Assembly (NCBI GenBank): GCA_025055265.1
Contig: JANWXL010000026.1
Span: forward strand, 1 to 33,745
DNA from: Roseiflexus sp.
GTDB taxonomy: Bacteria; Chloroflexota; Chloroflexia; Chloroflexales; Roseiflexaceae
Direction: 5' to 3'
DNA length: 33,745 nt
The stretch's first letter is position 1. Every line of letters starts with the position of its first letter. Positions 1 to 33,745 of the stretch are shown in pieces. The notes beneath the pieces were generated by a model. The model saw only the letters and a list, made by a program, of their open reading frames with translations, did not search any database and was not told the DNA's origin. Made by a program: the position numbers and the translations under genes.

Positions 1-2
1 CT

Positions 3-34
3 GCCCTGAACGCCAGACCGCCAGGATTCAGGGC
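3..34. other. 8-bp inverted repeat at the window edge
   Basis: Arms GCCCTGAA (3-10) and TTCAGGGC (27-34) are perfect reverse complements around a 16-nt loop. It lies just upstream of the promoter of the first gene, so it may be the end hairpin of a gene outside the window or an operator. There is no T-run after it on the plus strand. Confidence 0.4.
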
Positions 35-48
35 GCCTGATCGCCATC

Positions 49-78
49 TTCACGAAGGTTCTACAATCGTGCTATAAT
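49..78 (+). promoter_or_regulatory. Promoter for the FmdB-nucleotidylyltransferase-AAA operon
   Basis: A perfect -10 hexamer TATAAT is at 73-78, preceded by TGC, which gives an extended -10 (TGN). The -35 match is weak (TTCACG, 49-54, 18-nt spacer), as is usual when an extended -10 is present. Transcription would start near 85, giving a leader of about 30 nt before the ATG at 117. Confidence 0.6.
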
Positions 79-116
79 GCAGCGTGTAAGGTTTCCGTTT
101 AAGCGCAACGGGTCCT

Positions 117-341
117 ATGCCGCTCTACGAGTATCAATGCAGCGATTGCGCGCGAGAATTCGATGTCTTGCGACCATTCCATCGCGCCGACGAAATGATT
201 GACTGTCCGGCATGCGGCAGCAGTCATGTACGGCGCAAGATCTCCGTGATTGCGCTCAGAACTGATGACATATCCGCCGACCCCGGAAGCGCGTGTTGCG
301 GCGGGAGATGCGGTTGCGCCCCGCACAGCGGCCAAGGCTGA
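117..341 (+). CDS. FmdB-family zinc ribbon protein
   Basis: A 74-residue protein starting MPLYEYQC, the standard opening of the FmdB/CxxC_CxxC_SSSS regulatory-protein family. Two CxxC knuckles (C8-x2-C11 and C31-x2-C34) should bind one zinc ion in the first 40 residues. The C-terminal tail is unusual in carrying a further cysteine cluster (CCGGRCGC), which could bind a second metal. The family was named after a regulator of formamide and amide genes, but its molecular role is not established. It is first in a run of three plus-strand genes (27 bp before the nucleotidylyltransferase), with an extended -10 promoter just upstream. No strong ribosome-binding site is visible before the ATG. Confidence 0.85.
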   Translation: MPLYEYQCSDCAREFDVLRPFHRADEMIDCPACGSSHVRRKISVIALRTDDISADPGSACCGGRCGCAPHSGQG

Positions 342-368
342 GGTGAATGTGTCAGGAACAGGACATTT

Positions 369-1382
369 ATGAAAGTCATTATTCCCACTGCCGGGCTTGG
401 GACGCGCCTGCGTCCGCATACGTACAGTAAACCCAAGCCGCTGGTATCGGTCGCTGGCAAGCCGGTTCTGGGTCATATCCTCGATACATTGACCCGATTT
501 CAGATCGATGAGATGATCTTTATCACCGGCTATCTGGGGAATCAGATCGCTGAGTATGTCACATCAAACTACAAAATCCCGGCGCGATTCATCGAACAAA
601 CCGAGCTGAAAGGTCAGGCGCACGCCGTCTACCTGGCGCGTGAAGCAGTCAACGGTCCCACCCTCATCCTGTTCGTGGATACGATCTTCGAAGCGGATCT
701 GAGCCATCTGACGGAACAGGATATCGATGGCGCCATCTTTTGCAAAGAAGTGGACGACCCGCGCCGGTTCGGCGTGGCATTTACCAAAGACGGATTCATC
801 ACCCGGCTCGTGGAAAAACCAACGACCGATGAGTCGAAACTGGCGATGATCGGTCTGTACTACATCCGCGACATTCAGTGGTTGATGCGCGCCATTGAAG
901 TGCTGATGCTGCGCAATATTCAGACGAAAGGCGAGTACTTTCTGACCGACGCCCTGCAATTGATGGTTGAGAATGGCGCGCGTTTCACAGCGCCGACAGT
1001 CGATGTCTGGGAAGACTGCGGGAAACCTGAGACAGTGTTGCGAACGAATCGTTATTTGCTCGATCACGGGCGGGATCATGTCGATCCCAGGAGATTGAAC
1101 GGTTCAATCGTTATTCCGCCGGTCTATATCGATGACACGGCGCAGGTGATCAATTCGATCATTGGTCCGTATGTATCGATAGCGGCAGGCGCCGTCGTTA
1201 AGGACTCGATCATTCGCGACTCCATCATTAATCGCGATGCGCAGATCGTCTCCGCCACGCTGCAATCGAGTCTGATCGGCGACCACGCTGTTGTTCTGGG
1301 CGATTTTCGTGAGCTCAATGTCGGCGACTCCTCTGAAATCCGGTATGGACGTCCTGCTCTTTCATTAAGTAAAGAGAGCTGA
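369..1382 (+). CDS. Sugar-1-phosphate nucleotidylyltransferase (RmlA/GlmU-like)
   Basis: A 337-residue enzyme expected to join a sugar-1-phosphate to an NTP, giving an NDP-sugar and pyrophosphate. The N-terminal Rossmann-like domain opens with the nucleotide-binding signature GLGTRLRPHT followed by SKPKPLVSVAGKP, which supplies the catalytic Arg and Lys of the family. The acidic pair around LFVDTIFE resembles the metal-binding region. From about residue 245 the protein changes to short hydrophobic repeats (VIPPVYIDDTAQV, SIIGPYVSIAAGA, DSIIRDSIINRDA) typical of a left-handed beta-helix, as in long-form glucose-1-phosphate thymidylyltransferases and GlmU-like proteins. The substrate cannot be fixed from sequence. 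It lies between the FmdB and AAA genes (9-bp gap to the latter), probably in one transcript. The NDP-sugar may feed surface glycan synthesis, consistent with the glycosyltransferase and epimerase elsewhere in the window. Confidence 0.88.
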   Translation: MKVIIPTAGLGTRLRPHTYSKPKPLVSVAGKPVLGHILDTLTRFQIDEMIFITGYLGNQIAEYVTSNYKIPARFIEQTELKGQAHAVYLAREAVNGPTLILFVDTIFEADLSHLTEQDIDGAIFCKEVDDPRRFGVAFTKDGFITRLVEKPTTDESKLAMIGLYYIRDIQWLMRAIEVLMLRNIQTKGEYFLTDALQLMVENGARFTAPTVDVWEDCGKPETVLRTNRYLLDHGRDHVDPRRLNGSIVIPPVYIDDTAQVINSIIGPYVSIAAGAVVKDSIIRDSIINRDAQIVSATLQSSLIGDHAVVLGDFRELNVGDSSEIRYGRPALSLSKES

Positions 1383-1391
1383 AGGTGCTGT

Positions 1392-2528
1392 ATGCTGCAC
1401 TTCCCGAGACCCATCGGCGCCGGCGCCGTGGGAGCGGCCAGAGAGGGCCAGCGGAAGGCGCCCCGGTACGGTCTGCGCCCGCCGTTGTTGCGTCTGAGCA
1501 GTCGTGACAACTGGGATGCCGCATTTGAAGAACAAGAGTTGATCCAGCGCATGGCGGCGCTGGCGCGCACCGCAGGTTTGCCATTCTCTCGCACGCTGAT
1601 CGTTGCCTACTATGTATCGTTGAAAACCAACCCGTTTGTTGTGCTGACGGGTGTTGAAGGGGCTGGCAAGACCGAGCTGGTCACCCTGTTCGCCGAAACG
1701 CTCCTTGGCCACGGCAGTCCGCAATACGCCCTGATCAACGGCGACTCCTCCTGGCTCAAGGCAACGGGCGACCAGCGCTCGTTTCGCTCGCTGTTTGATC
1801 ATTTCACTTCTCTACGCTTTCTCGAACTATTGCAGGAAGCGGCTGATCCGGGCAGCGCTGGCAAGGCGTTCATCGTCTGCTTTGATGGCATGCACCCGGC
1901 AGAGGTGAACTACTACTTCACAACGCTGCTGAGCGTTGATGAAGCAGGTCGCACACGCCTGAGCATCCCCGGCATCCCCGACGATGAGCGCCCGATCGTG
2001 CCGTCGAACGTATCGATCACAGCAACGGTCAATACCGCTGAAGGCTTGGGAGTGTTACATACAGATGTCCTGCGTCGCGCTGGCGTCATCGCCTTCCGCG
2101 CCGGACGGGTTGAGCGCGTCGTCTGGCGTCCGCTGGCGCCAGCGCCGGTCGGCATACAACGTTTGTGGCTGCGCGTCAGCCAGCGTGATGCAGCCGCAGC
2201 CCGCGAGCATCTGATCCAGATCATCGGTGCGACACAATGGAGTCGGATGGAATGTTCGGAACCGCTGGCGTCTGCGCTGCGGCGCGCGGGTATGACGCTG
2301 ACGCATCGCCTGCGCCAGGAGGTGATGCTCTACGTTGCCAATAGCTTCGATGCGGAGGGGCGTGGCCTCTTTGATCCAGACAATGCTTTACGCAATGCAC
2401 AGATCGCTTTCGATCATCAGGTGGCGCAGCGACTGATCTGGCGGTTGCGGGACGCCTCCGATCAGCAGATGATCACGTATCTGATGAACGATCCAGATGT
2501 GCAGCGTCCGCTGGCGTGGGCCGGGTGA
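1392..2528 (+). CDS. McrB-like AAA+ ATPase with altered Walker B
   Basis: A 378-residue protein. Walker A is clear (GVEGAGKTE, residues 87-95). After it, IVCFDGMHPAEVNYYF (161-176) occupies the place of the McrB-type Walker B plus helix (consensus hhLDEMNLARVEYYF), then TVNTAEG (212-218) matches sensor 1 and DVLRRAGVI (225-233) matches the LDRANVI segment with the arginine finger. This order and spacing are those of the McrB/DUF-type AAA module. The glutamate that normally activates water (DE) is Gly166, so ATP binding without efficient hydrolysis is possible. The 60-residue N-terminus is basic and unlike known domains, and there is no obvious nuclease or McrC partner nearby. The start is the ATG after GAAGGTG; Met54 is an alternative. 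The 3' end overlaps the convergent chelatase-like gene by 56 bp. Function is unknown. Confidence 0.7.
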   Translation: MLHFPRPIGAGAVGAAREGQRKAPRYGLRPPLLRLSSRDNWDAAFEEQELIQRMAALARTAGLPFSRTLIVAYYVSLKTNPFVVLTGVEGAGKTELVTLFAETLLGHGSPQYALINGDSSWLKATGDQRSFRSLFDHFTSLRFLELLQEAADPGSAGKAFIVCFDGMHPAEVNYYFTTLLSVDEAGRTRLSIPGIPDDERPIVPSNVSITATVNTAEGLGVLHTDVLRRAGVIAFRAGRVERVVWRPLAPAPVGIQRLWLRVSQRDAAAAREHLIQIIGATQWSRMECSEPLASALRRAGMTLTHRLRQEVMLYVANSFDAEGRGLFDPDNALRNAQIAFDHQVAQRLIWRLRDASDQQMITYLMNDPDVQRPLAWAG

Positions 2529-3576
2529 CGCTTGCAGCATGCTCGGAAGAGGCTCGTTTCCGTGTGGAACGGCGTCGCGGCAGAGCGACGCCGTCACTGT
2601 TAATGACCCGTTCGATGGCGGCGTCTTCGAGGGCGACGGCAGCGGCATACTCATCGATCTGCACGCTGCGTCGCTGCCGGAGCGCCAGAATTGCGACGCG
2701 CCGGATGTCGTCGATCGTGGCAGTCAGGCGAAAATCGGCGGCAGCGCGGGCGCGCGCCGCTTCAAACAGCGCAATCTCGGCGCGGTGCGACGGGATGGCG
2801 AGGCGCTGAATGCAGTCGATGGCAAACTGCTCGGCGGCGGGATCGATCGTCACCTGGGGCAAGATCTCGCGCGCAGCGGCGATCTCCTGCTTGAGCTTGC
2901 CGGTTTCTTCGGCATACTCGGCGCGGAACACCTCGGGGTTCTCGCGGAAGCGACGCGCACGGCGGTAGATTTCCAGTCGCTGCTCACGCTCCATCAGCGG
3001 CGCCACCCACACCCGCAATCCGAAACGATCCAGAATCTGCGGGCGCAGTGCGCCTTCTTGCGGATTCATCGAACCAATCAGCACGAATTGCGACGGATAG
3101 AGGCGTGTCATCGGTCCGCGACGCACAAAAGTACGCCCCTGTGCAGCAGCGTCGAGAATGGCATCAACGACCCGCGCATCGAGCAGGTTGACCTCGTCGA
3201 TATAGAGCACATTGCGATGCGCGCGCGCCAGGACGCCTTCTTCGAGCAACACCCGCTGTTGTTCGAGCGCCACGCGCTCATTGATGCCGCCAACCACATC
3301 TTCCATGCGGGCATTGAGCGGCAGTTCGATGATGCGCATCGGACGCCGGCGTTTGACCGGAGCGCCTGTCTCGTCGGCTTCTTCAACCTCAACCAGCGGC
3401 ATGACATCGAGCAGACCACGCACAGCAGTCGTTTTTCCGACGCCGTAGGGACCGATCAGGAGCACGCCGCCGACCTGTGGATTGATCAACGCCAGCACGA
3501 GCGCCGTTTTCAATTCCGCCTGACCGACAATCGCCAGGAATGGGTAGGGGAGCACCTCATCCATGCCTGCACTCAC
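2473..3576 (-). CDS. Magnesium-chelatase subunit I-type AAA+ ATPase (BchI/ChlI family)
   Basis: A 367-residue AAA+ protein. Walker A is GPYGVGKTT (42-50), Walker B is NVLYIDEVNLLD (122-133), and the segment GSMNPQEGALRPQILDRFGL (168-187) is the BchI/ChlI sensor-1 and arginine-finger region. The family usual length is about 340-370 residues. In phototrophs BchI hydrolyses ATP to drive Mg2+ insertion into protoporphyrin IX with BchD and BchH. No BchD, BchH or von Willebrand partner is beside it here, so it could instead be a paralogue serving another metal-chelatase-like or MoxR-like remodelling job. The start is GTG at 3576; its GTGA overlaps the stop of the DUF503 gene, indicating translational coupling. 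An internal Met at residue 5 is an alternative start. It is the last gene of the five-gene minus-strand operon. Confidence 0.8.
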   Translation of the reverse strand: MSAGMDEVLPYPFLAIVGQAELKTALVLALINPQVGGVLLIGPYGVGKTTAVRGLLDVMPLVEVEEADETGAPVKRRRPMRIIELPLNARMEDVVGGINERVALEQQRVLLEEGVLARAHRNVLYIDEVNLLDARVVDAILDAAAQGRTFVRRGPMTRLYPSQFVLIGSMNPQEGALRPQILDRFGLRVWVAPLMEREQRLEIYRRARRFRENPEVFRAEYAEETGKLKQEIAAAREILPQVTIDPAAEQFAIDCIQRLAIPSHRAEIALFEAARARAAADFRLTATIDDIRRVAILALRQRRSVQIDEYAAAVALEDAAIERVINSDGVALPRRRSTRKRASSEHAASVTRPTPADAAHLDRSSDT

Positions 3577-3857
3577 AACAGTTCAATGTCGGCAGCCAGA
3601 ATTTCGAGATCGGGCCGTTCTTCTTCGATCCAGCGCAACACCGCCTGAATCTGCCCTTCAACATAATCGCCCGACCCGGAGACGCACGCGATGCCGATCA
3701 CTGCGCGTCCGTGGTTGTCGTGCGCATCGACTTCGGTGACCGAGACGTTGAAACGGTTGCGCATTCTGCCCAGCAACGATTTCACAATACTCCGCTTTTC
3801 CTTCAATGAGCGAATGCCAGGCAAGCGCAGGGTGACCATGCAGGCTGCAACTATCAT
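3573..3857 (-). CDS. DUF503 / YlxP-like protein
   Basis: A 94-residue protein with the family hallmark LRLPGIRSLKEKRSIVKSLL near the N-terminus, then a second half-strand pattern ending AADIELL. The ferredoxin-like DUF503 family (YlxP in Bacillus) is usually encoded with rbfA, infB or nusA and is thought to act in ribosome assembly or translation, but its mechanism is not settled. Here it sits instead between a Lon-domain protein (18-bp gap) and the chelatase I-type gene, with which it shares a 4-nt GTGA overlap. Being in one operon with an rRNA methyltransferase keeps the ribosome link plausible. Confidence 0.85.
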   Translation of the reverse strand: MIVAACMVTLRLPGIRSLKEKRSIVKSLLGRMRNRFNVSVTEVDAHDNHGRAVIGIACVSGSGDYVEGQIQAVLRWIEEERPDLEILAADIELL

Positions 3858-3875
3858 TGCTCGGATGCTATCAGG

Positions 3876-4577
3876 TTAGTTCCACGACCAGGGCCAGGCA
3901 TCGCCGCTGCGACGATGACCTGTGCGCGGGAGCATGGCGATCTCCATCTTGAGCATGCCGGTCATTTCGCGCAGGCGGGTGGCGACGTCACTCTCAAGCC
4001 AGCGCTGCTTACGCTGGTTGTCCACATATAAGCGGTGCGCCAGCCAGTAAGAGAGTTCGACCGCATCGACTGGCAACTCCTCATAATCATACTTTCTCCC
4101 GGTCACGCGCGTCATCGTCTTCCAGTAGCGTTCATACGTCTGGCGCAGCTCGGTGACCACAACGCTCGAGAGCGTTGACGTATCCTCCGCCAGTTGCGTG
4201 ACCGAGGCGACGATGTACGGTTGGTGCTGCATAATATACTGTACGCGGAAGCGGCGTTGTCCTACGGCGATCAGCAGGTAGCGCCCGTCATCGAAACGCT
4301 GACTCTCAGTAATGCGCGCAATCGTGCCAATCTCGTATGGAACGACCGCTTCGCGCACGATGTCATCATCATCAATGTCCATCTGGCGGCGCAGACTGCG
4401 AATGAACGGGTCATCGGGGCTGACCTCGCTGCCGGATCGCAGCAGAACGACGCCGAATGGCTGATGCTGCGCCAGGCACTGGCCAATCATCAGGCGATAC
4501 CGTTCCTCAAAGATATGGAGCGAGATCGGCGCGCCCGGGAACAGCACCGTATGTAACGGGAACAACGGTAGTTTCAT
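3876..4577 (-). CDS. Lon substrate-binding (LON) domain protein
   Basis: A 233-residue protein opening MKLPLFPLHTVLFPGAPISLHIFEERY, which is the N-terminal LON/PUA-like domain of Lon proteases. It continues through the GTIARITES strand and YLIAVGQRRFRV core. There is no AAA module and no Ser-Lys protease domain, and the length matches stand-alone LON-domain proteins. Such proteins probably bind peptides or ligands, but their role in bacteria is poorly defined. The C-terminal third (about 150-233) is helical and ends with a basic tail. It is separated from argJ by only 3 bp and from the DUF503 gene by 18 bp, so it should be co-transcribed. Confidence 0.85.
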   Translation of the reverse strand: MKLPLFPLHTVLFPGAPISLHIFEERYRLMIGQCLAQHQPFGVVLLRSGSEVSPDDPFIRSLRRQMDIDDDDIVREAVVPYEIGTIARITESQRFDDGRYLLIAVGQRRFRVQYIMQHQPYIVASVTQLAEDTSTLSSVVVTELRQTYERYWKTMTRVTGRKYDYEELPVDAVELSYWLAHRLYVDNQRKQRWLESDVATRLREMTGMLKMEIAMLPRTGHRRSGDAWPWSWN

Positions 4578-4580
4578 GAG

Positions 4581-5774
4581 TTATGGCTCCACGCCGGTCG
4601 TACACGTCCATACAGTAGCCGTACCGGCGCCTGTGTGCAGGTCAATCACCAACTCAACCTCCGGTCCAGACAGCGCCTGAACCAGTGCGGACTGATCGAA
4701 ACGTGTCGGCAATCCATCATCCATTACTGTCACAGCGCCGATCCGCAACTCGAGCAAATCGGGGCGCAGATCTACCCCGCTGGCGCCGACCGCGACAAGC
4801 ATCCCGCCCCAATCGGGCAGGTTGCGCGCACACATATGACGCACCGCTGTTGACCGCGCCACGGCGCGCGCCACCTGGGAGGCGGCGGCATCGGTGGATG
4901 CGCCGCGCACGGTGATCAGAATATGCTTTCCGCCCGACGCCGCATCGCGCAACACCTGCTGCGCCAGGTCGTGGCACAGCGCATCGAGCGCCTGCTGCCA
5001 GACGCCAAGTTCGCGCGATCCATCAACGATCGGCGGTCCGCCAGCGGCGCCGTTTGCCAGCACCAGCACGGCATCGTTCGGGCTCATATCGCCGTCAATG
5101 TGCAATCTCCCGAACGAACGGCTCACGCTCTGATCGAGCGCGCGCATCAACAACCGCGACTCAATCGGCGCGTCAGTGGTAATTACGCAGAGCAGCGTCG
5201 CCAGATGCGGGCTGACCATCCGCGACCCTTTCGCCATGCCCGCCAGTGTGACCGTTCGTCCCTCGCGCAGCGACACGCGGAATGCGCGTTCTTTCGGGCG
5301 CGTATCACTCGTCAGAATAGCAAGCGCGGCACGACGCCCGCCATTGCTGTCGAGTTCAGAAGCGGCGCGCCGGATCCCTTCCCGCATCCGGTCGAGCGGC
5401 GGCGCAACGCCGATTTGCCCGGTCGAAAGCATCAGCACGCTGTCGCGCGGTATCTCAAGTTCATCGGCGGCGATCTTGGCGCACTCCACGACCGTCGCAA
5501 GCCCCGGCTGGCCCGTACCGGCATTAGCATGCCCGGCATTGATGACGACGGCGCGAATAGCGTCGCGGTTACGCGCCAGGATCGCCTGGTTGAAAAAGAT
5601 CGGCGCAGCGACGATCAGATTTGTTGTGAAAAGCGCTCCGACGCGACAGGGCAACCGCGAATAGACAATCGCCAGATCGCGCGCCCGGATCTCCTTCAGC
5701 CCGCAGGAGACGCCAGTGGCGCGGAATCCTGCCGGGCTCGAAATATGACCGTCCTCAATAATATTGTAACTCAT
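4581..5774 (-). CDS. ArgJ-family glutamate N-acetyltransferase, divergent
   Basis: A 397-residue homologue of ArgJ (ornithine/glutamate N-acetyltransferase), which recycles the acetyl group from N-acetylornithine to glutamate in arginine synthesis. Family marks seen: GFRATGV at the start, LFTTNLIVAAP, the oxyanion-hole pair in STGQIG (T118-G119), and GMAKGSRMVSPHLATLL, where self-cleavage occurs before Thr193 to create the catalytic N-terminal threonine. Two departures are visible: the usual NSGNANA segment reads NAGHANA, and the protein stops after TATVWTC-TTGVEP, without the C-terminal INAxYxT segment that in solved members contributes to the active site. No in-frame continuation is seen, so this is a real short end. 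No other arg genes are adjacent. It may be a paralogue with altered substrate. It is second in the operon, 6 bp after the methyltransferase gene. Confidence 0.82.
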   Translation of the reverse strand: MSYNIIEDGHISSPAGFRATGVSCGLKEIRARDLAIVYSRLPCRVGALFTTNLIVAAPIFFNQAILARNRDAIRAVVINAGHANAGTGQPGLATVVECAKIAADELEIPRDSVLMLSTGQIGVAPPLDRMREGIRRAASELDSNGGRRAALAILTSDTRPKERAFRVSLREGRTVTLAGMAKGSRMVSPHLATLLCVITTDAPIESRLLMRALDQSVSRSFGRLHIDGDMSPNDAVLVLANGAAGGPPIVDGSRELGVWQQALDALCHDLAQQVLRDAASGGKHILITVRGASTDAAASQVARAVARSTAVRHMCARNLPDWGGMLVAVGASGVDLRPDLLELRIGAVTVMDDGLPTRFDQSALVQALSGPEVELVIDLHTGAGTATVWTCTTGVEP

Positions 5775-5780
5775 GGCGAT

Positions 5781-6971
5781 CTACCAGACACGACAGATCA
5801 GACCTTTCAGATATTCTCCTTCGGGAAATGTCAGCAGCACCGGATGATCGGGGCTTTGCGCCAGGCGCTCGATGATCTGCACATCGCGGCGTGCATCGAG
5901 CGCCGCGCCGAAGACAACCTTCTGAAACAGATCGCTCGATACCAGACCAGAGCAGGAGAACGTCGCCAGGATACCGCCGGGGCGCAACAACTGCATCGCC
6001 AGCAGATTGATATCTTTGTAGCCGCGCGTCGCCCGCTCGACCTGCGCCTGGGTATGAGCGAATTTGGGCGGGTCGAGCACGATGACGTCGAAACGACGCT
6101 GCTCATCGCGGTAGCGCCGCAGCAGTTGGAACACATCCGCAGCAACCGTCTCAACCGGGACGTTGACATTGTTGAGCGCCAGACCATCGCGCAGCAAGTT
6201 CAGCGCGGCCTCGCTGGCATCGACAGCAATGGCGCTGCAGGCGCCGGCACGTATTGCCGCGATCGTGAAGCCGCCGGTATAGCAAAAGCAGTCTAAAATG
6301 TCCGCCCCTGCGCAGTGTGCCGCGACGCGCAACCGGTTGAACGCCTGGTCGAGATAGGCGCCGGTTTTTTGCCCGGTGCAGAGATCGACCACATGCCAGA
6401 GATCGCCGGGCAATCGCACCCGCACCCGTGCCGGCGGCGTTTCGCCCCAGAGGATGCCTGATGCGGGCGGAAGACCTTCCTTATCACGCACATCGGCGTC
6501 GCTGCGTTCGTAGATGCCGCGCGGCGCAAGCATCTCCGTCAGCATGCGGGTGATCGCCACACTACGCAGCGCCATCGCCTGGGTCAGCAGTTGCACCGCC
6601 AGAAACCCGGCATAATAGTCGACGATCAGACCGGGGATGCCATCGGACTCGGCGTAGACCAGGCGGCACGCGCCGTCTTCGGTCAGCATGCCGAGTCGGC
6701 GACGACCGTCGATAGCGCGCTCGATGCGGCGCCGGATCAGTGCGTCATCAACCGGCTCGTGCGGGTTCCACGTGAACAGGCGGACACGGATCTGCGACCC
6801 GTCGCTCCAGCAACCGCGCGCCAGCCACTCGCCGCTGGCGGACTGCACATCGACTACATCGCCGCGCTCAGGGAACGGACCCTGAATGCGTGCAATCGCT
6901 CCAGAAAAGACCCAGGGGTGATGTTGAACCACAGGTCGTTCTTTGCCGGGGTGCAACGTAACGATTGCCAT
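5781..6971 (-). CDS. RlmI-type class I rRNA methyltransferase
   Basis: A 396-residue PUA plus SAM-methyltransferase protein of the RlmI/RlmK (COG1092) type, which methylates cytosine C5 in 23S rRNA. The PUA domain covers roughly residues 1-75 (MAIVTLHPGKERPVVQHHPWVFSGAI). The catalytic domain shows DILDCFCYTGGFTIAA (SAM motif I), an acidic AVDASEAAL (motif II), VIVLDPPKF (motif IV, DPPxF) and TFSCSG (motif VI with the catalytic-type cysteine). Length and order are normal for the family. It is the first gene of the five-gene minus-strand operon; a good promoter lies directly upstream at 7004-7032. The symbol is given by homology, and the exact rRNA position is inferred. Confidence 0.85.
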   Translation of the reverse strand: MAIVTLHPGKERPVVQHHPWVFSGAIARIQGPFPERGDVVDVQSASGEWLARGCWSDGSQIRVRLFTWNPHEPVDDALIRRRIERAIDGRRRLGMLTEDGACRLVYAESDGIPGLIVDYYAGFLAVQLLTQAMALRSVAITRMLTEMLAPRGIYERSDADVRDKEGLPPASGILWGETPPARVRVRLPGDLWHVVDLCTGQKTGAYLDQAFNRLRVAAHCAGADILDCFCYTGGFTIAAIRAGACSAIAVDASEAALNLLRDGLALNNVNVPVETVAADVFQLLRRYRDEQRRFDVIVLDPPKFAHTQAQVERATRGYKDINLLAMQLLRPGGILATFSCSGLVSSDLFQKVVFGAALDARRDVQIIERLAQSPDHPVLLTFPEGEYLKGLICRVW

Positions 6972-7003
6972 TGTGTATGACGCACTGTCATAGATATCGA
7001 TTT

Positions 7004-7032
7004 ACTGTAACACGCTTATGAGGGATGGTCAA
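7004..7032 (-). promoter_or_regulatory. Promoter of the rlmI-argJ-lon-DUF503-chlI operon
   Basis: On the minus strand TTGACC (7032-7027) and TACAGT (7009-7004) are separated by 17 nt. Transcription would start near 6997, giving a leader of about 26 nt before the rlmI ATG (6971). It lies in the 70-bp gap after the formylglycine-enzyme-like gene, so the operon can be transcribed independently of it. Confidence 0.65.
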
Positions 7033-7041
7033 GGTTTCTGA

Positions 7042-7803
7042 TCAGTTCACACTACGTGCGAGGCGAAAACCAAGAAACTCATTCCGCACTGTTGGCGCCA
7101 GGCGGAAGCGACAGGCGCAACGTGCAAAGCCGTGCGGGTTGGCGAAGGAACCGCCGCGCAGGATGCGTCTGCCGGGAGCGCCAGGGTCTTCGCGTCCATC
7201 GTCAGGTCGATAAGGATAGGGTGCATCAAGTGATGCAGTCCATTCCCAGACATTGCCAGCCATATCGAGACAACCGAACGGGCTGGCGCCAGCGGGATGC
7301 ATTCCGACTGGCGTGATCCCGCCGCTTCCGCTGTCGCGGGTATTGGCGCGCGCCGGGTCCCAGTCGTCGCCCCACGGGAAGCGTCGTCCATCGCTGCCGC
7401 GCGCAGCGTATTCCCATTCCGCCTCGGTTGGCAATCGATACTGCACTGCGGTCATTTCGCTGAGCCACAGGCAAAACTGCTGCGCATCCTCCCAACTCAC
7501 GTCGGTTACCGGACAGTCGCGCAGGTTGTCGGGAGGCGTCGAGCCACGCCAGATAAGCGGCGGGCAGGCGCCTGCGTCGGCGACATACGCCGCGTACAGG
7601 GCATTAGTGACCGGCGTGCACGCAATAGCGAAAGGCGGCAGGGTCAGTACGTGCTGCGGCGACTCCTCGCGGTACGATTCGCGCGTGCCGCCGAAGGCTT
7701 TCGCCAGCGCACTGAGTTCGTGCTCTGGCGTGCCCATGAGGAATGGCCGCGACGGCACAACAACGAAATCCGGCAAAAGATCGGCAAGGTCGGCGCGACT
7801 CAT
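7042..7803 (-). CDS. Formylglycine-generating-enzyme-fold (SUMF1) protein without the usual active-site Cys pair
   Basis: A 253-residue protein with the FGE-sulfatase domain throughout: FLMGTPEHE near the start, VTNALYAAY, CPVTDVSWEDAQQFCLWLS, YRLPTEAEWEYAARG, NVWEWTASL and RILRGGSFAN...GFRLAR at the end. In true formylglycine-generating enzymes the segment after GGS carries two copper-binding cysteines (GSYLCHxSYC). Here it reads GGSFANPHGFARCACRF, with no cysteines at those positions, although two occur a few residues later. It therefore probably does not oxidise sulfatase cysteine and belongs to the wider fold family (iron oxygenases, accessory or regulatory domains). No sulfatase is nearby. 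The start is the ATG after AAGGG. Its role is unknown. Confidence 0.8.
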   Translation of the reverse strand: MSRADLADLLPDFVVVPSRPFLMGTPEHELSALAKAFGGTRESYREESPQHVLTLPPFAIACTPVTNALYAAYVADAGACPPLIWRGSTPPDNLRDCPVTDVSWEDAQQFCLWLSEMTAVQYRLPTEAEWEYAARGSDGRRFPWGDDWDPARANTRDSGSGGITPVGMHPAGASPFGCLDMAGNVWEWTASLDAPYPYRPDDGREDPGAPGRRILRGGSFANPHGFARCACRFRLAPTVRNEFLGFRLARSVN

Positions 7804-7913
7804 CGATCACCCTTGACACATGCAACGAATAGTGGAAGAGTAGACATGGAATCGACATCTCATGGGGTGATCAACCTAAACCTGAACGATTTCAGCCCGC
7901 AGAGCGGTTGGCG

Positions 7914-7975
7914 TTGGCTTCGACAGGCTCAGCCAGCGTCCGTCGCGCTCCGACAGTGTTCCGTGGAGGGACGCT
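7914..7975. repeat. REP-like sequence and imperfect hairpin at the sbcC 3' end
   Basis: TTGGCTTCGACAGGCTCAGC (7914-7933) resembles the short palindromic REP-type sequence seen between genes in many bacteria. Next to it AGCGTCC (7935-7941) pairs with GGACGCT (7969-7975), and internal CTCC/GGAG can extend the stem; the right arm includes the sbcC stop. It is probably a 3'-end structure that protects or ends the sbcC message. Copy number in the genome is unknown. Confidence 0.4.
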
Positions 7976-10900
7976 ACACAATATTCCAGACACTGCCGTT
8001 TGGTGTTTTGACAATTTCGATCTGCACCGGAAACATATCTTTCAATTCCTGAATGTGCGTAATGACCAGCACGCGGCGGAAGTCGTGCTGCACCGAGATG
8101 ATCGCCTCGACCAGGCGCTCGCGTCCACGCGCGTCCTGCGAACCGAACCCTTCGTCGATGATCAGGGTCTCGAGGCGGGCGCCAGCGCGGCGCGCCAGCA
8201 GCTTCGAGAGGGCGACCCGAATAGCGAAATCGAGGCGGAACGCTTCGCCGCCGCTGTAGGCGTCGTAGACGCGCGTACCGAGAGCATCGGCAATTTTGAT
8301 CTCCAGCGTTTCGGCAACATCGCCCTTCTTGGTGTCGCGCTGCGTCTCAAACGTCAGATGCATCTGATTATCGGTCATCCGGCTGAGCAGGCGGTTGGCT
8401 TCGCGCTCCAGCTCAGGGAGCGCGGTTTCGATCAGCATCGCCTGAACGCCCTTTTTGCCGAATGCCAGGGTCAGTTCGTCAAACAGACTCTTTCGCTCAA
8501 GGAGCGCCAGACGTTGCGTTTCCAGATCGGCGAGGCTGCGCGCAGCTTCCTGGGCGCGGCGCAGGTCCGCCTGGCGTTCGCCGAGATCGCGCTGGCGCGC
8601 CAGCAGCTCACGGTTGAAGTCATCGAGCCTGGCTCTGGCTTCATCGCGCGCGCGCGCGGCGGACGCCAGGGCGCGCAGGCGTTCGTTGAGGCGTTGCACC
8701 TCTTCTTCATCAGCGGCGATCTGGGCGTCCAGTTGCTGCAGGCGATCCGCCGCGCGCGCGATTTCATTTTCGTGCTCGGCGAGCCAGTCTTCGGCGCGCC
8801 GCAGGCGCGTCAGGTCGTCTTCCCAGTGAGCCAGCGCCTGCACCTCAGCCTGCGCCTGATCGTACCGTTCGCGGCTGTACCCCAGCGCTGCGATCTGATC
8901 GTCGAGCGCCGCCAGCGCCGCGCGCTCGTTGTGGGCAAAGTCGTTGTGTGCAAGACGCCGGGTCAATTCAGCAACGATCTGTTCCTGCTCGTGCAATGCC
9001 GGGTCTTCGTCATCAATCTGCCGGATCTCACGGCGCAGCGCATCGATCTGCGCCTGGAGCGCCGCCTGTTCGCGGCTGCGGTCTTCAAGACCGGCAATCT
9101 GCCGTTCGACAGCGGCAATCTCGCGTTCGAGCGTCTCGACTGCGCCGAGCGCCGTGATCTCGGCGTCAATGCGCTTTATTTCTTCCCGCGACGCCATCTC
9201 ATAGTCGTTCTTCATCAGGCGCATCGCCACATCGTCGTGCAGGCGCTGCGCCTCGATCTGTTGCTGGCGAAGCGTCTCGCACCTTTCGAGGTCGTTTTCC
9301 AGTCGCGCAATGCGTCCCTGGAGATCGGGAAGCGCAGCGACACGTTGCTCTGCCGCGCGAATGTCGCCACGCAGACGCTTGAGCTGCGCTTCAAGGTGAT
9401 CGGCTTCGCGTTTGGCGGCGGCGTACCGCTGGCGCAGCGCCTGACGTTCGCGCTCGTATTCTGCCTGAATATGCGCGATGCCCTCGCGCCCCAGTTCACT
9501 CTTGCAGAGCGGGCACACCTGAAGGTCAGGACCGAGCATGCGCAGTTTTTCATTGATCTGTTCACCCTGCCGCTGGACCGTCTCGCATTCGGCGCGCATG
9601 GCGCCGATCCGCTCGGCAAGGGCGCGTTCTTCGTCACGCAGCGTGTCGAGGCGAGCGGCTGCCGTTTCAAGCTGGTCGCGTTCTGCGAGCGCCGCAGTCA
9701 GTTCAGTGCGCCAGCGCGCTTCGTGCTTCAACTGATCTGCCAGGGTGCGCAGAATACGCTTCTGCTCCTCGCGGGTGGCGACCAGCGAGTCGTGCTTCAG
9801 CTTGATGTCGCTCTCCAGAACCGTGCGGCGGCGCAACAGATCGTTGACCCGGCGAAGGCGGTCGGTCAGTTCGATGCGGCGAGCGCGTGCAGCCGATAGC
9901 ATGTCCGCAACCGGGTGTTGCTCCGATAGCCGGGCGGACAGGCGTTCGAGGTCGGCAACCAGTCTGGGACGACGAGCGGCATGTTCACGCAGGGCCTGCG
10001 CCTGCGTTTCAGCAACGCGCAGGTCGGCGCGGAGGGCATGTTCGGCGTTGGAGAGCGCCTGCACCAGCGCGGTGCGTTGCGCCTGGAGCCGGTCGTACTC
10101 GTCGCGCAGCGCGGCAAGGCGATCGCGTTCGGACTCAGCGGCGCGCAGGGCGCGGATGCCTTCATCGATCTCGGCGCGGCGCGCAATCCAGGCTTCGGCG
10201 CGTTTCCGGGTCTCCATCTGCCGTTCCAGCCACTGCGCCTGCCCATCACGTTCGGTGCGGCGTTGCTGAATCTGCGCCTGGCGGTCGTCACGGATGGCGC
10301 GCAACGTTTCGAGTTCCTGGACACTGGCAGTTGCCGTTTCGAGCGCCTGACGCGCCGCTTCGACACGTTCCATCGCATCTGCAACATGCCGCTCGGCGGC
10401 GTGCACTTCTTCCACGAGCAGGTCGCACCGTTCCGCCTGACGGCGCAGTTCGCCGATCCGCCCTTCGAGACTGCGGATCTGCCCGTCGATGGCGCGCGCG
10501 CGCTCCTTCGCCCGGCTCTCAAGGTCCTCATACACGCTCAGCCCGAGAATATCCGCCAGCACCTGTTTGCGTTTCGCCGGTTCTTTGCGGGTGAACTCAT
10601 CGGCGCGTCCCTGGCGGAGATACGCCGAGTTGGCGAAGATCTCATAATCCATGCGCAGCGTCTGGATGATCAACTGCTGCGTTTCACGAACGCCGCCGGG
10701 GGTGAGTGAGCGCCAGCCGTTCTCGTCGCGCACCTGAAAATCGAGCTGGCTCTGACCGCCGCGCTTGCCGCGGATGCGGCGACGGATCACGCGGTAGTCC
10801 TGCCCATCGAGGGTGAACTCCAGGTCGACCATCATTTCAGTGGCGCCGAGCGCCACCAGGTCATCATCGCTCTTCAGACGCGCCACGCCCCACAATGCCC

Positions 10901-11054
10901 AGGTGATCGCGTCGAGCAGCGCCGACTTGCCAGCGCCGTTGTCGCCTGCCAGACACGCGATCGAGATGCCGTCGAGCACGAGCGGCGGCAACCCTTCGCG
11001 GTAGCACATAAAGTTTTGCAGAGTCAGCGTTCGGGGGATCATAGGCAGCACCAT
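7974..11054 (-). CDS. SbcC/Rad50-type DNA repair ATPase
   Basis: A 1026-residue SMC-like protein that should work with an SbcD/Mre11 nuclease on DNA ends and hairpins. Order: N-terminal Walker A GDNGAGKSALLD (37-48) and Q-loop SAYLRQGRADEF; a long coiled coil rich in E, R, A and Q; the zinc-hook motif CPLC near residue 510, at mid-length, for dimerisation; a second coil; then the ABC signature SGGEAFRLDFA and Walker B LETLIIDEGFGSQD. All ATPase motifs appear intact. No SbcD/Mre11 gene is adjacent in this window, which is unusual since sbcD normally precedes sbcC. The start may be the ATG at 11054 or the one 12 nt later (MIPRTLTLQNF); neither has a clear ribosome-binding site. Confidence 0.93.
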   Translation of the reverse strand: MVLPMIPRTLTLQNFMCYREGLPPLVLDGISIACLAGDNGAGKSALLDAITWALWGVARLKSDDDLVALGATEMMVDLEFTLDGQDYRVIRRRIRGKRGGQSQLDFQVRDENGWRSLTPGGVRETQQLIIQTLRMDYEIFANSAYLRQGRADEFTRKEPAKRKQVLADILGLSVYEDLESRAKERARAIDGQIRSLEGRIGELRRQAERCDLLVEEVHAAERHVADAMERVEAARQALETATASVQELETLRAIRDDRQAQIQQRRTERDGQAQWLERQMETRKRAEAWIARRAEIDEGIRALRAAESERDRLAALRDEYDRLQAQRTALVQALSNAEHALRADLRVAETQAQALREHAARRPRLVADLERLSARLSEQHPVADMLSAARARRIELTDRLRRVNDLLRRRTVLESDIKLKHDSLVATREEQKRILRTLADQLKHEARWRTELTAALAERDQLETAAARLDTLRDEERALAERIGAMRAECETVQRQGEQINEKLRMLGPDLQVCPLCKSELGREGIAHIQAEYERERQALRQRYAAAKREADHLEAQLKRLRGDIRAAEQRVAALPDLQGRIARLENDLERCETLRQQQIEAQRLHDDVAMRLMKNDYEMASREEIKRIDAEITALGAVETLEREIAAVERQIAGLEDRSREQAALQAQIDALRREIRQIDDEDPALHEQEQIVAELTRRLAHNDFAHNERAALAALDDQIAALGYSRERYDQAQAEVQALAHWEDDLTRLRRAEDWLAEHENEIARAADRLQQLDAQIAADEEEVQRLNERLRALASAARARDEARARLDDFNRELLARQRDLGERQADLRRAQEAARSLADLETQRLALLERKSLFDELTLAFGKKGVQAMLIETALPELEREANRLLSRMTDNQMHLTFETQRDTKKGDVAETLEIKIADALGTRVYDAYSGGEAFRLDFAIRVALSKLLARRAGARLETLIIDEGFGSQDARGRERLVEAIISVQHDFRRVLVITHIQELKDMFPVQIEIVKTPNGSVWNIV

Positions 11055-11077
11055 TCAGTCGAACAGATGCGCGTGTT

Positions 11078-11106
11078 AGTGTAGCCGAGGACGGCGGTTT
11101 GTGCAA
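11078..11106 (-). promoter_or_regulatory. sbcC promoter
   Basis: On the minus strand TTGCAC (11106-11101), a 17-nt spacer and TACACT (11083-11078) form a good sigma70-type promoter in the 100-bp gap between the ATP-grasp gene and sbcC. The predicted start near 11071 leaves only 17-29 nt of leader, in line with either proposed sbcC start. Confidence 0.65.
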
Positions 11107-11154
11107 GGGCGCTGCGTTATGCGAATATTGATGTTGCACTGATGAGCCCAGCAA

Positions 11155-12321
11155 TCACTCTCGTAACCGCTGAATCTCCTGCGCAATCTCGATCACTTCC
11201 TCACGATCAGGCGAACGGATCAAATACGCATACGCGCCCATCGCCCGGTGGAACAGCGGATGCATCGGCTGGTGATGGATGATGCAGTCGCCGAAGCGCA
11301 TAAGCACTTCCTCGTGGGTCAGAGCGTAGGGACGAAACGGTTTGCGTCCAGCGTAGCAGACGTGGTACGGTCGCGTCAGCGGGGCGCTGAAGCGGTCATT
11401 GATCATCACATTCGCCCACTCGTAGTACAGGTCAATATTGCTGGCGTAGTTGAACATATCGATGCTTATTCCGCCTGGCGGGCGCATGTTGACTTCGAGC
11501 GCCACCAATCGCCCCTCGGGGGTGCGGAAGAACTCGAAGTGAAAGAAGCGTTCGCGCACGTCGAATATTTTGAGAATGCGTCGTCCTGCCTGCTCGAGAT
11601 CGGGCGGAATGTCGCGCTCAGTCAGGTAGTAAATGTCATCATCGTTGTTGACGATCTCCATGATGCCATCGCTGTACTGCATCGACGTGAAAAAGACTGG
11701 CTCACCATTCCGATCCGTCAGTCCGTCGAAGGTTTGAATCACGCCGTGGACATACTCCTCAATCAGGTACCCGTCTGGTCGGCGCGCCAGGAATGCGTCC
11801 AGATCCGCTTCATTCGTGATTTTGAATGTTTGATTGGCGCCAACGCCGATATCAGGCTTGGCGACGACCGGGTAGCCGACCTCGGCGGCGAAGGCGCGAA
11901 CCTGCGCGGGGGAACTGACCAGAACCCCGCGCGCCACGTCCACCTGCGCGCGGGTGAAGAGGCGCTTCATCTCCGATTTGCGCTTGATGCCGGGCAGATC
12001 GGCGATTTTGGGTCCTTCGATGTTGAAATCAGTGCGCAACCGCGCTTCGGTCTCCAGCCAGTACTCGTTCAGGGAGTCGACCCGCTGGATTTTGCCGTAG
12101 CGATGCGTGAAATAGCCCAGGGCGCGCAGCACCTCGTCATAGTTGTGCAAATCTGACACGCGGTAATATTCGGTCAACGCCGCGCGCAGATCGGGGTGCA
12201 ATAAATCGTATGGTTCATCAGCGACGCCGAGGACGTTCGCTCCCAGACGCCGCAGGTGCACGCAGAACAGACGCCAGTTTGGCGGGAAGTGCGGCGAGAG
12301 AAAGACAATGTTCATGGTCAT
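11155..12321 (-). CDS. ATP-grasp ligase, substrate unknown
   Basis: A 388-residue protein with an ATP-grasp fold. The N-terminal pre-ATP domain (MNIVFLSPHFPPNW, residues 3-16) resembles a Rossmann-like start. The central part shows GYPVVAKPDIGVGANQTFKI (phosphate-binding loop and Lys), YLIEEYV (adenine-binding hinge) and FFHFEFFRTPEGRLVALEVNMRPPGG, with the Glu/Asn pair that binds Mg2+. Such enzymes join a carboxylate to an amine, thiol or similar group through an acyl phosphate. The closest style is carbamoyl-phosphate-synthase-like or D-Ala-D-Ala-like peptide ligases, but the substrate cannot be named. The start may be Met1 or Met3. It is the first minus-strand gene downstream of the repeat-bearing gap, so the array lies in its upstream region. 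Confidence 0.8.
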   Translation of the reverse strand: MTMNIVFLSPHFPPNWRLFCVHLRRLGANVLGVADEPYDLLHPDLRAALTEYYRVSDLHNYDEVLRALGYFTHRYGKIQRVDSLNEYWLETEARLRTDFNIEGPKIADLPGIKRKSEMKRLFTRAQVDVARGVLVSSPAQVRAFAAEVGYPVVAKPDIGVGANQTFKITNEADLDAFLARRPDGYLIEEYVHGVIQTFDGLTDRNGEPVFFTSMQYSDGIMEIVNNDDDIYYLTERDIPPDLEQAGRRILKIFDVRERFFHFEFFRTPEGRLVALEVNMRPPGGISIDMFNYASNIDLYYEWANVMINDRFSAPLTRPYHVCYAGRKPFRPYALTHEEVLMRFGDCIIHHQPMHPLFHRAMGAYAYLIRSPDREEVIEIAQEIQRLRE

Positions 12322-12520
12322 AGAACGAGAATACCGGTGCAGCGAAAGAGATCTCGGAACGTAGACATGATACCAGAGTATTAACGGGTGAAACGCAACG
12401 CGCCTGCTATTCTTTTTCCGGGAGTTAGTTTTGATCGGGCGGGAACGGCGGCGCCGTACCTGACTGGCGCGCGGCTGGCGAGTGTGGAGTGATTGACTTC
12501 AGCGCCACAGGCCATTCCGC
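12322..12520. other. Upstream part of the long gap, no gene seen
   Basis: About 200 bp between the ATP-grasp start and the repeat array. It holds no convincing reading frame, hairpin or promoter. TATCAT, read on the minus strand around 12371, could be a -10 for the ATP-grasp gene but lacks a -35. Confidence 0.6.
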
Positions 12521-12784
12521 CTCTCAGCGAATAAGCGAATGCGTCAACGAATAAACGAATGCGTCAACGAATAAACGAATGCGTCAACGAATACGCGAAT
12601 AGGGTCAGCGAATAAGCGAATGCGTCAACGAATAAGCGAATGCGTCAACGAATAAGCGAATGCGTCAACGAATAAACGAATAGGGTCAACGAATAAGCGA
12701 ATAGGGTCAACGAATAAGCGAATAGGGTCAACGAATAAACGAATGCGTCAACGAATAAACGAATGCGTCAACGAATACGCGAAT
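12521..12784. repeat. Tandem array of 13 units of 20 or 21 bp
   Basis: Thirteen contiguous units with consensus GCGTCAACGAATAAACGAAT (20 bp) or AGGGTCAACGAATAAGCGAAT (21 bp). Boundaries: 12521, 12541, 12561, 12581, 12601, 12622, 12642, 12662, 12682, 12703, 12724, 12745, 12765, ending at 12784. The first unit is degenerate. Each unit contains CGAAT twice. Variants follow a pattern: units 2-4 end AAACGAAT, AAACGAAT, ACGCGAAT, and units 11-13 repeat that order, suggesting duplication of a block of about 60 bp. There are no spacers, so it is not CRISPR. The in-frame TAA codons and the 20/21-nt length argue against coding. The array lies about 200-460 bp upstream of the ATP-grasp gene. A protein-binding iteron or minisatellite are possible. 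Confidence 0.95.
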
Positions 12785-12795
12785 GGACGCTGATT

Positions 12796-12839
12796 ATTCG
12801 TTTATTCGCTTCCCCATTCGTTGACCCTATTCGTTGACC
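12796..12839. repeat. Inverted copies of the array unit
   Basis: Right after the array, ATTCGTTTATTCG (12796-12808) is the reverse complement of CGAATAAACGAAT, and ATTCGTTGACCCT (12816-12828) plus ATTCGTTGACC (12829-12839) are reverse complements of AGGGTCAACGAAT. Together they can pair with the final direct units to form a large hairpin or cruciform. Confidence 0.9.
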
Positions 12840-12979
12840 GCGAGACCTGCGGGTTCCTTCCTCACCCCCGCGCAGTCGGGCGCGGCGTCGAGAAAGGAGT
12901 ATTACGTGCGTCGTCACTGCGTGAGCGTCAATGAATCAGCGAACAGGAATGAATGCTGCTACACGCCGCGCGTTGCTCA

Positions 12980-13048
12980 CCTCACGCCTCGCGCCTCTCG
13001 TCTCTCGCCTCTTGCCTCTCGCCTCTCGCCTCTTGCCTCTGCCTCTCG
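12980..13048. repeat. Heptamer tandem repeat, consensus CCTCTYG
   Basis: Ten consecutive units from 12980 to 13048 (mostly CCTCTCG and CCTCTTG; one unit is 6 bp) give a nearly all-pyrimidine plus strand. It ends 5 bp past the stop codon of the glycosyltransferase gene (minus strand), so on that strand it is a purine-rich 3' tail. It resembles in form the heptameric short tandem repeats known from cyanobacteria. The 140 bp between this and the inverted copies (12840-12979) hold no clear feature. Confidence 0.9.
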
Positions 13049-13053
13049 CTTTC

Positions 13054-14313
13054 TCATTCCACCACACGCGCAATGGCTTTCACTGCACGTGCAACGCCGT
13101 CCTCAGCCTGGATCAGACGCCCAATCGCAGCAGCGCGCGCCCTGATATGCTCATCTGTCGCTGCGGCAATGGCATGCGCCAGGCGGTCCGGCGTTGCGCG
13201 GCGACGCAGCAATGGCGGCGGTCCTGCGCCGAGCGCGGCGACGCGCGCGCCCCAGAAGGGTTGATCGATGCCGACCGGAACCGTAATCGTCGGAACGCCA
13301 GCACGCAGGCTGGCGGCGGTTGTCCCGGCGCCGCCGTGATGAACAGCGGCGCTAACGCGCGGAAAGAGGAGGCGGTGCGGCGCATGCGGCACAACAAGAA
13401 CGTCGCGTCGACCGGCTGCCAGGCGTGCGACATCCGCCAGACCGAACAGAATGCCGCGTCGCTGCGCCAGGCGAAGCGTTTCCAGCGCCAGAACCATGTC
13501 ATCATGCGGTCGTCTCCCGCCCATACTGCCAAAACCAATGGCGACCGGCGGATCTCCGGCTGCCAGGAACGCCTCAATCTCCGGCGCCAGACGTTCAGCC
13601 AGGTCATCGAGGAACCAGTAGCCGGTCACGATATGGTTGGGGGACCAGTCGTCGGGTGGCGGCACGACGTGCGGGCTGAAGCCATAGACGAAGGGGGCGC
13701 CCGACATTCGCGCCAGCGCGAAGGGGTTCAGCGGCGCCTGGCGCGGACTGGGCGCGCGCGCCCGCCAGTGTTGCAACACGGTTCGCCATGGCAGCCACGT
13801 GGCCAGTTCGACTGCCATGTAACTCAGACGGCGGGCGCGCGCGCCCAGGCGCAACGTCACCGGCAGCAACGGCGACGGAAAACGGGTCGTCGGCGTGATC
13901 GGCTGTAGCGGCGCCCAGATGCATGGGATGCCAAGCGCAGTTGCAATGAGTTGCCCCCAGCATCCTGCCAGTGACACGATCAGTGCGGCGCTGTCGTGGC
14001 ACACCTCAGTCGCCGAGTCCAGCAGGCGGGCATAGACTGCCTGCGCCTGGCGGATGTAGCGGATCGTGGCGACGGCGCCGCGCACCACGCCGCGATCGAG
14101 GGTCAGCGCGGCGTCATCGTGAAGAAGCAGATCGCTGGGATTGCCTTCGATACGGCGAAACGCCAGACCTTGCGAATAGACCAGAGGCGCAAACTGTTCG
14201 TGGGTCGCAACCGCAACCGCGTAGCCAGCGTCGTGCAATCCTCTGCCGAGCGCCGCCAGCGGCCGAACGTCGCCCAGCGTTCCGCTCGCCAGGATCGTGA
14301 CGGTCCGGCGCAT
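13054..14313 (-). CDS. UGT/MGT-type glycosyltransferase
   Basis: A 419-residue GT1-family (GT-B fold) enzyme. The N-terminus ILASGTLGDVRPLAALGRGL is the family opening seen in sterol-glucosyltransferase-like and antibiotic-glycosyltransferase enzymes. The C-terminal domain has the nucleotide-sugar motif HHGGAGTTAASLRAGVPTITVP followed by DQPFWGARVAALGAGP. It would transfer a sugar from an NDP-sugar to a lipid, sterol-like, carotenoid or secondary-metabolite acceptor. In phototrophic Chloroflexota, carotenoid glucosides are one candidate, but this is inference. It begins 9 bp after the yggX stop and is probably co-transcribed with it. Confidence 0.85.
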   Translation of the reverse strand: MRRTVTILASGTLGDVRPLAALGRGLHDAGYAVAVATHEQFAPLVYSQGLAFRRIEGNPSDLLLHDDAALTLDRGVVRGAVATIRYIRQAQAVYARLLDSATEVCHDSAALIVSLAGCWGQLIATALGIPCIWAPLQPITPTTRFPSPLLPVTLRLGARARRLSYMAVELATWLPWRTVLQHWRARAPSPRQAPLNPFALARMSGAPFVYGFSPHVVPPPDDWSPNHIVTGYWFLDDLAERLAPEIEAFLAAGDPPVAIGFGSMGGRRPHDDMVLALETLRLAQRRGILFGLADVARLAAGRRDVLVVPHAPHRLLFPRVSAAVHHGGAGTTAASLRAGVPTITVPVGIDQPFWGARVAALGAGPPPLLRRRATPDRLAHAIAAATDEHIRARAAAIGRLIQAEDGVARAVKAIARVVE

Positions 14314-14322
14314 CCCGTGCGC

Positions 14323-14610
14323 TTATCCCTCAGACGACCCTTCCGGCGTCCAGCCTTCTGGCTTGACGTCGCCCTCGCCGAAGAAGAAGAGTTCCGCCTG
14401 CTGCATCATTAACTCGGTTGCGCGGGGGTCAATCATGCTCAGTCCATAGTGGTTAATGATCAGCAACGCCTGATCCATCCACATATTCCATGCCTGTTGC
14501 GACACATTTTCGTAAATGCGCTTCCCCAGCTCGCCAGGATAGGGAGGACGGGGCAGACCGGGCAATTCACGACCAAGTTTGACGCATTTGACCATTCGCG
14601 GTGCGCTCAT
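14323..14610 (-). CDS. yggX: YggX-type Fe(II)-trafficking / oxidative-damage protection protein
   Basis: A 95-residue protein matching YggX: VKCVKLGRELPGLPRPPYPG (cysteine at residue 9, near the family position), ELGKRIYENVSQQAWNMW and ELFFFGEG...PEGWTPE. Known members protect iron-sulfur enzymes from oxidative damage and bind Fe(II). The start was set at 14610 because GGAG lies 6 nt upstream; two other ATGs (14616, 14595) are close. YggX is best known from Gammaproteobacteria, so its presence in a Chloroflexota-like chromosome is worth noting. It is divergently transcribed from the alanine-dehydrogenase-like gene. Confidence 0.88.
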   Translation of the reverse strand: MSAPRMVKCVKLGRELPGLPRPPYPGELGKRIYENVSQQAWNMWMDQALLIINHYGLSMIDPRATELMMQQAELFFFGEGDVKPEGWTPEGSSEG

Positions 14611-14664
14611 AACCATCTCCAGTTGGCAAATTGTTACACTGCGTAACTCACCTTTCCCTGCGAT

Positions 14665-14673
14665 AGTATACCA
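14665..14673 (-). promoter_or_regulatory. Extended -10 promoter for yggX
   Basis: On the minus strand TGGTATACT places TATACT (14670-14665) behind a TGN motif. No good -35 is seen. Transcription would start near 14658, 48 nt upstream of the yggX ATG. It overlaps an imperfect inverted repeat (AGTATACC...GGTATGCT). Confidence 0.5.
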
Positions 14674-14685
14674 CCACATGGTATG

Positions 14686-14704
14686 CTCACCGCATGGCGG
14701 TGAG
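14686..14704. promoter_or_regulatory. Perfect palindrome between divergent yggX and ald-like genes
   Basis: CTCACCGC (14686-14693), centre ATG, GCGGTGAG (14697-14704): a 19-bp palindrome midway between two divergent starts. It could be an operator or a small hairpin. It ends 36 bp before the ald-like ATG. Confidence 0.4.
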
Positions 14705-14740
14705 GTTCGGGCGAAGGAACGCTGGCAGAGGAAGGCGCAT

Positions 14741-15832
14741 ATGGATATTGCTATTCCACGAGCCCACGCCCCCGACGAGCACCGGGTCGCGCTGACGCCA
14801 GCCGGAGTACACTCCCTGGTCGTCGCCGGGCACACAGTGTTCGTCGAAAGCGGCGCAGGGGCGGGCGCAGGATTTACCGACGCGTCCTACAGCGCCGTAG
14901 GAGCGCATATTGCTTATGGTCCCGAGGAGATCTATGCGCGCGGCGATCTGTTACTGACCGTCGATGGCGTGCCGGAACATGCATTGCCGATGGTGCGTCG
15001 TGGTCAGGTTGTGGCGGGCTTTTTGCACCTGTCGGTCACGCCGCGCCGCGTGATCGATGCGCTGGCGGCGGCAGGCGCATCAACGCTCAGTTACGAGGCG
15101 ATCCGGCGCGATGACGGGATTGCGCCGGTGCTGTTGCCGATGAGCGAGATTGGCGGTCGCTTGATGCCACAACTGGCAGCGCATCTGCTGGAAACGCCGA
15201 GTGGCGGGCGTGGCACCCTGCTGGCGCCGATTCCTGGCGTTCCATCGGCGGAAGTCGTGATTCTGGGGGCTGGTCGGGTCGGCGGCAATGCAGCGTATGG
15301 GTTCAGCTCCTGGGGGGTGCAGACGACGGTGCTCGACCAGGATATGGATCGGTTGCGCGCCGTTGAGCAGATCTGCCGCGGGCATGTGACTACCCGGCTT
15401 GCGACCGAGAGCGCGCTGGCGCACGTGCTGCCCTTTGCCGACGTGGTGATTGGCGCTGTGAAGGTTCCGCATGGTCGAGCGCCCAAGCTGGTGAGCGCCG
15501 CTATGGTTGCGACGATGAAGCCGCGCAGCGTGATCATCGATGTGGCGATTGATGAAGGCGGATGTATCGAGACGAGCCGACCGACGACGCACAGTAACCC
15601 GACGTACCTGGCATCCGGCGTCCTGCACTATGCGGTGCCAAACATTCCGAGCGCCGTGGCGCGCACCGCCGCGCATGCCTTGAACAACGCACTGTTGCCC
15701 TTCGTACTGCGGATTGCCGCACAGGGTCTCGAACGGGCGGCTGAGCAGGATCGCACGATTGCGCGCGGAATCGGGCTCTACCACGGGCAGCCATACGCAT
15801 CACATATCGAGCAGGCGCTTGAACACCCGTGA
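14741..15832 (+). CDS. ald: Alanine-dehydrogenase-like protein with Lys75 replaced
   Basis: A 363-residue protein of the Ald/PNT family, which oxidises L-alanine to pyruvate and ammonia with NAD+. Family marks: EHRVALTPAGV (Arg15 equivalent), FLHLS (His96), YEAIRRDDG...LLPMSEIGGR, the NAD-binding ILGAGRVGGNA (175-185), IDVAIDEGGC (Asp271) and HYAVPNIPSAVARTAAHALNN near the C-terminus. Numbering fits mycobacterial Ald without gaps up to His96. The substrate-binding lysine region VKVKEP is replaced by LTVDGVP, so Lys75 is Asp75. Activity as a normal alanine dehydrogenase is therefore doubtful. The start was set at ATG 14741 because GAGGAAGG lies just upstream; an upstream extension from 14579 would overlap yggX and has no family similarity. 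Confidence 0.82.
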   Translation: MDIAIPRAHAPDEHRVALTPAGVHSLVVAGHTVFVESGAGAGAGFTDASYSAVGAHIAYGPEEIYARGDLLLTVDGVPEHALPMVRRGQVVAGFLHLSVTPRRVIDALAAAGASTLSYEAIRRDDGIAPVLLPMSEIGGRLMPQLAAHLLETPSGGRGTLLAPIPGVPSAEVVILGAGRVGGNAAYGFSSWGVQTTVLDQDMDRLRAVEQICRGHVTTRLATESALAHVLPFADVVIGAVKVPHGRAPKLVSAAMVATMKPRSVIIDVAIDEGGCIETSRPTTHSNPTYLASGVLHYAVPNIPSAVARTAAHALNNALLPFVLRIAAQGLERAAEQDRTIARGIGLYHGQPYASHIEQALEHP

Positions 15833-16121
15833 GAATCGAATGAAGAGTCCTGGCGCACCAGGGTTCTGGCAGCTTAAACCCTTCGCGCGAAAGCGCCAGC
15901 CGCAGCGATCGCGGGATGTATGTTTGCACAGCGGGATGACTTTGCGTTTTTGCGCCTTTGCGTGAGTTTCTGAGACACTCTCAAGATCTGCAGACGCAGA
16001 AGCGTTAGCGCCCCGGAGCGTAACTCGCCCGCCTATCATGCGAACGGGCGGGGAGTGCAGGGTGTTGCGCCTGACAAAGACGAAGCGGCAAGTTCATGGA
16101 ACCAAACGTGGAGATAGTGCT
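15833..16121. other. Gap before the CoA-transferase, TTTGCG repeats
   Basis: 289 bp with no convincing gene. CCTGG-CGCA-CCAGG at 15848-15861 is a small hairpin near the end of the ald-like gene. TTTGCG recurs three times at 15941-15962 (spaced by TT and CC). CGCCCG and CGGGCG (about 16028 and 16045) form a weak hairpin. No clear -35/-10 was found for the downstream gene. Confidence 0.5.
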
Positions 16122-17417
16122 ATGCCACGCTCGCTGACCGCCGGAAGGCGTGAAATGACCGCTGAGGAAGCGGTGGAGCTGATAGAGTCGAACCATCGCG
16201 TCTACATTGGCGGCGGATGCGGCGTACCGACACCGCTGTTGCATGCGCTGGTAGCACGCGCCTCCGAGTTGCGCAACGTCGAGATTATTCATATGCTGAC
16301 GGCGGGTGAGGACCCGACGACAGCGCCGGAACTGGCGGCGTCGTTTCGCCACAATGCGCTCTTTATCGGGCACAATACCCGGCGCGCGGTCAACGAAGGG
16401 CGCGCCGATTTTACGCCGATATTCCTGGGTGAAATTCCAAAACTGTTTCGGAAGGGCATTCTGCCGATCGATGTGGCGATGATTCAGGTCTCACCGCCGG
16501 ATCGTCACGGCTTCTGTTCGCTAGGAGTCGAGGTGGGATGCACCCTGCCAGCGGCGCGCACGGCAAAGATTGTCATCGCGGAAGTCAATGCCCGCATGCC
16601 GCGCACGCTTGGCGACAGTTTTATCCACATGTCACGTCTGACGGCGCTGGTCGAAAGCGATCGTCCATTGCTGGAATTGCCGCAGGGTGAGACGAACAGC
16701 GTCGCACAGGCGATTGGTCGCCACATTGCCGAACTGATCCCCGACGGCGCCACCCTGCAACTCGGGATCGGCGCGATCCCGGACGCCGTGCTCTCGAATC
16801 TGCACGGCAAACGGCACCTGGGCATCCACACCGAGTTGTTCTCGGATGGCGTTATCGACCTGGTAGAAGCCGGAGTGATTGACGGCGAGATGAAGACCAT
16901 CCATCAGGGCAAGGTCGTTGCTGGCTTTATTCTCGGCAGTCAACGCTGTTTCGATTGGGTGCACAACAATGCTATGGTGGAAATGCACCCCACCGATTAT
17001 GTCAATGACCCGTTCGTCATTGCGCAGCACAAAAACATGGTCGCCGTCAATTCAGCGTTGCAGGTGGACCTGACGGGTCAGGTCTGCGCCGACAGCATCG
17101 GCACGCGGCTATATAGCGGCGTCGGCGGGCAGGTCGACTTTATCCGCGGCGCGTCGCGCTCGGAGGGCGGCATTCCGATTATTGCCATTTCATCGACCGC
17201 ACGTGACGGTACGATTTCGCGGATCGTGCCGACGCTCGATGTTGGCGCCGGCGTGGTCACCAGTCGCTATGATGTTCATTTTGTGGTGACCGAGTATGGC
17301 GTGGCGGACCTGTATGGCCGCACCCTGGCGCAACGCGCCCGTGCGCTGATCAACATCGCCCATCCAGCATTCCGCGATCAGTTGACCGAAGCCGCTAAAA
17401 AACTGCACTACATCTGA
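16122..17417 (+). CDS. Acetyl-CoA hydrolase / 4-hydroxybutyrate-type CoA-transferase
   Basis: A 431-residue class I CoA-transferase of the Cat1/AbfT type, which moves CoA between acyl-CoA and a free acid through a glutamyl-CoA intermediate. GIGAIPDAVLSNL is followed by LGIHTELFSDG, putting the catalytic glutamate at residue 238, the same number as in characterised 4-hydroxybutyrate CoA-transferase. GVGGQVDFIRGAS and VVTEYGVADLYGRT are further family motifs. The acyl substrate (acetate, butyrate, propionate or 4-hydroxybutyrate) cannot be decided. The start was set at 16122 because GGAG lies 8 nt upstream; an in-frame ATG at 16038 would add 28 residues without similarity. It ends 3 bp from the convergent USP gene, leaving no room for a separate terminator. 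Confidence 0.87.
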   Translation: MPRSLTAGRREMTAEEAVELIESNHRVYIGGGCGVPTPLLHALVARASELRNVEIIHMLTAGEDPTTAPELAASFRHNALFIGHNTRRAVNEGRADFTPIFLGEIPKLFRKGILPIDVAMIQVSPPDRHGFCSLGVEVGCTLPAARTAKIVIAEVNARMPRTLGDSFIHMSRLTALVESDRPLLELPQGETNSVAQAIGRHIAELIPDGATLQLGIGAIPDAVLSNLHGKRHLGIHTELFSDGVIDLVEAGVIDGEMKTIHQGKVVAGFILGSQRCFDWVHNNAMVEMHPTDYVNDPFVIAQHKNMVAVNSALQVDLTGQVCADSIGTRLYSGVGGQVDFIRGASRSEGGIPIIAISSTARDGTISRIVPTLDVGAGVVTSRYDVHFVVTEYGVADLYGRTLAQRARALINIAHPAFRDQLTEAAKKLHYI

Positions 17418-17420
17418 CGC

Positions 17421-18374
17421 CTACTCACTGACGCGCACCAGGATGAGCGGCGTCGTGGTAGCGTGCAGCACCTTATCCGCCACGCTGCCGAGCGCCCAGC
17501 GGCGCAACCCGCCGTACCCGTGCGTCGCCATCACAATCAGATCAACCTCCATCTCGCGCGCTTCGTCCACAATGACCTCCGCCGGATACCCGATCACGAC
17601 ATGGGTAAGGACGCGCGGAACCTCAGCGCGCAGCGACGCTGCTTCCACTTTCAGGTCTTCCAGCGCGTAGTCACGCAGCGCGCCCAGAGCCTCATTGTTC
17701 TCAGCGATGGGGCGCCCCAGCATTGGCGCGCCGACATACGCCTCGATCATCGGCACGACAGCGCGAAGCAGGATCAGTTCGGCGTGTGCGGCGCGGGCAA
17801 TTTCGCTTGCGAGCGGCAGCGCCTGCCGCGCCAGCCCGGAGCCGTCGAGCGGCGTCAGGATACGGCGCGGCGGTCGCACGACCGGTTGCGCCTGCCCGCG
17901 CACCAGCAGCACCGGCGCTGCTGTCGCGTGAATGACCTTATCAGCGACGCTGCCAAGCGCCCAGCGGCGCAGCCCGCTGTAGCCGTGGGTCGCCATCGCA
18001 ATCAGCGCACCGGGGGAATATCTGGCGGCGACTTCAACGATCACCTCTGCCGGTGAACCCCAGCGCACTTCGCTGGTGACATCAATCCCTGCATCTTCGA
18101 GCACATGCGCCTGAGCGTCAAGGTACGCCTGCACCCGCTGGCGCAGCGCGTCCATCGCCTCATCTTCCTGATCGCGTCGCAGCGCCTCACTCTCTGGAAC
18201 GCCATAGACCGACATCAGCACCTGGGCCCACGACTCGCCCCCCCTCAGGTGCGCCTCCTGGATCACGCGAAGCAAATGCACCTTTGCGCCCAACAATGGC
18301 GCCAGCACCCGAACGTATGGCAGCACCTGGGCTGACAGTTCGGAACCATCGAGCGGTACAACAATGGTGTGCAT
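17421..18374 (-). CDS. Tandem universal stress protein (two USP domains)
   Basis: A 317-residue protein of two USP domains of about 150 residues each. Each opens with VPLDGS or TPLDGS and ends with the ATP-binding motif G-x2-G-x9-GS, seen as ATHGYSGLRRWALGSVAD and ATHGYGGLRRWALGSVAD. Near-identity of the two motifs points to an internal gene duplication. It probably binds ATP or ADP and acts as a cytoplasmic stress-response protein. The start at 18374 is supported by GAGGAGG six nt upstream. It is divergent from the next USP gene; the inverted repeat at 18466-18492 lies between them. Confidence 0.9.
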   Translation of the reverse strand: MHTIVVPLDGSELSAQVLPYVRVLAPLLGAKVHLLRVIQEAHLRGGESWAQVLMSVYGVPESEALRRDQEDEAMDALRQRVQAYLDAQAHVLEDAGIDVTSEVRWGSPAEVIVEVAARYSPGALIAMATHGYSGLRRWALGSVADKVIHATAAPVLLVRGQAQPVVRPPRRILTPLDGSGLARQALPLASEIARAAHAELILLRAVVPMIEAYVGAPMLGRPIAENNEALGALRDYALEDLKVEAASLRAEVPRVLTHVVIGYPAEVIVDEAREMEVDLIVMATHGYGGLRRWALGSVADKVLHATTTPLILVRVSE

Positions 18375-18465
18375 GATTGTCCTCCTCGTTGAGGGTGGTC
18401 CTGTACGCAGCATAACACACCGCATGCGCCCCTTTGGAAGAAGATGTTTACCACAGGTGGCGTCC

Positions 18466-18492
18466 TCACAACGCACTGAGACGACGTTGTGA
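18466..18492. promoter_or_regulatory. Inverted repeat TCACAACG-N11-CGTTGTGA, candidate operator
   Basis: Perfect 8-bp arms at 18466-18473 and 18485-18492, an 11-bp spacer and 19 bp between arm centres, i.e. close to two helical turns, as expected for a dimeric regulator. It lies in the 226-bp region between divergent USP genes. A TATAGT at 18546-18551 (plus) and TATGCT (minus, 18414-18409) are candidate -10 boxes on either side, both with poor -35 matches. Confidence 0.5.
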
Positions 18493-18600
18493 TACCTTTA
18501 CGCACTGTACTGGCATCTTTCCTGCCCTTTCTTGTTAAGATCACGTATAGTAGGGGTGAACGTGTCAGCCCTGATCGCACTCAAAGGAGAGGTGATCAAC

Positions 18601-19017
18601 ATGTTCCGCAAAATACTCGTCGCTGTTGATGGGTCGCCAACGTCGTCGCGGGCAATCGACGTCGCTGTCGATATCGCAAAGCATTACAACGCAAAATTGT
18701 GCCTGCTCCATGCGTTCCCGCATGTCTCCGATCTTCTCGGCACGCCTGAATATGAGCGTCTGCTGGAGACGCGGATGCTGATTGGTCAGTCGCTGATTGA
18801 GGCTGCGCGCACTCAGGTCGGCGATCAGGCGGACGTTGATGTGCAATTACTCGAAGGACCGCCAGCGCAGGCGATCCTGCGCGTCGCAGAAGAGGAGAAC
18901 TTCGACCTGATCGTCATGGGGTCGCGCGGGCATGGCGGGCTTGTTGGTCTGCTCCTGGGCAGTGTGAGCAATACAGTTGTGCAACGCGCCCACTGCCCGG
19001 TGCTGGTTGTTCACTAG
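18601..19017 (+). CDS. Universal stress protein (single domain)
   Basis: A 138-residue USP. It starts MFRKILVAVDGSPTSS and carries the complete nucleotide-binding motif in GSRGHGGLVGLLLGSVS. The start was placed at 18601 by AAAGGAGAGG about 10 nt upstream. It stands 48 bp ahead of a two-domain USP gene with which it is probably co-transcribed, so three of five USP domains in the island are driven from the region at 18375-18600. Confidence 0.92.
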   Translation: MFRKILVAVDGSPTSSRAIDVAVDIAKHYNAKLCLLHAFPHVSDLLGTPEYERLLETRMLIGQSLIEAARTQVGDQADVDVQLLEGPPAQAILRVAEEENFDLIVMGSRGHGGLVGLLLGSVSNTVVQRAHCPVLVVH

Positions 19018-19065
19018 CTGCCGCTACCAGATAGCAATCCGGCATGGCTCGGTAAGGAGTCGCGC

Positions 19066-19959
19066 ATGTGCCGATCCATCCTGGTGCCGCTCGATGGCTC
19101 GGCGTTCAGTGAGCATGCGTTGCCGCTGGCGCTGGCGATCGCACGGCGCTCAGGCGCGCAACTCTATCTTGCCCACGTTCTTTCTGGACGTGGCGGCCTG
19201 ACCGATGCGGCAGAACGCGCCACAGCAGCGAGTCGAACAGCCTACCTCGAACGGGTGGCGCAGCAAATCGAGAAGCAATCGGTGCGTGCGCCGATCACAT
19301 CGATCCTCACCGGACCTGTTGCTGAGACGCTTCTGGAGTATGCACGATCGGTCAAGTGCGACCTGATTGTGCTGACGACGCACGGTCGGGGGGCGCTCTC
19401 GCGTCTCTGGCTCGGCAGCGTCGCCGATGTCATTGTGCGGCGTGCGCCCGTGCCAGTGATACTGGTGCGCCCTCATCAACCATCCGTGACCTTCGATGCG
19501 AAAGACTCCCGGCGCTCCCTGCGTCGCATTCTGATTCCGCTTGATGGATCTCCGCTGGCTGAAGCGATCATTGAGCATGGCGTCCATCTTGGGCGCATTA
19601 TGGACGCGGAGTACACCCTGCTGCGCGTCGTCGACCCCACAGCGCTCGGTCTATCGGTGCACGATGAGCGTGTCGCCGAGTCTCCAGCCCTGCAACCGCT
19701 TAGAGATCGCGCACAGACGTATCTGGAACGACAGGCGGAGGAATTGCGCAACCTGGGTTTGCAGGTCGAGACAGTTGTGGTTGTGGGAGAACCGGCTGCA
19801 AGCATTCTCGATTATGCGCGAGCGCACAGTATCGACCTGATTGCGATGGCAACCCATGGGCGCGGCGGTTTCTCCCTTTTGCTCCTCGGCAGCGTCGCCG
19901 ATAAAGTCTTGCGTGGATCATCACTGCCGTTGTTGTTGTACAGCCCTGGGGTCAAGTGA
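19066..19959 (+). CDS. Tandem universal stress protein (two USP domains)
   Basis: A 297-residue protein with two USP domains. The openings ILVPLDGSAFSEHALPLALA and ILIPLDGSPLAEAIIEHG mark the two halves (about residues 5 and 150). The ATP-binding motifs are THGRGALSRLWLGSVAD and THGRGGFSLLLLGSVAD, both intact. The ATG follows GTAAGGAG by 6 nt. It is convergent with the phosphoribosyltransferase-like gene, 15 bp away. Confidence 0.92.
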   Translation: MCRSILVPLDGSAFSEHALPLALAIARRSGAQLYLAHVLSGRGGLTDAAERATAASRTAYLERVAQQIEKQSVRAPITSILTGPVAETLLEYARSVKCDLIVLTTHGRGALSRLWLGSVADVIVRRAPVPVILVRPHQPSVTFDAKDSRRSLRRILIPLDGSPLAEAIIEHGVHLGRIMDAEYTLLRVVDPTALGLSVHDERVAESPALQPLRDRAQTYLERQAEELRNLGLQVETVVVVGEPAASILDYARAHSIDLIAMATHGRGGFSLLLLGSVADKVLRGSSLPLLLYSPGVK

Positions 19960-19974
19960 TCAAAATAGTAGAAG

Positions 19975-20676
19975 TTATGGCGGCGTGACGTGGAGCCGGT
20001 AGCGATCCAGCAGAATGGCGGCGTCTTCGTCACTCAGCGGCAACTGCCAGCCATCGACGGTATTGGTGGGGCTGTGAGCGTGGAGATGGAGCACAATCAC
20101 CTCGTCAGCCCACGGTCTGACCAGGCGCAGGATGCGCTCATCGGCGCGCGGCGTCGCAAGCAGGCATGCCACCGGATGGTAGCGCCGCAGCGCCTGGATC
20201 GCCGCCAGTTGCGCCAGACCGCTGCACAGACCATCGTCGGCCAGGATGACCGGTCGCCGGATGTCGAGCGGCAGGGGACGACCGTGGCGGTAGAGCGCAA
20301 TCAGTTCCGGAAGGATCGCCTGTTCAGCTCTGACGGCATCCCAGAGAACGGTCGGAGTCACACCCGGCAACCGCAGGAGGGCGCCATTCAGGCACAGCCC
20401 GCCCGACTCGCTGATAGCGCCAGCGGCAAGCATAGGATGGGCGCGCACTCGAAACTCGCGGGTGACGATAACATCAACCTGAAGGCGGAGAGAACGCGCC
20501 AGTTCGCCTGCGACAGCCACGCCGCCCGGCGGAATCGCAAGCACAACGGCATGCGTACCGCGGAAGCGTCCCAGAAAGGACGCGAGCCGCCGGCCTGCTG
20601 CGGCACGATCTTCGTAACGATCATCGCACCCGATCAGCGGCGCTCCATATACTGGTTCTATGACAGGGATTTTCAT
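19975..20676 (-). CDS. Phosphoribosyltransferase-fold protein
   Basis: A 233-residue protein of the stand-alone type I PRTase kind: YEDRAAAGRRLASFL near residue 21, VVLAIPPGGVAVAGELARSL (44-63), VDVIVTREFRV, and the PRPP-loop region VILADDGLCSGLAQLAAI (143-160). In typical members this loop reads DDGxATGAT. Here the threonines are replaced (CSGLA), so PRPP binding may be weakened. Homologues often sit with stress or dormancy genes and have no assigned substrate. Its start overlaps the stop of the CBS-zinc gene by 4 nt (ATGA), so the two are translationally coupled. The C-terminal 60 residues are extra to the core fold. Confidence 0.78.
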   Translation of the reverse strand: MKIPVIEPVYGAPLIGCDDRYEDRAAAGRRLASFLGRFRGTHAVVLAIPPGGVAVAGELARSLRLQVDVIVTREFRVRAHPMLAAGAISESGGLCLNGALLRLPGVTPTVLWDAVRAEQAILPELIALYRHGRPLPLDIRRPVILADDGLCSGLAQLAAIQALRRYHPVACLLATPRADERILRLVRPWADEVIVLHLHAHSPTNTVDGWQLPLSDEDAAILLDRYRLHVTPP

Positions 20677-21371
20677 GATTTATCGCCTGATCCCTGCCGC
20701 TCCTCGCCCTGTTCCTGCGTCACCAGATAGACAAAGCAGGGACAATCCCGCCCAGGAATCGCAGTGTGGCGCTCAGGTCGATCCAGCATGCAGCCGATGC
20801 TATCGAAGTAGCGACAGTTGTCGCAGCGGTGGAGATGGTAGTGACAACGCCAGCACTGATCATCACGGCTGATGGTCTCGAGCGACCGTCCGCGCAGCAC
20901 TGCGCCGCAGTGATGACATATCAGGGTTGGGCGAGCGGCGTCGCGCAGTTCACCGCCGGTTGCCAGGGCAATCTGAAGACGGAAGAGATCGCTCTCGGTG
21001 ATCATCCCGATCACCCGTCCTTCGTCATCAACAACCGGCAACCCGCCAATTTTGTACTTCAACATGAGTCTGGCGGCATCGAGCGTCGATGCGTCCGGCG
21101 AGATAGTGACGACGTGGCGCGTCATGCATTCAACAACCGTCACCCGATCCAGCAAAGCACGCCACTCATAGTAGCTGAGCGTCGTATCGGCTGGTTGGGC
21201 AGCGCGCAGATCACCGCGCGTGATGATACCGATCAGTTTGCCGTTGTCCACCACCGGCAACCGGCGAATATGCCGCTGTTCCATCAGACGTTGCGCCTCG
21301 GCGAGCGTCGTTGTCGGAGCGATGACGATCGCGGGAGTGCTCATCCAGTCAGCCACTCGTTGATCTTTCAT
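20673..21371 (-). CDS. CBS-pair protein fused to a cysteine-rich zinc module
   Basis: A 232-residue protein. Two CBS repeats form one Bateman module: VADWMSTPAIVIAPTTTLAEA to IGIITRGDL (about 6-55) and VVECMTRHVVTISPDASTLDA to IGMITESDL (about 79-129). These normally bind AMP, ATP or related ligands. The C-terminal 80 residues hold nine Cys (C152, C155, C173, C176, C183, C186, C194, C210, C212) in CxxC patterns such as CHHC, CWRC and CDNC, suggesting at least two zinc sites. The start at 21371 has GGAGG 5 nt upstream. It is transcribed just ahead of, and coupled with, the phosphoribosyltransferase-like gene. It may be a nucleotide-responsive binder of a nucleic acid or protein, but no partner is visible. 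Confidence 0.85.
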   Translation of the reverse strand: MKDQRVADWMSTPAIVIAPTTTLAEAQRLMEQRHIRRLPVVDNGKLIGIITRGDLRAAQPADTTLSYYEWRALLDRVTVVECMTRHVVTISPDASTLDAARLMLKYKIGGLPVVDDEGRVIGMITESDLFRLQIALATGGELRDAARPTLICHHCGAVLRGRSLETISRDDQCWRCHYHLHRCDNCRYFDSIGCMLDRPERHTAIPGRDCPCFVYLVTQEQGEERQGSGDKS

Positions 21372-21680
21372 ATCTGCCTCCAGCGCGCGGCGAGTCTGAA
21401 GCGCCTGAATGTACTGTAGCATGTCACACTGCGTCAGAAAGAAAAGAAACCATTACATACGGAGAGTATGCGTTTACACGTCGCACGCTGGTTGTGTGAA
21501 CAAAGCGTCCATCCAGGTAGCGAATCCGCCACTACGGGTGATCGCCTGTTACGCCACACACGAGATTAGACGGGCTACAATTGTTAAGAAACCGAGTCGT
21601 GGATTCAGGTTGCTGTGCTGCCTGCACTGCCTGGTCGGGCGGGTGTGCTGTGTAGCACCGCTCCAGAAAGGAGGACTTCG
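21372..21680. other. Divergent intergenic region between two CBS genes
   Basis: 309 bp with no gene. It must hold the promoters of the two CBS genes; candidates are TACAGT (minus, near 21415) and TACAAT (plus, near 21577), each with a poor -35. CATAC-GGAGA-GTATG near 21456 is a small hairpin. AAAGGAGG at 21668-21675 is the ribosome-binding site of the plus-strand CBS gene. Confidence 0.5.
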
Positions 21681-22178
21681 ATGGCGAAGACATCTGCATC
21701 TTCCAGGCGACGCGCCTCAGTGCCTGCCGAGGAGGAGATCCGCTTCTGGATGCGCGCTCCGGCAGTCACAGTCAACCTGGCGGCGCCGGTCAGCGAGGCG
21801 CTGGCGTTGATGCGTGAGCATAATATCCGCCGCCTGCCGGTGGTCATCGATACGGGAGAACTGCGCGGCATCATTACGCAGGGCGACATTCGCGGCGCCG
21901 ATCTGCTGCGGGTTGCAGGGATGGATCCGTTTGACATCGCCGATGCGCTGCGGCGGATCAAGGTCTATGAGGTGATGTCGGAGGACCCGATTACGGTCAC
22001 GCCGGAAACCAGCCTGCGCGAAGCGGCGATGCTCATGATCGAAAACAAGATCGGCGGTTTGCCGGTGGTGGACGAGAACAACATGGTCGTCGGCATCATC
22101 ACCGAGAGCGACCTGTTCGAGGCGCTGGTGCATTTGCTCGAGCGCAGGGATGCGGAGGAGGAAGAGCAAGGGCGCTAA
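21681..22178 (+). CDS. CBS-pair (Bateman) protein
   Basis: A 165-residue protein with a basic N-terminus followed by two CBS repeats: IRFWMRAPAVTVNLAAPVSEAL to LRGIITQGDI (about 21-74) and VYEVMSEDPITVTPETSLREA to VVGIITESDLF (about 94-147). No other domain is fused to it. It would bind an adenine nucleotide or similar and act on a partner. The start is fixed by AAAGGAGG at 21668-21675. It is divergent from the CBS-zinc gene and shares its second-repeat wording (NKIGGLPVVDE versus YKIGGLPVVDD), so the two are probably paralogues. Confidence 0.9.
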   Translation: MAKTSASSRRRASVPAEEEIRFWMRAPAVTVNLAAPVSEALALMREHNIRRLPVVIDTGELRGIITQGDIRGADLLRVAGMDPFDIADALRRIKVYEVMSEDPITVTPETSLREAAMLMIENKIGGLPVVDENNMVVGIITESDLFEALVHLLERRDAEEEEQGR

Positions 22179-22197
22179 CGATGACCTGCCGCATGAG

Positions 22198-22945
22198 TCA
22201 TCCCGAATAACAAAGGTCCATGGTCGCCTGGCAGCGGCGCCGAGAGCCAGAGCCAGTTGATCGCTGCGCGCACCCGATAGCGCGGCGCCCCCACTCCCTG
22301 ATACCGTCTTCCGGTGCGGTGACTTCAATCCGTAGCGCCAGGGCGCGCAGCGTGTCACAGGACGAGTGCAGCAGATGCACCAACAACGCATTGGCCAGGG
22401 GCGCCAGCGCTAACAGTTTCTGGCGCACCTCCCACGTCCAGACCCGCGAACTCGCAAACGCCAGTGCGCGTGTGCTGAAGCGCCAGACCAATGCGCTCCG
22501 CCAGCGGCGGGCATAGGCGGCAATTACTGCCCGGAGCTGCGCTGGCGCCGCCACCGGCTCGGCGGTCAGCAGATGCCACGGGGCGCAGACGCGCTCCAGA
22601 CGGGTGCGCCCCCGCCCCAGCGGCCAGGCACGGTCGCACCGCGTCACGCGCGTCGCCGCTGCTCCGACCTTGAGGACCGCCGTGGTGCGCGGGTTGTGCG
22701 GGGCGCGATAGGCGACCGCGCGGCCGCTGCGCCCGATCACGCGCGCGCGTGGCTCGGTCCCCCGGGCGTCCCGCAGATGGTTCCGCTGCTTCCAGCGCAT
22801 CACGAAGCGCAGCGACGCCGCCAGCGCAGCCTGGACCCGGCGCTCCCGGCGTCGCTGCGGTTCCCGATGTGCCACGCCTGCCGCCCCCAGGCCTGCGCCA
22901 TGCGCGCCAGCAGCGCCAACTCGACCGCGTTGCGGTGTAGGAACA
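22198..22945 (-). pseudogene. Decayed IS4-like DDE transposase
   Basis: On the minus strand, LRFVMRWKQRNHLRD, PWHLLTAEPV, AAYARRWRSALVWRF and VWTWEVRQKLLALAPLANALLVHLL line up in order with the C-terminal half of IS4-type (DDE) transposases. In intact members the segment reads like YARRWxIExxFR; here the catalytic Glu position is not conserved (RRWRSAL). The upstream part continues in another frame (LFLHRNAVELALLARMAQAWG, about 22950-22880) and the two are broken by a frameshift near 22860. The DRGF aspartate site is lost. No terminal inverted repeats or target duplication were recognised, so ends are approximate. It is not functional. Confidence 0.7.
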
Positions 22946-22954
22946 GGCGCGTGC

Positions 22955-22983
22955 GTAAGGGCGGGCCACAGACCCGCCCTTAC
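22955..22983. repeat. Perfect palindrome GTAAGGGCGGG / CCCGCCCTTAC
   Basis: Eleven-bp perfect arms (22955-22965 and 22973-22983) with a 7-nt loop. It sits at the 5' end of the transposase relic and 35 bp upstream of the valS promoter. It looks like a mobile palindromic element or IS end, and it could also act as a hairpin. Genome copy number is unknown. Confidence 0.7.
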
Positions 22984-23017
22984 ACACATCCGGGCGCGTT
23001 CGCGTAATGCTCTTGCC

Positions 23018-23045
23018 TTGTACTGATCTCAGAATCCGCTATAAT
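23018..23045 (+). promoter_or_regulatory. valS promoter
   Basis: TTGTAC (23018-23023), 16-nt spacer, TATAAT (23040-23045). Transcription should start near 23052, leaving a leader of about 83 nt before ATG 23135. The leader contains GCGAT-N8-ATCGC followed by a T-run (near 23100), an imperfect hairpin that might attenuate. No T-box consensus was seen. Confidence 0.7.
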
Positions 23046-23134
23046 ACGTATTGACTGTCGCAGCAGCGCCCCGCGATGACGGCGGATCGCTCTGCGCGCT
23101 TTTTTGCGACATATGCTTTGATATACGAACTGCT

Positions 23135-25858
23135 ATGAGTACGCCCGATACTCAGCGACCTGCTGAAATGGCGAAAGCTTATGAATCGCAGCGTGTCGAG
23201 CAGCGCCTCTACGAATGGTGGGAGCGCAGCGGTTTCTTTACGCCGCCCGAAACATTCGACCGTCCGCCATTCGTTGTCTCCATGCCTCCGCCCAACGTGA
23301 CCGGCGAGCTCCACATGGGGCACGCAATGTTCGTCACCATCGAGGATGTGATGGTGCGCTGGCATCGGATGCTCGGTGAGCCGACGCTCTGGTTGCCCGG
23401 CACCGACCACGCTGGCATTGCCACGCAATTGCAGGTCGAGCGGTTGCTCCAGAGCGAGGGCACGAGTCGCCAGCAGGTCGGTCGTGAGGAGTTTCTGCGC
23501 CGCACCTGGGAGTGGAAAGAAAAGTACGGCGGCGAGATTACCCGTCAGTTGCGTCGTCTCGGCGCCTCGTGCGACTGGACGCGCGAGCGGTTCACGCTCG
23601 ATCCGATGCTCTCGCGTGCGGTGCGCGCCGCCTTCAAGCGCCTGTATGACGATGGTCTGATCTACCGCGGCTATCGCATGGTCAACTGGTCGCCGAACCT
23701 GCAAACGGCAGTGAGCGACCTGGAGGTGGAGTACGAAGAGCGCGACGTGTATATGTACCACGTGCGCTACCCGATCGCTGGCGACGGCTGGCGTCCCGGC
23801 GTCTGGGGCAGCGGTCGGTGGGCCGCTGGCGCCACGGAGTTTATCACCGTCGCAACGACGCGCCCGGAGACGATCATGGGCGATACGGCAGTGGCGGTGA
23901 ACCCCAACGATCCGCGCTACAAGCATCTGATCGGGCGGATGGTCGCGCTGCCGGCCATCGGTCGCCTGATACCGATCATCGCCGACGACTACGCCGACCC
24001 GGAGTTTGGCACTGGCGCGGTGAAGATTACCCCAGCGCACGACCCGAACGACTATCTGGTGGGTCAGCGCCACCATCTGCCAATGATCAACATTATGAAT
24101 GCCGATGCGACCCTCAATGCTGAAGCCGGTCCGTATGCCGGGCTGGATCGCTTCGAGGCGCGGCGGCGCCTGGTCGATGACCTGGAACGCGAGGGGTTGC
24201 TAGTCGAGGTTCGTCCTCACCGTATGTCGGTGGGCATCAGTCAGCGCGGCGGCGAAGTTGTCGAGCCGCTCCTCAGCGAGCAATGGTTTGTGCGCGCCAA
24301 ACCGCTCGCCGATCTGGCGCTCGCAGCGGTGCGCGAAGGACGAACCCGGATTGTGCCGGAACGCTTTGAGAAAGTGTTCTTCCACTGGCTCGAAAATATT
24401 CAGGACTGGTGCATCAGCCGCCAGCTCTGGTGGGGACACCGCATTCCTGTGTGGTATACGCCCGATGGCCAGATGATCGTGCCCGGTCCCGACGATCCCG
24501 ATCCGCAGGGCGAGGGGGTGGTCCAGGACCCGGACGTGCTCGATACCTGGTTTTCCAGCGCCCTCTGGCCCTTCTCGACGCTTGGCTGGCCCGATGATAC
24601 GCCCGATATGCGGCGCTTCTATCCCACCAGCGTCATGGAGACCGGGTACGACATTCTGTTCTTCTGGGTCGCGCGCATGATGATGATGGGGTGCTACCTG
24701 ACGGGCAAAACGCCCTTCCATACCGTCTACCTCCATGGTCTGGTGCGCGACAAGGATGGGCGTAAGATGTCGAAGACCTATGGCAATGTGATCAATCCGC
24801 TCGATGTGATCGACCAGTATGGCGCCGATGCGCTGCGCTTCACGCTGGCGACCAGCAGTTCGCCCGGTCAGGACCTGAACCTCAACCCGGAGCGCATCGA
24901 GTCGGCGCGCAATTTTGCCAACAAACTGTGGAATATTACCCGGTTCGTGGTGTCGAAACTGGACGATGCAAGTCAGCGAGGCGCAGTGTTTGATCCTCAA
25001 CCGGCGACGCTTGCTGACCGCTGGATCCTGTCGCGCTACCATCGTCTGGCGGCAGACGTCGATCGGTTGATGCAGGCGTACAATTTTGGCGAGGCAGGGC
25101 GCAGCATCCAGGAATTCCTCTGGAGCGAACTTGCGGACTGGTACGTTGAAGTCGCCAAGGTGCAGTTCGAGCAGGAGACGCTCCGACTATCGACGCGCGC
25201 TGTGCTTTTCACAGTGTTGGAAGGCGCGTTGCGTCTGCTGCATCCGTTCATGCCGTTTGTCACTGAGGAAGCCTGGCAGTATCTGGTGCGCGATGAGCGG
25301 ACTGATGCCACGCCTGTGTCGATCATGATCGCGCCGTATCCACAACCGGACGCAACCCGGATCGACGAAAGCGTCGAACGGGATTGGGCGCTCGTCCAGG
25401 CGTTGATCACCGGCATCCGTAATATCCGCACCGAATACAAGGTCGAGCCGGCGCGCCTGATCGCTGCCACCATCGTGGCAGGCGCGCAGACGGCGCTGAT
25501 CGAAGCGCAACGCCCTGTCATTGCGCGTCTGGCGCGGATTGACGCTGATCGATTGACGATCGCTGAATCTCTCGATCAGCGCCCATCAAATGCCGCCACC
25601 CTCGTCATCGGATCGGTCGAGGCATACCTGCCGCTCGCCGGTATGATCGACCTGGAAGCTGAACGTGCACGCCTGCTTAAAGAACTGGAAGCGGCTCAGG
25701 CCGAAGCAGCGCGGCGCGAAGCGCGACTGGCCTCCCCTGGTTTCATCGAGAAGGCGCCTGCGGCTGTGGTGCAACGCGAACGCGACGGCCTGGCGGCTGT
25801 TCGCGAAACTATCGCCCGCCTGCAGGATCGCCTGGCGCAGCAAGGATTGCACCCATGA
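23135..25858 (+). CDS. valS: Valyl-tRNA synthetase
   Basis: A 907-residue class I synthetase that charges tRNA-Val and edits mischarged threonine. The HIGH-type motif is HMGH (60-63) in [23 protein letters not shown] follows. The CP1 editing domain has [14 protein letters not shown], and the KMSKS loop is KMSKT (544-548). The anticodon-binding domain comes next, and the C-terminal coiled-coil arm is the Lys/Glu/Ala-rich stretch ending [10 protein letters not shown]. All motifs are intact. The start was set at ATG 23135; ATG 23168 (MAKAYESQ) is an equally usual opening for the family, and no ribosome-binding site decides between them. Its stop overlaps the epimerase start by 4 nt (ATGA). Confidence 0.95.
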
Positions 25859-26898
25859 CAGCGTCTACGTTCCTGATCACCGGCGGCGCCGGTTTCCTGG
25901 GCATCAATCTGACCCGCTACCTGCTGGCGCGCGGGCATCCGGTCGTCTCGCTCGATATTGCCGATTTTAACTACCCCGAACGGAACCAGGTCAAGGCAAT
26001 CAAAGGCGACATCCGGGATCGCTCGAGCGTTGATCGCGCAATGGAAGGGGTGCAGATTGTTGTGCATGCCGCAGCGGCGCTGCCATTGTACAAGAAGGAA
26101 GATATCTTTTCCACCGATCTCGACGGTACGCGGAACGTTCTGCAATCAGCTTTCGAGCATGGCGTCGAACGGGTGATCCATATTTCTTCAACCGCAGTCT
26201 ACGGTATTCCCGATCATCACCCGATCTATGAGGACGATCCGCTTCACGGCGTCGGTCCCTACGGCGAAGCAAAGGTAAAGGCTGAGCAGATCTGCCTGGA
26301 GTATCGCGCCAAAGGCATGTGCGTGCCGATCATTCGCCCGAAATCGTTCGTTGGTCCAGAGCGTCTTGGCGTGTTTGCGCTTCTCTACGATTGGGCGAAG
26401 GACGGAAAGAATTTTCCCATGATTGGCAGCGGCAATAACCGCTATCAATTGCTCGATGTGGAGGACCTGTGCGAGGCGATCTACCTTTGTGCGACGCTTG
26501 ATCGGGATCGGGTGAATGATACGTTCAACATCGGCGCTAAAGAGTTTACGACCATGCGCGAGGATTACCAGGCAGTGCTGGATGCTGCCGGTTTTGGCAA
26601 GAAGATTATCCCCTTTCCGGCGACGCCGGTGATCTGGACGCTGCGCATCCTGGAGGCGCTTCGTCTCTCGCCGCTCTACAAGTGGGTGTATGAAACCGCC
26701 GCAACCGACTCGTTCGTGTCGATCGAAAAAGCCGAACGGGTTCTTGGGTTCACGCCGAAGTACTCGAACAAAGAGGCGCTCGTCCGTAACTATCGCTGGT
26801 ATATTGAACACCTGCAGGAGTTCGAGGGCGCTTCCGGCGTCTCCCACCGCGTTCCATGGAAACAGGGCGTGCTGCGGCTGGCAAAACTCCTCTTCTGA
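25855..26898 (+). CDS. NAD-dependent epimerase/dehydratase (extended SDR)
   Basis: A 347-residue extended short-chain dehydrogenase. The NAD-binding GGAGFLG (residues 10-16) is followed by an acidic end of strand 2 (VVSLDIAD). ISSTAVYG carries the catalytic serine region and [10 protein letters not shown] the YxxxK pair. The C-terminal domain binds the substrate, probably a nucleotide sugar (UDP-glucose epimerase-like) or a sterol-like compound. It is translationally coupled to valS and is followed by cell-wall genes, which favours a sugar-nucleotide role in surface glycans. The exact substrate is open. Confidence 0.82.
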
Positions 26899-26916
26899 AT
26901 CGCCTTTGTAAATATG

Positions 26917-26925
26917 TGGTATAGT
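26917..26925 (+). promoter_or_regulatory. Extended -10 promoter of the LCP-murJ pair
   Basis: TGGTATAGT contains TATAGT (26920-26925) behind a TGN motif; no good -35 is seen. The start would be near 26932, about 30 nt before the LCP start codon. It lies in the 65-bp gap after the epimerase gene, so LCP and murJ can be transcribed independently of valS. Confidence 0.5.
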
Positions 26926-26963
26926 AGCAGGGCGAACGTCTGTAGAGCAGCGGAGATGTGCGC

Positions 26964-28034
26964 TTGATACGTCACCCCGATGTGCGTCGTCGTTTTGTCC
27001 TCACGCTGTTGGGCGTCATGGCGCTGATCAGCATCGTTGCCATCGCCCGCCTCGCCTTCGAGTGGAAACAGGCGCTCGATGATGTGAACGCGATGATCGT
27101 GACGCCTGTCGTCCTTGCGCCGACCCCTGAACCGATGATCAGCGCTCTGGCGCCTGCCGATACGTCGGTGAACAGTGCACCTGCGGTTCCCACCATCGCG
27201 CCAACGGCTGCGCCAGAGAACGATGATCCCGTCAACATTCTGCTTCTCGGCACTGACGCACGCGCCGATGAGGAGATCAGTCGCACCGATGCTATTATTC
27301 TGCTCCATATCAACCCGCGTACCGGTCGCGTCAGTATGCTGTCATTCCCGCGCGACCTGATGGTCGATACGCCCGGGTTCGGGCGCCGGAAAATCAACTC
27401 AGTCTACCTGATCGGTGAAACCCGTCTCGGCAAAGGGTATGGCGCCGCTCTCTTGAAACAGACCGTCTCCGATCTGGTTGGCGTGCCGGTCCATCACTTT
27501 GCGCTGATCAACTTCGAGGGGTTTCGCAGGGTCATTGATTTGGTCGGCGGCATTTCTATCGATGTGCCCAAAGCGATCGATGATCCTCGCTATCCCGTGG
27601 ATGCGTTCCCTGGCGATGTGCGCACGATGCAGGTGCGCTTCGAGCCAGGACGGCAGTGGATGGACGGGGAACGCGCCCTGATCTATGCGCGAACACGCCA
27701 CGCTGATAGCGACTTTGGGCGGAATCAACGCCAGCAACAGGTGCTGCTGGCGCTGGTCGAGCGGGTGCGTGAACGCGGCCTGATCTCGCAGATCAACAAG
27801 ATCGATGACTATACCAGCGCCCTGCGCGACTATGTGCGCACTGATGTGCCGCGCAGCGAGATGATTCGTCTGGCGCGCGCCGCAACCCGGCTGGACCTCG
27901 ATAATATTCAACGGTATGCGATTGACTCGAAGATGATCATCACTCTGGGCAGCCCCGATGCTTTCGCCGCTGATCCTGAAGCCGTGCGCGAGATCGTTGA
28001 CCGCATGATTGCTGGCGGCGCCCCCACGCCATAG
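26964..28034 (+). CDS. LytR-CpsA-Psr (LCP) family protein
   Basis: A 356-residue membrane protein. A basic N-terminus and one hydrophobic segment (RFVLTLLGVMALISIVAIA) anchor it, with the LCP domain outside: VNILLLGTDAR, ISRTDAIILLHINP, MLSFPRDLMVDTPGFGRRKINSVY, VGGISIDVP and MDGERALIYARTRHADSDFGRNQRQQ, which include the Asp and Arg residues that bind polyprenyl pyrophosphate. LCP enzymes transfer glycopolymers from lipid carriers to the wall. The spacer after the membrane segment is Pro/Ala/Thr-rich. The start is uncertain: TTG at 26964 has GGAG 8 nt upstream, while the GTG at 26958, which would add two residues, is only 2 nt from it. Its stop is 10 bp before the murJ ATG. Confidence 0.88.
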   Translation: MIRHPDVRRRFVLTLLGVMALISIVAIARLAFEWKQALDDVNAMIVTPVVLAPTPEPMISALAPADTSVNSAPAVPTIAPTAAPENDDPVNILLLGTDARADEEISRTDAIILLHINPRTGRVSMLSFPRDLMVDTPGFGRRKINSVYLIGETRLGKGYGAALLKQTVSDLVGVPVHHFALINFEGFRRVIDLVGGISIDVPKAIDDPRYPVDAFPGDVRTMQVRFEPGRQWMDGERALIYARTRHADSDFGRNQRQQQVLLALVERVRERGLISQINKIDDYTSALRDYVRTDVPRSEMIRLARAATRLDLDNIQRYAIDSKMIITLGSPDAFAADPEAVREIVDRMIAGGAPTP

Positions 28035-28044
28035 GAAGAAGACC

Positions 28045-29604
28045 ATGTCCGGCGCTTCGGGTGCGGTTGTCCGCCGCGTCGCAACCGCTGCTCTCCTGAT
28101 CGCTGCTGGTAATATCGCCAGTCGCCTGGTCGGCGTGGTGCGCGAGGCGGTCATTGCCGGTCTCTTCGGGCGCGGCGCGGATGTCGCTGCTTTCACCGCC
28201 GCATCCGCCGTCCCCACGATTATCTACGATCTCCTTGTCAACGGTGCAATCAGCGCGGCGCTTGTGCCGGTGTTCAGCGCTTATGCTGAAGAGGACGAAG
28301 CCGCCTTCTGGCGCGTCGCCGCAACGGTCATCAATCTGGCGTTGGGGACGATTGCGCTGACTGTCGGGTTCCTCATCTGGCAGGCGCCAGCCGTCGTGAC
28401 GCTGCTGGCAGGCGGGTTTGAACCCGAACTGCGTGAACAGACCATTGCGATGACCCGTCTGCTCCTGCCGTCGGTCTTCTTTATGGGACTTTCGGGTCTG
28501 ATCACAGCGCTGCTCTATGCGCGACAGCGCTTTTTGCTGCCTGCGTTTACGACCAGTATCTTCAATCTGGGAATTATTCTCGGCGCTGTTCTGCTGCAAT
28601 CGTGGCTCGGTCCGCTCAGCCTGGTCGCTGGTGTGCTGCTTGGTTCAGTGTTGCAGGTGGCGCTGCAGATCCCCGGTCTGCGTGATGCGACGAATGTTCC
28701 GTTCCTGACGCTCGATCTGATGCATCCCGGCGTGCGCCGCATTCTCGCGCTCTATGCGCCGGTTGCGCTGGGGATCGGTTTTTCTGTCGTCGGCATTGTG
28801 CTCGATCGCAATCTGGCGTCGCGTCTGACGCCGGATGCCATTCCGACGATGCGCTACGCCACGGCGCTCATTCAGTTTCCCCTTGGTCTGGTAGCGGCGG
28901 CCGTGTCGTTCGCTGTGCTGCCGACCCTCTCGCGCCAGGCGAGCGCCGGTGATGAAGACGCATTTCGCGTGACCCTGGCGATGGGGATCAAGGTTGTGCT
29001 GCTGCTTATCCTGCCCGCTGCCGCTGGTCTCGCGGCGCTGGCGGAACCAATCGTTGCGCTGCTTTATGAACGCGGCGCTTTTGGCGCTGCGGATACGCTG
29101 GAGACAGCGCGCGCGCTGCTGTTCTACCTGCCGGGATTGCCAGCAGCGGCGCTCGACCAGATGATGCTGTTTGCGTTCTATGCCCGTCAGCGCACTCTGA
29201 CGCCGAATCTGGTGCAGGGGGCGGCGATCTTGATCTATGCGGCGACGGCGCTTCCGCTGTTGTTTTTGACGCCATTAGGAGTGGCAGCGCTCATTCTGGC
29301 GAATTCAGCGCAGTGGATCGGGCACGCGCTGATCCTGTATCTCCTCTCACGGCGGTTGGTGGACCTCGGCGGCCTGCGGATCGGCGAAACGATCGGGAAA
29401 TGCCTGATTGCCTGTGCAGCGCTGTTCTGCCTGGCGTGGTGGCTCGGCGGCGCCCTGGCGTTCGCCGGTCCGCTCGTGGCATTGCTGGGGGCAGGCGGGC
29501 TAGCGACACTGGCGTATGCTGGCGTCTGCCTGGCGCTGCGCGTCGAAGCGCTCGACTTCCTGGTAACTACCCTGCGGCAGCGGGGATTCTTCCCCGCTGC
29601 ATAA
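28045..29604 (+). CDS. murJ: Lipid II flippase MurJ (MviN family)
   Basis: A 519-residue integral membrane protein of the MOP superfamily, with about 14 hydrophobic segments. The MurJ opening is clear: AGNIASRLVGVVREAVIAGLFG, then the aqueous-cavity region VPTIIYDLLVNGAISAALVPVFSAY. Segments such as RRILALYAPVALGIGFSVVGIVLDRNLASRL and ALIQFPLGLVAAAVSFAVLPTLSRQA are typical. It moves lipid II across the membrane for peptidoglycan synthesis. The start was chosen at ATG 28045 because AGGAAG lies just upstream. Together with the preceding LCP gene it indicates a wall-building unit. A 10-bp hairpin covers its last codons. Confidence 0.93.
   Translation: MSGASGAVVRRVATAALLIAAGNIASRLVGVVREAVIAGLFGRGADVAAFTAASAVPTIIYDLLVNGAISAALVPVFSAYAEEDEAAFWRVAATVINLALGTIALTVGFLIWQAPAVVTLLAGGFEPELREQTIAMTRLLLPSVFFMGLSGLITALLYARQRFLLPAFTTSIFNLGIILGAVLLQSWLGPLSLVAGVLLGSVLQVALQIPGLRDATNVPFLTLDLMHPGVRRILALYAPVALGIGFSVVGIVLDRNLASRLTPDAIPTMRYATALIQFPLGLVAAAVSFAVLPTLSRQASAGDEDAFRVTLAMGIKVVLLLILPAAAGLAALAEPIVALLYERGAFGAADTLETARALLFYLPGLPAAALDQMMLFAFYARQRTLTPNLVQGAAILIYAATALPLLFLTPLGVAALILANSAQWIGHALILYLLSRRLVDLGGLRIGETIGKCLIACAALFCLAWWLGGALAFAGPLVALLGAGGLATLAYAGVCLALRVEALDFLVTTLRQRGFFPAA
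29577..29600 (+). terminator. Stem-loop at the end of murJ
   Basis: GCAGCGGGGA (29577-29586), loop TTCT, TCCCCGCTGC (29591-29600): a perfect 10-bp stem covering the last codons of murJ. No T-run follows at once (a short TTTT comes at about 29615), so it is at best a weak terminator or an mRNA-stabilising structure. Confidence 0.4.
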
Positions 29605-29642
29605 AGGAACTCCTCCGCTTTTGCATTCTGATATCTCATCCT

Positions 29643-29658
29643 AAGATGTGCACATCTT
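29643..29658. promoter_or_regulatory. Perfect 16-bp palindrome AAGATGTGCACATCTT
   Basis: A spacer-free 16-bp palindrome in the 298-bp gap between murJ and the BASS transporter. It is symmetric enough to be a dimeric regulator site. The rest of the gap shows GCGCC-GGTTCT-GGCGC (29766-29781) as a small hairpin, no recognised gene and no clear promoter. Confidence 0.5.
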
Positions 29659-29902
29659 CCTCGCTCCTGAGGCGGCTCCCGGTAAGACTATCTCTCAATC
29701 TCTATGATGACCCGTCTCCTGGTGATGCGCATCTGCTTGCATGTCGGAGGCGAACCCTGATCAAAGCGCCGGTTCTGGCGCAGATCGATGTTCGTGTTCA
29801 AACAACGTTGGAGAGAAGTCGGTACGGGTGTACATATCGCCCCAGGATCGAGAAGGTGTCGGACGTTGGGATGGGACATCGACAACAACCAGAGAGGAGC
29901 GC

Positions 29903-30910
29903 ATGGAACAGAACATCATCACCGGGGTGTTTCTACCAATCGCAATCGCCATCATCATGTGGGGCATGGGTCTGTCGCTGGTCGTGGATGATTTTCGACG
30001 AGTGCTGTTCTATCCCAAAGCGGTCGCTGTCGGTCTGTTCGGTCAGTTGGTCGTCTTGCCGGTGGTTGGCTTCTTGATCGCCTCAACCTTCAACCTTCCG
30101 CCTGAGTATGCCGTCGGGTTGATGATTGTCGCCCTGTGCCCCGGCGGTCCGACCTCGAACCTGATCTCGTTCCTCTCGCGCGGTGATGTTGCGCTGTCGG
30201 TGACATTGACGGCGCTATCGAATACGGTGACGGTCATCACCATTCCGCCGCTGGTCAACTGGATGCTGATTCATTTCATGGGTCAGGGGACAACGCTTCA
30301 ACTGCCATTCTTGCAGACCGTGGCGCAGATTGCGCTGCTGACGATTGTACCGGTAGCGCTGGGCATGTGGGTGCGGGCGAAGCGTCCTGAGTTTGCCGCT
30401 GAAGCCGATTTTCCGGTGAAGGTTGCCTCTGTGACGCTGCTGGTCCTGGTGATCCTGGCGGCAATCATCCGTGAGCGGGCGATCATCGTCCAGGCGTTCA
30501 TCGATGTCGGTCCAGCAACGTTGATGTTGAGCGCTGGGAGCATGCTGATCGGTTTCGCGATTGCTGCAATCCTGCGTCTCAACTGGTCGCAGCGCATCAC
30601 GAGCGGCATCGAAGTCGGCATTCAGAACGGAACGCTGGCGATCGCTCTGGCGTCGGGCGCAACGTTCCTCAACAATCCTGCGATGGCAATCCCGCCGGCG
30701 ATCTACAGCCTGGTCATGTTCGGCACGGCTGCGGCGTTCGGGTTCTTCGTCAATGCGCGGATCGGGCGCCGGCAGTGCGCCTGCTGCCGCGATCGCTTCC
30801 GCCTCGATATCTTCGACCTCAACCGCACAAAGGGCGAGCGCGACAGCGAGATTCCGGCAACGGTCGCAAGTGCGCCATCCGGTCGCGTTCAAACCTCGAC
30901 CGGTTTCTAA
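29903..30910 (+). CDS. Bile acid:sodium symporter (BASS) family transporter
   Basis: A 335-residue membrane protein, predicted about 9-10 hydrophobic segments, matching the BASS/SBF family. ALCPGGPTSNLISFLSRGDVALSV and EVGIQNGTLAIALA are the two sodium-site signatures. Known members move bile acids, pyruvate or other organic anions with Na+, but the substrate here is unknown. The start at 29903 has GAGAGGAG upstream. The C-terminal 60 residues are a soluble, polar tail that begins with RRQCACCRDRF, a Cys cluster not typical of the family. It may be a small regulatory extension. Confidence 0.85.
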   Translation: MEQNIITGVFLPIAIAIIMWGMGLSLVVDDFRRVLFYPKAVAVGLFGQLVVLPVVGFLIASTFNLPPEYAVGLMIVALCPGGPTSNLISFLSRGDVALSVTLTALSNTVTVITIPPLVNWMLIHFMGQGTTLQLPFLQTVAQIALLTIVPVALGMWVRAKRPEFAAEADFPVKVASVTLLVLVILAAIIRERAIIVQAFIDVGPATLMLSAGSMLIGFAIAAILRLNWSQRITSGIEVGIQNGTLAIALASGATFLNNPAMAIPPAIYSLVMFGTAAAFGFFVNARIGRRQCACCRDRFRLDIFDLNRTKGERDSEIPATVASAPSGRVQTSTGF

Positions 30911-30929
30911 GGTTGATTTGTCAAAATAT

Positions 30930-30954
30930 GGTAACCGAGGGCGCGACGGTTGCC
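30930..30954. other. Stem-loop after the BASS gene
   Basis: GGTAACCG (30930-30937) and CGGTTGCC (30947-30954) form an 8-bp stem with one G-T pair and a 9-nt loop. No T-run follows on the plus strand, so termination is doubtful. It lies just upstream of the -35 of the next promoter. Confidence 0.3.
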
Positions 30955-30956
30955 CC

Positions 30957-30985
30957 TTGACTGAATGCACACTCCCGGATATACT
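30957..30985 (+). promoter_or_regulatory. Promoter of the riboswitch-P-type ATPase unit
   Basis: TTGACT (30957-30962), 17-nt spacer, TATACT (30980-30985): a strong sigma70-type promoter. Transcription would start near 30992, exactly where the riboswitch P1 helix begins. Confidence 0.8.
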
Positions 30986-30991
30986 CTGCAA

Positions 30992-31086
30992 CCAGATGGG
31001 GAGTAGCAACCGGAGTTGTCCGGATCAGGCGGTCGTCATCACGGAAAGAGATTTCCCGGCTGCCTGAACGAAACCGCAAGACCATC
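30992..31086 (+). promoter_or_regulatory. yybP-ykoY-type (Mn2+) riboswitch aptamer
   Basis: The leader between promoter and P-type ATPase carries the two conserved loop elements of this class: GGGGAGTAG (30998-31006) and GCAAGACC (31076-31083). GATGG (30995-30999) can pair with CCATC (31082-31086) as helix P1, closing the aptamer. The 70 nt in between fold as the arms of the junction. This class senses Mn2+ and is known to control metal exporters, including P-type ATPases. The 3' P1 strand is shared with the terminator stem, so aptamer formation should prevent termination (an ON switch). A covariance-model search was not possible here. Confidence 0.8.
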
Positions 31087-31106
31087 GCAAATGGCGATGG
31101 TCTTTT
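31078..31106 (+). terminator. Rho-independent terminator, expression platform
   Basis: AAGACCATCGC (31078-31088), loop AAATG, GCGATGGTCTT (31094-31104), followed by TTCTGTTG. The 11-bp stem is perfect. Its left arm includes CCATC, the 3' strand of the riboswitch P1 helix, so the two structures exclude each other. Confidence 0.85.
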
Positions 31107-31138
31107 CTGTTGTTGTGCAAAGAAAGGGAGCGTTGCGC

Positions 31139-33745
31139 ATGAAATCATCGACTGTCCAACCGGATGTCAAACCGCAAAAGTCCTCCCCGGCGCGCGACAA
31201 TGCAATGCCGGAGAACTCCTGGCATGCGTACTCTGTTGATGACGTTTTTGTCCTGCTCGATAGCAAGCCGCAGGGATTGAGCAGCGACGAAGCCCGTAAG
31301 CGCCTCGCGGAGTACGGTCCGAATGGGCTTCAGGCGGCGCGACGCATTTCGCCATGGGAGATTCTGTTCGAACAGTTCAAGAATGTTCTGATCGTCATTC
31401 TGCTCATCGCAACGGCAATCTCGTTCTTTCTGGGGCATGGCGTTGAGTCGATCGTCATTGCTGTCATTGTGCTGTTCGCAGTTCTCCTTGGGTTTATCCA
31501 GGAATACCGCGCCGAGCGCGCCATCGAAGCCTTGCAGCAGATGACGGCGCCAACCGCAACCGTGCTGCGCGACGGGCAGGAGATCCGGATCCCGGCGCGC
31601 GATCTGGTTCCGGGCGATGTCATTCTCCTGCGCACCGGCGACCGTGTTCCGGCGGACGCGCGACTGATTGAAGCGATCAACCTGCAAGTCGAAGAAGCTG
31701 CACTGACCGGCGAGTCGGTTCCGGTCGAGAAGCATACCCATCCGTTGGGGCGCGATAACCTTCCTTTGGGAGACCGCCGAAACATGGTGTATGCCGGCAC
31801 CTCGGTCACGTATGGGCGCGGGAAGGCGCTGATCGTCGCCACCGGCATGCGCACCGAGTTCGGCAAAATCGCGCAGATGCTCCAGACGGTCGAGACGGTG
31901 CGCACACCCCTCCAGCAGAACCTGGACCGGGTTGGCGGCGCGCTGGCGCGGGCGGCGTTCGTCGTCGTGGCGCTTATCGTGGCGCTGGGGTTGCTGCGCG
32001 GACAACCGATCATCGATATGCTGATCTTCGGCATTGCGCTGGCAGTGGCAGTCGTGCCGGAAGCGTTGCCCGCCGTCGTTACGATTTCACTGGCGATCGG
32101 CGTGCAGAAGATGGCGAAGCGTCACGCGCTCATCCGTCGCCTGCCAGCGGTCGAAACGCTGGGCAGCACCTCGGTGATCTGCACCGATAAAACCGGCACG
32201 TTGACCAAAGATGAGATGACCGTGCGCCAGGTCTTTACCGCAGGACAATGCTTTGCCGTTTCTGGCGCCGGGTACGCGCCCGAAGGCAAATTTCTGCTCG
32301 ATGATCATCCGGTGTCGCCGCCTGAGCCGCTTATGCTCACTCTGAAGGCGGCGGTTCTCGCGTCTGATGCGCGCCTGATCAGGAAAGACGATGGCAGTTG
32401 GGACATCAAAGGCGATCCGACCGAAGGCGCGCTTGTCGTCGCGGCTGCTAAAGCCGGGTTGTGGAAGGAGACCCTCGACGCCGAAAATCCGCGCATTCAC
32501 GAAATCCCGTTTTCGTCCGAAACCAAACGCATGACGACGCTCCACCGGGGAGCGGATGGTGTGACTGCATACGCCAAAGGAGCGCCGGAAGTTATTCTGG
32601 AAGGGTGCGTCTCGGTCGTCACTGCCGATGGGATTCGCCTGCTGGACGATGCCGGGCGTGAGCAGATCCTGCAACAGGCGCAGGAGATGGCGAGTCGAGC
32701 GATGCGGGTGTTGGGCATTGCGTTCAAGCCGGGCGCCGCGCCGGATGATGCAGAGACCGGGATGACCTTCCTGGGGCTGGTGGGGATGATCGATCCGCCC
32801 CGTCCCGAAGCGAAAGACGCCATTGCCACCTGCATCGAAGCCGGTATTCGCCCGGTCATGATCACCGGCGATCATCCGTTGACAGCAAAAGCGATCGCGC
32901 GGGAGCTGAACCTGCTCGATGGCGGTCGCGTTGTGACCGGCGCCGAACTGGAAGCCATGCCTGATGATCAGTTGAAGCGCGAGGTTGAGGATATTCACGT
33001 CTATGCGCGTGTTTCGCCGTCCCACAAACTCCGGGTGGTGACCGCGTGGCAATCGAAAGGGCACGTCGTCGCAATGACCGGTGACGGCGTCAACGATGCG
33101 CCAGCGCTCAAGCGAGCCGATATTGGCGTGGCGATGGGCATCACCGGCACCGACGTGACCAAAGAAGCTGCCGCGATGACCCTCACCGACGATAACTTCG
33201 CCTCAATCGTGGCGGCGGTGGAAGAAGGGCGCGGCGTCTTCAGCAACATCAAGAAATACCTGATGTATCTGCTCTCGTCCAACATCGGCGAGATTGGATT
33301 GATGGCAGGCGCGTCGTTCCTGGGGCTGCCGCTGCCGCTCTCAGCAGTGCAGATCCTGTATGTCAACCTGGCGACCGATGGGTTGCCCGCGCTGGCGCTG
33401 GCAGTCGATCCACCGGAAGCTGACCTGATGAAGCGCAAGCCGCGCAATCCCCGGATCGGCATTTTTACCCGACCGGTGGTCACGCTGATGGTGCTCGGCG
33501 GCATCTGGTCGGCGATTGTCAACCTCGGGCTCTTCACATGGGCGCTGAATTCGGGGCGTGGACTGGAAGAAGCGATGACGATGACGTTCGTTTCGCTGGT
33601 GTTGATCCAGTTCTTCAAAGCTTACAACTTTCGGTCTGATCGGAATTCGGTATGGAATAAGCCGTTCGCCAACAAATGGCTCAACCTGGCGATCATCTGG
33701 GAACTGATACTGCTCTCGCTGATTGTGTACCTGCCGTTCCTGCAC
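31139..33745 (+). CDS. P-type cation-transporting ATPase, Ca2+/Mn2+ type (3' end outside window)
   Basis: 869 residues are seen and the frame is open at the window edge, so only the last membrane helix or so is missing. Type II features: N-terminal cation-ATPase domain, ALTGESVPVEK, the phosphorylation site CTDKTGTLT (Asp350), DPPRPEAK, and TGDGVNDAPAL in the P domain. Ion-site residues of the SERCA type are conserved: PEALP with Glu308 (usually PEGLP), SSNIGE with Asn715 and Glu718, and NLATD with Asn743 and Asp747. This favours Ca2+ or Mn2+. The Mn2+-type riboswitch upstream supports a Mn2+ exporter. Start ATG 31139 follows AAAGGGAG. Confidence 0.9.
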   Translation, partial: MKSSTVQPDVKPQKSSPARDNAMPENSWHAYSVDDVFVLLDSKPQGLSSDEARKRLAEYGPNGLQAARRISPWEILFEQFKNVLIVILLIATAISFFLGHGVESIVIAVIVLFAVLLGFIQEYRAERAIEALQQMTAPTATVLRDGQEIRIPARDLVPGDVILLRTGDRVPADARLIEAINLQVEEAALTGESVPVEKHTHPLGRDNLPLGDRRNMVYAGTSVTYGRGKALIVATGMRTEFGKIAQMLQTVETVRTPLQQNLDRVGGALARAAFVVVALIVALGLLRGQPIIDMLIFGIALAVAVVPEALPAVVTISLAIGVQKMAKRHALIRRLPAVETLGSTSVICTDKTGTLTKDEMTVRQVFTAGQCFAVSGAGYAPEGKFLLDDHPVSPPEPLMLTLKAAVLASDARLIRKDDGSWDIKGDPTEGALVVAAAKAGLWKETLDAENPRIHEIPFSSETKRMTTLHRGADGVTAYAKGAPEVILEGCVSVVTADGIRLLDDAGREQILQQAQEMASRAMRVLGIAFKPGAAPDDAETGMTFLGLVGMIDPPRPEAKDAIATCIEAGIRPVMITGDHPLTAKAIARELNLLDGGRVVTGAELEAMPDDQLKREVEDIHVYARVSPSHKLRVVTAWQSKGHVVAMTGDGVNDAPALKRADIGVAMGITGTDVTKEAAAMTLTDDNFASIVAAVEEGRGVFSNIKKYLMYLLSSNIGEIGLMAGASFLGLPLPLSAVQILYVNLATDGLPALALAVDPPEADLMKRKPRNPRIGIFTRPVVTLMVLGGIWSAIVNLGLFTWALNSGRGLEEAMTMTFVSLVLIQFFKAYNFRSDRNSVWNKPFANKWLNLAIIWELILLSLIVYLPFLH

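Follow-up and report, generated by a model that had tools for sequence, protein, structure and literature searches.

A CGAAT-word array in Roseiflexus as a probable locus of a dispersed intergenic satellite

The tandem array at positions 12,521–12,839 of the window, i.e., of the whole 33,745-nucleotide stretch of Roseiflexus sp. DNA analysed here, is best explained (at a probability of about 0.72) as one locus of a non-coding satellite that is scattered over intergenic DNA, is specific to its lineage and expanded in situ. With moderate confidence, we regard a hairpin-type (REP-like) element as the seed of this satellite, and, as far as the sequence can tell, the array likely does not function as an origin, a segregation site or an RNA. 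The seed (a single unit in one sister species), the local expansion (13 units) and a genome-wide burst are all readable from the sequence, and sister species of the clade differ 100-fold in copy number.

Architecture and folding of the array

Thirteen direct 20/21-bp units, TCARCGAATNNRCGAAT(GCG/AGGG/GGACG), parse exactly on the forward strand at 12,524–12,789, a length that stems from a metagenome-assembled genome (MAG) of 604 contigs and may be mis-assembled. The units are composed of 8-nt words (CGAATAAA/AAG/ACG) and 12/13-nt words (CGAATGCGTCAA or CGAATAGGGTCAA). Tandem Repeats Finder reports a period of 20 at 12,524–12,785 (12.9 copies, 91% matches, score 397), and an 81-bp period outscores it (429, 92% matches), which indicates that multi-unit blocks were duplicated within the array. 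Units 1–4 follow the order a-b-b-c, units 5–8 the order a-d-d-e (a block of 81–82 bp), and units 11–13 repeat units 2–4; the ordered, block-duplicated variation described in an earlier note on this DNA is thus borne out. The last direct unit is connected by an 11-nt spacer or loop, GGACGCTGATT (12,785–12,795), to an inverted copy, and a counterpart of this spacer is kept as GGGTGCTGAT at the orthologous site of Roseiflexus sp. SKYB12. The inverted copy lies on the reverse strand at 12,796–12,826 (letters ATTCGTTTATTCGCTTCCCCATTCGTTGACC) and matches the dispersed core, GGTCAACGAATGGGGAAGCGAATAAACGAAT, letter for letter over 31 nt. A second, partial inverted copy, GGTCAACGAAT, occupies 12,829–12,839 of the same strand (letters ATTCGTTGACC).

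The 732-bp intergenic space harbours 26 CGAAT, 4 ATTCG and 13 CGAATNNNCGAAT pairs, and no such pair occurs in the remaining window. In 1000 dinucleotide shuffles of this space CGAAT was found 2.4 times on average and the CGAATNNNCGAAT pair at most once, as against 13 in the genuine sequence, and hence the 13 direct units followed by inverted copies, as first noted, are confirmed. The space also contains a CTCGCCT heptamer array on the forward strand (12,976–13,049), the polarity of which equals that of the CGAAT array. On one side lies the reverse-strand gene of an ATP-grasp protein (11,155–12,321), which turns its 5' end towards the array, such that the array is located upstream of this gene, 207 bp from its start codon. 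On the other side, and upstream of the array, lies the reverse-strand gene of a GT28/EryCIII-like glycosyltransferase (13,054–14,313). Pfam assigns the four neighbour genes to SbcC-like, ATP-grasp, GT28/EryCIII-like and AlaDH/PNT proteins. The array is situated between genes, its units are contiguous without unique spacers, and its variants recur in blocks; accordingly, a CRISPR array was rejected, and the initial view that the element resembles neither CRISPR nor a gene holds.

Folding predictions distinguish the direct part from the whole element. Transcribed from the minus strand and including its cap, the element folds better than shuffles (z = -5.0), and its end can adopt the hairpin type CGAATAAACGAAT-loop-ATTCGTTTATTCG, which is found in several Chloroflexales genomes. 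The suggested pairing of direct with inverted units is therefore feasible. Taken by itself, the direct array is less stably folded than its shuffles, whichever strand is considered (z = +5.1 and +1.7), 51 arrays yield mean z values of +2.4 (CGAAT strand) and +1.3 (ATTCG strand), and an Rfam search of the array returned no match. Since direct arrays fold worse than shuffles and Rfam is silent, the proposal of a structured RNA with a repeated stem is not supported. At one orthologous site, the hairpin of core and inverted copy, loop included, is kept in two species (L184 1372, L039 2957).

A dispersed family with shared positions and variable copy number

The genome to which the window belongs (G000; 4.03 Mb in 604 contigs, 83% complete) yielded more than 200 BLAST matches, spread over about 45 contigs, and it carries 399 CGAATNNNCGAAT compared to 2 for a reversed control pattern, as well as at least 40 CGAAT arrays. 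Counts were obtained from pattern searches and retrieved stretches, and genes were called with a custom codon-usage script. Among the 80 sites examined, i.e., 40 arrays of the own genome (the best matches of the search rather than a random sample) and 40 sites of SKYB12 (G003), none lies inside a gene; all are intergenic. G003 is equated with SKYB12 on a 100% match over 1300 bp. From site to site, the neighbouring genes mostly encode unrelated proteins, except for orthologous pairs and some remote homologues. About nine own-genome arrays are located at contig ends (L019, L021, L022, L023, L027, L035, L036, L038 and L041), and as the assembly breaks at arrays, the copy number given here is a minimum. 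Such breaks, together with the 604 contigs and the 83% completeness, might also suggest that a repeat-rich MAG was wrongly assembled or binned; this explanation is extremely improbable and largely refuted, given that the family occurs in independent assemblies including SKYB12, and at orthologous positions.

The arrays share a grammar of short words, all of which start with CGAAT. Among 696 spacings, 39% measure 8 nt, 38% 12 nt and 10% 13 nt. The 8-nt words follow the consensus CGAATRAR (CGAATAAA and AAG, GAA and GAG variants), while the 12/13-nt words (48% of the spacings) include CGAATGGGTCAA, CGAATGCGTCAA and CGAATGGGGAAG. Combinations of these words generate array periods of 20, 21, 32, 40, 42, 45, 46 and 52 bp or longer. 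The single-unit sites of SKYB12 define a common core, GGTCAACGAATGGGGAAGCGAATAARCGAATGG, which is about 33 nt long and beyond which the flanks are little conserved. Most sites comprise direct copies only, and inverted words were found in 6 of 40 own-genome arrays and 4 of 40 SKYB12 sites.

The earlier note had ascribed to the units a spacing of about two DNA turns and had considered an iteron-like protein-binding cluster or a replication or segregation site. The spacing is correct for the window array, yet it belongs to this array alone, because the periods vary among the arrays of the family (21, 32, 40–46, 52 bp and longer), and helical phasing was accordingly rejected. A protein-binding cluster of the iteron or chromosome-organising type would be in keeping with the regular spacing of the window array, and numerous genome-wide sites could serve a nucleoid protein. 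However, the spacing depends on the array, no rep or par gene was recognised among the four scanned neighbours, and the at least 40 arrays reside in unrelated intergenic spaces. Moreover, the orthologous site is array-free in the congeners G001, G002, G004 and G005, and a general chromosome function is unlikely, because arrays are absent in G001 (0) and nearly absent in most of the family. Taken together, we consider such a cluster very unlikely, whether for replication or for segregation.

Comparison with relatives argues for local expansion of the satellite. SKYB12, the nearest array-rich relative, bears exactly one unit, GTCAACGAATAAGCGAATGGGTGCTGAT, at the orthologous site and no inverted copy. 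In G001 and G002 both flanking genes are kept, and the spacer between them is short and array-free; in G004 and G005 the neighbours are different and there is no array. G001 is a closed genome of 5,801,598 bp, which we take to be RS-1-like (Roseiflexus sp. RS-1). The position and the ATP-grasp neighbour are thus common to the window genome and its closest array-rich relative (with one unit in the latter), whereas at the level of the genus neither the number, the spacing nor the presence of units is conserved. In G001 and G002 the glycosyltransferase gene still adjoins the ATP-grasp gene; in SKYB12 it is apparently missing from the interval that separates the array site from the following gene (L180/L201).

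Thirteen orthologous pairs of own-genome and SKYB12 spaces share the position of the array and differ in the number of CGAAT (30 v 2, 39 v 9, 42 v 8 and others). The own genome exceeds SKYB12 in 13 of 13 pairs, a proportion biased upward because the own-genome loci were best matches, and nine of these pairs surfaced because both samples were array-selected. The other four stem from SKYB12 stretches retrieved regardless of arrays, and there, too, the SKYB12 array is shorter or decayed; the genome totals point in the same direction. The CGAATRARCGAAT pattern was counted 353 times in the own genome, 138 times in SKYB12, 46 times in G004, 5 times in G005, once in G002 and not at all in G001, while 20 other family members contain 0–1 each. 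Across 82 Chloroflexales genomes, single species show bursts of 139, 71, 61 and 36, and their sister species have none to few. Seven orthologous spaces in G005 are array-free, but the DNA between their genes is taken up by different sequence, in many cases by other repeats, such that they show no readable boundary of a target-site duplication.

These patterns are compatible with a mechanism of three steps. First, the core GGTCAACGAATGGGGAAGCGAATAARCGAATGG, sometimes joined by an inverted copy into a REP/MITE-like hairpin, would have been scattered through the intergenic spaces of one Roseiflexus clade; the dispersal is observed, and its agent is presumed. Second, the 8-nt and 12/13-nt CGAAT words would have multiplied in place, four-unit block duplications included, leading from one unit in SKYB12 to 13 units here. 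This multiplication is apparent from the orthologue comparison, and replication slippage or unequal recombination between CGAAT words are its candidate causes. Third, the arrays would persist because intergenic DNA presumably tolerates them, and no sequence-specific function of the window array would be needed to account for the data.

Known repeat systems and the search for a mobilising agent

The cyanobacterial STRR consist of degenerate words in tandem that keep their intergenic positions and vary extensively in length between relatives. The window array best matches dispersed short-word intergenic repeats of the STRR, TAACTGA or GGGAATC kind: its family consists of degenerate tandem words, forms at least 40 arrays with 0 of 80 sites in genes, and shares positions with variable numbers in the 13 pairs. 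The GGGAATC/GGGGAYT heptamers of Xanthomonas and Nostoc likewise keep their intergenic positions and vary widely in length between relatives (PMC4692102); these heptamers form a G-quadruplex and have no hairpin core, in contrast to the CGAAT family. TAACTGA direct repeats occur in Beggiatoaceae, Cyanobacteria and Bacteroidetes, and resemble the CGAAT family as short-word, direct, intergenic repeats with many sets per genome, a bias in orientation relative to genes and a patchy distribution across phyla (PMC4679880). Yet, they are heptamers mostly placed right at start codons (PMC4679880), whereas the CGAAT words measure 8 and 12/13 nt, lie at variable distances from start codons and also occur as inverted copies. 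Within the same order, Chloroflexus aurantiacus harbours scattered, species-specific non-coding satellites (Fam_1_14_23 and others) and, with 76 satellites (14.4 per Mb), ranks first among the bacteria listed (PMC6749651). The likeness to the CGAAT family lies in short, scattered repeats; unlike for the CGAAT family, the section consulted mentions no connection of these satellites with a hairpin core or with strings of heptamers (PMC6749651). Plasmid iterons are also direct repeats of about 20 bp in an A+T-rich array. The CGAAT arrays differ from them in their dozens of chromosomal copies, in a variable period (20, 21, 32, 40–52 bp and more) rather than a fixed helical spacing, and in that no rep or other initiator gene adjoins the window array.

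REP/BIME palindromes carry GTAG or CGTC tags, and the CGTC families lack a dedicated transposase (PMC3733652). Short intergenic palindromes of patchy abundance are common to these elements and the CGAAT family. A REP/BIME element would have a palindromic unit of 20–40 bp; in the CGAAT family, hairpins occur in relatives and at the end of the window array, but not at most sites. The array might represent a complex, BIME-like cluster of a mobile palindromic element moved by a transposase. In line with this idea, CGAATAAACGAAT-loop-ATTCGTTTATTCG hairpins are present in several Chloroflexales and have related loops within G051, the patchy bursts are typical of mobile DNA, and the window array possesses an inverted cap. 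However, direct tandem arrays dominate, most sites display the direct arm only (with inverted words at just 6/40 and 4/40 sites), the arms consist of CGAAT words, and in G031 and Roseiflexus the loops vary from site to site. A GTAG tag is absent from the core; many units have GCGTC or GGTC in front of AACGAAT, though not as a fixed tag. RAYT genes were sought with PF01797, a RAYT protein and NF047646, followed by a search for CGAAT pairs beside them. Such genes are present in the genus, their number does not track that of the arrays, and adjacent CGAAT pairs were absent from all 30 RAYT loci inspected in nine genomes. Mobilisation by RAYT was therefore rejected, and these searches yielded no mobilising enzyme for the core. 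The CGAAT family does not fully fit the definition of a REP, and transposition of such an element is a rather improbable origin of the array. A phage or plasmid origin was rejected as well, since patterns in IMG/VR viral contigs, phage collections and plasmid collections gave no match. In Paucibacter sp. KBW04 (L090) an ATTCG double pair (2531–2563) is situated beside a RAYT-like gene (2609–3490), the sole case seen.

Polarity and strand bias

Of the sites between co-directional genes, 30 have ATTCG in the sense of the genes and 9 in the opposite sense (p = 0.001), and upon removal of orthologous duplicates the ratio is 25:9 (p = 0.009). The CGAAT arrays and CTCGCCT-type heptamers are co-oriented in 88:1 cases in the own genome and 63:2 in SKYB12. 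A purely neutral model of the satellite must account for these ratios. The co-polarity suggests that both word types spread jointly as composites, or that a strand-specific process governs both, and the strand bias could arise from selection, replication direction or a regulatory role. Together, co-polarity and strand bias turn the spread of bacterial short-word repeats into a testable question. The CTYGCCT words show a bias in the same direction (16:6, two genomes combined), and as other word families show nothing, a general strand law was rejected.

The sense bias is the main reason to keep a regulatory alternative, according to which arrays of 5' regions, present in mRNA as ATTCG repeats, would be bound by a post-transcriptional regulator or would adjust expression through the number of their units. 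The position of the window array upstream of the ATP-grasp gene would fit, the direct arrays are unstructured on both strands and therefore accessible, and a cis-regulatory role has been proposed for TAACTGA repeats (PMC4679880). On the other hand, arrays are not clustered near start codons (the distance is 207 bp for the window array and varies elsewhere from 3 to several hundred bp, a range that led us to reject start-codon proximity), occur also in convergent spaces (9 sites), have mostly unrelated neighbours and are missing in most congeners that retain the gene. A transcribed cis-regulatory repeat is thus unlikely, and the dispersed satellite remains the preferred reading. As to selection as a source of the strand bias, we may speculate that in CGAAT sense the core (GGGGAAG...CGAATG) resembles a ribosome site followed by ATG.

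A further, doubtful proposition is that an undescribed, strand-polar process writes short words (CGAAT, CTCGCCT, CTCTGTG) into bacterial intergenic DNA, oriented relative to transcription or replication. The same process would yield CGAAT hairpins and arrays in Chloroflexota, Patescibacteria, Omnitrophota, Planctomycetota and Bacteroidota, and the arrays of the window genome would be strand-specific, unstructured 5'-region sites.

Besides CGAAT arrays, the intergenic spaces of the genus contain heptamer strings of the CTCGCCT/CTTGCCT, CACTCGT/CACTCGC, AACCCCT, GTTCTCG, CGTTCAA and AGGTTGC types (e.g., window 12,976–13,049; L024 about 2700–3050; L245 3030–3275 in G005), and orthologous spaces of different species hold different word families. 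Strings of CTCTGTGTNCTCTGTGNCTCTGTGGT with fixed polarity often follow CGAAT arrays (L013, L207, L213, L214 and L222). Direct/inverted ACGAATNNACGAAT hairpins are found in many copies in MAGs of Patescibacteria, Omnitrophota, Planctomycetes and Bacteroidota (L080 6112–6172, L067, L081, L086, L102, L104, L120, L089, L093 and L131), and their occurrence across phyla may reflect homology or convergence. The middle letters of these hairpins are group-specific, AAA in Chloroflexota and GCA in Bacteroidota.
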